Positions 1-64,000 of a stretch of 64,000 bases of DNA are shown piece after piece (position 1 is the first letter of the stretch; each line of letters opens with the position of its first letter). The position numbers and the translations under genes were made by a program. Source of the DNA: Mycobacterium colombiense CECT 3035 (lineage in GTDB: Bacteria; Actinomycetota; Actinomycetes; Mycobacteriales; Mycobacteriaceae); assembly GCF_002105755.1 (NCBI RefSeq), contig NZ_CP020821.1, positions 4,464,001 to 4,528,000 on the forward strand. Direction: 5' to 3'. The notes below the pieces were generated by a model. It was not told the origin of the DNA and did not search any database. It saw nothing but the letters and a program-made list of their open reading frames with translations.

Positions 1-395
1 ACGTGGGCCAGCCGCGGGTAGGTGTGCCCACCGAAGTTGCGCTGGCTGATCTTGCCGTCCTTGAGGCGATCGAACAGCGCGCCATAGGTTTCCAGCTCCC
101 AGACGCGGTCCGGAGCCTCCTTGGCGTGCAGTTCGGCCATCCGCCAGTTGTTGAGGAATTTCCCGCCGCGCATCGTGTCGCCGAAGTGGGTCTTCCAGTT
201 GTCCTTCGGGTTGGTGTTGCCCATCGACGCCGCGCAGCCACCCTCGGCCATGACCGTGTGGGCCTTGCCGAACAGGGACTTACACACCACCGCGACCCGC
301 AGACCCCGTTCGCGCGCTTCGATCACCGCACGCAGTCCGGCGCCGCCGGCGCCGATCACGACCACGTCGTACGTGTGCCGCTCGATTTCAACCAT
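1..395 (-). CDS. sdhA: Succinate dehydrogenase flavoprotein subunit, N-terminal part (cut by window edge)
   Basis: The first 131 residues of the FAD-binding subunit of succinate dehydrogenase, which oxidises succinate and feeds electrons to menaquinone. Read on the minus strand it opens MVEIERHTYDVVVIGAGGAG, a Rossmann dinucleotide fold, followed by AEGGCAAS and the HFGDTMRGG segment typical of the SdhA/FrdA family. The start is ATG at 395 with a purine-rich leader (GCGAGGG) before it. It follows the membrane-anchor gene by about 43 bases, so the two are one operon running off the left edge. By position it corresponds to Rv0248c of M. tuberculosis (Sdh1). The rest of the gene lies outside the window. 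Confidence 0.93.
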   Translation of the reverse strand, partial: MVEIERHTYDVVVIGAGGAGLRAVIEARERGLRVAVVCKSLFGKAHTVMAEGGCAASMGNTNPKDNWKTHFGDTMRGGKFLNNWRMAELHAKEAPDRVWELETYGALFDRLKDGKISQRNFGGHTYPRLAH

Positions 396-438
396 GAAAC
401 CCTCGCTAGCTAAATTCTGATTATTTCGAGATGGCTTG

Positions 439-1266
439 TCAGCCAACAAATCTCAGGTCAGGAATGGTGCCAGAGGCGACCAGTGCGATGTAGAAGTCGG
501 TGAGCATCAGGGTGCCCAGCGTGATCCACGCGTACTGCTTGTGCCGGGTGTTGATTTTGCTGACCTGGGTCCAGATCCAGTACCGCACAGGGTGCTTGGA
601 GAAGTGCTTGAGCCGCCCGCCGGTGATGTGCCGGCACGAGTGGCAGGACAGCGTGTAGACCCACAGCATGATGACGTTGCCGACCATGATCACGTTGCCC
701 AGGCCAAACCCGAATCCGCCGGGCCCGCTGTCGGAGTGGAACGCGACGATGGCGTCGTAGGTGTTGATCACCGAGATGATGCCGGCGATGTAGAAGAAGT
801 AGCGGTGTGAGTTCTGAATGATCAGCGGCAGTTTGGTCTCGCCGCTGTAGTGCACGCGGGGCTCGGCCACCGCGCAGGCGGTGGGCGACTGCCACACCGT
901 ACGGTAGTAGGCGCCGCGGTAGTAGTAGCAGGTCAGCCGGAACAGCAGCAGGAACGGCAGTGTCAGCGCCGCGAACGGCAGCCACCAGACGTTCGGCAGG
1001 ATTTGCGGCCAGAAGTCGCTGGCGCCGCCGCAAGCGTTGCTGAGACACGGTGAGTAGAACGGCGTCAGGTAGTGGTATTGCGCGACGAAGAAGTCACCCC
1101 GCTGGAACGCCCGGGCCGTCGCATAAATAATGAATGCGGCGAAGCCGAGATCGATTCGCAGCGGCGACATCCACCACCGGTCGGTGCGAAGGGTGCGTTG
1201 CTGGATACGGGCGCGCGTGGGTGAAAAGACACCGGACGCAGGACGGTTCGCCGTAGGTGCGCTCAT
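439..1266 (-). CDS. Succinate dehydrogenase membrane anchor (Sdh1 cytochrome b type subunit)
   Basis: Membrane-embedded subunit expected to anchor the succinate dehydrogenase flavoprotein and iron-sulfur subunits and pass electrons to menaquinone. The 275-residue protein has about five hydrophobic helices, for example around residues 38-55, 95-115, 160-180, 190-215 and 245-265. His residues lie within or next to helices (NSHRYFF, CHSCRHITGG) and could ligate heme. It corresponds to Rv0249c. It sits directly upstream of sdhA on the same strand. A strong hairpin separates it from the small gene before it, so it probably has its own promoter or an attenuated leader. The hydrophobic profile and neighbouring sdhA make the assignment firm; the exact heme content is inferred. 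Confidence 0.88.
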   Translation of the reverse strand: MSAPTANRPASGVFSPTRARIQQRTLRTDRWWMSPLRIDLGFAAFIIYATARAFQRGDFFVAQYHYLTPFYSPCLSNACGGASDFWPQILPNVWWLPFAALTLPFLLLFRLTCYYYRGAYYRTVWQSPTACAVAEPRVHYSGETKLPLIIQNSHRYFFYIAGIISVINTYDAIVAFHSDSGPGGFGFGLGNVIMVGNVIMLWVYTLSCHSCRHITGGRLKHFSKHPVRYWIWTQVSKINTRHKQYAWITLGTLMLTDFYIALVASGTIPDLRFVG

Positions 1267-1316
1267 TTAGTGTGTTCCTCTTCGAACGGGCTGTAGGTCG
1301 AAGGGTACACAGAACC

Positions 1317-1340
1317 AAGCCCCCCTTTTCTGGGGGGCTT
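1317..1340 (-). terminator. Strong GC hairpin between the small upstream gene and the sdh operon
   Basis: Perfect 9-bp stem (AAGCCCCCC / GGGGGGCTT) closing a 6-base loop. It starts 8 bases past the stop of the minus-strand small gene and ends 51 bases before the start of the sdh membrane anchor. No clear T tract follows, as is common in mycobacteria. It could terminate the upstream gene or attenuate read-through into sdh. Confidence 0.55.
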
Positions 1341-1347
1341 AGGTTGT

Positions 1348-1662
1348 TCAGGACCTGTTCTGACCGCCGACACCCTCGTCGTCGACGTCGCGCCAGAATT
1401 CGCTGTCGTACTGGGTGTCTGGAATGACGATCTTCTCGCCGGACTGCTGCACGGTGGCGCCGGCCAGGTCCAATTCGGACACATCGGTGTCGAGCAGGTC
1501 GACGTCGGACATGATCCGGTCGGCGTCGATGACGATGCGCCGCATGGCCGGGCTGTCACCGTAGCGGGACCGCAGCGAGCTCACGCAGCGCCGCAGCCCG
1601 CCGATGAGGTCGTGCAGCTCGGCGAATTCGGTCGTGCCAGTCGCGCTCGTCGTGCGAGTCAA
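1348..1662 (-). CDS. Conserved small acidic protein (Rv0250c-like), function unknown
   Basis: Unrecognised function. About 104 residues, mostly helical and acidic, ending in a segment rich in Asp/Glu (DTQYDSEFWRDVDDEG). The frame is open further upstream, but a TTG at 1662 preceded by GAGGAG with 5-base spacing is the best start and gives LTRTTSATGTTEFAEL as the N-terminus, close in length to Rv0250c. It lies immediately upstream of the sdh genes on the same strand, a linkage also seen in M. tuberculosis, which suggests but does not show a role in succinate dehydrogenase expression or assembly. No membrane segment or metal motif is visible. Confidence 0.65.
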   Translation of the reverse strand: MTRTTSATGTTEFAELHDLIGGLRRCVSSLRSRYGDSPAMRRIVIDADRIMSDVDLLDTDVSELDLAGATVQQSGEKIVIPDTQYDSEFWRDVDDEGVGGQNRS

Positions 1663-1769
1663 TGGATCTCCTCGGCAGTGTTTCGGATCACAGTACGCCC
1701 TCGATACTATCCACGGCACACGCCGGACGTCAGTCCGCCCGAGCCCGGATGCCGAGGGAGCAAACACGT

Positions 1770-2531
1770 ATGACGGGACCCACCACGCCTGCCGAGCGCG
1801 CCGCCACGCTGCTGGAACTGCACCGGCCGGGCAACCCTGTCATCCTGCCGACCGTGTGGGATGCCTGGTCGGCGCGGCTGGCCACCGGCGCCGGATTCGC
1901 CGCCCTCACGGTGGGCAGTCACCCGATGGCGGACTCGATCGGCAAACCCGACAACGAGGGCATGTCGTTCGACGACGTCCTCGCCCGGGTCGGGCAGATC
2001 ACCGCCGCGGTCGACGTCCCGGTGTCGGTGGACATCGAATCCGGCTACGGGCAGCCGGCGGGCCGGCTGATCGAGGGCCTGCTGAGCGTCGGGGCCGTCG
2101 GGCTGAACATCGAGGACACCGTGCACTCGGAGGGCAAGCGATTGCGGACCGCCGACGAACACGCGGAGTTGGTGGGCGAGCTGCGGTCGGCCGCCGACGC
2201 GGCGGGGGTGCATGTCGTGATCAACGCCCGGACCGATCTGTTCCTGCGCCAGGACGGCGAGGCGTCCGACCGGGTCGACCGCGCGGTGGCTCGCCTGAAT
2301 CAAGCGGCGGCCGCGGGCGCCGACGTGCTGTATCCGGTGGGTCGTCACGACCCCGACACGTTGCGGCGCTTGACCGCCGAGCTGGAGCTGCCCGTCAACG
2401 CGATCGCGCTGCCCGACCAGGACGACCCGGCGTCCTTCGGCCCGCTGGGCGTGGCGCGGATCAGCTTCGGGCCGTTCCTGCAGGCGGCGCTGACGGCCCG
2501 GGCCAAGGAGCTGCTGGCCCGCTGGGGCTGA
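1770..2531 (+). CDS. Isocitrate lyase / PEP mutase superfamily protein
   Basis: A 253-residue (beta/alpha)8 enzyme of the isocitrate lyase/phosphoenolpyruvate mutase superfamily, which makes or breaks C-C or C-P bonds of small oxo-acids with a Mg ion. Visible family features are the N-terminal TVWDAWSARLA, the Mg-binding stretch VDIESGYG and NIEDTVHSEG, and NARTDLFL. The family Cys loop (KKCGH in true isocitrate lyases) is replaced by NIEDTVHSEGKRL, so isocitrate cleavage is unlikely; 2-methylisocitrate lyase or oxaloacetate-type activity cannot be settled here. The start at 1770 (MTGPTTP) has AGGGAG 11 bases ahead; an ATG at 1749 is possible. It converges on hsp20 with paired hairpins between. 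Confidence 0.8.
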   Translation: MTGPTTPAERAATLLELHRPGNPVILPTVWDAWSARLATGAGFAALTVGSHPMADSIGKPDNEGMSFDDVLARVGQITAAVDVPVSVDIESGYGQPAGRLIEGLLSVGAVGLNIEDTVHSEGKRLRTADEHAELVGELRSAADAAGVHVVINARTDLFLRQDGEASDRVDRAVARLNQAAAAGADVLYPVGRHDPDTLRRLTAELELPVNAIALPDQDDPASFGPLGVARISFGPFLQAALTARAKELLARWG

Positions 2532-2537
2532 TGCGCC

Positions 2538-2572
2538 GAATCCGGCGAAGCCGTTGCGGCTCCGCCGGATTC
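2538..2572. terminator. Bidirectional terminator hairpin between convergent genes
   Basis: Stem of GAATCCGGCG (2538-2547) with CGCCGGATTC (2563-2572), continued after one mismatch by AGCC/GGCT around a 5-base loop. It begins 7 bases after the stop of the plus-strand isocitrate-lyase-like gene and precedes the end of hsp20 from the other side, the expected place for a shared terminator. Confidence 0.75.
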
Positions 2573-2580
2573 AACTGCCT

Positions 2581-2601
2581 ACCTCCGAACTGGCCGGAGG
2601 T
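2581..2601 (-). terminator. Second hairpin at the 3' end of hsp20
   Basis: Inverted repeat ACCTCCG (2581-2587) and CGGAGGT (2595-2601) with a 7-base loop, touching the hsp20 stop codon. With the larger hairpin beside it, it forms a back-to-back terminator pair between convergent genes. Confidence 0.5.
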
Positions 2602-3050
2602 TATTTGGTGATCTCGATGCGCTGCGCCTGGCTGCCGGCTGGATCTTTCAAGGCACCGGCGACCCGCACCGTCAGCACGCCGGCGTCGTAGGTCGCAGTG
2701 ATGGCGTCGCCGGTGACGTGGGTGGGCAGCTGGAACGACCGGCGGAACGATCCGTACCGGATCTCCCGCAGCGTGCGGCCTTCCTTCTCTTGGGCGCGCT
2801 GATCGCGGTGCTCGCCGTGGATGACCAAGCGCCCGCGGTCGACCTCCACGTTGACGTCCTGGTCGACGTCAACGCCCGGGAGCTCGACACGTACGATCGC
2901 GTCGTCGCCGTCCTTGACGATCTCGGCGGCGGGCTTGAAACCGCTGGTCGCCGGGGTGTTCCAGTCCGCCGCGGCGGCGGGGCCGAAAAAGTCGCGCAAC
3001 CACCGGTCGGTGTCCCAGGCCGGTCGCGACCACAGTGCGAGGTTACTCAT
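2601..3050 (-). CDS. hsp20: Small heat-shock protein, Hsp20 / Acr2 type
   Basis: ATP-independent holdase chaperone of the alpha-crystallin family, 149 residues. The N-terminal arm carries aromatic residues (ALWSRPAWDTDRWLRDFFG), the crystallin domain spans about residues 45-140 with the A-x-x-x-G-V-L signature (YDAGVLTVRVAG), and the tail ends in the I-x-I type anchor (RIEITK) used for oligomer assembly. It matches Rv0251c (Acr2/Hsp), the most heat- and oxidative-stress-induced gene of M. tuberculosis, controlled there by SigE, SigH, HspR and MprA. Here a GGAAC-N-GTT type extracytoplasmic sigma promoter is visible 76 bases upstream. It diverges from nirB. Confidence 0.92.
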   Translation of the reverse strand: MSNLALWSRPAWDTDRWLRDFFGPAAAADWNTPATSGFKPAAEIVKDGDDAIVRVELPGVDVDQDVNVEVDRGRLVIHGEHRDQRAQEKEGRTLREIRYGSFRRSFQLPTHVTGDAITATYDAGVLTVRVAGALKDPAGSQAQRIEITK

Positions 3051-3125
3051 GGCGCTTCCCTTCTAATTCCTTGAGCTTGATTGTGAGATTCCTGTGACCG
3101 GCGCCCGTGCGACCGGCTACTAGTA

Positions 3126-3154
3126 GAAACATGAGTCGACCACGCTAAAGTTCC
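3126..3154 (-). promoter_or_regulatory. SigH/SigE-like promoter of hsp20
   Basis: On the minus strand GGAAC (3154-3150) is followed, after 19-20 bases, by GTTTC (3130-3126), the pattern recognised by mycobacterial SigH (GGAA-N18-20-GTT) and close to SigE. It lies 76 bases ahead of the hsp20 start. Regulation of the M. tuberculosis orthologue by these sigma factors is established; use here is inferred. Confidence 0.5.
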
Positions 3155-3184
3155 ACCTCGTCGTTCGCCGGCAGCGAACGACCA

Positions 3185-3204
3185 CTCACAGGCCTTCCTG
3201 TGAG
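3185..3204. promoter_or_regulatory. Perfect inverted repeat in the hsp20-nirB divergent region
   Basis: CTCACAGG (3185-3192) and CCTGTGAG (3197-3204) are perfect complements around the 4-base spacer CCTT. It sits 74 bases before the nirB ATG and upstream of the hsp20 promoter, so it could be an operator for either gene. A related CTCAC-N9-GTGAG repeat occurs ahead of narK3 (10422-10442), which favours a nitrogen regulator such as NnaR. Confidence 0.45.
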
Positions 3205-3277
3205 TTGTGAGATCCTCGTCATAGGACCGTCACATTGCGCGAAAAGAACGTAATTTCTGGCCGTTACTCTCAAAGCC

Positions 3278-5860
3278 ATGTCTGCAGACGGGATTTCGCG
3301 CGCCAGCTGTGCGCCTCGTCACATCATCGTAGTCGGACATGGCATGGTGGGGCACCGGTTCGTCGAGGCGCTACGCGCTCGTGACACCGAGGGGCTGTGG
3401 CGCATCACGGTTTTCGCCGAGGAGACGGACGCGGCCTATGACCGCGTGGGGCTGACCTCCTACACCGAAAGCTGGGATCGCAAGCTACTGGCATTGCCCG
3501 GCAACGAATACGAGGGTGACGAGCTGGTTCGGCTGGTGCTCAACCAGCGGGTGACCGAAATAGACCGCGCCGCAAAGACGGTGGTCACCGCCGACGGCCA
3601 GCGGCACGGCTATGACACCTTGGTCCTGGCGACCGGGTCGTACGCCTTCGTGCCGCCGGTGCCGGGCCACGATCTGCCCGCCTGCCACGTGTACCGCACG
3701 CTGGACGACCTCGACGCCATCCGCGCCGACGCCCGCCGCACGGTCGAAACCTCGCACGCCACCGCGGGTGTCGTGATCGGCGGCGGCCTGCTCGGGCTGG
3801 AAGCCGCTAATGCGCTGCGCCAGTTCGGGTTGCAGACCCACGTCATCGAGATGATGCCGCGGCTGATGGCCCAGCAGATCGATGAGGCGGGCGGGGGCCT
3901 GCTGGCCAGGATGATCGGCGAGCTCGGCATCTCGGTGCACGTCGGCACGGGCACCGAATCGATCGAGGCCGTTGACCATCCGGACGGCACCACCTCGGTG
4001 CGGGTAAGCCTGACCGACGGGCAGGTCATCGACGCCGGCCTGGTGATCTTCGCCGCCGGCATCCGGCCGCGCGACGAGTTGGCCACCGCCGCCGGGCTGG
4101 CGCGCGCCGAGCGCGGCGGGGTGCTCACCGATGTGGCTTGCCAGACAAGTGATCCCGACATCTACGCGATCGGTGAAGTCGCCGCGATCGACGGCCGCTG
4201 CTACGGCCTGGTGGGGCCGGGTTACACCTCGGCGGAGGTGGTGGCCGACCGGCTGCTCGACGGCGTCGCGGAGTTCGGCGAGGCGGACCTGTCCACGAAG
4301 CTCAAACTGCTGGGCGTCGACGTGGCCAGCTTCGGCGACGCGATGGGGACGACCGAGAACTGCCTCGAGGTCGCCATCAATGACGCGGTCAATCGGACCT
4401 ACGCCAAGTTGGTGCTCTCCGATGACGCCAAGACGCTGCTCGGCGGCGTGCTGGTCGGCGACGCCTCGTCCTACGGGGTGCTGCGGCCGATGGTCGGCAG
4501 CGAGCTGCCGGGTGACCCGCTGGCGCTGATCGCGCCCGCGCAGTCCGGCGGCGGTGCGGCGTTGGGCGTTGGGGCGCTGCCGGATTCGGCACAGATCTGT
4601 TCGTGCAACAACGTCACCAAGGGCGACCTGAAGTGTGCGATCGCCGAAGGCTGCGCGGATGTCTCCGCGCTCAAGGCGTGCACCTCGGCCGGCACCTCGT
4701 GTGGATCGTGCGTCCCGCTGCTCAAACAGCTGCTGGAAGCCGAGGGCGTGGAACAGTCCAAGGCGCTGTGCGAACACTTCAGCCAGTCGCGCGCCGAGCT
4801 GTTCGAGATCATCTCGGCCACCGAGATCCGGACCTTCTCGGGTCTGCTGGAGCGTTTCGGCCGCGGAAAGGGTTGCGACATCTGCAAACCCGTGGTCGCC
4901 TCCATCCTGGCGTCCACCGGCTCGGAGCACATCCTGGAAGGCGAGCAGGCCTCGCTGCAGGATTCCAACGACCACTTCCTGGCCAACATCCAGAAGAACG
5001 GCAGCTACTCGGTGGTGCCGCGGGTCCCCGGCGGCGACATCAAGCCCGAGCATCTGATCCTGATCGGCCAGATCGCCCAGGACTTCGGGCTTTACACCAA
5101 GATCACCGGCGGGCAGCGGATCGACATGTTCGGCGCCCGGGTCGACCAGCTGCCGGAGATCTGGAAGCGCCTGGTCGACGGAGGCATGGAATCCGGACAC
5201 GCCTACGGCAAGGCGTTGCGCACGGTGAAGAGCTGCGTGGGCACCGACTGGTGCCGGTACGGGCAGCAGGATTCGGTGCAGCTCGCCATCGATCTGGAGC
5301 TGCGCTACCGCGGACTGCGCGCGCCGCACAAGATCAAGATGGGCGTCTCGGGTTGCGCGCGCGAATGCGCCGAGGCCCGGTCCAAGGACGTCGGCGTCAT
5401 CGCCACCGAAAAGGGCTGGAACCTCTACGTCGGCGGCAACGGTGGCATGACACCCAAGCACGCGCAGCTGCTGGCCAGCGACCTGGACACCGAAACGCTG
5501 GTCCGCTACGTCGACCGGTTCGTCATGTACTACATCCGCACCGCCGACCGGCTGCAACGCACGGCGCCGTGGGTCGACTCGCTCGACGGCGGGCTCGATC
5601 ACGTGCGCGAGGTCGTGTGCGAGGACTCGCTCGGCCTGGCCGAGGAATTCGAGGCCGCAATGGAGCGGCATGTCCAGAACTACAAGTGCGAATGGAAGGG
5701 CGTGCTGGACGACCCGGACAAGCTGTCGCGGTTCGTGTCGTTCGTCAACGCCCCGGACGCCGTCGACTCGACGGTGGCGTTCACCGAGCATGCCGGCCGC
5801 AAAATCCCTGTGTCCATTGGCATGCCGCGGGTCCGTTCAGCGACAACTCCGGAGGAATGA
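3278..5860 (+). CDS. nirB: NADH-dependent assimilatory nitrite reductase, large subunit
   Basis: Cytoplasmic siroheme enzyme reducing nitrite to ammonium with NAD(P)H. The 860 residues show an FAD-binding Rossmann motif (VVGHGMVGHRF, about 14-28), an NADH-binding motif (VVIGGGLLGLEAA, about 166-178), a BFD-type [2Fe-2S] domain (CSCNNVTKG near 442, CGSCVP near 475) and the nitrite/sulfite reductase half with the four cysteines that bind the 4Fe-4S/siroheme centre: CVGTDWC near 652 and SGCARECAEA near 692. Length equals the family norm. ATG at 3278 matches the usual start. nirD follows 10 bases on. The orthologue (Rv0252) is controlled by GlnR and nitrate/nitrite; an inverted repeat lies 74 bases upstream. 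Confidence 0.97.
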   Translation: MSADGISRASCAPRHIIVVGHGMVGHRFVEALRARDTEGLWRITVFAEETDAAYDRVGLTSYTESWDRKLLALPGNEYEGDELVRLVLNQRVTEIDRAAKTVVTADGQRHGYDTLVLATGSYAFVPPVPGHDLPACHVYRTLDDLDAIRADARRTVETSHATAGVVIGGGLLGLEAANALRQFGLQTHVIEMMPRLMAQQIDEAGGGLLARMIGELGISVHVGTGTESIEAVDHPDGTTSVRVSLTDGQVIDAGLVIFAAGIRPRDELATAAGLARAERGGVLTDVACQTSDPDIYAIGEVAAIDGRCYGLVGPGYTSAEVVADRLLDGVAEFGEADLSTKLKLLGVDVASFGDAMGTTENCLEVAINDAVNRTYAKLVLSDDAKTLLGGVLVGDASSYGVLRPMVGSELPGDPLALIAPAQSGGGAALGVGALPDSAQICSCNNVTKGDLKCAIAEGCADVSALKACTSAGTSCGSCVPLLKQLLEAEGVEQSKALCEHFSQSRAELFEIISATEIRTFSGLLERFGRGKGCDICKPVVASILASTGSEHILEGEQASLQDSNDHFLANIQKNGSYSVVPRVPGGDIKPEHLILIGQIAQDFGLYTKITGGQRIDMFGARVDQLPEIWKRLVDGGMESGHAYGKALRTVKSCVGTDWCRYGQQDSVQLAIDLELRYRGLRAPHKIKMGVSGCARECAEARSKDVGVIATEKGWNLYVGGNGGMTPKHAQLLASDLDTETLVRYVDRFVMYYIRTADRLQRTAPWVDSLDGGLDHVREVVCEDSLGLAEEFEAAMERHVQNYKCEWKGVLDDPDKLSRFVSFVNAPDAVDSTVAFTEHAGRKIPVSIGMPRVRSATTPEE

Positions 5861-5870
5861 GGAAGGGATC

Positions 5871-6239
5871 ATGACACTTCTCAACGACATTGCGGTGTGG
5901 ACCAGCGCGTGCGCTTACGACCACCTCATTCCGGGTCGCGGCGTCGGCGTGCTGCTCGACGACGGCTCCCAGGCGGCGTTGTTCCGGCTCGACGACGGCT
6001 CGGTGTATGCGGTCGGCAACGTCGACCCGTTCTCCGGTGCCGCGGTGCTCTCCCGCGGAATCGTGGGTGACCGCGACGGCCGCGTCACGGTGCAGTCGCC
6101 GATTCTGAAGCAGGCGTTCTCGCTCGAAGACGGTTCCTGCCTGGACGATCCGACCGTTTCGGTGCCCGTGTACCCGGTGCGGATCACCGATGACGGCTAC
6201 GTCCAGGTCGCGCGCGACTACCAGCCGCGGGCTGCCTGA
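5871..6239 (+). CDS. nirD: Nitrite reductase small subunit
   Basis: A 122-residue Rieske-fold partner of NirB needed for NADH-dependent nitrite reduction. It shows the NirD pattern (RGVGVLLDDGSQAALFRLDDG, then DPFSGAAVLSRGIVGDRDGR). It lacks the Cys-His pairs of true Rieske proteins, as is normal for NirD, so it binds no cluster. The ATG at 5871 follows GGAAGG with 5-base spacing, 10 bases after the nirB stop, so translation is likely coupled. Corresponds to Rv0253. It converges with the minus-strand TetR-like gene after a gap of 15 bases. Confidence 0.95.
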   Translation: MTLLNDIAVWTSACAYDHLIPGRGVGVLLDDGSQAALFRLDDGSVYAVGNVDPFSGAAVLSRGIVGDRDGRVTVQSPILKQAFSLEDGSCLDDPTVSVPVYPVRITDDGYVQVARDYQPRAA

Positions 6240-6254
6240 GCCCGGCCTCCGGGT

Positions 6255-6707
6255 TCACCGGGTGATGTCGCCGACCAGGTAGCGCTGCATCGTCGGCCCG
6301 ATCGCGTCGACGAGGGCATCGACCGACATCGAGTGCAGCGGCTCGGAGCGGATGCCGTAGCGCATGATGCCCAGGCCCACCAATTGCGAGGCGCACAACG
6401 AGGCCCGCAGGGCCACCTTGTCGGCGCCCAAAATCTTCAGCACCGGGCCAAAGACCGGGCCGATGAACATGCCCTGCACGATTTCGGCGGTCTTCGCCAT
6501 CCCCGTTGACGCGATGGCGCTGGCCGCGAACGGGCCGCCGCCCGCGGCGTCCCACGTCGTGATCAGCGTGCGCAAGGTCCGCCGGCCCACCTGGTTGACC
6601 CCGCCGGTGACCATCCGGTCGATGAATTCCGGTGTGCCAAAGGGCAACCGCAGCATCTTGGCGACCGGGTCGAGGATCCCAGGCGAGGGCTCTTCGCGGC
6701 GGGGCAT
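6255..6707 (-). CDS. TetR C-terminal-like protein without a DNA-binding domain (Rv0258c-like)
   Basis: About 150 residues that resemble the ligand-binding C-terminal half of TetR regulators (GTPEFIDRMVTGGVNQVGRRTLRTLI, then ALVDAIGPTMQRYLVGD at the end), but no helix-turn-helix precedes it. ATG at 6707 (MPRREEP) gives the length of Rv0258c; a GTG at 6755 would add 16 residues that still contain no HTH. Both starts have poor ribosome sites. It could be a decayed regulator or a ligand-binding or dimerising partner of another TetR. It lies between nirD and the sirohydrochlorin chelatase on the strand of the latter, 78 bases downstream of it. Confidence 0.6.
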   Translation of the reverse strand: MPRREEPSPGILDPVAKMLRLPFGTPEFIDRMVTGGVNQVGRRTLRTLITTWDAAGGGPFAASAIASTGMAKTAEIVQGMFIGPVFGPVLKILGADKVALRASLCASQLVGLGIMRYGIRSEPLHSMSVDALVDAIGPTMQRYLVGDITR

Positions 6708-6784
6708 GGTGCCAGGATCACCCGTCCGCGACCAAAGATCAAGGAACGCGGACACCGGCGCGCCTCGCCGGCAGGCGTTTTGCG

Positions 6785-7546
6785 CTAGGACGCGGACCGG
6801 ACGGTGCGCCCGTGAGCCAGCTGGTGTGGGCTCGACCGGCGCGACGAGCGCCGGGCGGTGGGGGCGAGGACCGGCGGCAGAGCCCGCCGAAATCGGTTCG
6901 CGACCAACCGTGCCAACCAGGGATGGGTGCCCAGCGGCTCACTGACCAGATCGGCGCCGCAGCCGTGCAGCCGTTGCTGGAACAGGCCGTCGGCCAATAG
7001 GTATGAGGCCACGACGACGCGCCCTCCGCTACGGCGCGCCCGATCCACCGCCTCGGGCAGCTGCGGATCGCCGGTGGCCGCGAACGCCAGGCTCACCCGC
7101 GATCCGGTCAGCGCCGACACCAGCGTCGCGGTGGTGTGCAGGTCGGCGCGCGCCTTGACGTCCGAGGTACCCGCCGCCGCGAGGATTACCGAATCACCGG
7201 GTCGCCAACCGCATTTGAGCAACTGGTCGCCGACGATCCGGGCGATGTGCCCACTCGGGCCCAGCGCAGGGGTGACGATCGCGTTCGGGTGCCCACTGAT
7301 CTCGACGTGCGCGGGCAGATCGGTCCGGACGTGATAGCCGCGCGACAGGAACGCGGGCACCACGATGGCGGGGCGGTCGGCTGCCTTGGCGCGCATCAGG
7401 ACTTCGCTGGGGGTGGGCCCCAGCACGTCCACGAAGGCAACGTCCACGGTGCGCCGCATCAGTGTACTCACCTGTGCCGCAAGGTCTTCGATCATCGTCA
7501 CGCCACCCGCCCTGCGGGTGCCGTGTGCGACCAGAATCAGTGCCAT
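6785..7546 (-). CDS. Sirohydrochlorin chelatase family protein (CbiX/SirB-like)
   Basis: Predicted to insert Fe(II) into sirohydrochlorin, the last step of siroheme synthesis, or Co in cobalamin synthesis. The 253 residues carry two CbiX-like halves: ALILVAHGTRRAGG at residue 2 and PAFLSRGYHVRTDLPAH near 90, whose His residues form the metal site, then a second repeat with VVVASYLLADGLFQQRL near 195. The ATG at 7546 has GGGAG seven bases ahead and overlaps the end of the upstream regulator gene by 10 bases. Linkage to nirB, a siroheme enzyme, and to nitrate transport makes iron chelation for siroheme the most likely job. Corresponds to Rv0259c. Confidence 0.85.
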   Translation of the reverse strand: MALILVAHGTRRAGGVTMIEDLAAQVSTLMRRTVDVAFVDVLGPTPSEVLMRAKAADRPAIVVPAFLSRGYHVRTDLPAHVEISGHPNAIVTPALGPSGHIARIVGDQLLKCGWRPGDSVILAAAGTSDVKARADLHTTATLVSALTGSRVSLAFAATGDPQLPEAVDRARRSGGRVVVASYLLADGLFQQRLHGCGADLVSEPLGTHPWLARLVANRFRRALPPVLAPTARRSSRRSSPHQLAHGRTVRSAS

Positions 7547-8757
7547 GGGGAATCTCCCGAATGGTCGATCGCCAGCCGGTAGCCGCGCTTGACCACCGTC
7601 GCGATGATGTTCTTGTCGCCCAGGGCCGTTCGCAGCCGCAGCACCGCGGTATCGACGGCGTGTGGGTCGTTGCTGTTGCCGGGAAGCACCCGTAGCAAGT
7701 CGTTGCGCGCCACGACGTCGCCGGGGCGCTGAGCCAGCGCGCGCAGGGTTGCCATGCCCGATCCCGACAGCGCCTTCACCGAACCGTCGACCAGCACGCA
7801 GGTTCCACGGATCTCGATGTCGTGACCGGCCGCGCGGATGGTGCACGACCGCAGCGGCGGCAGCTCCTGGGCGATATGACGGGCCAACGCCCCCAACCGC
7901 ATTCGCTCGGGCGACGACGTCGGGATGCCCGCGCGGATCAGCGGCTGCGCGGTGACCGGGCCTACGCACATCGCATGCACGTCGCTGCGAAGCGCTTGCA
8001 GCAGTTGGTCTTCGATGCCCAGCTCGCGGCTGCGCTCCAGCAGCGCCGCCCCGGCGGGCGCCGAGGTGAAGGTCACGGCGTCGAACTGCCGCCGCGCGAC
8101 CGAGGCGACGAGATGGTCGAAGTCGCCGCCGGCCGGCGTCGGCTTCCAGCGGTATACGTGGATGGGAACCACCTGCGCGCCCGCCGCGCGCAATCCGTTG
8201 ATGAACTCCGGAAACGGGTCCCACCCGTCGGCCGCGCCGTGCAGCTGGACGGCGATCCGCTTACCGGCGACATCCGATTCGAGCAGGTAGCGCAGGACTT
8301 CACGCGACGATTCGGATTTGGGTGACCACTCCTCATGCAACCCGGCGGCGCGCAGCGCCCCGGTCGCCTTCGGCCCGCGTGCCACGATCCGCGACTTGGC
8401 CAGCGACGCCAGCAGTTGGGTGGCCAGCCCCCAGCCGTCGGCCGCGGCGACCCAGCCGCGGAAGCCAATGCCGGTGTGCGCCACCAAGATATCGGGCGGA
8501 TCGGCAATAACCGCTTCGGTGTGGCTCTGCAGTTCGTCGTCTTCGGGCAGCGCGATGATGTTGATGGCCGCGGCGCTGGAGACCTCCGCGCCGTTACGGC
8601 GCAGCAACGCGCACAGCTCCTCGGCGCGGTTCGCCGACGTGACGGCGATCCGGTAGCCGGTCAGCGGCGCGGAGTCTGGTGGGGCCAATTGCGGGGCCAT
8701 ATGAACTGTGTATGCCTGCGACGTTTCGGTTGCGTTACCGGTCAATTGCTGTGGCAT
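7537..8757 (-). CDS. nnaR: HemD-domain / winged-helix regulator of nitrate assimilation (NnaR-like)
   Basis: Two domains: residues about 25-290 resemble uroporphyrinogen-III synthase (LTGYRIAVTSANRAEELCALLRR, PDILVAHTGIGFRG, DAVTFTSAPAGAALLE) and residues about 310-400 form an OmpR-type winged helix (LSGSGMATLRALAQRPGDVVARNDLLRVLPG, DTAVLRLRTALGDKNIIATVVKRGYRL). The same architecture is found in Rv0260c and in NnaR of M. smegmatis, which works with GlnR to switch on nitrate and nitrite genes. Placement between the siroheme chelatase and narK3 fits that role. ATG at 8757 gives 406 residues; ATG at 8700 (MAPQLAP) is a realistic alternative close to the M. tuberculosis protein. Neither has a clear ribosome site. 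Whether the HemD part is catalytic is unknown. Confidence 0.82.
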   Translation of the reverse strand: MPQQLTGNATETSQAYTVHMAPQLAPPDSAPLTGYRIAVTSANRAEELCALLRRNGAEVSSAAAINIIALPEDDELQSHTEAVIADPPDILVAHTGIGFRGWVAAADGWGLATQLLASLAKSRIVARGPKATGALRAAGLHEEWSPKSESSREVLRYLLESDVAGKRIAVQLHGAADGWDPFPEFINGLRAAGAQVVPIHVYRWKPTPAGGDFDHLVASVARRQFDAVTFTSAPAGAALLERSRELGIEDQLLQALRSDVHAMCVGPVTAQPLIRAGIPTSSPERMRLGALARHIAQELPPLRSCTIRAAGHDIEIRGTCVLVDGSVKALSGSGMATLRALAQRPGDVVARNDLLRVLPGNSNDPHAVDTAVLRLRTALGDKNIIATVVKRGYRLAIDHSGDSPWH

Positions 8758-8777
8758 TGCCCGTGTTGCGAGTCCGC

Positions 8778-10202
8778 TCACACACGCGCGGCCTCGGTTT
8801 CCGGCGCCGCCGCGGACAGGCCCGGAGCCGTCGCGGGACGGCGCACATAGACCGCCCAGGTGATGACCGCCGCGACGACGTAGGAGGCGAGAAACGCCCA
8901 GTATGCCGTCGTTTCCGTGCCGGTGCTCAGGTAGGACTGGCGTAGCGCCAGGTTGATGCCGACGCCGCCCAGCGCCCCGACGGCCGAACAGATGCCGATC
9001 AGCGATCCCGACATCGCCCGGGCCCAATGACGGCGTTCGTCCTCGCTCATGTCTAGCGAGCGGCTGCGCGCCTCGTAGACCGAGGGGATCAGCTTGAACA
9101 CCGACCCGTTGCCCATGCCGGACAGGATGAACAGCACCATGAAGCCGGCCACGTAGCCGATCATGCTGGTGGCGTGCGACGCGGCGTGGTGATCGTCGAA
9201 CGTGCTGATGGTGACCAAAAGTCCGGCGCCCAGGGTCATGCCGGCCAGCACGCCCAGGGTGACGCGGCTGCCGCCGATGCGGTCGGCCAGCCGGCCGCCG
9301 TAGATGCGCGCCAGCGAGCCCAGCAGGGGTCCGATGAAGGCCAGCTGCGCGGCGTGCAGCGCCGCATGCTTGGGGCTTTCCCCGCTCTCCGCGAAGTTGA
9401 CCTGCAGCACCTGCCCGAAGGCGAAGGAGAAGCCGATCCACGAGCCGAACGTGGCGATGTAGAGCAGCGAGATCACATGGGTGTCGCGCTCGAACAGGAT
9501 CGAGCGCATCGTGCTCAGCTGGGTGCCGTGGTTGACGTTGTCCATGAACAGCGCGGCCGCGATGCCCACCACGACCAGGAACACCAGGTACACGGCGCAG
9601 ACCCAGTAGGGCGCCTCGTGCCCGGCGGTGGCCAGCACCAGCAGGCCCACCAGCTGGATCACCGCGACCCCGAGGTTGGCGACGCCGGCGTTGACGGCCA
9701 GCGCGGCGCCCTTGAGCCGCTGGGGGTAGAACGCGTTGACGTTGGCCAGCGAGGCCGCGTAATTGCCGCCGCCCAGCCCGGTCAGGGCCGCGCACAGCAC
9801 GAACGGCCACAGCGGCAGGCCCGGGTTGGCCAGCAACACGATCGTGCCGGCCGTCGGAATCAGCAGCACGAACGCCGAGAACGCCGTCCAGTTGCGGCCG
9901 CCGAAGGCGGCGATGCCCAGCGTGTAGGGGATCCGCGCGCACCCGCCGACCAGGGTGGCGACCGCGCCCAGCAGCAGCTTGTCGCCGGCGGAGAAGCCGT
10001 AGACGGACCCCGGCATGAACAGCGCCATGACGGGCCACAGGGTCCAGATCGAAAACGCCACGTGGTCACCGGCGATGGTGCACAGCAGGTTGCGCCGGGC
10101 GATCTTCTTGTTGCCGGCCTCCCAGGCCACCGGGTCTTCCGGATTCCAGTCCGCGATCCGGTGGTTGCGCCCAGGCCGGCCATTGCCCTTGTTGTCGCTC
10201 AT
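8778..10202 (-). CDS. narK3: Nitrate/nitrite MFS transporter, NarK family
   Basis: Twelve-helix major facilitator protein for nitrate uptake or nitrite exchange across the cytoplasmic membrane, 474 residues. NarK family hallmarks are the Arg in TM2 (CARIPYTLGIAAFGGRNW), the Gly-rich nitrate signatures ALTGLGGGNYAASLANVNAFYP and the matching GMGNGSVFKLIP in the C-terminal half. It opens with the mycobacterial N-terminal motif WNPEDPVAWEAGNKKIARRNL. It corresponds to Rv0261c. Start ATG at 10202. It probably heads an operon with the NnaR-like regulator and the siroheme chelatase, spaced 20 bases and overlapping 10. Two inverted repeats lie in the 440-base upstream region. Confidence 0.9.
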   Translation of the reverse strand: MSDNKGNGRPGRNHRIADWNPEDPVAWEAGNKKIARRNLLCTIAGDHVAFSIWTLWPVMALFMPGSVYGFSAGDKLLLGAVATLVGGCARIPYTLGIAAFGGRNWTAFSAFVLLIPTAGTIVLLANPGLPLWPFVLCAALTGLGGGNYAASLANVNAFYPQRLKGAALAVNAGVANLGVAVIQLVGLLVLATAGHEAPYWVCAVYLVFLVVVGIAAALFMDNVNHGTQLSTMRSILFERDTHVISLLYIATFGSWIGFSFAFGQVLQVNFAESGESPKHAALHAAQLAFIGPLLGSLARIYGGRLADRIGGSRVTLGVLAGMTLGAGLLVTISTFDDHHAASHATSMIGYVAGFMVLFILSGMGNGSVFKLIPSVYEARSRSLDMSEDERRHWARAMSGSLIGICSAVGALGGVGINLALRQSYLSTGTETTAYWAFLASYVVAAVITWAVYVRRPATAPGLSAAAPETEAARV

Positions 10203-10421
10203 GCGCGGCCCCTCATCGCGGAAACCGCTTGCTTCCCAACGACATCAATCCGATTGATGTGCATACAGCTCCCTCTAGTCAGGCCCCACGAACCGCCGCA
10301 TCCGGCCGCCGCCACGCCAGGGGTCACCGCGCTCGCCCGGTAACGGGAAAGCTGTTCGGAGGCTGGCTTTCGACGCTTGGGCGCCCCGAATGAGGGGGCG
10401 TGCCCCGTCGCACGGTCCGAT

Positions 10422-10442
10422 GCTCACATTTACGACGTGAGC
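10422..10442. promoter_or_regulatory. Inverted repeat GCTCAC-N9-GTGAGC upstream of narK3
   Basis: GCTCAC (10422-10427) and GTGAGC (10437-10442) are exact complements with a 9-base spacer, 220 bases ahead of narK3. The CTCAC/GTGAG arms recur in the repeat ahead of nirB (3185-3204). This makes a common operator of the nitrate genes plausible. Confidence 0.4.
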
Positions 10443-10479
10443 GGGTCAACCGGAACGGACCGAAATCGCCTGCTAGTTC

Positions 10480-10499
10480 TTTACCAGTTGTCTGGTAAA
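10480..10499. promoter_or_regulatory. Perfect palindrome TTTACCAG-N4-CTGGTAAA upstream of narK3
   Basis: Arms TTTACCAG (10480-10487) and CTGGTAAA (10492-10499) are exact complements around TTGT. The ACCAG/CTGGT core resembles GntR/FadR-type operators. It lies 278 bases before narK3 and about 145 bases past the end of the PxpC-like gene, so narK3 is the only nearby transcript it could regulate. Confidence 0.45.
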
Positions 10500-10644
10500 T
10501 GCCTGAGGGGCAACCGGTTCGCGGACAGGAAGCTCATCGGGCCCGAATGCGAGCCGCCGTCAAGTGATTTCACACATACGCTCGGGCCCGTGTGAGCTGG
10601 AATACATCGCGCTGCGGCGGCGACGAAACCGCGCACGAATTGCG

Positions 10645-11556
10645 TTAGGAAACGGGCCAACTCGCGGCGCCGGCGTGCGCGCCCACCAACGCCCTGGGCC
10701 GCGCCCAGTGCAGGCGCACCGTCTGGCCGGGCCGCACCTGGGCGAGCTTGTCGACGTCCTCGTCGACCACCACGCCAACCACCGGGTAGCCGCCCGTGAC
10801 GGGATGGTCAGGACCCAGAATCACCGGTAAACCGTTGGGCGGCACCTGAATTGCGCCGCGTGTGGCACCCTCACTGGGCAGCTGCCGGTCAGGGTAGCAG
10901 TGCTGCAGTGGCCGCCCCATCAATCGCATCCCCACCCGGTCGCTGCGATCGGAGACCACCCAGTCGGTGCGCACCAGGACGTCGGGATCGACGAACCAAT
11001 CGTCGCGCGGCCCGGGAACCACGAAGACATCGACCACATGGGTGGTGAGGGCAGCCACCGGCGCCTGGTCCAGTTCGGGGTAGGCGTCGGTGTGCTCGCC
11101 GATCGGGAGCCGGTCCCCGGCCTGCAGCGGCGCCGGGCCGATGCCCGACATCACGTCGTAGCTGCGCGAGCCCAGCACCGGCTCCACGCAGATACCACCG
11201 CGGATCGCCAGGTAGCTGCGCAGGCCGGCGCGGGGTAAGCCCAACGAGATCACCTCGCCGTCGCGGACGTGATGAATGCTGTTGGTACCGAACTTGATTC
11301 CGTTGACGGAGGGATCGGCGTCGGCGCCCGTCACCGCGATGTCGACGTCACCGCCGGACACCCTGGCCGCGAAACCGCCGAATGTCACCTCCACGGTGGC
11401 TCGGTCGTCGGGGTTGGCCACCAGCCGGTTGGCCAGCCGGTGGGCGCGGCGGTCGGCGGCTCCGGACCGGCTCACCCCCAGATGGGCCAGTCCCGGGCGG
11501 CCGAGGTCCTGGACGACGGCGAGCGGCCCGGTGCGGAGGATCTCCAGGATTGCCAC
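10645..11556 (-). CDS. pxpC: 5-oxoprolinase subunit C-like / biotin-dependent carboxyltransferase (KipA/PxpC family)
   Basis: A 303-residue protein of the carboxyltransferase A/B subdomain family (KipA, PxpC), which with PxpB and PxpA hydrolyses 5-oxoproline to glutamate using ATP. Family signatures are [30 protein letters not shown] at the N-terminus and [29 protein letters not shown] at the C-terminus. It corresponds to Rv0263c and follows the PxpB-like gene by 67 bases on the same strand. No PxpA (LamB/YcsF) gene is in this window, so the complete enzyme would need a partner elsewhere. Homologues in Bacillus (KipA/KipI) affect a sensor kinase, an alternative role. Confidence 0.8.
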
Positions 11557-11623
11557 GCTTGTCTCCCTTTCTCTGGTGGCGACCCGCTTTGCCCGGCTGC
11601 GCCGCGCTCGCGATCGCCACCGG

Positions 11624-12298
11624 CTAGACGGCCCGGAACTGAACCCACATGCCCTGCGTCAACAACGCCGGGTCGGGCCGCTGCAGGTCCCAGAGCACCG
11701 CGTCGGTGCGGCCGATGAGTTGCCAGCCACCGGGGGATTGGCGCGGGTATACCGCGCTGAAGTCGCCGGCCAGGGCCACGGAGCCGGCCGGCACCGAGGT
11801 CCTCGGCTCGGCGCGGCGTGGCACCCGCAGCCGCGGGTCTCCGTCGACCAGATACGCGAAACCGGGTGCGAATCCACTGAATCCGACCCGCCACAGCGTG
11901 GAAGTGTGGGCGTCGATCACGCCGGCGATGGTCAGGCCGGTATGCCCGGCGACCTCGGCCAGATCCGGACCGTCGTACACGACGTCGATGACGACGTCGG
12001 CGCTCCGGTCCGCCGCGGGATCGGGGGTGGCGGTGACATCCATCTTGCGCAGCCGCTGGTGGATGGCGCCCTGGTAGCGCGGGCCGTCCAGCTTCACCAG
12101 CACCGTGCGGGCCGCGGGGACGACGTCGACCACGCCCGGGATCGCCGCCGCGCGCAGCGCGTCCGTCCACGCCAATACCTCAGCGGTACTTCCGCATTGC
12201 ACCATCAGCGCGCGGTCGCCGTAGTCCACGACGGTGTTGCCGACGAGCTCCGTCGGCAGGTTGTGGGCCAGGTCGCCGCTAAGGTCCGTCACGCTCAT
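11624..12298 (-). CDS. pxpB: 5-oxoprolinase subunit B-like / KipI family protein
   Basis: A 224-residue carboxyltransferase C/D domain protein. Diagnostic stretches are [11 protein letters not shown] near the N-terminus, [12 protein letters not shown], the [18 protein letters not shown] block and [22 protein letters not shown], then [20 protein letters not shown], all typical of PxpB/KipI. The ATG at 12298 (MSVTDLSG) is chosen; upstream codons in frame lack family similarity. It corresponds to Rv0264c and forms a pair with the PxpC-like gene. The expected substrate is 5-oxoproline, which forms spontaneously from glutamine and would make this a damage-repair step. A role in nitrogen recycling fits the nitrate genes around it but is inferred. 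Confidence 0.82.
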
Positions 12299-12410
12299 TA
12301 CTCGACGGTAACCCCGGGATCGGGGCATGTGCGAGGGGCGCCGACGGATTTTCGAGCACTGCCAGAGCTGCCTTAGCAAACGCTCAAACAGCCCCGGCAT
12401 GCCCGCGCGG

Positions 12411-13415
12411 TCAGCCCAGGATCTTCGTGATCAGCGGCGGCAGTTGATCGGCGATGACGGGGTAGCTCAGCGGCGACGCGAACGCGATCGCGCCGGCCTG
12501 GTCCTTGGTGGTGAAGATGTGCCGGTTCTGCGCGGTGGTCAGCGAGCCCGCCACCTCGGGGTCGGCGAGTATCGCCTTCTGATCGTCGGGGCTCTGCGTC
12601 GTCCAGATCACCACGTCGGCCGACTCGAGCACCGATTTGATGTGATCGCGCGGGATGACGGCGCGCTGGTCGGTGCCGAACGGCTTGATGGTGTCGGAGA
12701 TGACCAGTCCCATCTGATTGAGAAAGTCCGTCCGCCAGCCCGCCATGGTCGCGACGACGGTGCCGTGCCACAGCGCGCCGTGCATCAGCAGCGCCTTCTT
12801 GCCGGTCCACTGCTGATTCTTTTTGCCGATGTCGGTGAACTTCTGGTCGACGCCGTCGATCAGTGATTTCATCTGGTCGGACTTGAAGACCGCCTGCCCG
12901 ACGGTGGTGGCCTGCTCTTTCCAGGGCTCGAAGAAGGCGTCGCCGTCCGATTGCGCGACGGTCGGGGCGATCGCGGACAGTTTCTGATACGTGTCGGCGT
13001 CCAGGCCGGCGTTGACGGCCACGATGAGGTCCGGCTTGAGGCCGGCGATCTGGTCGACGGGAATGCCGTTGTCCAGGTTCAACACCGTCGGCTGCTCGCC
13101 GCCGAGTTTGGGTGTCGCCCAGGGCCAGACGGCGGAGGGCTGGTCACCGAACCAGTTGGTCACCGCGATCGGCACCACGCCGACTGCGAGCAGGTCGTCC
13201 TGCTCGGTGTAGCCGGCGCTGACGACGCGTTTGGGTGGTTCCTTGATGACGGTCTCACCGAACAGGTGGGTGACCGTCACCGACCCCGGGGTGGCTCCCG
13301 GAGCCGATTTGCGTGACGAGCATCCCGAGGAGAACGCGGTCGCACCGCCGATCGCGGCAACCCCGGCAGCCCCTGCGAGCTGCAAGAATCCCCGTCGATT
13401 CCATCCCTGTCGCAT
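12411..13415 (-). CDS. Periplasmic iron-siderophore binding protein (FecB/FepB type), Tat signal
   Basis: Substrate-binding protein of a siderophore-type ABC importer, 334 residues. The N-terminus has a twin-arginine motif ([10 protein letters not shown]), a hydrophobic stretch and a possible lipobox ending SSGC near residue 32, so export by Tat and lipid anchoring are likely. The mature part contains the TroA/FecB pattern: [37 protein letters not shown] and [20 protein letters not shown]. It corresponds to Rv0265c. No permease or ATPase gene is adjacent, so it must pair with components elsewhere. It lies 112 bases upstream of the PxpB-like gene on the same strand. Confidence 0.85.
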
Positions 13416-13472
13416 CGCGTGAGAGTATCGCGTTCCGCCCGCTCAGATGCATCGCCGCGCTGTTGAGCCCCG

Positions 13473-14057
13473 TCAGCCCAGCGGCATGCCGGCGTCCATG
13501 AAGTCCAGGGCGCGAAAGATCGTGTCGGTGGTCTTCGGTGCGTTGTCGAAGGCGGCCATCATCGCGCCCGTCAGCGCCCCCGCGCACACCCGGACCTCGA
13601 AATCGTCTGCGGCACGGCCGATCCGGTGCGCGATCGCCTCGGCGACCACGGTCACGGTGCGGTAGTACTCGTCATACATTGCCGCCTTGAGCTCGGGTAT
13701 CGAGAACATCAGCCGCTGTCGGGTGCTCTCGAACTCCAGCTGGTCCTCCGGGAGCTCGGCGAGGACGGCCTCGTAGGCGCGGCGGAAGGCCTGCGCCAGG
13801 GACAGGTTGAGCGGCTGGACCTTCAACGCGTCGAGGATCAGCGGATCCAGGTCGTCGGCGAGCAGCAGCGATTCCTTGGACGGGAAGTAGCGGAAGAAGG
13901 TGCTCGGGGACACGTCGGCGGCCTCGGCGATCTGTTCGACCGTGGTCGCGGCGTAGCCGTTCTCCTCGATGAGGCGAAACGCCTCGCGCCTGATGGCGCG
14001 GCGGGTCTTGATCTTTTTGCGCTCCCGCAGGCCCAGGGGAGCATCAGTCACCTGCAT
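13473..14057 (-). CDS. TetR family transcriptional regulator
   Basis: A 194-residue repressor. The N-terminal HTH is complete (KTRRAIRREAFRLIEENGYAATTVEQIAEAADVSPSTFFRYFPSKESLL in pieces, residues about 18-65), and the rest is a helical ligand-binding domain of the MftR-like type. ATG at 14057 (MQVTDAPLG) is preferred over upstream in-frame codons. It lies 57 bases upstream of the siderophore-binding gene on the same strand and diverges from the second NarK gene with a 197-base gap, so it could control either. Ligand unknown. Confidence 0.82.
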   Translation of the reverse strand: MQVTDAPLGLRERKKIKTRRAIRREAFRLIEENGYAATTVEQIAEAADVSPSTFFRYFPSKESLLLADDLDPLILDALKVQPLNLSLAQAFRRAYEAVLAELPEDQLEFESTRQRLMFSIPELKAAMYDEYYRTVTVVAEAIAHRIGRAADDFEVRVCAGALTGAMMAAFDNAPKTTDTIFRALDFMDAGMPLG

Positions 14058-14164
14058 GGCGCCGATTGTCGCGCATCCGCCGCCGCCGTGCGGTCGAAGC
14101 GTCGTTGCGTTGCCGACTTCTGACAAACGAGACCGGGCCGTTGCGATTTCTGCGTATCGCCCAC

Positions 14165-14196
14165 GTAACTGTGCACACCCAGTCCGGTAACAGTGC
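14165..14196 (+). promoter_or_regulatory. GTAAC direct repeats with 22-base period, GlnR-like, upstream of narU
   Basis: GTAACTGTGC (14165-14174) and GTAACAGTGC (14187-14196) start 22 bases apart, two helical turns. Actinobacterial GlnR boxes contain GTnAC half-sites repeated at this period, interleaved with GnAAC sites. The interleaved sites are not clear here, so the match is partial. It ends 58 bases before the narU start. Confidence 0.35.
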
Positions 14197-14254
14197 GTCT
14201 TTAGCGTCGAGTGGTCACTGTCCGCGCCCCCATTCACCTCAGGAGTCCCACCAG

Positions 14255-15646
14255 ATGACCACGACCATCAGCCCCGCATCGCAGCCCGCGCCGCCGCGCG
14301 AGCGTCATGCGGGACGGCACTGGATCGACGACTGGCGGCCCGAAGACCCCGAATTCTGGGAGACGACCGGAAAGCCGATCGCCCGCCGGAACCTGATCTT
14401 CTCGATCTTCGCCGAGCACGTCGGGTTCAGCGTGTGGATGTTGTGGAGCATCGTGGTGGTTCAGATGACGGCCGGCGCGCACGGGCATCCCGCCGCGTCC
14501 GGGTGGGCGCTGACCGCCAGCCAGGCCCTGTGCCTGGTCGCCGTGCCGAGCGGTGTCGGGGCGTTCCTCAGATTGCCCTACACCTTCGCGGTGCCGCTGT
14601 TCGGCGGCCGGAACTGGACGACCATTTCGGCGGCGCTGCTGCTCATCCCGTGCGTGCTGCTGGCGTGGGCGGTGAGCCATCCCGGCCTCCCGTTCGGCGC
14701 TCTGGTGGCGATCGCCGCGACCGCCGGCTTCGGCGGCGGCAACTTCGCTTCGTCGATGGCCAACATCTCGTTCTTCTACCCGGAGAAGGACAAGGGCTGG
14801 GCGCTGGGGCTGAACGCGGCCGGCGGCAACATCGGCGTGGCGGTGGTGCAGAAGATCATTCCGCCCATCGTCATCGCCGGCGGCGGGGTCGCGCTGTCGC
14901 GCGCCGGACTGTTCTACGTGCCGCTGGCCGTGGTGGCCGCGGTCTGCGCGTTCCTGTTCATGAACAACCTCACCGAGGCGAAGGCGGACGTGAAGCCGGT
15001 GCTGGAGTCGCTGCGCCACCGCGACACCTGGATCATGTCGCTGCTGTACATCGGCACCTTCGGCTCGTTCATCGGTTACTCCGCCGCGTTCCCGACGCTG
15101 CTCAAGACGGTGTTCGGGCGCGGCGACATCGCCCTGACGTGGGCGTTCCTGGGCGCCGGCATCGGATCGGTCATCCGGCCCCTCGGCGGCAAGCTCGCCG
15201 ACCGGATCGGTGGCGCCCGCATCACCGCGGCCAGCTTCGTGATGCTGGCGGTCGGGGCGGCTGCGGCGCTGTGGTCGGTCAAGGCGGTGAACCTGCCGGC
15301 CTTTTTCGCCAGCTTCATGTTCCTGTTCGTCGCGACCGGGATCGGCAACGGCTCGACCTACCGGATGATTTCGCGGATCTTCAAGATCAAGGGCGAGCTG
15401 GCCGGGGGCGAGCCCGACACCATGGTCGCCATGCGCCGTCAGGCGGCCGGGGCGCTGGGCGTCATCTCGGCGGTGGGGGCCTTCGGCGGGTTCGTGGTTC
15501 CGCTGGCGTATGCGTGGTCGAAGTCGGAGTTCGGCAGCATCGAACCGGCGCTGCGGTTCTACATCGCGTTCTTCCTCGGCCTGCTCGGCGTCACCTGGTA
15601 CTGCTACCTGCGCAAGCACAACGCGATCACGCGGGTAGGGATCTAG
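14255..15646 (+). CDS. narU: Nitrate/nitrite transporter, NarK family (narU)
   Basis: A second NarK-type MFS transporter, 463 residues and twelve predicted helices. It shares the N-terminal motif with narK3 (WRPEDPEFWETTGKPIARRNL) and the nitrate signatures ATAGFGGGNFASSMANISFFYP and ATGIGNGSTYRMI. The ATG at 14255 has AGGAG ten bases upstream. Length equals Rv0267. It faces away from the TetR gene and ends 12 bases from the convergent primase-polymerase gene. Direction of transport (nitrate uptake or nitrite export) cannot be read from the sequence. GlnR-like repeats lie upstream. Confidence 0.88.
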   Translation: MTTTISPASQPAPPRERHAGRHWIDDWRPEDPEFWETTGKPIARRNLIFSIFAEHVGFSVWMLWSIVVVQMTAGAHGHPAASGWALTASQALCLVAVPSGVGAFLRLPYTFAVPLFGGRNWTTISAALLLIPCVLLAWAVSHPGLPFGALVAIAATAGFGGGNFASSMANISFFYPEKDKGWALGLNAAGGNIGVAVVQKIIPPIVIAGGGVALSRAGLFYVPLAVVAAVCAFLFMNNLTEAKADVKPVLESLRHRDTWIMSLLYIGTFGSFIGYSAAFPTLLKTVFGRGDIALTWAFLGAGIGSVIRPLGGKLADRIGGARITAASFVMLAVGAAAALWSVKAVNLPAFFASFMFLFVATGIGNGSTYRMISRIFKIKGELAGGEPDTMVAMRRQAAGALGVISAVGAFGGFVVPLAYAWSKSEFGSIEPALRFYIAFFLGLLGVTWYCYLRKHNAITRVGI

Positions 15647-15658
15647 GCGCGGGCGACG

Positions 15659-16936
15659 TCAGGTCGACGGCTTCTGTTTTCCGCCGTATCCCTCCCAAGG
15701 GCTGTAGTCGGCGATCAGCTCTTCCTGAGGTGGGCGCTGATCTTCGGGGACGTGCTGCAGATTGATCCGGATCCGGTACCAGATCGAACTGGGCCCGCGC
15801 ATCCCGTCGACCAGGATGTCGACCGGCTCCAGCCGGCGGGCCGCCGCGGGATAGCGGTCGCGCCACACGTCCAGCGCGGCCCACGCCTCGTCCTTGGTCT
15901 TGGTGCGGGCGATCTCGATCAGCGGCATCGTGGACTGGCGCCTGCCGTCGGAACGCTTGCCTGACCCCTTCGGCGCGCGCTCGGGCGGTCCCATCTCCTC
16001 GGCCAGCACCAGCAGCCGGTCCAGCTCGCCGACGGCGTCGTCGATCCCCGCCCAGGGGTCGCCGATCTCGGCAAACCGGGCGGGCACGGTGTCGATGGTG
16101 AACGCCCCGGGGTCGCAGCCGGCGACCTCGTCCCACTGCAGCGGCGTCGAGACCCGGGCGTCGGCCGTCGCCCGCACCGAGTACGCCGAGGCGACGGTCC
16201 GGTCCTTCGCGTTCTGGTTGAAGTCGACGAACACCCCCTCGCGTTCTTCCTTCCACCAGCGGCTCGTTGCCGCCTCGGGCACCCGCCGCTCGACTTCGCG
16301 GGCCACGGTCTGCGCGGCCAGCCGCACCTGGCGGAACTCCCAGCGCGGGGCTATGCGCGCGTAGATGTGAAAGCCGCGCGATCCCGACGTCTTCGGCCAC
16401 GCGGTCAGGCCGTAGTCCTCGAGCACCTCGCGCGCCACCAGCGCGACGTCCACGATGCGCCGCCACGAGACGCCGGGCATCGGATCCAGGTCGACCCGCA
16501 GCTCGTCGGGGTGATCGAGGTCGTCGGCCAGCACCGGATGCGGGTTGAGGTCGACGCAGCCCAGATTGACCGCCCAGGCCAGGCCCGCGGCGTCGTGGAT
16601 CACCGCCTCGGCCGCCGAAGTGCCTCGCGCGTAACGCAGTTCGGCAACATCAACCCAGTCCGGCCGCTTGGCCGGCGCCCGCTTCTGGAAGACCGCCTCT
16701 TCGGTGATGCCCTTGACGAAGCGCTTCAGGATCATCGGGCGGCCGGCCACACCGCGCAGCGCGCCGTCCGCCACTGACAGGTAATAGCGGACCAGGTCGA
16801 GCTTGGTGTACGGGCCCGAAAACGTGCCAGTGGTTTCGCCGGTGCTGGCGCGGGGGAACACCACCTTGTCCGGATGGGTAATGGTGACCTGGCGCCCGGC
16901 CACCTCCAGCGAAACCGGACGGGTCATGCGGTTCAT
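15659..16936 (-). CDS. LigD-like polymerase/primase domain protein, stand-alone (PolD2-like)
   Basis: A 425-residue protein with the archaeo-eukaryotic primase fold of the LigD polymerase domain, used in end-joining and gap repair. Visible elements are ITHPDKVVFPRA at the N-terminus, VNLGCVDLNPHP, the catalytic acidic motif RVDLDPMPGVSW (DxD), SGSRGFHIYARI and the third Asp-bearing stretch VDFNQNAKDRTVASAYSVR. No ligase or nuclease domain is attached. It corresponds to Rv0269c, of the PolD2 group of mycobacterial stand-alone polymerases, and as in other mycobacteria is next to fadD2. ATG at 16936 or 16927 are both possible; neither has a good ribosome site. Confidence 0.85.
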   Translation of the reverse strand: MNRMTRPVSLEVAGRQVTITHPDKVVFPRASTGETTGTFSGPYTKLDLVRYYLSVADGALRGVAGRPMILKRFVKGITEEAVFQKRAPAKRPDWVDVAELRYARGTSAAEAVIHDAAGLAWAVNLGCVDLNPHPVLADDLDHPDELRVDLDPMPGVSWRRIVDVALVAREVLEDYGLTAWPKTSGSRGFHIYARIAPRWEFRQVRLAAQTVAREVERRVPEAATSRWWKEEREGVFVDFNQNAKDRTVASAYSVRATADARVSTPLQWDEVAGCDPGAFTIDTVPARFAEIGDPWAGIDDAVGELDRLLVLAEEMGPPERAPKGSGKRSDGRRQSTMPLIEIARTKTKDEAWAALDVWRDRYPAAARRLEPVDILVDGMRGPSSIWYRIRINLQHVPEDQRPPQEELIADYSPWEGYGGKQKPST

Positions 16937-16993
16937 GCTAATTCGCCAGAATTTCTGGCCGTACTGAGACGGACGTCACATAAGGTGGATTTC

Positions 16994-18673
16994 ATGCCTA
17001 ACCTCCTCGGCCTGCCCGGTCAGGCCGCCGCAAAAGTTCAGCAGTACGTCGAGCGTGGCTCCGCTGAACTGCACTACGTGCGCAAGATCTTCGAGTCGGG
17101 CGCGTTCCGGATCGAGCCGCCGCAGAACTACGCCGCGATGGCCGCCGACATCTACAAGTGGGGGGAGTTCGGCATGCTGCCGTCTCTCAACGCGAGACGC
17201 CACCCCGACCGCGCCGCGTGCATCGACGAGGAGGGCGAGTTCTCCTACCGGGAGCTCGACGAGGCGGGGCACGCCGTGGCGCACGGGTTGCTCGAGAAGG
17301 GCATCAAGGGTGGGGACGGCATCGCCATCCTGGCCCGCAACACCCGCTGGTTCCTGGTCGCCAACTACGGCGCCGCCCGGGTGGGCGCCCGGATCATCCT
17401 GCTCAACAGCGAGTTCTCCGGCCCGCAAATCAAAGAGGTGTCCGAGCGCGAGGGCGCCAAGCTGATCATCTACGACGACGAGTACACCAAGGCCGTCAGC
17501 AAAGCCGAGCCGGAGCTGGGGAAGCTACGGGCGCTCGGCACCAACCCGGATGCCGACGAGCCGTCCGGCAGCACCGACGAGACGCTGGCCGAGCTGATCG
17601 AGCGGAGCAGCAAGGACCCCGCCCCCAAGGCGGCCAAGCACGCCTCGATCATCATCCTGACCAGCGGAACCACCGGCACCCCGAAGGGCGCGAACCGCAG
17701 CACCCCGCCGACCCTGGCGCCGGTGGGCGGCATCCTGTCGCACGTGCCGTTCAAGGCCGGCGAGGTGACCTCGCTGCCGGCGCCGATGTTCCACGCGCTG
17801 GGTTACCTGCACGGCACCATCGCGATGTTCCTCGGGTCGACGCTGGTGCTGCGCCGCAAGTTCAAGCCGCCGCTGGTGCTGGAAGACATCGAGAAGCACA
17901 AGGTCACCGCGATGGTCGTCGTCCCGGTGATGCTGTCGCGGATCCTCGAAGCGGTCGAGAAGATGGACAGGAAGCCCGACCTGTCCAGCCTGAAGATCGT
18001 GTTCGTCTCGGGGTCGGCGCTGGGCGCCGACCTGGCCGAACGGGCGCTCAAGGACCTCGGCCCGGTCATCTACAACATGTACGGCTCGACCGAGATCGCG
18101 TTCGCGACCATCGCCGAGCCCAAGCACCTGGAGTACAACTCGTCGACGGTCGGCCCGGTGGTCAAGGGCGTGCGCGTCAAGATCTACGACGACAACGGCA
18201 AGGAGCTGCCGCAGGGCGAGGTCGGCCGCATCTTCGTCGGCAACGCCTTCCCGTTCGAGGGCTACACCGGCGGGGGGAAGAAGCAGATCATCGACGGGTT
18301 GTTGTCCTCGGGCGACGTCGGTTACTTCGACGAGAACGGGCTGCTGTACATCAGTGGCCGCGACGACGAGATGATCGTCTCCGGCGGCGAGAACGTCTTC
18401 CCGGCCGAGGTCGAAGACCTGATCACCGGCCATCCCGACGTCGTGGAGGCCACCGCGATCGGCGTCGAAGACAAGGAATGGGGCCACCGCCTGCGCGCCT
18501 TCGTGGTCAAGAAGGACGGCGCCGACCTCGACGAGGACACCGTCAAGCACTACGTGCGCGATCACCTGGCCCGCTACAAGGTGCCGCGCGAGGTGGTCTT
18601 CCTCGACGAGCTGCCGCGCAACCCCACGGGCAAGATCCTCAAGCGCGAGTTGCGCGAAATGGACGTCGACTAG
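16994..18673 (+). CDS. fadD2: Fatty-acyl-CoA synthetase FadD2
   Basis: ANL-superfamily enzyme that activates a carboxylic acid to acyl-AMP and then acyl-CoA. In 559 residues it shows the P-loop ILTSGTTGTPKG (about 220-231), YNMYGSTE (about 360), SGDVGYFDENGLLYISGRDDE (about 437) and the C-terminal catalytic lysine in PTGKILKREL (about 548). ATG at 16994 has AAGGTGG eight bases ahead and gives the length of Rv0270. Divergent from the polymerase gene, convergent with the ribbon-helix-helix gene; a short hairpin (AGCCC/GGGCT) at its stop may help termination. fadE6 lies 1.4 kb downstream on the other strand, and the two may act in the same lipid or steroid catabolic route. Confidence 0.92.
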   Translation: MPNLLGLPGQAAAKVQQYVERGSAELHYVRKIFESGAFRIEPPQNYAAMAADIYKWGEFGMLPSLNARRHPDRAACIDEEGEFSYRELDEAGHAVAHGLLEKGIKGGDGIAILARNTRWFLVANYGAARVGARIILLNSEFSGPQIKEVSEREGAKLIIYDDEYTKAVSKAEPELGKLRALGTNPDADEPSGSTDETLAELIERSSKDPAPKAAKHASIIILTSGTTGTPKGANRSTPPTLAPVGGILSHVPFKAGEVTSLPAPMFHALGYLHGTIAMFLGSTLVLRRKFKPPLVLEDIEKHKVTAMVVVPVMLSRILEAVEKMDRKPDLSSLKIVFVSGSALGADLAERALKDLGPVIYNMYGSTEIAFATIAEPKHLEYNSSTVGPVVKGVRVKIYDDNGKELPQGEVGRIFVGNAFPFEGYTGGGKKQIIDGLLSSGDVGYFDENGLLYISGRDDEMIVSGGENVFPAEVEDLITGHPDVVEATAIGVEDKEWGHRLRAFVVKKDGADLDEDTVKHYVRDHLARYKVPREVVFLDELPRNPTGKILKRELREMDVD

Positions 18674-18710
18674 CCCGTTCGGGCTGGCGGGTCACGCCTG
18701 ATGGGCGGGA

Positions 18711-19073
18711 TCAGCGGCGATCTTTGATGGCGCGGGTGATCTGTGCCGTCAGCTTGGGGTCGACAAGAAGTTGATCGATGAGCGCGGTGAGGACCTCTTG
18801 CCCGGTCACCCGGGCGACGCCCAACCGGTCGGCCGCCTCGCGCTGCCAGATGTCGAGGGCCCGGTGGGTGGCCGCCGGCAGGTCGACGGTCCGGCGCGTC
18901 CGCTGGGTGCGTCCCTGCTGGCCGGCGGTCGGCTGGCTGGCGATCCGTTGGCCGCCCTGGTGCCCGAGACTGGTGAGACGCTCGGTGGGGGCGGCGTCCC
19001 CGGAGGGCCCGGCCGACCTGGCGGCGCGAAAGGTTCCGGCGCTGGGTCCGCTGTGGCTGTTGTTGAAGTTCAC
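18711..19073 (-). CDS. Ribbon-helix-helix-like protein, function unknown
   Basis: About 120 residues. The first 70 are low-complexity and probably disordered (Ser, Gly, Gln, Thr, Arg). The last 50 (RTRRTVDLPAATHRALDIWQ followed by two helices, ending LTAQITRAIKDRR) look like a ribbon-helix-helix fold of the ParG/CopG sort, which binds DNA as a dimer. A GTG at 19073 with GGAGG eleven bases upstream is the best start; an in-frame TTG at 19100 lies ahead of it without such a site. No partition ATPase or toxin gene is adjacent. A DNA-binding role is inferred from the fold only. Confidence 0.6.
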   Translation of the reverse strand: MNFNNSHSGPSAGTFRAARSAGPSGDAAPTERLTSLGHQGGQRIASQPTAGQQGRTQRTRRTVDLPAATHRALDIWQREAADRLGVARVTGQEVLTALIDQLLVDPKLTAQITRAIKDRR

Positions 19074-19642
19074 TTCGGTGTCTTCCTCCGTGAGTGCCAA
19101 TCAGTAAATCAGCGCTCGGTGCCGTTGTGTCAATACTGATTCTGTCACCGACGCCAGCGTAAGTCGCGTCGCCGGGCCGCCCACCTCCCGGTCGGCGGCC
19201 CCACGGCTGGGAACGCAGTTGCGCGGCTGCGCGCCGCCTCGCCCCGCAGATCGTGCCGCAAATCGACCAAAGTAGCTGCCTGGCCTGGAATGCTCCTTTT
19301 GGTGAAGGGAAATGGCGCGGCTTGGGGCGCCTGAAAACGGGGGGAAGTCAACATTTCCTGCAATGCGCAAAGCCGGACATCAGTAGGTACGTGATCCGTA
19401 GGCCAGTAGATCAGTAGACAATGTTTGAGCTGCGGTGATTGCTGGGCTGCAGGCTCCCGCATCAGTATTTGCAGATAAATGAATTACGGAAATACGGGCA
19501 ACAACGACTGGATTATTAGCGTGGTTCAACGCCGTTGTTATGCAATTCACAATAGCCAAATAGCGAATTGATCTTGTTTGCTCGGAAATGTCCAACTAAC
19601 GTTTTTGCTATCGGTGGTAAGTGGTTGGAAAGGAAAACTTTG
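19074..19642. other. Intergenic region with AT-rich stretch
   Basis: Some 570 bases between the RHH-like gene and a small secreted protein gene. The right half (19380-19640) is clearly more AT-rich than its surroundings and holds loose inverted repeats (AACAACG 19500-19506 with CGTTGTT 19533-19539; CAATTC and GAATTG around 19543-19567). It probably contains the promoter of the secreted protein gene. Short open frames in the left half have no recognisable features. Confidence 0.5.
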
Positions 19643-19939
19643 ATGATCCTCGGGCGATCATTATGCGGCGCGGCCGCAGGTGTCCTAGGTGCCGGGGCTG
19701 TGGTCGGCGCGCTGCTTTTCGGCGGCGCCCCCACTGCTCAGGCCGCTCCTGCGCCCGCTGCCACCACCAGCTTCGCCAGTGCTGGGCCGCACAGCGGACC
19801 GGGCTTCATCCCCGATCGCCCCGGCGGTCGCGGATGGGGCGGCCATGATGGTCGGGGAAATGGCAATTGGGGGCACGGCAATTGGGGCCGTGGCGGTGGC
19901 TACTGGGGCCCCCAGCACTGGTGGAACTGGTGGTGGTGA
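19643..19939 (+). CDS. Small secreted Gly/Trp-rich protein
   Basis: 98 residues, function unknown. A Sec signal peptide is clear: MILGRSLCGAAAGVLGAGA, a hydrophobic core, then PTAQAAPAP with a likely cleavage after AQA near residue 34. The mature part is short, rich in Gly, His and Trp, and ends with repeats of G-x-W (NWGHGNWGRG, then WWNWWW). Such tails suggest a surface or wall-associated peptide, and His/Trp clusters might bind metal or membranes, but nothing proves it. The ATG at 19643 follows a GGAAAGGAAAA leader. A 14-bp terminator hairpin follows at 20014. Confidence 0.7.
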   Translation: MILGRSLCGAAAGVLGAGAVVGALLFGGAPTAQAAPAPAATTSFASAGPHSGPGFIPDRPGGRGWGGHDGRGNGNWGHGNWGRGGGYWGPQHWWNWWW

Positions 19940-20013
19940 CCACCATCTCCGCGCGGTAGGGCCATCGCCGACACGCCAACCCTCGGGATGGCCGACCGCG
20001 TAATGGGGGGATC

Positions 20014-20044
20014 CATGCCGGCCTGACTTAGTCAGGTCGGCATG
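20014..20044. terminator. Bidirectional terminator between the secreted protein gene and fadE6
   Basis: Fourteen-bp stem: CATGCCGGCCTGAC (20014-20027) pairs with GTCAGGTCGGCATG (20031-20044) with one G-T wobble and a TTA loop. It lies 75 bases past the plus-strand gene and 23 bases past the minus-strand fadE6 stop, as expected for a shared terminator. Confidence 0.8.
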
Positions 20045-20067
20045 GCCCTGTCTGGGGCCCTTTTGCC

Positions 20068-22269
20068 TTACGGGTCGCGGGGCAGGCCCAGCAGCCGTTC
20101 GGCGATGATGTTCAGCTGCACCTCGGAGGTACCGCCGTAAATGGTGGTGGCGCGGCTGGCCAACAGGTATTCGCCCCATTTGCCGGCTGATTGGTCGGGG
20201 TCGCCGATCGCGGCGTCGGTGCCGAACGACGAGACCGCGAATTCGGCGTATCCCTGGCCGGTGCGCATGGACAGCAGCTTGGAGATCGCCGCCGACGGCA
20301 TGGCGTCCCCACCGGCCAGCGTCAGCAGCGTCGAGCGCAGGTTGAGCACCTTGGCCGCATGGCCCTCGGCGATCAACTGGCCGGCTCGGTGCTGGGCGAT
20401 CTGATCGAAGTGCCCGTCACGAACGAACTCGACGAACTGGGCCAGCGTGGCCAGGAAGTTGGCCTCGCTGCTGCCGATCGACACCCGCTCGGCGGTCAGC
20501 GTGTTGCGGCTGACCTCCCAGCCCCGGTTGACCTCACCGAGCACACACTCGTCGGGCACGAATACGTCGTCGATGTAGACGGTGTTGAACATGGCGTTGC
20601 CGGTGAGCTCACGCAGCGGCTTGACCTCGACGCCCTCGCTCTTCATGTCCAACAGGAAATAAGTGATGCCGGCGTGTTTCGGGGCACTGGGATCCGTCCT
20701 GGCCAACAGCGCGCCCCACTGCGAGAACTGCGCGGCGGTGGTCCAGATCTTCTGGCCGGTGATGCGCCAGCCGCCGTCGGTCCTGGTGGCCTTGGTGGTG
20801 AGGCCGGCCAGGTCCGATCCGGCGCCAGGCTCGGAAAACAGCTGGCACCAGATCATTTCGCCGCGGAAGGTGGCCGGGAGGAACCGCTGTTTTTGCTCCT
20901 CGGTCCCGAACGCCACGATCGACGGGACGATCCAGGTCGCGATTCCCGTCTGCGGCCGCTTGACCCGCCCGGAGGTGAACTCCTGGGCGATGATGATCTG
21001 CTCCACCGGGCTGGCGGCCCGGCCCCACGGCTTCGGGAGATAGGGCAGTACCCAACCACCCTCGGCGATCGCGACCTTGCGCTGCTCCCGCTCCATCTCC
21101 TTGAACGCGGCAACCTCGGCGCGGATCTCCGCCCGCAGCTTCTCGGTGTCGGGATCGAGGTCGATGTCCACCGCGCGCATCCCGGTGGTGGTGGCGGTGT
21201 CGACGACCTTCTGCGGGTAATCCGAACTGCGGCCGAAGGAGGCGGCCAGCATCAGCGCCCGGCGGTAGTAGACGCCTGCGTCGTGCTCCCAGGTGAAGCC
21301 GATTCCGCCGTGCACCTGAATGCAGTCCTGGGCACAGCGCTGGGCGGCCGCGGGCGCCAGCGTCGCCGCGACGGCGGCTGCGAAGTCGACGTGCGAACCG
21401 ACTGTGTCCCAACCATTCTCGCGGGCCTCGTCGATCGCGCGGGCCGCGTCCCACACTGCCGCGGTGGCCCGCTCGGTGTCGGCGATCATCTCGGCGCACT
21501 TGTGCTTGATGGCCTGGAACTGGCCGATCGGGCGGCCGAACTGCTCGCGGACCTTGGCGTAGTGCGAGGCGGTGTCGGTCGCCCAGCGCGCCACCCCGGT
21601 CGCTTCGGCGGACAGCAGCGTGGTCATCAACGCGTGGGCCGTCGCCATGCTCAGGTTCGTCAGCACGACGTCCTCGCCGACCTCGACGGCGTTGGCCCGG
21701 ACGTCGGCGATGGGCCGCAGCGGATCCAGGCTTTTCACCGGCTCGATCTCGAGCTGGTTGGCGCGCAGCACCACCCACGCCTCGCCGCTGTCGATCGCGA
21801 CCGGCAACACCAGCAGCGTGGCCTGCGCCGCGGCGGGGACCGCACGGACCTCGCCGCGGATCACCAGTGAGTTGCCCTGCCGGGTGGCGGTCAGCGCGCA
21901 GCAATTCAGGCCGTAGGCGGCGATTTCGGCGCCGGACGCCAGCTCGCAGAGCACCTTCGCGTCGGGGTCGTGCGCGGAGATCAGGGCGCTGGCGATCGCC
22001 GAGGGCACGAACGGCCCCGGCACCGCCCCGTAACCGAATTCGGCCAGCACGATGGCCAACTCGAGAATGCCGAAGCCCTGCCCGCCGACCGACTCGGCGA
22101 GATGGACGCCGTGCAGTCCCTGGTCGGCGGCGGCCTGCCAATACGGCGGCGGGTTCTCTACCGGCGTCTCCATGGCCGCGTGCAGCGTCTCGGACGGCGC
22201 GATGCGCGCCACCAGCGAGCGCACGGAATCGGCCAGGTCTTGATGCTCGGGATTGATCGCGATCGGCAT
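20068..22269 (-). CDS. fadE6: Two-domain acyl-CoA dehydrogenase FadE6
   Basis: A 733-residue fusion of two acyl-CoA dehydrogenase-type halves. Residues 1 to about 360 form a first FAD-binding ACAD-like half (NPEHQDLADSVRSL, HYAKVREQFGRPIGQFQAIKH). Residues about 370-733 form a second with the ACAD signature (QLFSEPGAGSDLAGLTTKA, GWRITGQKIWTT) and the C-terminal block TIYGGTSEVQLNIIAERLLGLPR. Length matches Rv0271c. Such tandem ACADs form heterodimer-like units acting on bulky substrates such as steroid side chains; the substrate here is not known. ATG at 22269. A CAACC-N4-GGTTG palindrome 56 bases upstream may be the operator for the TetR encoded two genes away. Confidence 0.9.
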   Translation of the reverse strand: MPIAINPEHQDLADSVRSLVARIAPSETLHAAMETPVENPPPYWQAAADQGLHGVHLAESVGGQGFGILELAIVLAEFGYGAVPGPFVPSAIASALISAHDPDAKVLCELASGAEIAAYGLNCCALTATRQGNSLVIRGEVRAVPAAAQATLLVLPVAIDSGEAWVVLRANQLEIEPVKSLDPLRPIADVRANAVEVGEDVVLTNLSMATAHALMTTLLSAEATGVARWATDTASHYAKVREQFGRPIGQFQAIKHKCAEMIADTERATAAVWDAARAIDEARENGWDTVGSHVDFAAAVAATLAPAAAQRCAQDCIQVHGGIGFTWEHDAGVYYRRALMLAASFGRSSDYPQKVVDTATTTGMRAVDIDLDPDTEKLRAEIRAEVAAFKEMEREQRKVAIAEGGWVLPYLPKPWGRAASPVEQIIIAQEFTSGRVKRPQTGIATWIVPSIVAFGTEEQKQRFLPATFRGEMIWCQLFSEPGAGSDLAGLTTKATRTDGGWRITGQKIWTTAAQFSQWGALLARTDPSAPKHAGITYFLLDMKSEGVEVKPLRELTGNAMFNTVYIDDVFVPDECVLGEVNRGWEVSRNTLTAERVSIGSSEANFLATLAQFVEFVRDGHFDQIAQHRAGQLIAEGHAAKVLNLRSTLLTLAGGDAMPSAAISKLLSMRTGQGYAEFAVSSFGTDAAIGDPDQSAGKWGEYLLASRATTIYGGTSEVQLNIIAERLLGLPRDP

Positions 22270-22324
22270 TGGTCGCCTTCCGTTGCTGCAGGAGGCCGTT
22301 TCGGCCCAGTACCTTCCAAGCTAA

Positions 22325-22338
22325 CAACCAGTCGGTTG
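22325..22338. promoter_or_regulatory. Palindrome CAACC-N4-GGTTG upstream of fadE6
   Basis: CAACC (22325-22329) and GGTTG (22334-22338) flank AGTC, with further partial symmetry outside. It lies in the 130-base gap between the hydrolase stop and the fadE6 start, in a position suited to a repressor. TetR operators of lipid genes in mycobacteria are often palindromes of this size. No direct evidence links it to a given regulator. Confidence 0.35.
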
Positions 22339-22399
22339 GTTGACGATAGGGGCTAGCGGCCGCCCGCCGCGGGCGGCCGGACGACGTCGGCGCGCACTG

Positions 22400-23530
22400 T
22401 CAGCGCCACCGCTTGCCGATCCATTGGGTGATGATGTCGGCCTGCTCACCGCGTGCCCCCGGGGTGGTGAAGTAGTGATCGGTGTCCACCGAGGCCCGTG
22501 TCTTGTCGGTGCCGGCGAGGGCATCGAAAATGCGTTGGGCGTCAGAGGGAAACACCCCGGTGTCGGCCTCGGCGTTGATCACCAGGGCCGGACAGCTGAT
22601 CCGGGCCAGGTGCGGTTCCGCGCGGGTTTGCGCCACCCGCAGGCTCCACATGCTCAGCCAGTTGCGCAGCGTGCAGGCCGCCGCGATCCCGTGCGCCGAG
22701 CGGTTCGCCTTGGCCGGCACGCCCGCGTAGCACATGTTGGGTTGTCGCTTGGTCGGCTCGATGCCGGGGTCCACCATGCGGGGATCGGCCCAGGTCCGCA
22801 TCACGCTGAACGGGCGATCGGAAAAGCCTGCCGCCCGAACGCGTTTGAGCTCGGTTTCGGCCCAGTCGGTGATCGCGTGGTTGCGTGCCGTCTGCGCGGT
22901 GCGGTAACGGGCGAGGAACTCGGCGGAGAACGGCGGGCCGTTGCGCTCGTTGAACAGGTCGAGGTCGGCGTCGGTGGCCACCGGGTCGTTCTCGTCGACG
23001 ACGGCGGCGTCCATCCAGGCGGTGAGCACCTCCGGGCGCCCGGGGTGGGCGGCGGTGGCGACGTAGCCGTCGGCCGGTGGCAATTCGGTCAGCCCGGCGG
23101 CCGGGCGCATCCCGTCCAGCGGAGTGACGTTCGGTGAGACCGCCTGCGACTGGTAGGCGGCCATCAACGAGCCGCCACCCGAATTACCCAATAGCACCAC
23201 GGTATCCACGCCCTGGGCCTCACGTAGCCAGCGGACCCCGACGCCGATGTCGACCAGCGCGTGGTCGAGCAGGAAGCTGCTCTCGAAGCCGCGAAACCTG
23301 GTGTTCCACCCCAGGAAACCGACGCCGCGCGTGGCCATGTAGTCGGCGAGGTAGTGCTCGGAGAAGTCGATCTGATAGTGCGTGGCGATCATCGCCACCT
23401 TGGGTTTGCGCCCCACCCCCCGGTGGTACAGGCCCTGGCACGGGTGCCCGCCCGCGCCGGCGCGCCCCGCGGTGGGCGACGGCACCCCGATGAATTCGCG
23501 GATCACGCCGGCACCGGTACGACGAGTCAA
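22400..23530 (-). CDS. Alpha/beta hydrolase (Rv0272c-like)
   Basis: A 376-residue alpha/beta-hydrolase. The nucleophile elbow is GNSGGG near residue 110 (VVLLGNSGGGSLMAA), the acid lies in the stretch ALVINAEADTGVFPSDAQ, and the His in the C-terminal DTDHYFTTPG. An oxyanion stretch with aromatic HGxx type is not seen, so the substrate is open; esterase or thioesterase action on the fadD2/fadE6 pathway intermediates is a reasonable guess. The start is taken as TTG at 23530 (LTRRTGAGVIREF), preceded by AGGGGG ten bases away, giving the same length as Rv0272c. It lies 14 bases after the TetR gene stop on the same strand. Confidence 0.8.
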   Translation of the reverse strand: MTRRTGAGVIREFIGVPSPTAGRAGAGGHPCQGLYHRGVGRKPKVAMIATHYQIDFSEHYLADYMATRGVGFLGWNTRFRGFESSFLLDHALVDIGVGVRWLREAQGVDTVVLLGNSGGGSLMAAYQSQAVSPNVTPLDGMRPAAGLTELPPADGYVATAAHPGRPEVLTAWMDAAVVDENDPVATDADLDLFNERNGPPFSAEFLARYRTAQTARNHAITDWAETELKRVRAAGFSDRPFSVMRTWADPRMVDPGIEPTKRQPNMCYAGVPAKANRSAHGIAAACTLRNWLSMWSLRVAQTRAEPHLARISCPALVINAEADTGVFPSDAQRIFDALAGTDKTRASVDTDHYFTTPGARGEQADIITQWIGKRWR

Positions 23531-23544
23531 TTCAGCTGTCCCCC

Positions 23545-24180
23545 TTACGCATAGATGGCCCGGTAGTAGATGTTGGCGAGGGTCTGGATGCAGGCCTGAT
23601 CGTCGGGTTGCGACGCACGCGCCCCGCCGAGCTGCACGTAACAGAACTGGTTGAACATCGCCACGATGGCCTCGGCGATCAGCCGGGGATCGTCGCCGCG
23701 GCAATGGCCCTCGGCCTGGGCGCGCCGGACCGATTCGGCGATGAAAGAGATTGGTATCTCGCAGATCTCGGCCCAGTACTGGGCGAAGTCGTCATTGATC
23801 ATCGCCAGCTGCGACACGCTGATCACCTCGGCGAGCCGGTGCCGGTAGGTGTGCCAGTGCGCGGCGGCCGCGGCGTGGGCCCGCTCCCGGTCGGACAGGC
23901 CGTGTTCGGTCACCGACAGCGCTCGCTCGTTGGCCTCGTCGCGGAAGCGCAGCGCCCACTGGCGCACCATCGCCTCTTTGGACTCGTAGTAGTTGTAGAA
24001 CGACGCAGCCGACCGTCCGGCCTCGGCGGCGATGTCGGCGATGGTCGTGGCGAGGACGCCCTTGCGCGCGATGACGGTGCGGGCGGCCAGGTCGATGGCG
24101 GCCTGCGTGCGCCTGCCGCGAACGGTGGGCAGTTCCGCGGGCCGACTGGTCCGGTCGGCAGGGGACGCCGCGGTCGACAC
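23545..24180 (-). CDS. TetR family transcriptional regulator (Rv0273c-like)
   Basis: A 211-residue repressor with an N-terminal HTH (RRTQAAIDLAARTVIARKG, then TTIADIAAEAGRSAASFYNYYESKEAM, about residues 22-68) and a helical effector domain. The GTG at 24180 (VSTAASPADR) is chosen because GGGAGG stands seven bases before it; the frame is open further upstream but runs into the divergent promoter. It heads a minus-strand operon with the alpha/beta hydrolase and possibly fadE6 and diverges from the glyoxalase-fold gene across 96 bases that contain a palindrome. Probable target: its own operon and the divergent gene. Confidence 0.85.
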   Translation of the reverse strand: MSTAASPADRTSRPAELPTVRGRRTQAAIDLAARTVIARKGVLATTIADIAAEAGRSAASFYNYYESKEAMVRQWALRFRDEANERALSVTEHGLSDRERAHAAAAAHWHTYRHRLAEVISVSQLAMINDDFAQYWAEICEIPISFIAESVRRAQAEGHCRGDDPRLIAEAIVAMFNQFCYVQLGGARASQPDDQACIQTLANIYYRAIYA

Positions 24181-24203
24181 CTGCGCACCTCCCTGGGCCA
24201 AAA

Positions 24204-24225
24204 CTGAAACTGATGTTAGATTCAG
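24204..24225. promoter_or_regulatory. Imperfect palindrome between the TetR gene and the glyoxalase gene
   Basis: CTGAA (24204-24208) and TTCAG (24221-24225) bound a 22-base element whose inner bases are also partly symmetric (8 of 11 pairs overall). It sits centrally between two divergent genes, one a TetR repressor, the usual position of an autoregulatory operator. Confidence 0.45.
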
Positions 24226-24276
24226 ATTTGGATCTTGGCCAGGATCGTCAATCCGGGGACCGAGGGGAGCCACCAG

Positions 24277-24858
24277 ATGATCAAGCCGCACAACACCAAC
24301 ACGGAATTCGAACTCGGCGGGATCAACCACGTCGCCCTGGTCTGCTCGGACATGGCGAAAACCGTGGACTTCTACAGCAACATCCTCGGCATGCCGCTGA
24401 TCAAATCGCTGGACCTACCCGGCGGTGCAGGCCAGCACTTCTTCTTCGACGCCGGCAACGGCGACTGCGTCGCCTTCTTCTGGTTCGCCGACGCCCCCGA
24501 CCGGGTGCCGGGCATCTCGTCGCCGGGCGCCATCCCGGGCATCGGCGACATCACCAGCGCCGTCAGCACCATGAACCATCTCGCCTTTCACGTACCGGCC
24601 GAGAAGTTCGACGCCTACCGCCAGCTCCTCAAGGACAAAGGGGTGCGGGTCGGGCCCGTGCTCAATCACGACGAAAGCCCCATGCAGGTGTCCGCGACCG
24701 TGCATCCCGGGGTCTACGTGCGCTCGTTCTATTTCCAGGATCCAGACGGCATCACCCTTGAATTCGCCTGCTGGGTGAAGGAATTCGAGAGCGGCGACGC
24801 CCGGGCGGTGCCCAGGACGGCGGCCGACCGGCGGCCCTCGGTGGGCGCCGCCCACTGA
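24277..24858 (+). CDS. Glyoxalase/bleomycin resistance/dioxygenase (VOC) family protein
   Basis: A 193-residue vicinal-oxygen-chelate enzyme (Rv0274-like). It has two beta-alpha-beta-beta-beta modules: GGINHVALVCSDMAKTVDFY with NILGMPLI, then MNHLAFHVPAEKFDAYRQLL with FYFQDPDGITLEFACW. The first His (INHVAL), the second His (NHLAFHV) and the Glu of ITLEF are the usual metal ligands, so metal-dependent lyase, dioxygenase or epimerase action is likely; substrate unknown. ATG at 24277 follows GAGGGGAG. It is divergent from the TetR gene and is followed 30 bases later by a membrane protein gene, probably one transcript. Confidence 0.83.
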   Translation: MIKPHNTNTEFELGGINHVALVCSDMAKTVDFYSNILGMPLIKSLDLPGGAGQHFFFDAGNGDCVAFFWFADAPDRVPGISSPGAIPGIGDITSAVSTMNHLAFHVPAEKFDAYRQLLKDKGVRVGPVLNHDESPMQVSATVHPGVYVRSFYFQDPDGITLEFACWVKEFESGDARAVPRTAADRRPSVGAAH

Positions 24859-24888
24859 TCCGACCGGATCGAGCCGGAGGATGTTTTC

Positions 24889-25437
24889 ATGACCGACGGC
24901 ATTCTGACCGACGCGCAGATCGCGGCGCTGACGCCCGAGCAGCGGCGGGATCTGATCACCCGGCTCGAGCAGCCGCTGGGCGACGTCATCGACCCGGAGT
25001 TCCTGGCGCGGGTGCGGCGGATCCGACTGAGCCTGATGGTCGGTGGCTCCATGGCCATGGTCCCGTGGCTGGGTTATCTGTCGGTGACGCTGCCGGAGAA
25101 CTACGTCGCGCACAACTGGCCCGTCACCTGGGTGGGTTTCGACGTGCTGCTGGTGGGGTTCATGCTGACGACGGCGGTGCTCGGGTACCTGCGCCGTCAG
25201 TTGCTGGTGCTCGCCGCGTTCACCACCGGGGTGCTGCTGATCTGCGACGCGTGGTTCGACCTGATGACCGCGGGGCCGAAGGACATCTGGCTGTCGGTGA
25301 TCACGGCCCTGCTGATCGAGATGCCGCTGGCCCTTTTCATGATCACCAGCGCGGTACGCATCATGCGGCTGACGATGATGCGGTTATGGCTGCTGGATCC
25401 CGGCATGCGGCTCTGGCACCTGCCGCTGTTTCCCTGA
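24889..25437 (+). CDS. Predicted four-helix membrane protein, function unknown
   Basis: 182 residues, not recognised. After a polar N-terminus (about 45 residues, DAQIAALTPEQRRDLITRLEQPLGDVIDPEFL) come four hydrophobic segments near residues 48-66, 80-100, 106-125 and 138-158. The ATG at 24889 is preceded by GGAGG nine bases upstream. It follows the VOC-family gene by 30 bases, so co-transcription is likely. No transporter or enzyme motif is seen. M. tuberculosis, as I recall, has no gene at this position, so it may belong to the accessory stretch that also holds the duplicated acyltransferases. Confidence 0.65.
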   Translation: MTDGILTDAQIAALTPEQRRDLITRLEQPLGDVIDPEFLARVRRIRLSLMVGGSMAMVPWLGYLSVTLPENYVAHNWPVTWVGFDVLLVGFMLTTAVLGYLRRQLLVLAAFTTGVLLICDAWFDLMTAGPKDIWLSVITALLIEMPLALFMITSAVRIMRLTMMRLWLLDPGMRLWHLPLFP

Positions 25438-25889
25438 TGCGCCGCGGATTTGGCCCGAGCCGCTGGGGTTCGGGCCCACGCCGGCCCCGCGGGCTGGCCG
25501 AACAATGGTATCCCGAGTTCTCGACGCGGACGGGCGAATCGTGAACAAACCGTCCATCATTCGATACTTTTTGGTACGCACGAGCCACTCGCCGGGCCGG
25601 CTACGCGACCGGTAAGCGAAACAGGCTACCGCCGCGGAGACGATCGCGCGGGAGAATGCGAGTCTTCGCAAAACCGCGAAATCGTCGCCTCCGTCAGCTA
25701 GCGTCCTGAGCAGCGACATAGGGGGTGTAAGCGACGCGGTAGTTCAGCCGAAACAGGCGGAAAGTACGTCGCGAAATTCGAGCGCGAGACCAACACGAGA
25801 TGCGCCAAAAGCCAAGCGCTAAATGCACTTTCACCACCCCCCAGACCGCACAACAGATGTCGGTATCTCACAGCACAAGGACTCGACGA
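25438..25889. other. Intergenic region upstream of the first acyltransferase cassette
   Basis: About 450 bases without a convincing gene. The last 190 bases contain a block (25698-25757) that is repeated ahead of the second cassette (28940-28999): both begin CTAGCGTC and share AGGGGG, GCGACGCGGT/GCAACGCGGC and a TCAGCC stretch. The block lies 192 bases before the start codon here and 196 in the second copy, so promoter and leader were duplicated together with the genes. Confidence 0.6.
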
Positions 25890-27365
25890 ATGGTCGCACT
25901 CGGAAGCATCAACGAATGGCAACCGCCACATGGCCCGGTTACCATGTGGATGGCCGCGCCCACGGCGCTGGAAGCGGCACGCGCCGCGCGGCGAAGTGAG
26001 CTGGCACCGAGTTATCAACAGAACCAACACCTCTGGGCCTCGTACCACGGCAAGAACCTGAACCGGCAGCTGCCCCGGCTGATGATCGTCGCGTGGGACA
26101 TTCCCGGCACCTGCGACATCGAGGCGATGACCGCGACGATCAACGCCCATGTGCGCCGCCAGGACACGTATCACTATTGGTTCGAATTCGACAACGGAAT
26201 GTTCGTGCGCCGCGAAATCGAGAATCCCGAAGACATCGATCTCGTCCCGGTGGCGCTCGGGGAGATGACCCCGGAGCAGGTGCGCAACCACGTCCTGACC
26301 GCGACTCCGGGGACCCTGGAATGGGGCTGCTTTACCTACGGAATCGTCCAGCACGCGGACTATTTCACGTTCTATGCCAGCGTCGACCATCTGCACATCG
26401 ACGGCCTGTCCGCCGCCCTGATCTTCCTCGACATCCACCTGATGTATCAGGAAGTGGCGCAGAGCGGGCACCGGGCCGCCACGCTGCCCGAAATGCGGAG
26501 CTATCGCGCCTACGTTGCGCGGCAGCGCGAGAAGGCCGCGGCCCTGGACCTGTCGTCGCCCGAGATCCAGGACTGGATCGCCTTCGCGCGTGACACCGAC
26601 GGCGACTGGCCGAGTTTCCCACTGCCGCTGGGCGATATCTGGGCGAGCACCAAGGGGGATCTGCTGACGGTCGAACTGATGGACGCCGCCGCGACCGAGG
26701 CCTTCGACGCCGCCTGCGTCGCGGCCGGCGCCCGGTTCATCGGGGGAGTCCTGGCGTGCGCCGGTTTCGCCGAGCACGAATTGACCGGCAAGGACACCTA
26801 TCACGGGTTCACGGCCAAGGACACCCGAAGCGCCGGCGTGGACACGATGACCGTGGGGTGGTTCGCCAGCCTGATCCCGATCACCGTGCCGACCGCCGGC
26901 GAGACGTTCGCACAGGCGGCCAGGGCCGCGCAGAAGTCGTTCGACGACGCCCAGCGCCTCGCCGACGTGCCCGTCGAGCGGGTCCTGGAATTGGCCACAC
27001 CGGACGAACTGGGCATCAAGCTGCCCACGCAGCTGCCGATGATGCTGTCCTTCCTCGACTTCCGCAAGATCCCGCTCAACGGGTTGTGGGCGGAGACCAG
27101 GTTCGGCACCTACGGTGACAGCCTTTCCCACGGTGGGATCAACATGTGGATCAACCGGCAGGCCGAGAACACCACGGTGACGATGTCTTTCCCGGACAAC
27201 GCCATCGCACGCGAGTCGGTGCTGCGCTACATCGCGACGCTCACCCAGGCGTTCGTGCGCGTCGCCATGCCCACCGCCGACGAGTCTGTCAGGGTTGCGC
27301 CCCAGGCGAATTCGGAAGATTCCTACTCGCTCGCGCCGGACGCGGACGATCACGAAGCGGCATAA
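25890..27365 (+). CDS. PapA-like condensation-domain acyltransferase, copy 1
   Basis: A 491-residue acyltransferase of the polyketide-associated (PapA) family, which transfers acyl chains onto sugars or alcohols of outer-membrane lipids. Evidence: the N-terminal INEWQPPHGPVTMW, PSYQQNQHLW and ARVRRQDTYH-like block shared with PapA1/PapA3, the catalytic HxxxDG motif in ASVDHLHIDGLSAAL near residue 170, and the structural FGTYGD stretch near 410. ATG at 25890 is chosen by agreement with the second copy; AAGGA lies 11 bases ahead. The next gene begins 2 bases after its stop. No polyketide synthase or MmpL gene is near, so the acyl donor and acceptor are unknown. Confidence 0.78.
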   Translation: MVALGSINEWQPPHGPVTMWMAAPTALEAARAARRSELAPSYQQNQHLWASYHGKNLNRQLPRLMIVAWDIPGTCDIEAMTATINAHVRRQDTYHYWFEFDNGMFVRREIENPEDIDLVPVALGEMTPEQVRNHVLTATPGTLEWGCFTYGIVQHADYFTFYASVDHLHIDGLSAALIFLDIHLMYQEVAQSGHRAATLPEMRSYRAYVARQREKAAALDLSSPEIQDWIAFARDTDGDWPSFPLPLGDIWASTKGDLLTVELMDAAATEAFDAACVAAGARFIGGVLACAGFAEHELTGKDTYHGFTAKDTRSAGVDTMTVGWFASLIPITVPTAGETFAQAARAAQKSFDDAQRLADVPVERVLELATPDELGIKLPTQLPMMLSFLDFRKIPLNGLWAETRFGTYGDSLSHGGINMWINRQAENTTVTMSFPDNAIARESVLRYIATLTQAFVRVAMPTADESVRVAPQANSEDSYSLAPDADDHEAA

Positions 27366-27367
27366 AG

Positions 27368-28717
27368 ATGAGCAACGTGCTGGACCTGGCCGACCAGACC
27401 CTCTTCCTCGGCGAGCGGGCGACGGGAGCCACCAGCCTGCTGCAGTGTGTGTGGGTGTATGACCACGCCATCGACATCGACGGAGTGCGCGAATTCCATC
27501 ACCACCTGGGGAAGGGCCGCTTGTCGCGCCGGATCGAGCGGTCTCCCTTGCCATTCGGCCGGCATCGCTGGGTAGCTCCGAACGACCGGTGCGCCCTCGA
27601 GATCGTCGGCGCGCCGCGGCGACGCGACGAGATCGATGCGTGGCTGGCCGAGCAGGCCACCAAGCGGCCGGACGCCGAGCACGGACCCGGCTGGCACCTG
27701 GCGCTGCTCCCGCTCAGCGGCGGCGGCGCGGCCGTCAGCCTGGTCACCACGCATTGCCTCACCGACGGCGTCGGGCTGTGCGAGGCGTTGGCCGACGCGG
27801 CGTGCGGGCGTGCCGACGCGCTTCGCTGGCCGGCAGCGGCGGCACGCGGGCGGTGGCGGGCGGTGCGTGAGGACGCACGCCAAACCGCGCACGACGCCGG
27901 CGATGTCGGTCGCGCCATCGGCGCGGCGGTCCGGATACTCCGGCAGGGCCGCGACGCCGTGCAAGCGGCATCGGCCGAGAAGCCGGCCGCGCCGGCCCCC
28001 GCGGGGGACGACCGCATCACCCTGCCGATGACGACGTTCTTCGTCGATGCTGACGAGTGGGACCGCCGCGCCGGCGCCCTCGGCGGAACCAGCAACGCGC
28101 TGCTCGCGGGACTGGCGGCCCGGCTCGCCCAGCGGGTGGGGCGCGTCGCCGCGGACGGCTCGGTCAACGTCGGTATGCCACTCAACGAGCGCATGCGGGG
28201 CGACACTCGCGCCAATGCGGTCACCAACGTCGATGTCACGCTCGGGCCCTCGGCGATCGACACCGACCTGCGGGAGATCCGGGCCGTGATCAAGAGGGCG
28301 TTGATCCGTCATCAGGACGTGCCGGACGAGCGCTGGGCGTTGCTGCCGCTGGTGCCGCTGATCCCCAAGCGGCTGTTCCGACGACTGATCAGCGTGGTCA
28401 CCGGCGGCGCCACCACCGTCGTATCGTCCAACCTCGGTGTCATCGACCCGGCGGTGAACCGCCCGGACGGCAGCGACGCCGACTATTTCGCGATGAAGTC
28501 GGTGTACCCGGGCGTGACCGGCGCGACGATGCACCGCACCAATGGAGCGCTGGCGTTGTTGTCGGGGCGGGTGCACGGCCGGGTATTCGTGTCGGTCCTC
28601 GGCTATCAGTTGGGTCGCCGAAACTCGAATGAAGATCTGCGGCGAGCCATCTCCGGCGTACTGGGCGATTTCTCGCTGAGCGCCACCACTGGCTGGCGCA
28701 CCTTCAGCCGGGTGTAA
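27368..28717 (+). CDS. HxxxDG acyltransferase, WS/DGAT-like, copy 1
   Basis: 449 residues, opening MSNVLDLADQTLFLGERATG. The catalytic HxxxDG motif is in TTHCLTDGVGLCEAL near residue 130. The C-terminal half has NVGMPLNERMRGDTRANAVTN and VVSSNLGVIDPAVNRPDG, resembling the DUF1298-type C-terminal domain of wax ester/diacylglycerol acyltransferases. Could equally be a stand-alone condensation protein of the PapA superfamily. It starts 2 bases after the PapA-like gene and is surely co-expressed with it. The paired HxxxDG enzymes may add two acyl groups to one acceptor, or form a heterodimer; this is inference. Confidence 0.65.
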   Translation: MSNVLDLADQTLFLGERATGATSLLQCVWVYDHAIDIDGVREFHHHLGKGRLSRRIERSPLPFGRHRWVAPNDRCALEIVGAPRRRDEIDAWLAEQATKRPDAEHGPGWHLALLPLSGGGAAVSLVTTHCLTDGVGLCEALADAACGRADALRWPAAAARGRWRAVREDARQTAHDAGDVGRAIGAAVRILRQGRDAVQAASAEKPAAPAPAGDDRITLPMTTFFVDADEWDRRAGALGGTSNALLAGLAARLAQRVGRVAADGSVNVGMPLNERMRGDTRANAVTNVDVTLGPSAIDTDLREIRAVIKRALIRHQDVPDERWALLPLVPLIPKRLFRRLISVVTGGATTVVSSNLGVIDPAVNRPDGSDADYFAMKSVYPGVTGATMHRTNGALALLSGRVHGRVFVSVLGYQLGRRNSNEDLRRAISGVLGDFSLSATTGWRTFSRV

Positions 28718-29135
28718 GTCCGAGGTGCTAGGGCACTGGAACGTGTTGCAGTGAGACGTCATCGGTTTGTCGGCGAGCTAAGTGGCGCCGAGGACCAGAT
28801 CCTCCGCAACTCTCGAATCCACGCGCTTCTCCAAGTCAGAAGTTTGGCTGCGACCGATCGGCAAACAAGTCACGGCGTGGCGGACCCAGCTGTACTGTGA
28901 CGATCATCACAAGTGGGCTACGTTTGTGACCTAATTCGACTAGCGTCAACTTCCGCGACACAGGGGGCGCATAGCAACGCGGCAACTCAGCCCAACATGC
29001 CGTGACATGCCGTCAAGGTTCCTGTTAAGGAATTGATGCTGCGCGAAGGGCCATCGGCCGGCGGCTGATGACTAATTCGCTGTTCCCTTGCTGCGCAACA
29101 AATGTCGGTATCAACGGGAGGGACGACTTAAGCAG
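28718..29135. other. Intergenic region between the two acyltransferase cassettes
   Basis: About 420 bases without a gene. It contains a perfect CRP-type site (28896-28911) and the duplicated upstream block (28940-28999). The promoter of the second cassette should lie here. Confidence 0.6.
28896..28911. promoter_or_regulatory. Perfect CRP/FNR-type site upstream of the second cassette
   Basis: TGTGA-CGATCA-TCACA matches the ten fixed positions of the cAMP receptor protein consensus TGTGA-N6-TCACA used by mycobacterial Crp (Rv3676). It is 240 bases before the start of the second PapA-like gene and about 30 bases before the conserved upstream block. No equivalent is seen ahead of the first copy. 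Confidence 0.55.
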
Positions 29136-30611
29136 ATGGTCGCACTCGGCAACATCAGCGAATGGCAACCACCGAGCGGTCCACTGACGATGTGGACGCC
29201 CGCGCCCGCGTCGCATGACGCGGCCCGCGCCGCGCGCCGCTCTGAGCTGGCTCCGAGTTACCAACAGAATCAACATCTTTGGGCCGCCAACATCGGTAAG
29301 GCGATGAGCAGGCAGCTACCCCGCCTGATGGTCGTGGCGTGGGACATCCCAGGTTCCTGCGACATTGCGGCGATGACGGCGACCATCAACGCGCACGTCC
29401 GTCGCCAGGACACCTACCACCATTGGTTTGAATTCGAGGACGGCCACATCGTGCGCCGCACGATCGACGATCCCGCCGTCATCGATCTGGTCCCGGTGCC
29501 GTTCGGGCGGATGAGCGCCGACGAGGTGCGCACCCACGTACTGACGACCACCCCGGAGACGCTCGAATGGGGTTGCTTCACATTCGGTGTCGTCGAGCAC
29601 GCGGACTATTTCACGTTCTATGCCAGTGTCGACCATCTGCACATCGACGGCTTGTCCGCCGGGCTGATCTTCGTCGACATCCACCTGACCTATCAGGAAC
29701 TGGCGCAGGGCGGACATCAGCATCCGCCCCAGCTCCCCGAGGTCAGGAGCTATTCCGGCTACTCCGCGCGGCAACGCGAGAAGGCCGCGATGTTGGATCT
29801 GTCCTCTCCCGAGATCAAGGACTGGATCGCATTCGCCCGCGACACCGACGGCAACTGGCCGAATTTCCCACTGCCGCTGGGCAATACCTGGGAGAGCAGC
29901 AAGGGCGACTTGATAACGATGGACTTGTTGGACGGCGCCGAGACCGAATCGTTCGACGCCGCCTGCCGGGCGGCCGGCGCCCGCTTCATCGGCGGCGTCC
30001 TGGCGTGCACGGCCCTGGCCGACCACGAATTGACCGGCAACGAGACCTATCACGGGTTCACGGCCAAGGACACCCGGATGCCGGGCGTCGACTCGATGAC
30101 CGTCGGCTGGTTCGCCAGCCTGATCCCGGTCACCGTGATGACCGGCGGCGCCTCGTTCCGCGAAGCGGCCCCCGCGGCCCAGAAGTCCTTCGATGCCGCG
30201 AAGGGGCTCGCCGACGTCCCGTTCGAGCGGCTGTTGGAGCTGGCGACACCGGACGACCTCGGGATCAAGCTACCGACGCAGCTGCCGATGATGCTGTCCT
30301 TCCTGGACTTTCGCAAAATTCCCCTCGCCGGACTGTGGGCCGAGACGAACTTCGGCACCTATGGGGACAACCTGTCGGCCGGTGGCATCAACATGTGGAT
30401 CAACCGGCACGCCGAGAAGACCACGGTGACAATCTCGTACCCGGACAACGAGATAGCGCGCGAGTCCGTGCACCGCTACATCGCGACCTTGACCGAAGTG
30501 TGTGCCGGCGTCGCCCACAGCACCGACGTCGACGCGGAAGGTGCTGCACCCCGGGAGGATTCGGGTACCCAGCAGGGCTTCGCCGACGAAGACGACACCG
30601 AGGCGGCCTAG
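29136..30611 (+). CDS. PapA-like condensation-domain acyltransferase, copy 2
   Basis: Second copy of the cassette's first gene, also 491 residues. It keeps the PapA-type N-terminus (ISEWQPPSGPLTMWTPAP, PSYQQNQHLW), the catalytic HxxxDG in ASVDHLHIDGLSAGL and the FGTYGDNLSAGGINMW block. Substitutions relative to copy 1 are spread along the whole protein, mostly in loops and at the C-terminus, as expected for separate drift under selection rather than decay. ATG at 29136 is set by alignment with copy 1; GGGAGG lies 15 bases ahead, somewhat far. A CRP-type site is upstream. Substrates unknown. Confidence 0.78.
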   Translation: MVALGNISEWQPPSGPLTMWTPAPASHDAARAARRSELAPSYQQNQHLWAANIGKAMSRQLPRLMVVAWDIPGSCDIAAMTATINAHVRRQDTYHHWFEFEDGHIVRRTIDDPAVIDLVPVPFGRMSADEVRTHVLTTTPETLEWGCFTFGVVEHADYFTFYASVDHLHIDGLSAGLIFVDIHLTYQELAQGGHQHPPQLPEVRSYSGYSARQREKAAMLDLSSPEIKDWIAFARDTDGNWPNFPLPLGNTWESSKGDLITMDLLDGAETESFDAACRAAGARFIGGVLACTALADHELTGNETYHGFTAKDTRMPGVDSMTVGWFASLIPVTVMTGGASFREAAPAAQKSFDAAKGLADVPFERLLELATPDDLGIKLPTQLPMMLSFLDFRKIPLAGLWAETNFGTYGDNLSAGGINMWINRHAEKTTVTISYPDNEIARESVHRYIATLTEVCAGVAHSTDVDAEGAAPREDSGTQQGFADEDDTEAA

Positions 30612-30613
30612 GC

Positions 30614-31966
30614 ATGAACAACGTGCTGGACCTGGCCGACCAGGCCCTCTTTCTAGGGGAGCGGGCGACGGGCACCACCAGCCTGGTGCAATGCATCTGG
30701 GTCTACGACAGACCCGTCGACATCGATGGCCTGAAAAGGTTTCATCACCACCTGGGCAGGGGGCGGTTGGCGCGCCGAATCGAGCGGTCCCCGTTGCCGT
30801 TCGGCCGGCACCGCTGGGTGTCGCCGGGCGAGCTGCCCCGCCTCGAGATCGTCGCGACGCCCCGCCCGCGCGAGGAATTCGACGACTGGTGCACCGAGCA
30901 GGCCAGTCGGCGGCCGGACGCCGAGCACGGACCCGGGTGGCACCTCGCGGTCCTCCCGTTCACCGACGGCGGGGCGGCGGTCAGCTTGGTCATCACCCAT
31001 TGCCTCAGTGACGGCGTCGGACTCTGCGAGGCGGTGGCCGATGCGGCATCCGGCCGCGACACGGCGGAGCGCTGGCCCGCCGCGGCGGCACGGCGGCGGT
31101 GGCGGGCGGTGCGCGAGGACGCACGCCAAACCGCCCGTGACACACCGGATATCGGTCGCGCAGTCGCCGCGGCGGCGCGCATGGCCCGCGCCGGTCACCC
31201 GGGTGGCGGAGCCGTCGCCCCGCCGGCCGCAAAGCGGCGCGCGCCGTCGGCCGGACCGGACCAGAGCATCACGCTTCCCGCGGCGACGTTGTTCATCGAC
31301 GCCGACGAATGGGACGCGCGCGCCCAGGCGCTCGGGGGAAGCAGCAACGCGCTGCTGGCGGGCATGGCGGTCCGGCTGGCCCAGCGAGTGGGGCGGGTCG
31401 CCGCGGACGGTTCGGTCAGCGTGGGGATGCCGGTCAACGAGCGCACCCCGGGCGACACCCGGGCGAACGCCGTCACGAATGTCGACATCACGATCGAGCC
31501 CGCGCACGCGATGGAACTGGGCGAGATCCGCGCCGCGATCAAGCGCGCACTGGTTCGCCATCAGGATGTCCCCGATGAGCGCTGGGCGTTGCTGCCGCTG
31601 ATTCCGTTGATACCCAAGCGGATCTTCCGCCGGCTGATCAGCGTGGCCACCGGCAGCGCAGGGGCCGTCGTGTCGTCCAACCTCGGCGCGCTCGACCCGG
31701 CGGCCAACCGCCCGGACGGCACCGACGCCGACTACTTCGCCATGAAGTCGCTCTACCCGGGCGTCACGCGTGCGACGATGCAGCGCACCAACGGGGTGCT
31801 GGCATTGCTGTCGGGACGGATACGCGGGCAAGTCTTCGTCTCGGTGCTCGCCTACGAGCCGGGCGGAGACAACTCGGACGCCGGCTTGAGACAACATATT
31901 TCGAACACGTTGTCCGACTTCTCGCTGACCGCCACGACGGGATGGCACGCGGTCAGCCGGGTGTGA
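30614..31966 (+). CDS. HxxxDG acyltransferase, WS/DGAT-like, copy 2
   Basis: Second copy of the cassette's second gene, 450 residues, beginning 2 bases after the PapA-like gene. It retains MNNVLDLADQALFLGERATG, the catalytic HxxxDG (ITHCLSDGVGLCEAV) and VVSSNLGALDPAANRPDG. The central linker (about 190-215, VAPPAAKRRAPSAGPDQS) is the most divergent part between copies. All catalytic features are intact, so both copies appear functional. It converges on the TetR gene with a 15-base gap, and that regulator may control the cassette. Confidence 0.65.
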   Translation: MNNVLDLADQALFLGERATGTTSLVQCIWVYDRPVDIDGLKRFHHHLGRGRLARRIERSPLPFGRHRWVSPGELPRLEIVATPRPREEFDDWCTEQASRRPDAEHGPGWHLAVLPFTDGGAAVSLVITHCLSDGVGLCEAVADAASGRDTAERWPAAAARRRWRAVREDARQTARDTPDIGRAVAAAARMARAGHPGGGAVAPPAAKRRAPSAGPDQSITLPAATLFIDADEWDARAQALGGSSNALLAGMAVRLAQRVGRVAADGSVSVGMPVNERTPGDTRANAVTNVDITIEPAHAMELGEIRAAIKRALVRHQDVPDERWALLPLIPLIPKRIFRRLISVATGSAGAVVSSNLGALDPAANRPDGTDADYFAMKSLYPGVTRATMQRTNGVLALLSGRIRGQVFVSVLAYEPGGDNSDAGLRQHISNTLSDFSLTATTGWHAVSRV

Positions 31967-31981
31967 GGCCGTGCTCGGACG

Positions 31982-32635
31982 CTACGCGCCGGCTCGTGTT
32001 TCGGTGAGGCGGTACAGGTTTGGCTCGGCGAGCTCGTCGAGCAGCGCCGCCAGCTGATCGACGAGCTGGTCCGGTTCGAGTTGGACGTCACCGGCCAGCC
32101 AGGCGCTGATGGTCTGACCGACGCCGCCGACCACGAAATGCGCGGCGGCCTTGATGCGCTCGTTCGCCGGGACCTGTAACGCGTGGCCGACGTGCTGGCC
32201 GGACAGCATGGCGAACAGCGCGCTGGACTCGGCGCGTTTGCGCACGATCACCGGATCGGCCAGCTGGGTGCTGAACAACAGGCGCCCCACGCGGGGGTTC
32301 TCGGTGATGGTCCGGACGATGTTCGCCATGCCCGCGCGGGTTTGCTCACCGGCCGGCACCGCGGCCACCGCCGCCTGCGTGGTGGCGGCCAGTTCGGCGA
32401 CCACCCAGTCGAATACGCACGCGACGAATTCGTCCTTGTCGGCGAAGCTCTCGTAGAAGTACCGGGCGGCCAGGCCGGCGGCGCGACATACGCCACGGAC
32501 GGTGACCGCCGAGATGTTCTGCTGCTCCGCCCCGAGCAGGTCCAGGCCCGCGGCGAGCAGCCGGCTACGGCGGGTGGCCAGGCGATCGGCGGCCTCGACC
32601 CCGCGGTACGGCCGCGCGCTGGGCGTCTCGCTCAT
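31982..32635 (-). CDS. TetR family transcriptional regulator (Rv0275c-like)
   Basis: A 217-residue repressor. HTH: RRSRLLAAGLDLLGAEQQ, ISAVTVRGVCRAAGLAARYFYESFADKDEF (about residues 22-72); the remainder is an all-helical effector-binding domain (AHFVVGGVGQTISAWLAG). ATG at 32635 (MSETPSARPYRG) is preferred to an upstream in-frame codon at 32671 that overlaps the divergent promoter. It diverges from the MpaB-like gene across 92 bases and converges on the acyltransferase cassette. Likely targets are its own promoter and the divergent gene. Effector unknown. Confidence 0.83.
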   Translation of the reverse strand: MSETPSARPYRGVEAADRLATRRSRLLAAGLDLLGAEQQNISAVTVRGVCRAAGLAARYFYESFADKDEFVACVFDWVVAELAATTQAAVAAVPAGEQTRAGMANIVRTITENPRVGRLLFSTQLADPVIVRKRAESSALFAMLSGQHVGHALQVPANERIKAAAHFVVGGVGQTISAWLAGDVQLEPDQLVDQLAALLDELAEPNLYRLTETRAGA

Positions 32636-32645
32636 GGCAACCATC

Positions 32646-32674
32646 TTGACACTTGCGCCCGGCCACGACAATAT
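32646..32674 (+). promoter_or_regulatory. Sigma-A-like promoter of the MpaB-family gene
   Basis: TTGACA (32646-32651) and CAATAT (32669-32674) are separated by exactly 17 bases. The -35 element is a perfect consensus and the -10 differs from TATAAT at three positions. Predicted transcription starts near 32681, about 47 bases ahead of the ATG at 32728. It overlaps the leader of the divergent TetR gene, so repression by that protein is plausible. Confidence 0.55.
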
Positions 32675-32727
32675 CGGGAAACAAGCGTTCGCACATTAGC
32701 GGACATGCGCTGCGGAGGGACCTGACG

Positions 32728-33636
32728 ATGGCAATTCACGAGCCGGTGCACCAGCCGATCGGGCATGTCGAGCGCCGAGCCGCCGACCCGCCCCGCCCGC
32801 AGCGGCGCCGGCGGCGGCGGGAACTGGGGATCGACGAGGGTCTGATGGGCGTCGCATTGCTGGCGGGCCCGGCGAACGTGATCATGCAACTGTCCCATCC
32901 CGGCGTCGGGTACGGCGTGATGGAGAGCCGCGTCGAAAGCGGCCGGGTCGACCTGCACCCGATCAAGCGCGCCCGCACCACCTTCACTTACCTGGCCGTC
33001 GCGACCAACGGCAGCGACGCGCAGAAGGACGCCTTCCGTCGCGCGGTGAACCGCGCCCACGCACAGGTGTATTCGACCCCGGAGAGCCCGGTGTCCTACA
33101 ACGCTTTCGATCCCGAGCTGCAGCTGTGGGTGGGGGCCTGCCTGTATAAGGGCGGGCTCGACATCTACCGCATGTTCATCGGAGAACTCGACGGCGAGGA
33201 CGCCGATCGCCACTATCGCGAGGGCATGACGCTGGCCACCACACTGCAGGTGCCGACGCAGATGTGGCCCGCCGACCGCGCGGCGTTCGACCGTTATTGG
33301 GAAGAATCGCTGGCCAAGGTGCACATCGACGATGCCGTGCGCGAGTATCTGTTTCCCATTGCGGCCAATCGGATCCGGGGCGTGAGGCTGCCGCGCGCGC
33401 TGCAGCGCCTCTCGGACAACTTCGCACTGCTGATCACCACGGGGTTCCTGCCGCAGCGGTTCCGCGACGAGATGCGCCTGCCCTGGGACGCGACCAAGCA
33501 GCGCCGCTTCGACCGGCTGATCGCAGTGTTGGCCACGGTGAACCGGTATCTACCGCGGTTCGTTCGGCAGTTCCCCTTCAACGTCTTGCTGCACGACCTG
33601 GACCGCAGGATCAAAAAGGGCCGTCCACTGGTGTAG
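32728..33636 (+). CDS. Oxygenase MpaB / DUF2236 family protein (Rv0276-like)
   Basis: 302 residues of the DUF2236 family, related to the latex-clearing oxygenase Lcp and the fungal MpaB oxygenase, heme-binding in characterised members. Features: a basic N-terminal patch (PRPQRRRRRRELG), LLAGPANVIMQLSHPGVGYGVMES with the conserved His, RARTTFTYLAVATNG and RAHAQVYSTPESPVSYNAFDPELQLWVGACLYKG with the second conserved His-rich area typical of the family. ATG at 32728 follows GGAGGGA. Its actual substrate in mycobacteria is not known. A strong promoter-like element and a divergent TetR gene lie upstream; a Zur-like box follows, marking the start of the zinc island. Confidence 0.78.
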   Translation: MAIHEPVHQPIGHVERRAADPPRPQRRRRRRELGIDEGLMGVALLAGPANVIMQLSHPGVGYGVMESRVESGRVDLHPIKRARTTFTYLAVATNGSDAQKDAFRRAVNRAHAQVYSTPESPVSYNAFDPELQLWVGACLYKGGLDIYRMFIGELDGEDADRHYREGMTLATTLQVPTQMWPADRAAFDRYWEESLAKVHIDDAVREYLFPIAANRIRGVRLPRALQRLSDNFALLITTGFLPQRFRDEMRLPWDATKQRRFDRLIAVLATVNRYLPRFVRQFPFNVLLHDLDRRIKKGRPLV

Positions 33637-33665
33637 CGCGCGAGCGGCAACCCGCGGCTGTTTGA

Positions 33666-33686
33666 AAACGACAATCATATTCATTA
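33666..33686. promoter_or_regulatory. Zur-like box upstream of the first PPE gene
   Basis: Sixteen of 21 positions match the palindrome found ahead of eccA3 (core TGAAAATGATTTTCATTA; here GACAATCATATTCATTA). It lies 42 bases before the PPE start. Zur represses such promoters when zinc is plentiful. Confidence 0.6.
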
Positions 33687-33727
33687 AGCTCCTCAGTCTG
33701 GTAACCCTTCCAGCCTGAGGAGTGCCT

Positions 33728-35305
33728 ATGACGGCGCCAATTTGGATGGCCTCGCCACCCGAACTACATTCCGCGCTGCTCAGCAGCGGCCCCGGACCCG
33801 GACCGTTGCTGGCCGCGGCCGGCGCCTGGTCACAACTGAGCGCCGAATATTCCACTGCCGCAGAAGAATTGAGCACAATGCTGGCCGGAGTCCAGGCCGG
33901 CGCATGGCAAGGACCCACCGGTGAGTCCTACGCGGCCGCACACGCGCCATACCTGGCCTGGCTGGCGAAATCGAGCGCCGACAGCGCCACGGCCGCCAGC
34001 CGGCACGAGGTGGCCGCCGCGGCGTACACCGCAGCCCTGGCCGCCATGCCCACGCTGCCGGAGCTGGCCACCAACCACGTCGTGCACGGCGCGCTGCTGG
34101 CGACGAATTTCTTCGGGGTCAATACGGTTCCCATCGCGGTCAACGAGGCCGACTACGCGCGCATGTGGACCCAGGCGGCCGCCACGATGTCCACCTACCA
34201 GGCGGTGTCCACCGCCGCGGTCACGTCGGCACCGTCACCGGATCCCGCGCCGCCGATCGTGAAATCCGATGCCTCAAGCGGTGATTCGTCGAACCCGGAC
34301 CACGACCCGACGATCGACAATCCGTTCAACGACTTCATTGCCAACATCCTGAAGAACTTCGGGATCAACTGGGATCCCGCCCAGGGCACGGTGAACGGGC
34401 TGGACTACGACGCCTACACGAACGCCGGGCAACCCATCTTCTGGGTGGTGCGCGCCCTGGAACTGCTGGAGGATTTCGAGCAGTTCGGCTATTACCTGGT
34501 GCACAATCCGGCGTTGGCCTTCCAGTATCTGGTCCAGCTCGCACTGTTCGACTGGCCGACTCACATCCTCGAGATCTTCACCAGCCAGCCGGAGCTGCTG
34601 GCTCCGGCGCTGCTCCTGGCGGCCGCTCCGTTCGGCGCCGTCGGCGGTTTCGCGGGGTTGGCCGGCCTGGCCGCCATACCCCATCCCGCGGCCGTCCCGG
34701 TGCCGGCGGCTCCCCCCGCTCCCGCGCCGCCCGCCTTGCCCGCCGTCGCCGCGGCGCCCAGCCCCGTCGCACCGGCTGCGGCTCCGGCCCCGGCCCCGGC
34801 GCCCGCGCCCACCGCCACGACGAGCACGGTGGCCGGTGCCCCACCGGCACCGCCCGCGCCGGCCGCGCCCGCACCCGGATTCTTCCCGCCCTATGTCATC
34901 GGCCCGCCGGGAATGGGGACCGGTTCGGGCATGGGCGCGGGCGCCAGCTCAAGCGCCCAAAGAAAAGCACCAGAACCGGATAGCGCCGCAGCCGCGGCGG
35001 CCGCCGGCGCGCGAGAAGCAGCCCGCGCGCGCCGGCGCCGGCGTGCGACACAGCGCGGGCACGGCGACGAGTTCATGGACATGAACGTCGACGTCGATCC
35101 GGACTGGGACGCCTCGCAGGCTTCGGAGCACGGCGCCGGCACGCTGGGATTCACCGGGACCGCCCCGCGGGAGACCGCCGCTGCGGCGGCCGGGCTGACC
35201 ACCCTGAGCGCTGACGAGTTCGGCGGCGGCCCAACGCTGCCGATGATGCCCGGCACCTGGGACCGGGACGGCGCCGGCCATCGCGGGCCCGGCGGCGACG
35301 GCTAG
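33728..35305 (+). CDS. PPE family protein, PPE-PPW subgroup
   Basis: A 525-residue PPE protein, likely an ESX substrate. The N-terminal 180 residues form the PPE domain ([56 protein letters not shown]). A long Pro/Ala-rich linker follows, and the C-terminus has GFTGT and PMMPGTW, the GFxGT and PxxPxxW marks of the PPW subgroup. ATG at 33728 is set by AGGAG five bases ahead. Its Zur-like box and the permease operon downstream suggest induction in zinc starvation. A similar second PPE gene lies at 41227. It probably corresponds to PPE3 (Rv0280) or is its duplicate. Confidence 0.85.
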
Positions 35306-35376
35306 CCCGAGCGCCCCGCCGGCCTCGTCGATTCGTCGCGGGGTCCCGCGCTGGTGGGCGCTGCGATAATGGCGCG

Positions 35377-36369
35377 GTGGAGACGCTGAGGACCGGGCGC
35401 AGGGTGCGGCTGGGGTCGATGGAAGTGCTGGTGGCCGTCCTGTTGGCCTGCGCACTGGCCGCGACGACCCTGCGCAATGCCGTCTTCAACAGCGCGGCGC
35501 TTTCCACGATGGGCACCGTGTTCTGCGGGGTCTTCGTGCAGGCGGTGCCGTTCCTGGTGCTCGGGGTAGTGGTCAGCGGCCTGATCGCGACATTCGTGTC
35601 GCCGCAGCGGTTGGCGCGCTGGTTGCCGCGGCGGCCGGCCCTGGCCGTGGTGGCCGCCGGTGTCGGCGGCGTCGCGCTGCCGGGCTGTGAGTGTGGGTCG
35701 GTTCCGTTGGCGCGGCGGCTGTTCGGTGAAGGCGGCGCGACGGGAGCCGCGGCGTTGACGTTCATGCTGGCCGCGCCGGCGATCAATCCGGTCGTGCTGG
35801 TCGCCACGGCGGTGGCGTTTCCGGGCGCACCCAGGATGGTCTTCGCCCGCATGGGGGCGTCGCTGCTGACCGCTGTCGTCATGGGCTGGGCGTGGTCGCG
35901 GTGGGGTCGCCCGGAATGGATCACCCGCCGGCTGCCCGCCGCGGCAACGCAGACCGAACCGAGATGGGTGGTGTTCACCGAGGCCGCCCGCCACGACTTC
36001 CTGCAGGCCGCATCGTATTTGGTCCTCGGCGCGGCCGCGGCGGCCCTGCTGCACGTAGTGGTGCCGCAGTGGGTGTTCGCGCATCTGGCGAGCGACCTCG
36101 TCCTCGGCGTCGCGCTGATGGCGACCCTGGCGGTGGTGCTGGCGCTGTGCTCGGAGGCGGATGCGTTCGTGGCGGCGAGCATGACGATGGTGCCGCTGGT
36201 GCCCCGGCTGGTGTTTCTCGTCGTCGGTCCTGCCGTCGACGTCAAGCTGTTCGCCATGCAGGCGGGTATGTTCGGCCGGGCGTTCGCCGCGCGCTTCGCG
36301 CCCTGCACTTTCGTGGTGGCCACCGCGAGCGCCTGTGCGATCGGGCTTTTCGTGTTGGGAGCCCGTTGA
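35377..36369 (+). CDS. Permease of the YcgR/DUF318 family, probably metal-related
   Basis: A 330-residue membrane protein with about eight helices. It carries the family hallmark GVALPGCECGSVPLARRLF near residue 105, whose Cys pair sits in a re-entrant region, and TFMLAAPAINPVVLVATAVAF. Start GTG at 35377. It overlaps the next gene by one base (TGATG). The pair permease plus TIGR03943 protein occurs next to Zur-controlled genes in many actinobacteria and firmicutes, and is thought to handle zinc or a zinc chelate; this is family context, not proof. It follows the PPE gene by 71 bases with no own Zur box visible, so it may be transcribed from the PPE promoter. Confidence 0.78.
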   Translation: METLRTGRRVRLGSMEVLVAVLLACALAATTLRNAVFNSAALSTMGTVFCGVFVQAVPFLVLGVVVSGLIATFVSPQRLARWLPRRPALAVVAAGVGGVALPGCECGSVPLARRLFGEGGATGAAALTFMLAAPAINPVVLVATAVAFPGAPRMVFARMGASLLTAVVMGWAWSRWGRPEWITRRLPAAATQTEPRWVVFTEAARHDFLQAASYLVLGAAAAALLHVVVPQWVFAHLASDLVLGVALMATLAVVLALCSEADAFVAASMTMVPLVPRLVFLVVGPAVDVKLFAMQAGMFGRAFAARFAPCTFVVATASACAIGLFVLGAR

Positions 36370-37106
36370 TGAGCCGCGAGGCCGAGAACACCGTGCTCCT
36401 GCTGGTGGGCATCAGCATCGCCATGATCGCCGGGTCGGGCGTGTTCACCCGTTACGTCAAGCCCGGGCTGCTGCCGTGGCTGATCGTGTCGGCGGTGGTG
36501 CTCATCGGTTTGGCGCTGGTGGCGATCGTCGGCGACATTCGCCGGGGCGGCCCGCGGACGAGTGAGTCGGATGCCGATCACGGCCACGGGCATTCCCACC
36601 GGAGCGGCATCGTCTGGATGCTCGTGGTCGCGGTCCTGGTGCTGATGTTCGTGGCGCCTCCCGCGCTGCGGCCCTCGGCGGCCGCCCCGTCGGTGACGTC
36701 GGTATCCAATGAGGTTCTGAACAAGGCATTTCCGCCGCTGCCGCCCGGGCCGAACCCGGACGTCTCGCTGCCTGAGGTGCTGATGCGCGAGGCGCACGAC
36801 ACGACCGGATCGCTGACGAACCGGCCGATCAGCGTCACCGGCTTCGTGCTCAACGAAGCACAGGGCGTCGACCTCGGTCGCATCGTCATCATCTGCTGCG
36901 CGGCCGACGCTCAGCTGGCCCGCATCCACCTGCGCGGACCGGCGGCCGGGGCCGCGGCCGGGCTTCCGGACAACACCTGGATCCGGGTCCAGGGCCAGGT
37001 CATACCCGCACCGCGGCAACCGGATTCGCCCGCGATTCCCACGCTGCAGGCCACCGCGGTCACCCGCATCGACGCCCCACCCAACCCGTACGCCTATCCG
37101 CGCTGA
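36369..37106 (+). CDS. TIGR03943-type membrane protein, partner of the permease
   Basis: 245 residues. Two N-terminal helices (about 7-25, 35-53), a His-rich cytoplasmic or exported loop DHGHGHSHRSG near residue 70 that can bind zinc, a third helix near 80-97, then a soluble domain with SVTGFVLN and IVIICCAADAQLARIHLRG (adjacent Cys pair) typical of the YcgQ/TIGR03943 family. Its ATG overlaps the stop of the permease gene by one base, so the two are translationally coupled. It ends 4 bases from the convergent Cys-rich gene. Expected to work with the permease in metal handling during zinc shortage. Confidence 0.75.
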   Translation: MSREAENTVLLLVGISIAMIAGSGVFTRYVKPGLLPWLIVSAVVLIGLALVAIVGDIRRGGPRTSESDADHGHGHSHRSGIVWMLVVAVLVLMFVAPPALRPSAAAPSVTSVSNEVLNKAFPPLPPGPNPDVSLPEVLMREAHDTTGSLTNRPISVTGFVLNEAQGVDLGRIVIICCAADAQLARIHLRGPAAGAAAGLPDNTWIRVQGQVIPAPRQPDSPAIPTLQATAVTRIDAPPNPYAYPR

Positions 37107-37110
37107 GCCA

Positions 37111-37500
37111 TCAGTTGCGTCGGCCGGAGCCACGCGTAAAGCGCTCATGCCGCCCGAGTTGGCTTGGGACGGGCGTGTTTTCCCACTGCCCACGCTCCAG
37201 CCAATCGCGAAGTTCGGCGGCCGCGGCGCTGTCGGTGATAGGCCCTATCCAATGGGCCGGCCCGCAGGCCACCCGGTCGTTCGTGCAGGGTTGTACCACG
37301 GCCATGACGCCGCCGCCGGTCGGTCGGGATGCGCAGGTGAGCGGCCCGAGCATGCAGCCGGCCGAGACCAGCATGGAGTGCGGACAGCGCCGGATGGTCG
37401 GGCGCAGTTCGTCGATCATCGACAACTCGCAGCCGACCGCGCAAGCGGCGCAGACGATCACGGTGAAGGGGCGATCGGTGCCGCGGGGCGGAGGCGTCAT
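37111..37500 (-). CDS. Cys-rich protein at the end of the zinc-independent ribosomal operon, possible Mpy recruitment factor (Mrf)
   Basis: 129 residues with eight Cys in a compact order ([55 protein letters not shown]), suggesting a metal or Fe-S site in a thioredoxin-like predicted metal-binding (DUF1636-like) fold. Its ATG overlaps the rpsR stop by 4 bases, so it is the last gene of the alternative ribosomal operon. In M. smegmatis the hibernation partner Mrf is, as I recall, encoded in the corresponding operon and brings protein Y to ribosomes in zinc starvation. The identity here is inferred from position and character, not from a checked alignment. Confidence 0.55.
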
Positions 37501-37763
37501 CGCGCCGAGTGCCGGCCGGGGTAGGGCAGCAGAGCCATTTCGCGGGCCGTCTTGATGGCCGTGGCGACCTGCCGCTGTTGCTGAACGGATAGGCCGGTGA
37601 CGTGGCGCGACCGGATCTTGCCGCGTTCGGAGATGAACACGCGCAGCGTCGCGGTGTCCTTATAGTCCACCGCGTCCAGCCCCAGGCTGTGTAGCAGATT
37701 TCTTTTCGGTGAGGGTCCCGGCGGTGGCGCGGGCCGGCGGGTGCGCGCGGATTTCCCGGCCAT
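37497..37763 (-). CDS. rpsR2: Zinc-independent 30S ribosomal protein S18 (C- form)
   Basis: 88 residues. The core [21 protein letters not shown] and [21 protein letters not shown] identify S18. The zinc-binding Cys of the housekeeping form are absent ([17 protein letters not shown] in place of the CxxC stretch). Such C- paralogues replace zinc-bearing proteins and release zinc when it is scarce. The ATG at 37763 shares its A with the rpsN stop; a GTG at 37766 is possible. It overlaps the following Cys-rich gene by 4 bases. Fourth gene of the operon headed by rpmB. Confidence 0.93.
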
Positions 37764-38068
37764 CACCAGCTCGCCTTCCGCACGCCGGGAAGCTGCCCGG
37801 CATGTGCCAATTCCCGAACGCGCACCCGCGACAGCCCGAACTTGCGCAGGTGGCCGCGGGGACGACCGTCGACGGCGTCGCGGTTGCGCACCCGGACCGC
37901 ACTGGCGTCGCGGGGTTGGCGCGCCAGCTCGTCCTGGGCAGCGGCCCGCTGCGCGGCGGTGCTCGCCGGTGAGCGGATGGTCTCTTTGAGTTCGGCTCGG
38001 CGTTCGGCGTAGCGCGCCACGATCGCGCGGCGGCGGTAGTTCTTGACGACCTTGGATTTCTTGGCCAT
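37763..38068 (-). CDS. rpsN2: Zinc-independent 30S ribosomal protein S14 (C- form)
   Basis: 101 residues, long-type S14: [20 protein letters not shown] at the N-terminus and [20 protein letters not shown] at the C-terminus. It has no Cys, so no zinc ribbon. Start ATG at 38068, one base after the rpmG stop; the stop overlaps rpsR. Part of the Zur-type operon. Confidence 0.95.
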
Positions 38069-38069
38069 G

Positions 38070-38234
38070 TCAGCGGTCCTCGCGGAACTCGACGTGGCGG
38101 CGGATGACGGGGTCGTACTTGCGCAGCACGAGGCGGTCGGGGTCGTTGCGCCGGTTCTTGCGGGTGATGTAGGTGTATCCGGTTCCGGCGGTGGAGCGCA
38201 GCTTGACCAGGGGGCGAATTTCGTTGCGTGCCAT
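38070..38234 (-). CDS. rpmG: Zinc-independent 50S ribosomal protein L33 (C- form)
   Basis: A 54-residue L33 read directly from the minus strand: [20 protein letters not shown], then [20 protein letters not shown] and a tail [12 protein letters not shown]. No Cys are present, unlike the zinc form with two CxxC pairs. The ATG at 38234 shares one base with the rpmB stop, and rpsN begins 1 base after its stop. Confidence 0.94.
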
Positions 38235-38470
38235 CAGATTCGCTGCCCCCGCCGGCGCAGCCCTGCCACCACCGACTCGATGCCGTCGCGGTCGATCACC
38301 TTGATGCCCTTGGCGCTGACCCGCAGGCGGATCCGGCGGCCCTCCGAGGGCAGGTAATAGGTCTTGAGCTGGACATTGGGGTTGAAGCGCCGAGACGTTC
38401 GGCGGCCCGAATGCGATACGGCGTTACCGAAACCCGGTCGCCGTCCGGTCACCTGGCAATGAGCGGACAC
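38234..38470 (-). CDS. rpmB: 50S ribosomal protein L28 (C- type), first gene of the operon
   Basis: 78 residues with the L28 pattern: [38 protein letters not shown] and [19 protein letters not shown]. Only one Cys remains, so the zinc-binding CxxC pairs are absent. Start GTG at 38470 with GGAGG six bases upstream. A Zur-like palindrome lies 18 bases before the start codon. Leads rpmB-rpmG-rpsN2-rpsR2-Cys-rich gene, all joined by overlaps of one to four bases or 1-base gaps. Confidence 0.93.
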
Positions 38471-38488
38471 CGCGCACCTCCGTTGCAG

Positions 38489-38513
38489 CTTATCGAAAAT
38501 GGTTGTCGATAAG
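38489..38513. promoter_or_regulatory. Zur-like box of the alternative ribosomal protein operon
   Basis: CTTATCGA (38489-38496) and TCGATAAG (38506-38513) are exact complements; the middle reads AAATGGTTG, giving a GAAAATGGTTGTC core close to the Zur consensus. It lies between the divergent rpmB (start 38470) and cobW-like (start 38576) genes, nearest rpmB. Confidence 0.7.
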
Positions 38514-38547
38514 GCCCGTCATGAGCGTAGCGTATGGGGAAGCTAGA

Positions 38548-38565
38548 TGAAAATGATTACCAATA
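38548..38565. promoter_or_regulatory. Zur-like box of the cobW-like gene
   Basis: TGAAAATGATTACCAATA matches the mycobacterial Zur consensus TGAAAATGATTTTCATTA at 15 of 18 positions. Its right end touches the Shine-Dalgarno AAGGAG (38565-38570), which is 5 bases before the ATG at 38576. A repressor here would block initiation or early elongation. Confidence 0.7.
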
Positions 38566-38575
38566 AGGAGTGGCA

Positions 38576-39775
38576 ATGCGGACGCCAGTCATCCTGGTCG
38601 CCGGCCAGAGGGACACCGACCCGGTCGTAGGTGCGTTGTTGCGCGCCCGAGGAACGCTGGTGGTAGAGCACCGGTTCGACGGTCAGGTGGTGCGCCGAAC
38701 GACCACCACGCTCTCCGGCGGCGTCCTGGCGTCCAACGAGACCGGCCTGGAACTCGCGCACGGCTGCGTCTCGTGCACCATCCGCAACGACCTGATGGTG
38801 TTGTTGCGCCAGCTGCATCGGCGCGACGACGTCGACCGGATCGTCGTCCACCTGGCGCCCTGGCTGGAGCCCGAGCCAATCTGCTTGGCGATCAATCACC
38901 TTCGGGTGCGCGTGGCACCGGGCTACATCGACGGTCCCGCGGCCCTGGATGTGTCGATCGCCGCCGTGGTGACCTGTGTCGATTCATCGGCGTGGCTGAA
39001 CCAGGCCCTGGGTGAGGACGAACTGGACGACGGGCGCACCGAGGCTCAGGTGGTGATCGGCCAGGCCGAATTCGCCGATGTGGTGGTGCTCAATCAGCCC
39101 AACCCGTTCGTCGCCGCGGTACTGCGCCGCCTGTCCCCGCGCGCCCGCGTTCGGGTGGGCGCCGACGGCATCGAGGACGCGCTGAACGATCTGTATCGCG
39201 ACGCGCGCCGCGGCCGCAGCGACGACCCACACGGTCCGCTGCTGGCCGGTCAGCCCCCGCTGGAGTCCCGCGGGCCAATCAGCTTGGTGGAGTTCAATTC
39301 CCGGCGCCCATTCCATCCGCAGCGCCTGCACGCGTGCCTGGATCTGCTGCTCGATGGCGTGATACGGACCCGCGGGCGGCTCTGGCTGGCCAGCCAACCG
39401 GACCGGGCGATGTGGTTGGAATCGGCCGGCGCCGGGCTGCGGGTCAGCTCGGCGGGCAAGTGGCTGGCCGCCCTCGACGACCTCGAGCTTGACGGCATCG
39501 ACACGGAGCGAAGGGCTTTCGCCGAACTGAGCTGGGACGACCGGCACGGCGACCGGCACACGGCGATGACCATCCTAGTGTGCGGCGCCAAACCCGCCGA
39601 CATTCTCGACGCCCTGCACGGCGCGCTGCTCACCGACGAGGAGATGCGGCGCCCGCGCGACTGGATCGACTACGACGACCCGTTCGGCGACTGGCACGAG
39701 GAGCCGTGCGCGGACCGGACGGAGGCCGCCGACAACGCGGCCCGCCATACCCGGCAGGACGGAGATTTCTCATGA
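38576..39775 (+). CDS. CobW-like (COG0523) zinc-starvation protein with degenerate P-loop
   Basis: 399 residues, clearly of the Rv0106/COG0523 line: [20 protein letters not shown] at the N-terminus, [19 protein letters not shown], the metal motif [11 protein letters not shown] near residue 63, [11 protein letters not shown] and the C-terminal CobW domain with [19 protein letters not shown] and [15 protein letters not shown]0523 GTPases deliver metal to client proteins. Here the Walker A loop, normally GxxGAGKTT, reads AGQRDTDPV and lacks the Lys-Thr, as in Rv0106, so GTP binding is doubtful. ATG at 38576 follows AAGGAG; rpmE2 overlaps by 4 bases. Zur-like box directly upstream. Confidence 0.88.
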
Positions 39776-40026
39776 AGCCCGGCGCCCATCCCGACTACCA
39801 CCCCGTCGTCTTCCAGGACGCCACCACCGGTGCGATGTTCCTGACCCGATCGACCCTGACCAGTTCGCGTACCGTCGGATGGCAAACGCCGCACGGCACC
39901 CGCACCTATCCACTGGTCGTCGTCGAGGTCACCTCGGACTCGCACCCGTTCTGGACCGGCGGCCGTCGCATCGTCGACAGCGCCGGCCAGGTGGAGAAGT
40001 TTCATCGCCGCTACGGCCGCAGATGA
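39772..40026 (+). CDS. rpmE2: 50S ribosomal protein L31 type B (zinc-independent)
   Basis: 84 residues with the type B L31 pattern: [47 protein letters not shown] and [16 protein letters not shown]. The four Cys of zinc-binding type A L31 are absent. Its ATG overlaps the stop of the cobW-like gene by 4 bases (ATGA), so it shares that gene's Zur control. With L28, L33, S14 and S18 nearby, five C- ribosomal proteins are under zinc-type control in this island. Confidence 0.95.
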
Positions 40027-40098
40027 CAGCGACGTGCGCCATTGCCCTTGCGCGACACCGGAAAAGGCGTGTCGGTGGCGCGGCGTACTCTGGATCGG

Positions 40099-41003
40099 GT
40101 GCGTAGCGAAGGCGATACCTGGGACATCACCACAAGTGTTGGTTCGACCGCGTTGTTCGTGGCGACCGCGCGGGCATTGGAGGCGCAAAAGCCCGAACCG
40201 CTGGCCGTGGATCCGTACGCGGAGGTCTTCTGCCGCGCCGTCGGCGGGTCGTGGGCCGACGTACTCGACGGCAAGGATCCCGACCACCAGCTGAAGACGG
40301 CCGACTTCGGCGAGAACTTCGTGAACTTCCAGGGCGCGCGCACCAAGTACTTCGACGAGTATTTCCGCCGCGCCGCGGACGCCGGTGTGCGTCAGGTGGT
40401 CGTCTTGGCGGCGGGTCTGGATTCGCGCGCCTACCGCCTGGACTGGCCGGCCGCGACGACGATCTTCGAGCTTGACCAGCCGCAGGTGCTCGAATTCAAG
40501 CGTGAGGTGCTCGCCGGCGCCGGCGCCCAACCGCGTGCCGAGCGGCGTGAGATCGCCATCGATCTGCGTGAGGACTGGCCGCAGGCCTTGCGCGACACCG
40601 GCTTTGACCCCGCCAAGCCGTCGGCGTGGATCGCCGAGGGGCTGTTGATCTATCTCCCGGCGAAGGCCCAGGAGCAGCTGTTCACCGGTATCGATGGCCT
40701 GGCCGGCCACGGCAGCCACGTCGCCGTCGAGGACGGTGCCCCGCTGCCCCCGAGGACTTCGAGGCCGCCGTCGCGGAAGAACGCGCGGCCGCCGAGCAGG
40801 GTGACGGGCGGGTGTTCTTCCAGCTGGTCTACAACGAGCAGCACGAGCCGGCCGCCAAATGGTTCGGCAGGCACGGCTGGAATGCGGTCGGCACTCCGTT
40901 GGCCGACTACCTCCGGCAGGTCGGCCGCCCGGTGCCGGGGGCGGAGACCGAGGCCGGCCCGATGATCGCGCGCAATACCTTGGTGAGCGCCGTCCGGGCC
41001 TGA
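40099..41003 (+). pseudogene. SAM-dependent methyltransferase (Rv0281-like), frameshifted
   Basis: Homologue of the mycobacterial LCMT/SAM methyltransferases (TIGR00027 family). The first part is intact ([50 protein letters not shown] with the SAM site) and runs to [11 protein letters not shown]. There the frame shifts: the expected [13 protein letters not shown] continues in the -1 frame to [10 protein letters not shown] at 41003. The break is at a run of five C at 40747-40751 where six would restore the frame, so one C is missing. Sequencing error or a true mutation cannot be told apart. GTG at 40099 matches the M. tuberculosis start. Intact length would be about 301 residues; substrate unknown. 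Confidence 0.8.
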
Positions 41004-41226
41004 CGGGGAATAACCGGCCGCGATCGCGGCCCGCTTTCGATGAGTTCTGCCCGAATCGGCTCCCCGCCGGAACTTCTTCGGGCCGCCGCCCGACTACTAC
41101 CGGGCTCATCCTTGTGCCGCCGACAGCCCCGGCGGTCAGTGACATCGCCCGGCGAGGAGTCTCCGGCATGGCGGCACGCGTTTTTCCCTATCGCACGGTC
41201 GCGCCGCCGCCCCCGGGGGAGGGGAC

Positions 41227-42698
41227 ATGACCGCACCGATCTGGATGGCGTCCCCCCCGGAAATCCACTCGACGCTGCTGACCAGCGGACCGGGCCCGGC
41301 CGGCCTCCTGGCGTCGGCCGCGTCGTGGAGCTCGTTGAGCGAGACGTATGCGTCGGCGGCCGACGAGCTCAGCGCGACGTTGGCCGCGACGCAGGCCGGG
41401 TCGTGGGAGGGGCCCACTGCCGAGCGGTATGTGGCCGCGCACCTGCCCTACCTCGCCTGGCTGGAGCGGGCAAGCGCCAACAGCGCGGCGGTGGCCGCCG
41501 AGCAGGAGACCGCGGCCACCGCTTACACGACGGCGCTGGCCGCTATGCCGACCCTCCCGGAACTGGCCGGCAACCATGCCACGCACGCGGCACTGGTGGC
41601 GACCAATTTTTTCGGGATCAACACCGTGCCGATCGCGGTCAACGAGGCCGACTATTCGCGGATGTGGGTCCAGGCGGCGACCACCATGTCGACCTATCAA
41701 GCGGTGGCAGGCACGGCCGTGGCGGCGGCACCGCAGACCGACCCGGCGCCACCGATCGTGAACTCCAGCGACAGCAGCGGCGAGGACAGCGACGATACCG
41801 GCATCGTCGACAATGACGCCGGCAACCCGTACCAGCTGAGCTGGTGGGTCAACCGCTTCCTCGAGATTTTCCAGACCATTGGAAAGGACTTGGCGGAATT
41901 TCCCGAGGACCCGGCCGACGCACTCGAGGATCTAGCAGAGGACATTTTCGGGCCCGCCGGACTCATCGCGGACGAGTTCACCCACCTGGGCGAGGCCCTT
42001 CAGGCGTTCCCCCAGCTTGCTGCCGTTCCGCTCATCGTGCCGGGCGGATTCGCGGGAGGCATAGCGGGCTTGAGTCTGATGGCAAGGATCCAGCCAGCCC
42101 CGACTCCGGCGCCCGCCGCTGCGCCCGCACCGATGCCAAAGGCGCCCACTGCGCCTGCTGTCAGCGGCGCGCCGGTCGTCAGCGCTGCTCCCGTCGCCGC
42201 GCCGGCGCCGTCACCGGTCTCCACTCCCGCTCCGGCGCCCGCGCCGGCCTCGGCCCTCCGCCCGCAGCGCCAGCGCCGCCGCCCGTGACCGGCGGCGAGG
42301 CCGTCGCCTTTCCCTATTTGGTCGGTGGGCCCGGTATCGGCACCGGCGCCGGCCTGGGCAGCGGCGCCCAGCGCAAAGCGCCCGAGCCTGATCGGACCGC
42401 GGCAACGGCGCCGGCTGCGGCATCCGTCGCGGACAGGCAGCGCGCCCGACGCCGCCGTCAGGCGGCGATGAACGACCACTACCGCGGCTACGAATACGTG
42501 GATCTGGAACCGGACGCCGGCCCGATTCCCGACCCCGGCCGGCCGGAGGCATCGGATCGCGGTGCGGGATCGCTGGGCTTTGCCGGAACCGCGCCCGTAG
42601 AGAAAACCAAGGCCGCGGGGCTCGCCACGCTGGCCGGTGACGAGTTCGGCGACGCACCCTCGACGCCGATGTTGCCGCGCGGCTGGGAGAGGGGTTAG
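41227..42698 (+). pseudogene. PPE family protein (PPE3-like, PPW subgroup), frameshifted
   Basis: The PPE domain is intact ([41 protein letters not shown]), followed by an acidic segment and a Pro/Ala-rich linker. Near 42254-42256 the frame is lost (a stop follows at 42286) and continues in the -1 frame with [24 protein letters not shown] and TPMLPRGW, the GFxGT and PxxPxxW marks. A single missing C in GGCCCT would restore a protein of about 490 residues. The break lies in the low-complexity linker. The ATG at 41227 follows GGGGAGGGG. The gene lies immediately upstream of the ESX-3 regulatory region, where PPE3 is near in M. tuberculosis. Confidence 0.8.
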
Positions 42699-42798
42699 GG
42701 GTGGAACTTTTTCGGCATGCCGGCCGACTAGTGGCTGCGTGAACGTTCCGACGGCTGCGGCCGCGGCGGATGTTTCCGGGGCGCGCGAGCCGAGTTGA

Positions 42799-42819
42799 TA
42801 ATGAAAATGATTTTCATTA
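42799..42819. promoter_or_regulatory. Zur box upstream of ESX-3
   Basis: A 21-base palindrome, symmetric at every position around its central base, with the core TGAAAATGATTTTCATTA. This is the mycobacterial Zur consensus, and Zur control of the M. tuberculosis ESX-3 operon is established. It is the best match of the four Zur-like boxes in the window. Confidence 0.85.
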
Positions 42820-42962
42820 AGGTGGGGCCTTGCTGTGAGACCGCCCGACGTGCGGCTGTGAGTATGCCGGAAATGCGGAGAATCCCTACCGGAAACATCC
42901 TCAACAGCGGTAAAAGAAGGGCAGTGCAGTGGTGAGCCGGACGGGCCCAAACGCCTCGACAG

Positions 42963-42981
42963 TTAGCTTATGCAATGCTAA
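42963..42981. promoter_or_regulatory. IdeR-like box 1 upstream of eccA3
   Basis: TTAGCTTATGCAATGCTAA agrees with the IdeR consensus TTAGGTTAGGCTAACCTAA at 14 of 19 positions and keeps symmetric TTAGC/GCTAA ends. IdeR represses iron-uptake genes when iron is sufficient. Confidence 0.5.
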
Positions 42982-42991
42982 CTTCAGGCAG

Positions 42992-43010
42992 TTAGGTTAG
43001 GGGAGACTAC
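42992..43010. promoter_or_regulatory. IdeR-like box 2 upstream of eccA3
   Basis: The left half is a perfect TTAGGTTAGG; the right half (GGAGACTAC) is weaker, 14 of 19 in total. It begins 11 bases after box 1 and ends 20 bases before the eccA3 start codon, so binding here would block the promoter or early transcript. Confidence 0.55.
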
Positions 43011-43030
43011 ATACATGAAAAGACGCGGCC

Positions 43031-44884
43031 GTGGAACTCGGTGACACCGGCATGCTCACAGCTCAGCCCGTTAATTCGCGGGTGGACGCGCGGGTTGACG
43101 AGGACGTCGTCAGCCGGTTCGCGACATGCTGCCGCGCGCTGGGCATCGTCGTCTACCAACGCCAGCGCCCCGCCGACCTGGCCGCCGCGCGTTCCGGTTT
43201 CACCGCGCTGACCCGCGTCGCCCACGACCAGTGCGACGCGTGGACCGGCCTGGCCGCCGCAGGCGATGCGTCTTTGCGTGTGCTCGAGGCGGTATCGCGC
43301 AACGTCGCGACCGCGGGCACGCTGCAGCGCCAGGTCGATCTGGCGCCCGGATCGCTGGGCTTCCGCTACGACACCGGTCTGTATTTGCAGTTTCGCGCCG
43401 CGACGCCGGACGACTTCCACCTCGCCTACGCTGCCGCGCTGGCAACGGCCGGACGATTTGCTGAGGCCGATGCGATCGTCACCGGCCTGACCGCCGGCCG
43501 GCCGAGCTGGCGCGAGGCCCGGTGGGTGTCGGTCGTCATCAACTACCGCGCCGAGCGCTGGTCGGACGTCGTCAAGCTGCTGACCCCGATCGTCAACGAC
43601 GCGGACCTGGACGAGGCCTTCTCGCACGCCGCCAAGATCGCCCTCGGCACCGCGCTCGCCCGGCTGGGCATGTTCGCCCCGTCGCTGTCGTATCTGGAGG
43701 AGCCCGAGGGCCCCGTCGCGGTGGCCGCCGTCGACGGCGCACTGGCCAAGGCGCTGGTGCTGCGCGCGCACGTGGACGAGGACTCGGCGAGCGAAGTGCT
43801 GCAGGATCTGTACGCCGCGCATCCCGAAAACGAACAAGTCGAACAGGCCCTGACCGACACCAGTTTCGGCATCGTGACCACCACGGCGGCCCGCATCGAA
43901 GCCCGTACCGATCCGTGGGACCCCGAAACCGAGCCCAGCGCCGAGGATTTCGTCGACCCGGCCGCGCACGAACGCAAGGCCGTGCTGCTGCACGAGGCCG
44001 AGCGCCAGCTCGCCGAATTCATCGGACTCGACGAGGTCAAGAACCAGGTGTCGCGGCTGAAGAGTTCGGTCGCCATGGAACTGGTCCGCAAGCAACGCGG
44101 CCTGGCGGTCGCGCAGCGCGCCCACCACCTGGTCTTCGCCGGCCCGCCCGGAACCGGTAAGACCACCATCGCCCGCGTCGTCGCCAAGATCTATTGCGGC
44201 CTCGGGCTTTTGAAGCGAGAGAACATTCGCGAGGTCCACCGTGCCGACCTGATCGGCCAGCACATCGGCGAGACCGAGGCGAAGACCAACGCGATCATCG
44301 ACAGCGCGCTCGACGGCGTGCTGTTCCTCGACGAGGCCTACGCGCTGGTCGCCACGGGCGCCAAGAACGACTTCGGCCTGGTGGCCATCGACACCCTGCT
44401 GGCGCGGATGGAGAACGACCGCGACCGCCTGGTGGTCATCATCGCCGGATACCGCGCCGACCTGGACAAGTTCCTGGACACCAACGAGGGCTTGCGTTCC
44501 CGGTTCACCCGCAACATCGACTTTCCTTCCTACGCACCGTCGGAGCTGGTCGAGATCGCGAACACGATGGCCGAGCAGCGCGACAGCGTTTTCGAGCCGG
44601 CCGCGCTCGAACACATGGAGGCGTTGTTCACCAAGTTGGCAACCGAGTCCACCCCGGACGCCAACGGAATCTCGCGACGCAACCTGGACATCGCCGGTAA
44701 CGGCCGGTTCGTCCGAAACATCGTCGAACGCTCCGAAGAAGAGCGGGAGTTCCGGCTCGACCATTCGGAACACGCCGGGACCGGCGAATTCAGTGACGAG
44801 GAGCTGATGACGATCACCGACGACGACGTCGAACGGTCGGTAGAGCCGCTGCTGCGCGGCCTTGGCCTGTCGGTGCCGGCATGA
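43031..44884 (+). CDS. eccA3: ESX-3 AAA+ ATPase EccA3
   Basis: Cytosolic ATPase of the CbxX/CfqX type, thought to release chaperone EspG3 from PE/PPE substrates. The 617 residues comprise a TPR-like helical N-domain (about 1-290) and an AAA+ module with Walker A GPPGTGKTT (near 373), Walker B VLFLDEAY (near 431) and sensor stretch GLRSRFTRNIDFPSY. The GTG at 43031 gives the length closest to the family; an ATG at 43052 is the alternative, and neither has a good ribosome site. eccB3 overlaps by 4 bases. First gene of the ESX-3 operon (Rv0282), downstream of Zur and IdeR type boxes. Confidence 0.95.
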   Translation: MELGDTGMLTAQPVNSRVDARVDEDVVSRFATCCRALGIVVYQRQRPADLAAARSGFTALTRVAHDQCDAWTGLAAAGDASLRVLEAVSRNVATAGTLQRQVDLAPGSLGFRYDTGLYLQFRAATPDDFHLAYAAALATAGRFAEADAIVTGLTAGRPSWREARWVSVVINYRAERWSDVVKLLTPIVNDADLDEAFSHAAKIALGTALARLGMFAPSLSYLEEPEGPVAVAAVDGALAKALVLRAHVDEDSASEVLQDLYAAHPENEQVEQALTDTSFGIVTTTAARIEARTDPWDPETEPSAEDFVDPAAHERKAVLLHEAERQLAEFIGLDEVKNQVSRLKSSVAMELVRKQRGLAVAQRAHHLVFAGPPGTGKTTIARVVAKIYCGLGLLKRENIREVHRADLIGQHIGETEAKTNAIIDSALDGVLFLDEAYALVATGAKNDFGLVAIDTLLARMENDRDRLVVIIAGYRADLDKFLDTNEGLRSRFTRNIDFPSYAPSELVEIANTMAEQRDSVFEPAALEHMEALFTKLATESTPDANGISRRNLDIAGNGRFVRNIVERSEEEREFRLDHSEHAGTGEFSDEELMTITDDDVERSVEPLLRGLGLSVPA

Positions 44885-46509
44885 CCTCCAACCACGAGTC
44901 CGACGAGCGCCGTTCGTTCACCTCTCGCACCCCGGTCAACGACAACCCCGACCAGGTCGAGTACCGCCGCGGTTTCGTCACCCGCCACCAGGTCACCGGC
45001 TGGCGGTTCGTGATGCGCCGCATCGCCTCCGGCATCGCCCTGCACGACACCAGGATGCTCGTGGACCCGCTGCGCACACAGTCGCGCGCGGTGGCCATGG
45101 GCGCTGTCCTGCTGGTCACCGGCCTGGCGGGTTGCTTCGTGTTCTCGCTGATCCGGCCCAGCGGCACGGTGGGTACCAACGCGGTGCTGGCCGACCGGTC
45201 GACCGCGGCGTTGTACGTCCGGGTCGGTGACGACCTGCACCCGGTGCTCAATCTGACGTCGGCGCGGCTCATCACCGGCCACGCCGTCGACCCCACCATG
45301 GTGAAAAGCAGTGAGCTGGACCGCTTTCCGCGTGGCAACCTGATCGGCATCCCGGGTGCGCCGGAGCGCATGGTGCAAAACCCCTCGCACGACGCGAACT
45401 GGACGGTGTGCGACGCCGTCAGCGAGCCCGCCCAGGGTGGGCACGCCGCCCACAGCACCGGCGTCACGGTGATCGCGGGCCGGCCGGACAGCAGCGGTGC
45501 GCGCGCGGCGACGATCGCGTCGCAGCAGGCGATCCTTGTCGACCGAGACGGCAGCACCTGGCTGTTGTGGGACGGCAAGCGTTCGCAGATCAACCTGACC
45601 GACCACGCGATCACGAACGCACTTGGGTTGGGGCAGAACAACTCCGAGGTGCCCGCGCCCCGGCCCATCGCGCTGGGCTTGTTCAACGCGATCCCGGAGG
45701 CACCGCCACTGACGGCGCCCGGCATCCCGAGCGCCGGCGCCCCGGCCCCGTTCAGCGTGCCCGCTCCGATCGGCGCGGTGGTGGTTTCCTACGCCCTGGA
45801 GCAGAGTTCCTCGGGCACCCCGCGCTACTACGCGGTGATGCCCGACGGCCTGCAGCAGATCTCACCGGTGCTCGCCGCCATCCTGCGCAACACCAATTCC
45901 TATGGGCTGGACCAACCGCCGCGGCTGGGTGCCGACGCGGTAGCCAAGCTGCCCGTATCGCGGATGCTGGACACCGCAAGGTATCCGGATCAGCAGGTCA
46001 GCGTGGTCGACGCGGCGAAATCGCCTGTCACGTGCGCCTATTGGAGCAAGCCTGCCGGGGCGGCGACCAGCTCGCTGCGCCTGATGTCGGGCTCCGCGCT
46101 GCCCATCCCCGAATCGATCCGCACCGTCGACCTGGTCGGCGGCGCCGCGACGAACGGATTGGTGGCCACCCGTGTAGCCCTGGCGCCGGGCACCGGCTAC
46201 TTCACCCAGACCGTTGGCGGCGGCCCGGACTCGCCGGGCACCGGGTCGCTGTTCTGGGTCTCTGACACCGGTGTCCGCTACGGCATCGACAACGAGTCCG
46301 AGCACTCCGCCGCCGGACACGGCAAAACTGTTGAGGCTCTTGGCCTTAACGGATCGCCGGTCCCCGTTCCTTGGTCGGTGTTGTCGCTGTTCGCGAATGG
46401 TCCGACGTTATCGCGCGCCGACGCGCTGCTGGCTCATGACGGGCTGACGCCCGATCAGAAGCCCGGCCGTGTGGCCGCTGCTAGGGAAGCCGAGGGAGCC
46501 CCCCGATGA
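44881..46509 (+). CDS. eccB3: ESX-3 membrane protein EccB3
   Basis: Core component of the secretion complex, 542 residues. A short cytosolic N-terminus ([20 protein letters not shown]) is followed by a single membrane helix (about 75-95, [19 protein letters not shown]) and a large periplasmic domain with the typical [11 protein letters not shown] and C-terminal [19 protein letters not shown]. The ATG overlaps the eccA3 stop by 4 bases; eccC3 overlaps its stop in the same way. Corresponds to Rv0283. Confidence 0.96.
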
Positions 46510-49500
46510 GCCGACTGATCTTCGAAGCGCGCCGCCGCCTGGCGCCGCCGGTGACCCGCAAGGGCACCATCGCCATCGAGGCGCCACCCGAGCTGCCGCG
46601 GGTGATCCCGCCGTCGTTCCTGCGCCGCGCGATGCCCTATGTGCTGGTGATCCTGATCGTCGGCATGATCGTCGCCCTGTTCGCCACCGGGATGCGGCTG
46701 ATCTCTCCGCAGACACTGTTCTTCCCGTTCGTGTTGTTGCTCGCCGCGACCGCCATGTACCGCGGCAACGACAACAAGACACGCACCGAGGAGGTCGACG
46801 CCGAGCGCGCCGACTACCTGCGTTACCTGTCGGTGGTGCGGGACAACATCCGCACCCAGGCCACCGCGCAGCGCGCCGCGGCGCAGTGGTCTCACCCGGA
46901 GCCGTCCGCGCTGGCCACGGTGCCCGGATCGCGCCGCCAGTGGGAACGTGACCCGCACGATCCCGACTTCCTGGTGCTGCGGGCCGGCCGCCATCACGTG
47001 CCGCTGGCCACCGCCCTGCGGGTCAACGACACCGCGGACGAAATCGATCTGGAGCCGGTGTCGCACAGCGCATTACGCAGCCTGCTCGACACCCATCGCA
47101 CCGTGCGCGACGTGCCGACCGGAATCGACCTGACCAAGGTCTCCCGGATCACCGTGCTGGGCGAACCAGACGAGGCAAGGGCGGCGCTGCGCGCCTGGGT
47201 CGCGCAGGCGGTGACCTGGCACGACCCGACCGTGCTCGGGGTCGCGCTGGTCACCCCGAACCTGGAGAGCCCGGACTGGTCCTGGCTGAAGTGGTTGCCG
47301 CACATCGACGTTCCGGGCGAGCTCGACGGTGTCGGGCCGGCCCGCTTCATGGCGACCAACGCCGACGACCTGGTCGCCAGCCTGGGCTCGGCCCTCCTCG
47401 ACCGTCCGGCGTTCACCGGCGAGGCCGCCGATGCCCTGCGTCACCTGCTGATCATCATCGACGACCCCGACTACGACCTCACCGCGTCCACGCTGGCGCT
47501 GGGCCGGGCGGGCGTCACCGTCGTGCAGCGCAGCGTCACGGCGCCGAACCGTGAGCAGTATTCGGATCCGGAAAAGCCGATCCTGCGCGTGTCCGGCGGC
47601 GCCCTCGAGCGCTGGCAGACCGGTGGTTGGCAGCCCTACATCGATGACGCCGACCAATTCGGCGCCGACGAGGCCGCGCACCTCGCGCGTCAGTTGTCGC
47701 GGTGGGACTCCAACCCGACCCACACCGGCCTGCGCTCCGCGGCCACCCGCGGCGCCACGTTCACCACGATGCTGGGCATTTCGGATGCCTCCCAACTGGA
47801 TGTGCCCACGCTGTGGGCGCCGCGCCGCCGCGAGGACGAGCTGCGGGTTCCGATCGGCGTCACCGCCACCGGTGAGCCGTTGATGTTCGACCTCAAGGAC
47901 GAAGCCGAGGGCGGCATGGGCCCGCACGGCCTGATGATCGGCATGACGGGGTCCGGTAAGTCGCAGACCCTGATGTCGATCCTGTTGTCGCTGTTGACGA
48001 CCCATTCGGCCGACCGCTTGATCGTCATCTACGCCGACTTCAAGGGCGAGGCGGGCGCCGACAGCTTCCGTAACTTCCCGCAAGTCGTCGCCGTCATCTC
48101 CAACATGGCCGAGAAGAAGTCGCTGGCCGATCGCTTCGCCGACACGCTGCGCGGCGAGGTGGCCCGCAGGGAGACGCTGCTGCGGGAAGCGGGCCGTCGG
48201 GTCCAGGGCAGCGCGTTCAACTCGGTGGTCGAATACGAGAACGCCATCGCGGCGGGACACGACCTGCCCCCGATCCCGACGCTGTTCGTGGTCGCCGACG
48301 AGTTCACCCTGATGCTGGCCGATCACCCGGAATACGCGGAGCTGTTCGATTACGTTGCGCGTAAAGGCCGCTCGTTCCGCATCCACATTCTGTTCGCGTC
48401 GCAGACGCTGGACGTGGGCAAGATCAAGGACATCGACAAGAACACCTCCTACCGCATCGGTTTGAAGGTCGCCAGCCCCAGCATTTCCCGCCAGATCATC
48501 GGTGTGGAGGACGCTTACCACATCGAGTCCGGCAAGGAGCACAAGGGCGTGGGCTTCCTGGTGCCCGCCCCGGGCGCGACGCCGATCAAGTTCCGCAGCA
48601 CCTACGTCGACGGCATCTACGACCCGCCGCAGAAGGCCAAATCCTTTGTCGTGCCGTCGATCCCGGAGCCCAAGCTGTTCACCGCCGGGCGCGTCGAACC
48701 GGATCAGGACACCGTGATCACCGCCCCCGAGGAAGACGAATTCACCGGGCCGCCGCGCAAGCTGATCGCCACCATCGGCGACCAGCTGGCCGGCTACGGT
48801 CCGCGCGCGCCGCAGCTCTGGCTGCCGCCGCTGGACGAGCCGATCCCGTTGAGCGCCATGCTGGCCCGCGCCGGCGTGCCGCCCCGGCAGTGGCAGTGGC
48901 CGCTCGGCGAGATCGACAAGCCGTTCGAGATGCGCCGCGATCCGTTGGTGTTCGACGCCGCCTCGTCGGCCGGCAACATGGTGATCCACGGTGGCCCGAA
49001 ATCGGGTAAGTCGACCGCGCTGCAGACGTTCATCCTGTCCGCGGCCAGCCTGCACTCGCCGCGCGAGGTGACCTTCTACTGCCTCGACTACGGCGGCGGC
49101 AAGCTGCGGGCGCTCGAAGACCTGGCGCACGTCGGCAGCGTCGCCTCGGCGCTGGAGCCCGAACGCATCCGGCGCACCTTCGGCGAACTCGAACAGCTGC
49201 TGCTGTCGCGGCAGCGCCGAGAGGCGTTCCGGGACAAGAACGGTGCGGCCCCCGACGACGGGTTCGGCGAGGTGTTCCTGGTCATCGACAACCTCTACGC
49301 GTTCGGCCGGGACAACACCGACCAGTTCAACACCCGAAACCCGTTGCTGGCCAGGGTCAGCGAGCTGGTCAACATCGGTCTCGCGTACGGCATCCATGTC
49401 GTCATCACCACCCCGAGCTGGCTCGAGGTTCCGTTGGCCATGCGCGACGGCCTCGGATTGCGGCTCGAACTCAAGCTGCACGACGCGCGGGACAGCAACG

Positions 49501-50474
49501 TCCGGGTGGTCGGCGCCTTGCGCCGCCCCGCCGAAGCGGTGCCGCACGACCAGCCGGGACGCGGATTGACCATGGCCGCAGAGCATTTCCTGTTCGCCGC
49601 ACCCGAGCTGGAGCAGATCGGCGCGCTCAATGCGCGCCACCCGGGCGTCACCGCGCCGCCGGTGCGGCTGCTGCCGACCAACCTGGTGCCGGAAGCGGTC
49701 GGGTCGCTGTATCGCGGGCCGGAGCAGGTCGTCATCGGCCAGCGCGAGGAAGACCTCGCGCCCGTGGTGGTCAACTTCGCCGAGAATCCGCTGCTGATGG
49801 TGTTCGGCGACAGCAAGTCCGGGAAGACCACGCTGCTGCGTCATCTCATTCGCACGGTGCGGGAGCACTCCACGCCGGATCAGGTGGCCTTCACGGTGCT
49901 GGACCGGCGGCTGCACCTCGTCGACGAGCCGCTGTTCGCCGACAACGAGTACACCGCCAACATCGACCGCATCATCCCGGCGATGCTGGGGCTGGCCAAC
50001 CTCATCGAATCGCGCCGGCCGCCGGCCGGTCTCTCACCGGGCGAGCTGGCCCATTGGCGCTACGCGGGCCACACCCACTACCTGATCATCGACGACGTCG
50101 ACCAGATACCGGATTCACCCGCGATGAGCGGCCCCTACGTCGGGCAGCGGCCATGGACCGCGCTGATCGGATTGCTCTCGCAGGCGGCCGATCTGGGGCT
50201 GCGCGTGATCGTCACCGCGCGTGCCACCGGCTCGGGGCACGCGCTGATGACCAACCCGCTGCTGCGCCGGTTCAACGACCTGCAGGCGACCACGTTGATG
50301 CTGGCGGGCAACCCGCAGGACAGCGGCAAGATCCGCGGCCAGCGGTTCGGCCGGTTGCCTGCCGGGCGGGCGATTCTGCTGGGCGACAGCGACGCCCCGA
50401 CGTACGTGCAGTTGGTCAACCCGCTGGTCGGGGAGTCCGTGATAGAGGGCGCTACAGACGGTTTCGCCCACTGA
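46506..50474 (+). CDS. eccC3: ESX-3 FtsK/SpoIIIE ATPase EccC3
   Basis: Motor ATPase that recognises Esx substrates and drives secretion, 1322 residues in one chain. Two membrane helices near residues 40-85 ([18 protein letters not shown]) are followed by a DUF region and three ATPase domains with Walker A motifs GMTGSGKSQ (near 478), GGPKSGKST (near 829) and GDSKSGKTT (near 1100). Walker B FVVADEF (near 597) is complete in domain 1. Overlaps eccB3 by 4 bases and is followed by PE5 40 bases on. Corresponds to Rv0284. Confidence 0.97.
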
Positions 50475-50514
50475 TGTTTATCCAAGTCCGAAAAGGACCA
50501 GGAAAGGAGTAACC

Positions 50515-50823
50515 ATGACCCTACGAGTGGTTCCCGAAGGTCTGGCCGCGACCAGCGCGGCGGTGGAGGCCCTGACGGCGCGGCTGGCGGCCGCGCATGC
50601 GGCGGCGGCTCCGGCGATCACCGCGGTGGTGCCGCCGGCGGTCGATCCGGTGTCGCTGCAAACGGCGGCCGGATTCAGCGCTCAGGGCCAGGAACACTCC
50701 GCCATGGCCGCGCAGGGCGTCGAAGAGCTCGGCCGCGCCGGCGTCGGCGTCGGGCAGGCGGGCGCAAGCTATCTCGCGGGCGACACCGCGGCCGCTGCGA
50801 CGTTCGGAATCGCGGGCGCCTGA
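50515..50823 (+). CDS. PE5: PE family protein PE5
   Basis: 102-residue PE protein, secreted by ESX-3 as a dimer with PPE4. N-terminal [20 protein letters not shown] is the PE signature; the helical hairpin ends with SYLAGD, the YxxxD export signal. ATG at 50515 preceded by GGAAAGGAG. PPE4 begins 2 bases after the stop. Orthologue Rv0285; M. tuberculosis PE5-PPE4 is needed for mycobactin-linked iron uptake. Confidence 0.95.
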
Positions 50824-50825
50824 GC

Positions 50826-52319
50826 ATGACATCCCCCTTAGGACCCATCTGGATGGCGTCGCCACCCGAGGTGCATTCGGCGTTGCTCAGCGCCGGTCCA
50901 GGCCCCGGGCCGCTGTTGGCGGCCGCCGGGGCGTGGACATCGTTGAGCACCCAATACGCCTCGGCGGCAGCCGAACTCAGTGGGTTGTTGGGGGAGGCCC
51001 AGGCCGGCGCCTGGGAGGGGCCGAGCGCCGAGCAGTACGTGGCGGCGCACCTGCCGTACCTGGCGTGGCTGCAGCAGGCCAGCGTCGACAGCGCGGGTGC
51101 CGCCGCGCAGCAGGAAGTCGCGGCGACGGCGTACACGGCCGCGTTGGCGGCCATGCCGACGCTGGCCGAACTGGCCACCAATCACACCGTGCATGCGGTG
51201 TTGGTGGGGACGAATTTCTTTGGCATCAATACCATTCCGATCGCGGTCAACGAGGCCGACTATGCGCGGATGTGGGTCCAGGCCGCCACCACCATGGGCA
51301 CCTACCAGGCCGTGTCCGGCTCGGCTTTGGCCGCGGCGCCGCGCACCATGGCGGCGCCCGCGATTGTGAATCCCGGCGGCCAGATCAACAGTCTCGCGTC
51401 CAACGCGACGCAGAACAGCCCCGGGGATTGGTGGCAGAACTTCATCCAGCAGCTGTCCAAGTTCTTCCAGGACTTCTTCCAGAACATCCAGCAGATGTTG
51501 CAGAACTTCTTCTCGAATCTGCCGGCGTTCCTCGCCGCCAACGGGCCGCTGCTGTTTTTCGTTGCCTACCAAGTGTTTTTCAACGCCGTCGGCTGGCCGA
51601 CCTGGGGTGCGATCCTGACCGCACCGTTCCTGATCCCGCTGCTGCTGGGCATCGGGCTCAGTTCCCTGCTCACCACGCCCGTCGAGGCCGCGCCGGACGC
51701 CGCCCCCACCGTCGTGGCCCCCGCGCTGACGTCGACCAAGCCGCCGTCCATGCTGCCGGCGGTCGCGCTGGCCCCGACGGTGGCGACTCCGGCCGGGGCG
51801 CCGGCCACGACGGTCGCCGCGGGCTCCGGTGCGCCGGCCGCGCCTGCGCCGGCGGCAGCGGCGAGCAACTTCGCCTACCTGATCGCCATGGGCGGTGACC
51901 CGGATGCCGGTGTCGGCCCCACGCTCGGTGGTCGCGGCGGGGCCAAGGCTCCCGCGGCGACCATCCCGGCGGCGGGCGCGGCGGCGGCCAGCCGGGCCGA
52001 GTCGCGGGCCCGGCGCCGGCGGCGGGGCGCGCTGCACGACCACGCCGACGAGTTCGCGGACATGGACTCCGATTTCGGTGTCCCACCGGACTTCGGCGAC
52101 GAGGAGGAGCTGGCTGCGGCCGTCGCGTCCGCCCAGGGCGCCGGGACGCTGGGGTTCGCCGGAACCACGCAGCGGCAGAAGGCGTTTCAGGCGGCCGGGT
52201 TGACCAAGCTGGCCGACGACGATTTCGGCGGCGGCCCACGCATGCCAATGGTGCCCGGCACGTGGGAGCACGAAGCCGGTAACGGGGCGGGCCCAATCGA
52301 GCCGGGGAAAGGGGGGTAA
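50826..52319 (+). CDS. PPE4: PPE family protein PPE4
   Basis: 497-residue PPE protein, partner of PE5. The PPE domain covers residues 1-180 ([55 protein letters not shown]). Then a hydrophobic middle ([31 protein letters not shown]), a Pro/Ala linker and the PPW end (GFAGT, PMVPGTW). Uninterrupted, in contrast with the related gene at 41227. ATG at 50826, 2 bases after PE5. Corresponds to Rv0286. Confidence 0.95.
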
Positions 52320-52382
52320 GGCACTCAGTCAAATGACCGTGAATTACCGAAACCCCAACGGACGCAACAGAAAGGAATCAAC

Positions 52383-52676
52383 ATGAGTATGTTGGACGCT
52401 CACATTCCGCAGTTGGTAGCCGCGCAGTCGGCGTTCAGCGCCAAGGCGGCGTTGATGCGCAGCACGATCAGCCAGGCCGAGCAGGAAGCGATGTCGGCGC
52501 AGGCGTTCCACCAGGGTGAGTCCTCCGCCGCCTTCCAGGCCGCACACGCGCGGTTCGTCGAGGTCGCCGCGCGGGTCAACACCCTGCTCGACATCGCCCA
52601 GGCCAACCTCGGGGACGCCGCCGGGACCTACGTGGCCGCGGACGCAGCCGCCGCGTCGGGCTACACCGCGTTCTGA
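52383..52676 (+). CDS. esxG: ESX-3 secreted protein EsxG
   Basis: 97-residue WXG100-family protein (TB9.8), secreted as a 1:1 heterodimer with EsxH. Two helices are joined by the turn FHQGE, where the usual Trp is replaced, as in M. tuberculosis EsxG. C-terminal GTYVAAD fits the YxxxD secretion signal. ATG at 52383 follows AGAAAGGA. Corresponds to Rv0287. Confidence 0.97.
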
Positions 52677-52708
52677 TCTCACCGCTAGCAACCGCGAAAG
52701 GACTTGTC

Positions 52709-52999
52709 ATGTCGCAGATCATGTACAACTACCCGGCGATGTTGAGCCACGCCGCCGACATGTCCGGCTACGCCGGCACCATGCAGGGGCTCGGTTCCGA
52801 CATCGCCAGCGAGCAGGCCACGTTGTCCAACGCCTGGCAGGGTGACACCGGAATGACCTACCAGGTGTGGCAGGCCCAGTGGAACCAGGCGATGGAAAGC
52901 CTGGTGCGCGCCTACCAGTCGATGGCGAGCACCCACGAGGCGAACACCATGTCGATGCTGGCGCGCGACCAGGCCGAAGCCGCCAAATGGGGCGGTTAG
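52709..52999 (+). CDS. esxH: ESX-3 secreted protein EsxH (TB10.4)
   Basis: 96-residue WXG100 protein and partner of EsxG; in M. tuberculosis it also blocks ESCRT function and is a T-cell antigen. The WxG turn (NAWQGD) and the C-terminal EAAKWGG are retained. In M. tuberculosis EsxH zinc is bound by H14, H70, H76 and E77; here H14, H76 and E77 are present but residue 70 is Gln ([13 protein letters not shown]). Zinc binding may be weaker. AAAGGA stands 9 bases before the ATG at 52709. Confidence 0.97.
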
Positions 53000-53010
53000 T
53001 CCTCAGCTGA

Positions 53011-53967
53011 ATGAACGCATCACCCAACGCCGTCGAACTGACGGTCGATCACGCTTGGTTCATCGCGGAAACGATTGGGGCGGGGAGCTTTCCCTGGGTA
53101 TTGGCCATCACCTCGCCCTATCGTGATGCCGCGGAACGCAACGCGTTCCTCGACCGTCAGAAGGCTGAGCTGACCGAACTGGGTCTGGTCTCAGAAGGCG
53201 GACTCGTCAACCCCGCGGTCGCCGAGTGGATCAAAGTGGTGTGTTTTCCCGAGCGGTGGCTGGACCTGCGTTATGTGGGCCCTCCCAGGGAAGCCGGCGA
53301 GGGCGGCGCCGAGTTGCTGCGCGGCGTCGTCGCGCAGCGCACCGGTGTGACCGGCAAGCCATCGCTGACGGTCGTCGCGTTGCGCAGCGCGCAGCTGATC
53401 ACGTTCACCGCCATGGACATCGACGATCCGCGCGCGCTGGTGCCGGTGCTCACCGTCGGCCTGGCGCAGCGCCCGCCCGCCCGGTTCGACGAGTTCAGCC
53501 TGCCGACGCGGGTCGGTGCAAGAGCCGACGAACGGCTGCGTTCGGGCGCTCCGCTCGCCGAAGTCCTTGATTACCTGGGTATTCCGCAATCGGCACGAAG
53601 GGTGGTGGAATCGGTGTTCAACGGACCGCGCAGCTACGTCGAGATCGTCGCCGGCTGCCACCGCGACGGCCGGCACTCCACCACCGAGGTGGGGATGAGC
53701 ATCGTCGACGCGCGCGAGGGGCGGGTGCTGGTCAGTCCGTCCCGCGCCTTCGACGGCGAGTGGGTTTCGACGTTCGCGCCCGGCGCCCCGTTCGCGATCG
53801 CCGTCGCGATCGAACAACTGACCGCCCTGCTGCCAGACACCGGATGGTTCTCCGAGCACCGGCTGGCCCGAGACTTTTCCCCTTCAACCCTGTCCGTCCA
53901 ACATAGTAAAAGAGAAGAGAGCACGATGTTCGAGCAACGGCCACAACATGTTTCGAGGGTCCGGTGA
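53011..53967 (+). CDS. espG3: ESX-3 chaperone EspG3, with C-terminal extension
   Basis: Cytosolic chaperone that binds the tip of PE-PPE dimers and keeps them soluble. The 318 residues match Rv0289 up to RDFSPS near 296 (for example [27 protein letters not shown] and [23 protein letters not shown]). The M. tuberculosis protein ends there at 295; this one continues about 22 residues ([19 protein letters not shown]) to a stop that overlaps the GTG of eccD3 by 4 bases. The extension is polar and may be a lost stop codon. ATG at 53011. Confidence 0.94.
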
Positions 53968-55406
53968 CGTCCGGAACCGTCATGCCGATCGTCCGCGTGG
54001 CAATCCTCGCGGACAGCAGGTTGACGGAAATGGCCTTGCCCGCGGAGCTGCCGCTGCGCGAAATCCTGCCCGCCGTACAGCGTCTGGTGGTTCCCGCCGC
54101 AACCAACGGTGACTCGGGGGACGGCGCCGCCGGGCGCGGTGCCGCCGAGATCGGCGCGGCGACCCAGCTGAGCCTGGCCCCCATCGGCGGTGCGCCGTTC
54201 AGCCTGGACGCCAGCCTGGACACGGTCGGAGTTGTCGACGGCGACCTGCTGGCGCTGCAAGCGGTGCCGGTCGGCCCGGCCGCGCCCGGCATCGTCGAGG
54301 ACATCGCCGACGCGGCCATGATCTTCTCGACCTCCCGGATCAAGCCTTGGGGCGCAACGCATATCCAGCGTGGCGCCCTGGTCGCGGCGATCGCGGTGGC
54401 GTTCCTGGCCACCGGCCTGTCGGTCACCTACCGGGTGGCCACCGGCGCGCTGCTGGGACTGGTCGCGGTCAGCGCGGTCGCGGCGTTGACCGCGATCGTC
54501 GGCCTGCTGGTCACCGCGCGCTCGGCGCGCACCGGAATGGCGCTCTCGATCGCCGCGCTGCCTCTGATCGCCGCCGCACTGGCGCTGGCCGTGCCGGGCC
54601 GATTCGGCCCCGCCCAGGTGACGCTGGCCGCCGCCGGCGTCACCGCGTGGTCGCTGATCGCCTTGATGGCGCCCAGCGCCGAACGGGAACGCATCGCCGG
54701 TTTCTTCACCGCGACCGCGGTGGTGGGTGCCGGGGTGCTGCTGGCCGCCGGCGCCGAATTGCTCTGGCACCTCACGCTCATCGCCATCGGTTGCGGGCTG
54801 ATCGTGGCGGCGCTGCTGGTCACCATCGAGGCGCCCCAACTGTCCGCGCTGTGGGCGCGGTTCCCGTTGCCGGTCATCCCGGCGCCTGGGGATCCCACCC
54901 CGTCGGCGCCGTCACTGCGGGTGCTCGAAGACCTGCCGCGCCGGGTCCGGATCAGCGACGCGCATCAGAGCGGCTTCATCGCCGCCGCGGTGCTGCTCAG
55001 CGTCCTGGGCTCGGTGGCGATCGCGCTGCGGCCCGAGACCCTCAGCGGCGCCGGCTGGTACGTGGTGGCCGCCACCGCCGCGACGTCCGTGCTGCGCGCC
55101 CGGGTCTGGGATTCGGCCGCGTGCAAGGCGTGGCTACTCGCCCAGCCCTTCCTGGCCGCCGGCACGCTGCTGGTGCTCTACACCTCGACCGGACGCTACG
55201 CCGGCGCCCTGGGCGCGGCGCTGGTGCTGCTGGTGCTCGTGGCGGTGTGGATTGTCGTGGCGCTGAACCCGGGCATCGCTGCGCCGGAGAGCTATTCGCT
55301 GCCGGTGCGCCGGCTGGTGGGCTTCGCCGCAACGGGACTCGACGCCTCGCTGATTCCCGTGATGGCCTTCGTGGTCGGTCTGTTCGGCTGGGTGCTCAAT
55401 CGATGA
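53964..55406 (+). CDS. eccD3: ESX-3 membrane channel component EccD3
   Basis: 480 residues. An N-terminal ubiquitin-like domain (about 1-100, [38 protein letters not shown]) precedes eleven hydrophobic helices ending [15 protein letters not shown] at 53964 overlaps espG3 by 4 bases; an ATG at 53982 is also in frame. mycP3 overlaps its stop by 4 bases. Corresponds to Rv0290. Forms the membrane vestibule of the secretion complex with EccB3, EccC3 and EccE3. Confidence 0.96.
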
Positions 55407-56809
55407 TTCGGCCGGCATCAGCCTGCTGCGCGGCGGCATTGGCGTTGCTGCCCGCCGCCGCGACGTGGACGAGTCCGCCGGCATCCGCGATCAGCCCGCC
55501 GACGGTCGATCCCGGCGCGCAACCGCCCAGCGGGACACCGGGGCCCGGGCAGCCGATGGAGCAGCGCGGGCCGTGCAGCACGTCCGGGGTCGTCCCCGGC
55601 AGCGATCCGGGTGCCATCACGCCAAGCCAGTCGATGCTGAATCTGCCTGCGGCATGGCGCTTCTCGCGGGGTGAGGGCCAGCTGGTGGCGCTGCTCGACA
55701 CCGGGGTGCGCCCGGGCCCGCGGCTGCCCAACGTCGAACCCGGTGGTGATTTCGTCGAGACCACCGACGGGCTGACCGACTGTGACGGGCACGGAACCTT
55801 GCTGGCCGGGGTCATCGCCGGCCAACCCTCGCCCGACGACGGGTTCTCCGGCGTTGCGCCCGCGGCGCGGGTCGTGTCGATCAGGACGGCATCGGCCAAG
55901 TTCTCACCGCGGACGCCGGGCGGCGATCCGCTGATGGCGCGCGTGTCGGCCGAGGTGTCGACCCTCGCCCGGGCGATCGTGCACGCCGCCGACCTCGGTG
56001 CCCGGGTGATCGACATCGGCTCGGCCACCTGCATGCCCGTGGACCGGCCCGTCGACCAGGCCGCCCTCGGCGCCGCCGTCCGCTACGCGGCGGTGGACAA
56101 GGACGCGGTGATAGTGGCCGGCGCCGGGGACAGCGGGCCGACCGGCGCCGGCGGCGGCGGGACCTCGTGCGAGTCCAACCCGCTCACCGACCTGAGCCGC
56201 CCGAACGATCCACGAAACTGGGCCGGCGTCACGTCGGTGTCCATCCCGTCGTGGTGGCAGCCCTACGTGCTGTCGGTGGCATCGCTGACCCCCGATGGCC
56301 AGCCGTCGAAATTCACCGTGGCGGGGCCGTGGGTGGGGGTCGCGGCGCCCGGCGAACGCATCGTGTCGATCGGCAACGCCGACGGCGGCGCGCTGGCCAA
56401 TGGCCTGCCCGACGAGCACCAGCAACTCGCCGCCCTGAGCGGAACCGGTTACGCGGCCGGCTACGTGGCCGGTGTCGCGGCGCTGGTCCGCAGCAAGTAT
56501 CCCGACCTGAATGCCACCGCGGTGCTGCACCGCATCACCGCGACCGCGCACAACGGTGCCCGCGACCCGTCGAACGTGGTGGGCACCGGCACCGTGGATC
56601 CGGTGGCCGCACTGACCTGGCAACTGCCCGCCGGTAACCAGCCCGGCGCGGCATCGGTGAAGCCGGTGGCCGTGCCGCCGGCCCCGGCGCCCAAGGACAC
56701 CAAACCGCGCACCGTCGCGGTGGCCGGCACCGCCGCGCTGGCCGTGCTGGTCGCGGTGGCCGGCGCCGTCACCGCAATCGCACGCCGACGAAAGGACCCC
56801 ACCCCGTGA
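55403..56809 (+). CDS. mycP3: Mycosin-3, subtilisin-like protease of ESX-3, with altered active site
   Basis: 468 residues: signal peptide (about 1-29, ending ASA), a mycosin propeptide-like Pro-rich extension, a subtilase domain and a C-terminal membrane helix (TVAVAGTAALAVLVAVAGA) followed by RRRK. Asp99 (VALLDTGV) and His130 (DCDGHGT) of the triad are present. At the Ser position the sequence is LSGTGYAAGYVAG: codon GGT at 56447-56449 encodes Gly349 where subtilases have GTS. The block that usually carries the oxyanion Asn reads AGAGDSG. If correct, the protein is not an active protease, though mycosins also have a structural role in the secretion complex. Overlaps eccD3 by 4 bases and eccE3 by 4. 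Confidence 0.94.
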   Translation: MIRPASACCAAALALLPAAATWTSPPASAISPPTVDPGAQPPSGTPGPGQPMEQRGPCSTSGVVPGSDPGAITPSQSMLNLPAAWRFSRGEGQLVALLDTGVRPGPRLPNVEPGGDFVETTDGLTDCDGHGTLLAGVIAGQPSPDDGFSGVAPAARVVSIRTASAKFSPRTPGGDPLMARVSAEVSTLARAIVHAADLGARVIDIGSATCMPVDRPVDQAALGAAVRYAAVDKDAVIVAGAGDSGPTGAGGGGTSCESNPLTDLSRPNDPRNWAGVTSVSIPSWWQPYVLSVASLTPDGQPSKFTVAGPWVGVAAPGERIVSIGNADGGALANGLPDEHQQLAALSGTGYAAGYVAGVAALVRSKYPDLNATAVLHRITATAHNGARDPSNVVGTGTVDPVAALTWQLPAGNQPGAASVKPVAVPPAPAPKDTKPRTVAVAGTAALAVLVAVAGAVTAIARRRKDPTP

Positions 56810-57822
56810 GCAAGCATCGGATACCGACTCCCGGGAGCGGTCGAATCACGTTGGCGCTGCTGGCCATTGTGCCGGCGGCGATGGCCTACCCGTGGCGAGG
56901 CCCGCGCGACTACTGGCTGCTGGGCATCGCGGCCGCCGTGGTGGTCGTGTTGTTCGGCTGGTGGGGCGGTATGTACTTGACCGCCATCGTGCGCCGCCGC
57001 CTGGCGATGATCGCCCGCGGCAACGCCGTCCCCTCGGCCACCTCCGACGCGGCGGCGACCGCCCTGATTCGCCTCGGCGCACCGGAGGACGACTCCGACG
57101 TGTTGCCGCTCCCGCTGATCGCGAGCTACCTGGACCGTTACGGCATCCGGGCGGACAAGATCCGAATCACCAGCCGCGACAACGCCGCCGACCCGTCACG
57201 CCGCGAGACCTGGATCGGGCTCACCGTATCGGCGCCCGACAACCTGGCCGCGCTGCAGGCCCGCTCGCCACGAATCCCGTTGCACGAGACGGCTCAGGTC
57301 GCGGCCCGCCGGCTGGCCGATCATCTGCGGGAGATCGGTTGGGATGCCACCACCGTCGCGGCCGAGGACGTTCCCCGGTTGCTGACGTCCAACCCCCGCG
57401 AGAGGTGGCGGGGAGTCCAGCGTGGTGCCTCGGATTACCTTGCGGCGTACCGGATTCAGGTCGACGACGCGCTGCCGGAGACCTTGGCGGCAATCCGGGA
57501 GTATGCCGCGCGCGAAACCTGCACCGCGCTCGAGGTTGCCGGTGACAACCGCCGGCCCACCGTCGCGGTCGCCTGCGCGTTCCAGACCGAGACCGCCCCG
57601 GACGGCAAGGCGCCGGTGGACGGGCTGACCCCGCAACGCGGTAACCACCTGCCCGCGCTGACCGCACTGGACCTGTTGTCCACGTATCGGTTAGACGGCC
57701 ACACCGCCGCGCCGCAGGACCTGCTCGCGCAGCTGAATTGGCCCACCCTGGCCGGCGCGGCCCACCGGCGCGGCGAGACCGGCGCCGAGAGCGCCGACAC
57801 CGCTGAGGCGGTCAGAACATGA
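56806..57822 (+). CDS. eccE3: ESX-3 membrane protein EccE3
   Basis: 338 residues, last gene of the operon. Two adjacent N-terminal helices (about 13-30 and 36-56, LALLAIVPAAMAY, YWLLGIAAAVVVVLFGWWGG) anchor a soluble domain with RRLADHLREIGWDATTVAAEDV typical of EccE. GTG at 56806 overlaps mycP3 by 4 bases. Its 3' end overlaps the convergent hydrolase gene by 11 bases. Corresponds to Rv0292. Confidence 0.95.
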   Translation: MSKHRIPTPGSGRITLALLAIVPAAMAYPWRGPRDYWLLGIAAAVVVVLFGWWGGMYLTAIVRRRLAMIARGNAVPSATSDAAATALIRLGAPEDDSDVLPLPLIASYLDRYGIRADKIRITSRDNAADPSRRETWIGLTVSAPDNLAALQARSPRIPLHETAQVAARRLADHLREIGWDATTVAAEDVPRLLTSNPRERWRGVQRGASDYLAAYRIQVDDALPETLAAIREYAARETCTALEVAGDNRRPTVAVACAFQTETAPDGKAPVDGLTPQRGNHLPALTALDLLSTYRLDGHTAAPQDLLAQLNWPTLAGAAHRRGETGAESADTAEAVRT

Positions 57823-59011
57823 CCTCCTGCAGGAACGCGGTCATCCGGCGCAGGTAGTCCAGCTGGCTCACGTGCAGCACATGGCTGCCCGGAAACCAGT
57901 GCAGCGCACAGTGATCCCAGTGCTGCCACAGCTTGACGGCATGGTCGGGCGGCGCCATCCGGTCGCCGAGCCCGGTGATGATCATCCGGCGGTCCCGCGG
58001 CACCAGCGGGCGGTAGTTCAGGGGGCAGTGGTAGGCCAGCCCGGCCGCCAGGTGGTCGCGGGTGATGTCGGAGAGTCGCAGGCCCAGCCGCACCAGCTGG
58101 TTGGCCGGGAACCATTCGTCGAACAACGTCGACGGGGTGACCACCGGACAGTTGGGAATCACGGCCTCCAGCCGGTCGTCGGCCGAGGCCATCAGCGCGG
58201 AGGTGTAACCGCCCAGCGAGATGCCGGTGAGGGCGATGCGGTCGACCCCCGTGTGGCGCAAATAGTCGATGAGGGAACGAAAGTCGTGCACGGCCTGCGC
58301 CATGGCCTCGGCGAAACCGCTGAGCCCTCCCGCAAAGTAGCCGAAACCGCTGAAAGGCGAATACTTTTCGGCCCGCTTGCCGTGAAAGGGTAACGTGTAC
58401 ATCAGCACGTCGTAGCCGGCCCGGTAGTACCAGGGCAGCGAAAAGAACCGCCCGTTGGCCAGGTACGACGATCCCATGAACCCGTGGATCACGCACAGCG
58501 TGGGACGGGGCCCGTCGTCGTGGCGCCAGTGCTGCGCGCGCACGGTGTTGTTGGATGCCCAGCTGCTCCACCGCGTGCGCATGGCGGGGTTGATCGCGGT
58601 GAAGCTGCTGGGGAACGCGATGTTGTCGACCGTGCCACGCGCGACCCACTCCGCCAGCGGGCTGGCCCGCCGCGACCTCACCCGGGGCAGCTCGGTGGGC
58701 CGCGGGAAGGACCGCGCCGGGTCCTGCGCCGCCCCCAACTCCGCGTAGAAGTCGAGGTTGCCGCGCTCGGTGGCGGAATCGGATTGCCGCAGCGTGGCCG
58801 CGACCACGAACGGCGCCACCGTGGTGGTGAGCAGCGAGGCCACCCAGGTGCGCAGGGCCAGATCGCCGAGGGCCGACGCCTCGACTACCATTCGCTGGCG
58901 GGGCGACAACGCCGAGTGGGGGGGTAATCCGCCGGCGCCGGCCGGTAGATCGGCGCCGGGGACGTCTGGGACCGGGATGGGCGGATCGATCGGATCTGAG
59001 TCGGACGCCAC
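57812..59011 (-). CDS. Alpha/beta hydrolase (Rv0293c-like)
   Basis: 399-residue alpha/beta-hydrolase. HGFMGSSY near residue 175 is the HG oxyanion motif and LTGISLGGYTS near 268 the nucleophile elbow with Ser; a C-terminal HVLHVSQLDYLRRM holds the likely catalytic His. The start is GTG at 59011 (VASDSDPIDPP), which gives the same length as Rv0293c; the longer open frame upstream overlaps the divergent promoter. It converges on eccE3 and overlaps its end by 11 bases. Cytoplasmic, as no signal peptide is visible. Substrate unknown. Confidence 0.83.
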   Translation of the reverse strand: MASDSDPIDPPIPVPDVPGADLPAGAGGLPPHSALSPRQRMVVEASALGDLALRTWVASLLTTTVAPFVVAATLRQSDSATERGNLDFYAELGAAQDPARSFPRPTELPRVRSRRASPLAEWVARGTVDNIAFPSSFTAINPAMRTRWSSWASNNTVRAQHWRHDDGPRPTLCVIHGFMGSSYLANGRFFSLPWYYRAGYDVLMYTLPFHGKRAEKYSPFSGFGYFAGGLSGFAEAMAQAVHDFRSLIDYLRHTGVDRIALTGISLGGYTSALMASADDRLEAVIPNCPVVTPSTLFDEWFPANQLVRLGLRLSDITRDHLAAGLAYHCPLNYRPLVPRDRRMIITGLGDRMAPPDHAVKLWQHWDHCALHWFPGSHVLHVSQLDYLRRMTAFLQEVMF

Positions 59012-59163
59012 GCACGCGATGGTAGCCGGGCGGGCACGCGTCTCCTGGGCGTTTCGACCGGTTTCGGTCGTGACGGCGTTATCCGGGGACCATCCGGGCC
59101 GCGTCGGCGCACCATAGGAGTTATACGGTTTGCTAGCGGCGCGCGAGGATCGGGAGGATCGAC

Positions 59164-59949
59164 ATGTGGGATCCGGACGTCTACCTGGCCTTCGCCGACC
59201 ATCGCGGCCGCCCCTTCTACGACCTGCTGTCGCGGGTGGGTGCCGAGCGGGCTCGTCGCGTCGTCGACCTCGGTTGCGGCCCCGGTCACCTGACGAAATA
59301 CCTGGCCCGGCGCTGGCCCGACGCGGTGATCGAGGCGATGGACAGCTCACCGCAGATGGTGGCCGCGGCCAAGGAGCGGGGCATCGACGCCGCCACCGGC
59401 GACCTGCGGGACTGGAAGCCCAAACCCGACACCGACGTGGTGGTCAGCAACGCGGCCCTGCACTGGGTGCCCGAACACGCCGACCTGCTGCGGCGGTGGG
59501 CGGGGCAACTGGCCCCCGGATCGTGGATCGGCGTCCAGATGCCGGGCAACTTCGAGTCGCCGTCCTACGCCGCCGTGCGGGCGCTGGCCCGCCGCGAGCC
59601 GTATGCAAAGTTGCTGCGCGACATACCATTTCGTGTCGGTGCCGTGGTTCAGCCGCCGGCGCATTACGCCAACCTGCTGCTCGATGCGGGATGCAAGGTC
59701 GACGTCTGGGAGACCACCTATCTGCACCAGCTGACCGGCGAGGATCCGGTGCTGGAATGGATCACCGGCACGGCGCTGGTGCCGGTGCGCGAGCGGCTGG
59801 ACGACCAGACGTGGGAGCAGTTCCGCGAGGAGCTGATCCCGCTGCTGAGCGACGCCTACCCGCCCCGCGCCGACGGCACGACGATCTTCCCGTTCCGCCG
59901 GGTGTTCGTCGTCGCCGAGGTGGGCGGCGCGAGCCGCTCTGCGGGCTAG
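59164..59949 (+). CDS. tam: Trans-aconitate 2-methyltransferase
   Basis: 261-residue class I methyltransferase that methylates trans-aconitate, a spontaneous inhibitor of aconitase, using SAM. Features: [20 protein letters not shown], the SAM motif [31 protein letters not shown], and [24 protein letters not shown] at 59164 follows GGGAGGATCGAC. Corresponds to Rv0294. Divergent from the hydrolase, convergent with the sulfatase 12 bases away. Confidence 0.9.
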
Positions 59950-59961
59950 TCCCGATCGCCA

Positions 59962-61389
59962 CTAGCGCTGCGTGGGCTTGCCTTCCTCGATGCCGCGGTC
60001 GGCGGCAATGGCCGAGCGGGGGGTCGGCTTCGCATGATGGATCTGCAGATATGTCTCGGTGTACCGCGCGGAGATGCGGGTGCCCGCGAACTCCGACGGG
60101 ATGACATCGCCGGTGCGCTGACGCCAATCATGCAGCCGCACAGCGAGATTGGCGGCGATCTCGTCCGCGCCCGCCCCGTCTCCGGCGAGTAGGTTGGTGG
60201 TCTCGGTGGGGTCGGCGTGCAGGTCGTAGAGTTCACGCTCGGGCCGCGGCGACTTGACGAGCGGCGCGACGGCCAGCCCGGACGGGCTTTCCTCGATGTC
60301 CAGTGGCAGATCGAGCAGCGGCCGGGGCACGTAGTTCTCGATGTAGCTGTAGTCCTTGGTGCGAATCGCGCGAATCGGATCGAACGAGTCGTGGTAGGTC
60401 TTCATGGTGTAGACGTGATCGCGCACCGGCGTGGTCGGGGAATCCGGCTCCAGCAGAGCGGGCGCGTGCGATAGACCGTCCACGTCGGCCGGAGTGTCAA
60501 TTCCCAACAGCCCCAACAGGGTCGGGACCAGGTCGACCGCGCTGAACAGCTCGTCGTAGACGCGGGGAGTCATGGACCGGCCGGTGGGCGGCCGAATGAT
60601 CATGCCGATGCCGGTGCCGGCGTCATACAGCGTGGATTTCGCCCGCGGGAAGGCCGGGCCGTGATCGGTGAAGAACACCACCCAGGTACTGGCGTCCAGA
60701 CCGGTGTCGGCCAGGGCGTCCAGCAGCCGCCCCACCGCGGCGTCGGCGGTGCTGATGGCCCCGTAGAAGTCGGCGAGGTCGCCGCGCACCTCGGGGGTGT
60801 CGGGCAGGTAGTCGGGCGGGTCCACCTGGGCGCTGTCGGCCGGTGTGTAGCGGTCGCGCGGATAGGGCCGGTGCGTCTCGAAGAAGCCGGCGGTCAGCAG
60901 AAACGGCTGTCCGACAAGGCCGTCGGCGCTTTGGCGCAGCCACTCGTCGGCCCGCTCGGCCACGTAGTCGCAATAGGAGTTCGACACGTCGAACTCGTCG
61001 AAGCCCAACCGCTTGGGGTAGGACGTCTCGTGCTGCATTCCGAAAAGTGCTGAGTACCAGCCGGATTCGGATAATATTTGGGGCAGGGTGCGGATGCCGT
61101 CACGGTATTCCCAGCCGTGGTGGGCCAGGCCGATGAGGCCGTTGTTCTGCGGGTAGCGGCCGGTGAACAGCGATCCGCGCGACGGCGAGCACAGCGGCGC
61201 GGTGGCGTGCGCCCGGGTGAACAGGATGCCCTCGGCCGCAAGGCGGTCCAGTCGCGGGCTCGACACGTCGGTGTGGCCGTAGGCGCCGAGGTAGCGGCCC
61301 AGGTCGTGCCAGTGCACGATCAGCACGTTGTCCCTGTGGGCCGTTTTCCGTTTTTGGTCCGCTGTGTCGCCCGGCGTCAATGGGGTCAC
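59962..61389 (-). CDS. Sulfatase family protein (Rv0296c-like)
   Basis: 475-residue type I sulfatase, hydrolysing sulfate esters. The Cys in ATAPLCSPSRGSLFTGRYP (Cys67) is the residue converted to formylglycine in the C-x-P-S-R motif. Metal ligands are in the N-terminal HWHDLGRYLG block and in VVFFTDHGPAFPR. No signal peptide is seen, so it acts in the cytosol or leaves by another route. GTG at 61389 is the apparent start, with a poor ribosome site. M. tuberculosis has Rv0295c between tam and this gene; it is absent here. Natural substrate unknown. Confidence 0.85.
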   Translation of the reverse strand: MTPLTPGDTADQKRKTAHRDNVLIVHWHDLGRYLGAYGHTDVSSPRLDRLAAEGILFTRAHATAPLCSPSRGSLFTGRYPQNNGLIGLAHHGWEYRDGIRTLPQILSESGWYSALFGMQHETSYPKRLGFDEFDVSNSYCDYVAERADEWLRQSADGLVGQPFLLTAGFFETHRPYPRDRYTPADSAQVDPPDYLPDTPEVRGDLADFYGAISTADAAVGRLLDALADTGLDASTWVVFFTDHGPAFPRAKSTLYDAGTGIGMIIRPPTGRSMTPRVYDELFSAVDLVPTLLGLLGIDTPADVDGLSHAPALLEPDSPTTPVRDHVYTMKTYHDSFDPIRAIRTKDYSYIENYVPRPLLDLPLDIEESPSGLAVAPLVKSPRPERELYDLHADPTETTNLLAGDGAGADEIAANLAVRLHDWRQRTGDVIPSEFAGTRISARYTETYLQIHHAKPTPRSAIAADRGIEEGKPTQR

Positions 61390-61457
61390 CTCTCACATTG
61401 CCTTGCGACCGGCGACGTTACCGCAACTTCCCCGGGTGTTTCCTGAGTGCCGACGGG

Positions 61458-62126
61458 TCAGGGCGCCGGCAGTTGACCCCATCGGTTTTCGCAGACGAAT
61501 TCCGACAACGGTCGCGCGACCGCCCACCCGTCCAGTTCCAGCGCCGGGCGGTCGGGGAATTCGGGCACCGGTCCCAGGCACAGGATGGCCACCGGTTCGG
61601 CGCCGTTCGGCATCTCCAGCAGCGCCGCCAGCCGGTGCGGATCGAACAGTGACACCCAGCCCATGCCGAGGCCCTCGGAGCGCGCGGCCAGCCACAGGTT
61701 CTGGATCGCGCAGGACACCGACGCCAGGTCCATGTGCGGAAGCGTGCGCCGGCCGAACACGTGCGCATCGCGGCCGTCGCCCAGCGCCACCACGAACAAC
61801 TCCGCGCATTCGAGGATGCCCTCGACCTTGAGCGCCAGGAACTCGTCGGCCCGCTCGCCCAGGGCCGCCGCGGTGCGCGGACGCTCCTCGTCGACCAGGG
61901 CGTGAATGCGCCGCCGCAGCGCGGCGTCGGTGATGCGGATGAAGCGCCACGGCTGCATCAACCCGACGCTGGGCGCCGCGTGCGCGGCCTGCAACAGGCG
62001 CGCCAGGACGGCCTCGTCCACCACCGCGCCGGGAACGAACCGGCGCATGTCACGGCGTTCGTAGATGACGCGATAGACGGCCCGCCGCTCTTGCGGACTG
62101 AATGCCTCACCGGTCACGTCAGCCAT
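61458..62126 (-). CDS. bluB: 5,6-dimethylbenzimidazole synthase, BluB-like nitroreductase fold
   Basis: 222-residue flavoprotein. It keeps the BluB-type blocks FSPQERRAVYRVIYERRDMRRF, HAAPSVGLMQPWRFIRI and AARSEGLGMGWVSLFDP, which distinguish it from ordinary nitroreductases. BluB cleaves FMN to the lower ligand of vitamin B12. It corresponds to Rv0306, which lies in another orientation in M. tuberculosis as I recall. ATG at 62126. It follows no cobalamin gene in this window, and no cobalamin riboswitch is recognisable upstream. Separated from the sulfatase by 68 bases on the same strand. Confidence 0.8.
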   Translation of the reverse strand: MADVTGEAFSPQERRAVYRVIYERRDMRRFVPGAVVDEAVLARLLQAAHAAPSVGLMQPWRFIRITDAALRRRIHALVDEERPRTAAALGERADEFLALKVEGILECAELFVVALGDGRDAHVFGRRTLPHMDLASVSCAIQNLWLAARSEGLGMGWVSLFDPHRLAALLEMPNGAEPVAILCLGPVPEFPDRPALELDGWAVARPLSEFVCENRWGQLPAP

Positions 62127-62202
62127 CGTAGGAAATCCGCGTTAGCGTGGAGCCTGGCCAGGCCTGAGCGCCTGGCGAACCCCAGGAAGGGAGTGGTTTT
62201 CC

Positions 62203-62487
62203 GTGAAGCCTTCCGATCTGCTCGATCAACTGGCCGCCGACCCCGCGGCCGGCCGCGGTTACGGCGAGCCCTACCAGACCCCGGACGGCACCACGATCAT
62301 CGTGGTCACCAAACCGCTGGGGGTGTTCGCCATCCGCGACGGGAAGGCCTCCTGGACCCCGGCCGTGGACGGCGGCCGGATCGCGCTGATCGGGGTGATC
62401 ACCGGCCTGCTGGCCGCGGTGATCGGCAGCCTGGCGGTGCTGCGGCAGCCGCCGTGGCCGCGCATTGTGATCAGGGACTATAGGTGA
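62203..62487 (+). CDS. Small single-helix membrane protein, function unknown
   Basis: 94 residues, unrecognised. N-terminal soluble part (KPSDLLDQLAADPAAGRGYG, a predicted beta-rich stretch TTIIVVTKPLGVFAIRDG) and one membrane helix near residues 63-82 (IALIGVITGLLAAVIGSLAVL), then a short basic tail. Start GTG at 62203 after GGAAGGGAG, spaced 9 bases. It diverges from bluB and its last 17 bases overlap the end of the convergent Rv0307c-like gene. The single C-terminal helix suggests tail anchoring. Confidence 0.6.
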   Translation: MKPSDLLDQLAADPAAGRGYGEPYQTPDGTTIIVVTKPLGVFAIRDGKASWTPAVDGGRIALIGVITGLLAAVIGSLAVLRQPPWPRIVIRDYR

Positions 62488-62953
62488 CCCCGACCGCGCG
62501 GAACACGTAGTCCGGCGGCATGTCGAACGCCAGCGACCGCCGCGGCAGGCCGCTGAGCACATCGTCGGGAATGGCGACCTTGTAGTGCAGCGACAGTTCG
62601 CCGCTGAATTTCTCATCCACCCGCGACACGTCGACGTCGACCTGCAGTCCGGTCGGCGAGATCTCCACCTGCGCCGCGCCGGTCTGCGGCGCGTTCCACC
62701 GCACGTTGACGGTCGGGCCGGCCAGCCGGGGCAGCATCGACAGCGTCGCGAGCACCCGCTCCGAGGTGAAGACCAGCGAGCCGGTGTAGCTCGCCACGCT
62801 GTGCGGCAGCCGCACACCGGGGATGGTGCCGCTGAATCGCCGGGTCACGGCGACGTAGTCGGCGAGGTACGTGATGCCCTCCGACTCGAGCTGCGCGTGC
62901 AGCTCGTCGGGCAGCTTGCCGATGCCGAACAACCTACGGACGAAGACGGCCAT
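62471..62953 (-). CDS. Conserved protein (Rv0307c-like), function unknown
   Basis: 160 residues, no catalytic motif recognised. Mostly beta-strand in outlook (LVFTSERVLATLSMLPRLAG, AQVEISPTGLQVDVDVSRVD), without signal peptide or membrane helix. Corresponds by sequence feel and position to Rv0307c, next to the PAP2 gene. ATG at 62953 (MAVFVRRLFGIGKLP). Divergent from the PAP2 gene with a 71-base gap and overlapping the preceding small gene tail to tail. Confidence 0.65.
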   Translation of the reverse strand: MAVFVRRLFGIGKLPDELHAQLESEGITYLADYVAVTRRFSGTIPGVRLPHSVASYTGSLVFTSERVLATLSMLPRLAGPTVNVRWNAPQTGAAQVEISPTGLQVDVDVSRVDEKFSGELSLHYKVAIPDDVLSGLPRRSLAFDMPPDYVFRAVGVTYSP

Positions 62954-63024
62954 ATCGACAGTATGACCGCGCTTGTCGACGGGTGCAGCGGGTCGAGCGG
63001 CGACGCAGCTGGTATCGGTTGGTT

Positions 63025-63702
63025 ATGACTCGCCCGAGGACGCCGGTGGCGGTGTGGATCGCGGTGGTGGCAGCCGTCGTGTACGCGGTGACGTGGGCGG
63101 GCTACTGCCGGCACTGGACCTGGATGTACCGGATGGACTGGTCGTTGCTGAACGCGGCCCGCGACGTTGCGCTCAAACATCCGCTGTGGCCGCGGTTTTG
63201 GGAAGCCGTGTCGTATGCGCTGGGTCCGGTCCCGATGTCGGTGCTGGGCATCGCGATGACGGTGTTGGCGCTGGTGGTGCGCAATCCGCGGGCCGCGCTG
63301 GTGCTGGTCCTGGCGTGCGGGCCGCTCAACGAATTCGTGACCGCCGGGGCCAAGGCCCTGGTCAACCGGCCCCGTCCGGCGACGATGCTGGTCGCCGCGC
63401 CGTCCACGTCGTTCCCGTCCGGGCATGCGCTGGAGGCCACGGCGGCCCTACTCGCGGTGTTGTGCTTTTTCTTCCCGATGATGAACCGGTTGATCCGCGG
63501 CGTGGCGGTCGCGGTGGTGGCGGCCGCGCTGCTGACGGTCGGCATCTCCCGGGTGGCGCTAAACGTGCACTATCCATCCGACGTACTGGCCGGCTGGTCG
63601 CTGGGTTACCTGTATTTCCTGTTGTGCCTCTGGGTTTTTCGGCCCCCGATCGGGCCGTCCGCCCGCCCGCGGCGTGAGTCCGAGAGCGCCACCGTGCCCT
63701 AA
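63025..63702 (+). CDS. PAP2-type membrane phosphatase (Rv0308-like)
   Basis: 225-residue membrane protein with the three-part PAP2 active site: KALVNRPRPATM (K-x6-RP), PSGHALEA (PSGH) and SRVALNVHYPSDVLAGW (SR-x5-H-x3-D). About six helices. Likely removes phosphate from a lipid such as undecaprenyl pyrophosphate, phosphatidic acid or a phosphorylated prenyl sugar, on the outer face of the membrane. ATG at 63025; the longer open frame begins within the divergent promoter. Followed 90 bases later by an exported YkuD-type gene, suggesting a cell-envelope role. Confidence 0.85.
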   Translation: MTRPRTPVAVWIAVVAAVVYAVTWAGYCRHWTWMYRMDWSLLNAARDVALKHPLWPRFWEAVSYALGPVPMSVLGIAMTVLALVVRNPRAALVLVLACGPLNEFVTAGAKALVNRPRPATMLVAAPSTSFPSGHALEATAALLAVLCFFFPMMNRLIRGVAVAVVAAALLTVGISRVALNVHYPSDVLAGWSLGYLYFLLCLWVFRPPIGPSARPRRESESATVP

Positions 63703-63792
63703 CGACGCTGTCCCGGTGCACATTTGGTCACGGCGCGGTGACCGAACCGGGGCTAAAGCTTTACTTGACCCTGACGATGTGCCCGTTTGACG

Positions 63793-64000
63793 ATGGAGGG
63801 CATGCACCGACTGCTCACTTCATGGTGCGCCGCGGCGGGCGTAATCTTCGCCTCGGTGGTGCTGGCGCCCATCAGTGCCGCCGCCGGCGCTCCCTGGTTC
63901 GCGAACGCGGTCGGCAATGCGACCCAGGTGGTTTCGGTGGTGAGCACCGGCGGTTCGAACGCGACCATGGAGATCTTCCAGCGCACCGGCACCGGTTGGC
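63793..64000 (+). CDS. Exported YkuD/L,D-transpeptidase-like protein, N-terminal part (Rv0309-like)
   Basis: The first 69 residues before the window ends. MEGMHRLLTSWCAAAGVIFA and the following hydrophobic stretch to SAAAGA form a Sec signal peptide, with cleavage likely near residue 31. The mature part begins APWFANAVGNATQVVSVVST, nearly as in Rv0309, whose C-terminal part is a YkuD-type domain with a catalytic Cys; that region lies beyond the window. ATG at 63793 is used; ATG at 63802 is possible. Confidence 0.8.
   Translation, partial: MEGMHRLLTSWCAAAGVIFASVVLAPISAAAGAPWFANAVGNATQVVSVVSTGGSNATMEIFQRTGTGW

What the first reader, a model, noticed from the sequence alone, without database searches (positions are those of the whole stretch)
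56441..56455. Mycosin-3 lacks its catalytic serine
The subtilase Ser motif (GTS in active mycosins) reads SGTGYAAG, with GGT at 56447-56449 giving Gly349, while Asp99 and His130 are intact. One transition (AGT to GGT) would explain it. The oxyanion-Asn block also reads AGAGDSG. Mycosin proteolysis is known to be dispensable for ESX secretion in some settings whereas the protein itself is required, so a protease-dead MycP3 that keeps only the scaffold role is plausible and would be a natural separation-of-function allele.
Basis: partly seen in the sequence, partly recalled or inferred. Interest (0 to 1): 0.75.

Follow-up and report, generated by a model that had tools for sequence, protein, structure and literature searches.

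The report
Mycosin-3 that lost its protease site
A conserved part of a mycobacterial secretion machine, annotated as a protein-cutting enzyme, has lost its cutting residue here and, again and again, in many related mycobacteria, while the rest of the protein stays under strong selection, which suggests that its job there is structural.

Summary
In detail: mycP3 (55403-56809), in an intact esx-3 locus, has Gly349 (GGT, 56447-56449) at the subtilase Ser position; Asp99 and His130 are kept and the oxyanion Asn is Asp243. It is no base-calling error: all 12 distinct genes of the window's inner clade (M. colombiense and close relatives) lack the Ser. Of 227 distinct MycP3 genes, 55 lack it (53 Gly, 2 Asp) and 62 lack at least one triad residue; the tree needs 18 changes (Fitch: 14 losses, 4 reversals). 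Asp at the oxyanion site occurs in 41 of 55 Ser-less genes against 2 of 172 Ser-bearing ones. The rest of the protein stays conserved: omega 0.071 and 0.093 in two Ser-less sets, 0.062-0.099 in five Ser-bearing sets. In 23 genomes with Ser-less MycP3 the MycP5, MycP4 and MycP2-type copies found all keep their Ser. Best reading: MycP3 repeatedly became a pseudoprotease that keeps the structural role of mycosins, holding the EccB periplasmic assembly together. Proteolytic inactivity and the scaffold role in ESX-3 are inferred, not shown. No report of this surfaced in my open-access paper searches.

The parts
55403..56809 (+). mycP3 (mycosin-3), 468 aa, ATG 55403, stop 56807-56809; overlaps the end of eccD3 and the start of eccE3
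   Evidence: TIGR03921 373.9 bits; closest solved chain 4kg7, E 9.2e-156
56447..56449 (+). GGT = Gly349 at the catalytic Ser position
56438..56461 (+). Ser block SGTGYAAG (residues 346-353)
55697..55699 (+). Asp99, catalytic Asp, kept
55790..55792 (+). His130, catalytic His, kept
56129..56131 (+). Asp243 in place of the oxyanion Asn
56618..56620 (+). Trp406, aligned with Trp523 of MycP5 that is buried at the EccB5 interface; invariant in 227 of 227 distinct MycP3
   Evidence: alignment (343 opposite 460, no gap up to 406/523); paper
56702..56785 (+). predicted C-terminal helix, residues 434-461, read as the membrane anchor
   Evidence: predicted model; block pLDDT there only 50-63
53964..55406 (+). 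eccD3
   Evidence: PF19053, PF08817
56806..57822 (+). eccE3
   Evidence: PF11203
53011..53967 (+). espG3
   Evidence: PF14011
52383..52676 (+). esxG
   Evidence: PF06013 WXG100; gene name from position, recalled
52709..52999 (+). esxH
   Evidence: PF06013 WXG100; gene name from position, recalled
50826..52319 (+). PPE4-type PPE gene
   Evidence: PF00823, PF18878; gene name from position, recalled
50515..50823 (+). PE5-type PE gene
   Evidence: PF00934; gene name from position, recalled
46506..50474 (+). eccC3
   Evidence: 1322-aa ORF, identified by reading the ORF and its position; no family search run
44881..46509 (+). eccB3
   Evidence: PF05108
43031..44884 (+). eccA3
   Evidence: PF21545, PF00004

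Best explanation
MycP3 of this organism is a pseudoprotease. It is the esx-3 mycosin by position and descent and keeps the subtilase fold, the N-terminal extension, four invariant cysteines and a C-terminal helix, but cannot form the Asp-His-Ser triad. It most likely works as a structural cap: by analogy with MycP5 in the ESX-5 cryo-EM structure, three copies would sit on the EccB periplasmic assembly and hold the trimer of dimers together without cutting anything. Shown here: the residue loss, its spread through the window's clade, its recurrence, its restriction to MycP3 in the genomes compared, and purifying selection on the rest. Inferred: absence of proteolysis and the scaffold role in ESX-3. 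The likely cause is relaxed constraint on catalysis alone; the oxyanion Asn then changes too.
For: Ser missing in 55 of 227 distinct MycP3 genes (53 Gly, 2 Asp), any triad residue missing in 62 of 227. Inner clade of the window: 12 of 12 distinct genes without Ser. 18 changes on the pooled tree, 15 forced by starred branches; Fitch 14 losses, 4 reversals (same); a tree of the neighbours eccD3+eccE3 needs 8 changes for 32 Ser-less of 105 rows (84 different). Oxyanion site: Asp in 41 of 55 Ser-less against 2 Asp and 1 Thr of 172 Ser-bearing; 11 of 13 losses of Asn on Ser-less branches that hold 25% of tree length, p 1.2e-5; independent pairs 6.8:0 of 15 on average, median p 0.016, range 0.008-0.07. 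Of 133 sites conserved at 98% or more in intact copies, mean departure in Ser-less genes 2.9%. Omega 0.071 (13 Ser-less) and 0.093 (23 Ser-less, second group) against 0.062, 0.078, 0.083, 0.092, 0.099 in Ser-bearing sets. Trp406 and four Cys kept in 55 of 55. Predicted fold matches 4kg7, TM 0.95 by target, rmsd 2.0 over 379 columns. Ser kept in 25 of 25 MycP5 copies (23 of 23 genomes), 22 of 22 MycP4 copies (22 of 23) and 19 of 19 MycP2-type copies (18 of 23). Published: active-site mutants of MycP1 and MycP5 still secrete, and complexes are unstable without the mycosin (PMC5082899 passages; PMC8131196 passages and section 7).
Against: No activity assay and no ESX-3 structure with MycP3 was available to me. 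Most MycP3 (172 of 227) keep the Ser. One homologous protein, P0006, keeps the Ser although it is almost identical to the Ser-less L014 at the base of the window's clade, so at that branch the residue varies between near-twins. In M. smegmatis deletion of mycP3 had little effect on growth (PMC6389172 passages), so a structural need in ESX-3 is less clear than in ESX-1 and ESX-5. On the first, smaller tree the oxyanion association was not significant with independent pairs (p 0.125).
Confidence: 0.82

Rival explanations
1. [quoted passage not shown] The protein is still a scaffold; only the cause differs.
For: Many inferred losses, confined to MycP3 among the mycosins looked at. MycP1 active-site mutants over-secrete (PMC5082899 passages).
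Against: The replacements are nearly all Gly (53 of 55), the outcome expected from GC-ward substitution in genes with GC3 0.86, so drift explains the spectrum. The MycP5 mutant did not over-secrete. No test for positive selection on the losing branches was run.
Confidence: 0.2
2. Another residue serves as nucleophile, or the site has some other chemistry.
For: Asp and His of the triad are kept in most Ser-less genes (His in 52 of 55; Asp99 lost in 2 of 227).
Against: The nearest Ser, 346, is present in only 33 of 55 Ser-less genes; no Ser, Cys or Thr has become fixed in the Ser-less set; the oxyanion Asn is also gone in 41 of 55.
Confidence: 0.04
3. Early pseudogene or dying ESX-3 system.
For: A catalytic residue is lost.
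Against: No stop in any of the 240 translated rows (227 distinct genes), omega as low as in Ser-bearing sets, intact esx-3 locus around it, eccD3 and eccE3 omega of similar size in a Ser-less and a Ser-bearing clade (0.070 against 0.088; 0.174 against 0.151).
Confidence: 0.02
4. Base-calling or assembly error in this genome.
For: The same genome shows frame differences inside the proline-rich loops of two other mycosin genes, which may be assembly slips.
Against: The 11 other distinct genes of the inner clade, from separate assemblies, also have Gly or Asp there, as have homologous proteins P0002-P0005.
Confidence: 0.005

Closest known systems
Mycosin-3 (MycP3) of ESX-3, crystal structure 4kg7
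   Same: Orthologue: same fold (TM 0.95 by target), 522.8 bits
   Different: 4kg7 has Ser in GTSYAA and Asn at the oxyanion site (alignment); here Gly and Asp
Mycosin-5 (MycP5) of ESX-5 in the cryo-EM complex 7np7
   Same: Fold, and the Trp at the EccB interface (Trp523, here Trp406); Asp at the oxyanion position is usual in MycP5 (24 of 25 copies)
   Different: MycP5 keeps its Ser (25 of 25 copies) and has a long extra loop
Laboratory active-site mutants MycP1 S354A and MycP5 S461A of M. marinum (PMC5082899 passages; PMC5156307 part 1)
   Same: Protease-dead mycosin that still supports secretion
   Different: Made in the laboratory; here the loss is natural and recurrent and concerns MycP3
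CspC and CspA pseudoproteases of Clostridioides difficile spores (PMC6636752 passages)
   Same: Bacterial subtilase whose Ser became Gly (CspC G485) and which kept a non-catalytic function
   Different: Other family and role (germination); CspC also lost its His

Membership tests
Mycosin (TIGR03921, T7SS mycosin) | Score above the curated model cut-off | tested here: met
   373.9 bits, cut-off 278.75
Mycosin (TIGR03921, T7SS mycosin) | Subtilase fold with N-terminal extension and C-terminal helix | tested here: met
   Peptidase_S8; alignment to 4kg7 from residue 29; model against 4kg7 TM 0.95, helix 434-461; membrane insertion of the helix not tested
Mycosin (TIGR03921, T7SS mycosin) | Gene lies between eccD and eccE of an esx locus | tested here: met
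Active serine peptidase of family S8 | Catalytic Ser | tested here: not met
   Gly349
Active serine peptidase of family S8 | Catalytic Asp and His | tested here: met
   D99, H130
Active serine peptidase of family S8 | Oxyanion Asn | tested here: not met
   Asp243; MycP5 usually has Asp there while keeping its Ser, so this alone is no proof of inactivity
Pseudoprotease | No measurable proteolysis | not testable with these tools
   Needs purified protein
Pseudoprotease | Catalytic residue lost while the protein stays under purifying selection | tested here: met
   omega 0.071 in 13 Ser-less genes of the window's clade; 0.093 in 23 of a second group
ESX scaffold mycosin | EccB-interface Trp kept | tested here: met
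   Trp406 in 55 of 55 Ser-less genes
ESX scaffold mycosin | ESX-3 complex is unstable without it | not testable with these tools

The most novel reading that the evidence does not exclude
ESX-3 of mycobacteria is switching, lineage by lineage, from a mycosin that cuts to one that only builds: in about a quarter of the sampled MycP3 genes (62 of 227) the triad was broken, many times independently, by Ser or by His loss, with change of the oxyanion site alongside. This would make proteolysis a dispensable layer of the ESX-3 machine and leave the emptied cleft facing the secretion chamber free for another use, such as binding rather than cutting substrates.
Probability: 0.3. Interest if true: 0.75.

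Novelty: new variant of a known kind. Interest (0 to 1): 0.62.

Why it matters
[quoted passage not shown] Repeated natural loss of catalysis with undiminished selection on the rest is evidence from evolution that the part of MycP3 that matters is its structure. It warns against treating MycP3 as a protease drug target in every species, and it supplies close relatives with and without the Ser in which to look for what MycP3 cuts.

Tried and rejected
First AlphaFold job on 40 close sequences failed (mean pLDDT 32.6); the second, with 60 more diverse mycosins, gave 76.7. The repeat search over eccD3-mycP3-eccE3 gave nothing that I could tell from chance GC-rich matches. The oxyanion association was not significant with independent pairs on the first tree and became so on the larger one. 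Position 134 looked changed in Ser-less genes of the first set (9 of 26) but was not supported by independent pairs. Omega was first run without kappa: 0.079 for the Ser-less clade, 0.077-0.105 for four Ser-bearing ones.

Corrected on checking: my first counts (146 and 240 rows) called rows distinct that were the same gene from the named and the unnamed set with different ends. One search merged rows identical over their overlap: 227 distinct genes. All totals above use it; the odds did not need changing. One search also showed the Ser-bearing near-twin P0006 of L014, so I no longer call the whole clade Ser-less.

Paper searches: mycosin with pseudoprotease 0 papers; MycP3 with catalytic triad 2; MycP3 alone 44, of which 40 were listed. 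I saw passages of PMC5082899, PMC7096427, PMC6389172, PMC8131196 (plus its section 7), PMC10667711, PMC9505556, PMC6636752 and PMC1660551, and part 1 of 2 of PMC5156307; the others as listings with the start of the abstract. Three papers were not held, among them one that I recall as the MycP3 structure paper (PMC3859186), so an earlier remark on this residue there cannot be excluded.

Limits of the sample: the 227 genes are not a random draw. They are 80 named loci (best of 137 confirmed candidates), the MycP3 of 121 of 396 genus genomes, the 29 further copies listed next in rank and 81 loci nearest to two queries from Mycolicibacterium-type records. 334 of 396 genomes have a match at 1e-115; not all of these were read. 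Omega sets are clades I picked from the tree; in the second Ser-less set one divergent row (L271) was left out, and the last Ser-bearing set is the first 24 intact rows of the third draw. In one search, 105 of 110 loci had both neighbours. In one search the five paralogue loci L002-L006 were left out.

Full report
What is there. The window holds an intact esx-3 locus on the + strand: eccA3, eccB3, eccC3, a PE and a PPE gene, two WXG100 genes, espG3, eccD3, mycP3 and eccE3, overlapping or closely spaced. MycP3 is the 468-aa product of 55403-56809. Its Ser block reads SGTGYAAG, with Gly349 from GGT at 56447-56449; Asp99 and His130 are present and residue 243, Asn in most relatives, is Asp. In the alignment to the crystal structure of a MycP3 (4kg7) Gly349 stands opposite the catalytic Ser.

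It is not an error. The window lies in a 5.58-Mb single-contig genome whose nearest named relatives include M. colombiense strains at 96-97% protein identity. All 12 distinct MycP3 genes of the inner clade lack the Ser, 10 with Gly and 2 with Asp; five homologous proteins placed with them have Gly (3), Asp (1) and Ala (1). The codons differ within this clade (GGT, GGC, GGG, GAC), so the loss is not recent and the site has changed since. At the base of the clade stand L014, Ser-less, and its near-identical protein P0006, which keeps the Ser: there the residue varies between near-twins, by a separate late loss or a reversal.

It is recurrent. In 227 distinct MycP3 genes the site is Ser in 172, Gly in 53, Asp in 2; His130 is replaced in 10 and Asp99 in 2; 62 of 227 lack at least one triad residue. 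By draw: 26 of 134 Ser-less in the first set (80 named loci and 121 genomes nearest to the window), 23 of 28 in the next group at about 65-71% identity (26 of 28 lack a triad residue), 6 of 65 in a third set drawn with Mycolicibacterium-type queries. Among 121 homologous proteins, the window's included, 11 have Gly, 1 Asp and 1 Ala at the site, and 2 have Gln for His. The pooled tree, built without the catalytic columns, needs 18 changes, 15 of them forced by starred branches; Fitch mapping gives 14 losses and 4 reversals. It is a quick tree without bootstrap; on the smaller set a careful tree gave 9 changes, 5-95% bootstrap range 9-10. A tree from eccD3 and eccE3, which does not use mycP3, needs 8 changes for 32 Ser-less of 105 rows (84 different), range 8-8.

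Change is concentrated at the catalytic centre. Asp replaces the oxyanion Asn in 41 of 55 Ser-less genes and in 2 of 172 Ser-bearing ones, one more of which has Thr. Mapped on the tree, 11 of 13 losses of this Asn fall on Ser-less branches, which hold 25% of the tree length (p 1.2e-5); with independent pairs an average of 6.8 go together and none against, of 15, median p 0.016, range 0.008-0.07. Among 133 positions conserved at 98% or more in intact copies the mean departure in Ser-less genes is 2.9%; after 349 and 243 (75%) come 236 (31%), 286 and 240 (25% each) and 55 (20%). Positions 236-240 form the strand just before the oxyanion residue in the model; 286 and 55 are not near it in sequence. 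A caution: MycP5 usually carries Asp at this position, in 24 of 25 copies, and keeps its Ser, so Asp243 alone is not proof of inactivity.

The rest of the protein is under full selection. Omega (MGK+F3X4) is 0.071 for 13 Ser-less genes of the window's clade (L014 included) and 0.093 for 23 Ser-less genes of the second group; Ser-bearing sets give 0.062 (15 genes), 0.092 (7), 0.083 (7), 0.078 (11) and 0.099 (24). The neighbours give 0.070 against 0.088 (eccD3) and 0.174 against 0.151 (eccE3) in a Ser-less and a Ser-bearing clade. No stop codon occurs in the 240 translated rows. Four Cys and Trp406 are invariant in 227 of 227. Trp406 aligns without a gap with Trp523 of MycP5, which the ESX-5 cryo-EM paper names as buried at the EccB5 interface (PMC8131196 section 7). 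The predicted structure (mean pLDDT 76.7) matches 4kg7 best, TM 0.95 by target length and rmsd 2.0.

It is specific to MycP3 in the genomes compared. In 23 genomes with a Ser-less MycP3 the Ser is present in 25 of 25 MycP5 copies (23 of 23 genomes), in 22 of 22 MycP4 copies (22 of 23 genomes) and in 19 of 19 MycP2-type copies (18 of 23 genomes). MycP5 is named from its best solved match, Mycosin-5; MycP4 and MycP2 are named from neighbours, loop and recall (their best solved matches, do not decide). 13 of the 23 genomes belong to the window's clade, so the counts are not independent. Whether the other mycosins lose their Ser elsewhere in the genus was not counted.

Mechanism. In ESX-1 and ESX-5 the mycosin is needed for secretion and complex stability, but its active-site Ser is not needed for secretion (PMC5082899 passages; PMC5156307 part 1); three MycP5 copies cap the EccB5 assembly with their active sites facing the chamber (PMC8131196). 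The simplest reading is that MycP3 does the same in ESX-3 and that its catalysis has become dispensable many times. No assay was possible, so inactivity and the ESX-3 scaffold role remain inference. Against a strong structural need stands the mild effect of mycP3 deletion in M. smegmatis (PMC6389172 passages). For a role of the protein, mycP3 transposon mutants of M. abscessus overproduce siderophore and grow with a small delay in low iron (PMC9505556 passages), and mycP3 is named among genes required in pellicle growth of M. intracellulare (PMC7096427 passages); neither tells scaffold from protease.

Cause. Nearly all replacements are Gly. With GC3 of 0.86 this spectrum is what GC-ward drift at an unconstrained site would give, so I favour relaxed constraint over adaptive inactivation, without having run a selection test on the losing branches.

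Compared with what is known. It is a mycosin by model score, fold and locus; it fails the defining feature of an active S8 peptidase. Bacterial subtilase pseudoproteases are known, CspC of C. difficile with the same Ser-to-Gly replacement (PMC6636752 passages), and protease-dead mycosins have been made in the laboratory. A natural, recurrent pseudoprotease mycosin did not appear in my searches, which cover open-access text only and of which I saw listings and passages; a paper that I recall as the MycP3 structure paper was not held.

Noticed in passing
L004/L005 and L003/L006 (window genome, outside the window): In the MycP5 gene and in a MycP2-type mycosin gene of the window's genome the N-terminal part and the catalytic part lie in different reading frames, with the break in the proline-rich loop. 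Close relatives have one longer open frame there (625 aa; 616 aa). This may be a run-length slip in the assembly or a real slip site.
   Followed up: partly
G022, G069, G073, G371, G078, G143 (L274/L278, L283/L296, L292/L295, L285/L294, L290/L291, L148/L271): Some genomes carry two MycP3-like genes. In four of these six both copies read lack the Ser; in G078 one does; in G143 one copy is intact and the other has Arg130 and Gly349.
   Followed up: partly
L207-L230 and L004 (MycP5 copies): MycP5 has Asp at the oxyanion Asn position in 24 of 25 copies while keeping its catalytic Ser, so its own activity deserves a test.
   Followed up: no
L139, L046, L199, L204, L273, L280, L281: MycP3 genes with Ser kept but His130 replaced by Arg: loss of the triad by another route.
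   Followed up: partly
P0006 and L014: Almost identical MycP3 proteins, one with Ser, one with Gly at the site: a natural near-isogenic pair for comparing activity.
   Followed up: partly
window 41227-42698: A further PPE-like gene upstream of eccA3 seems split over two overlapping frames, its PPE part in one and a PPW-like tail in the other (read; no search run).
   Followed up: no
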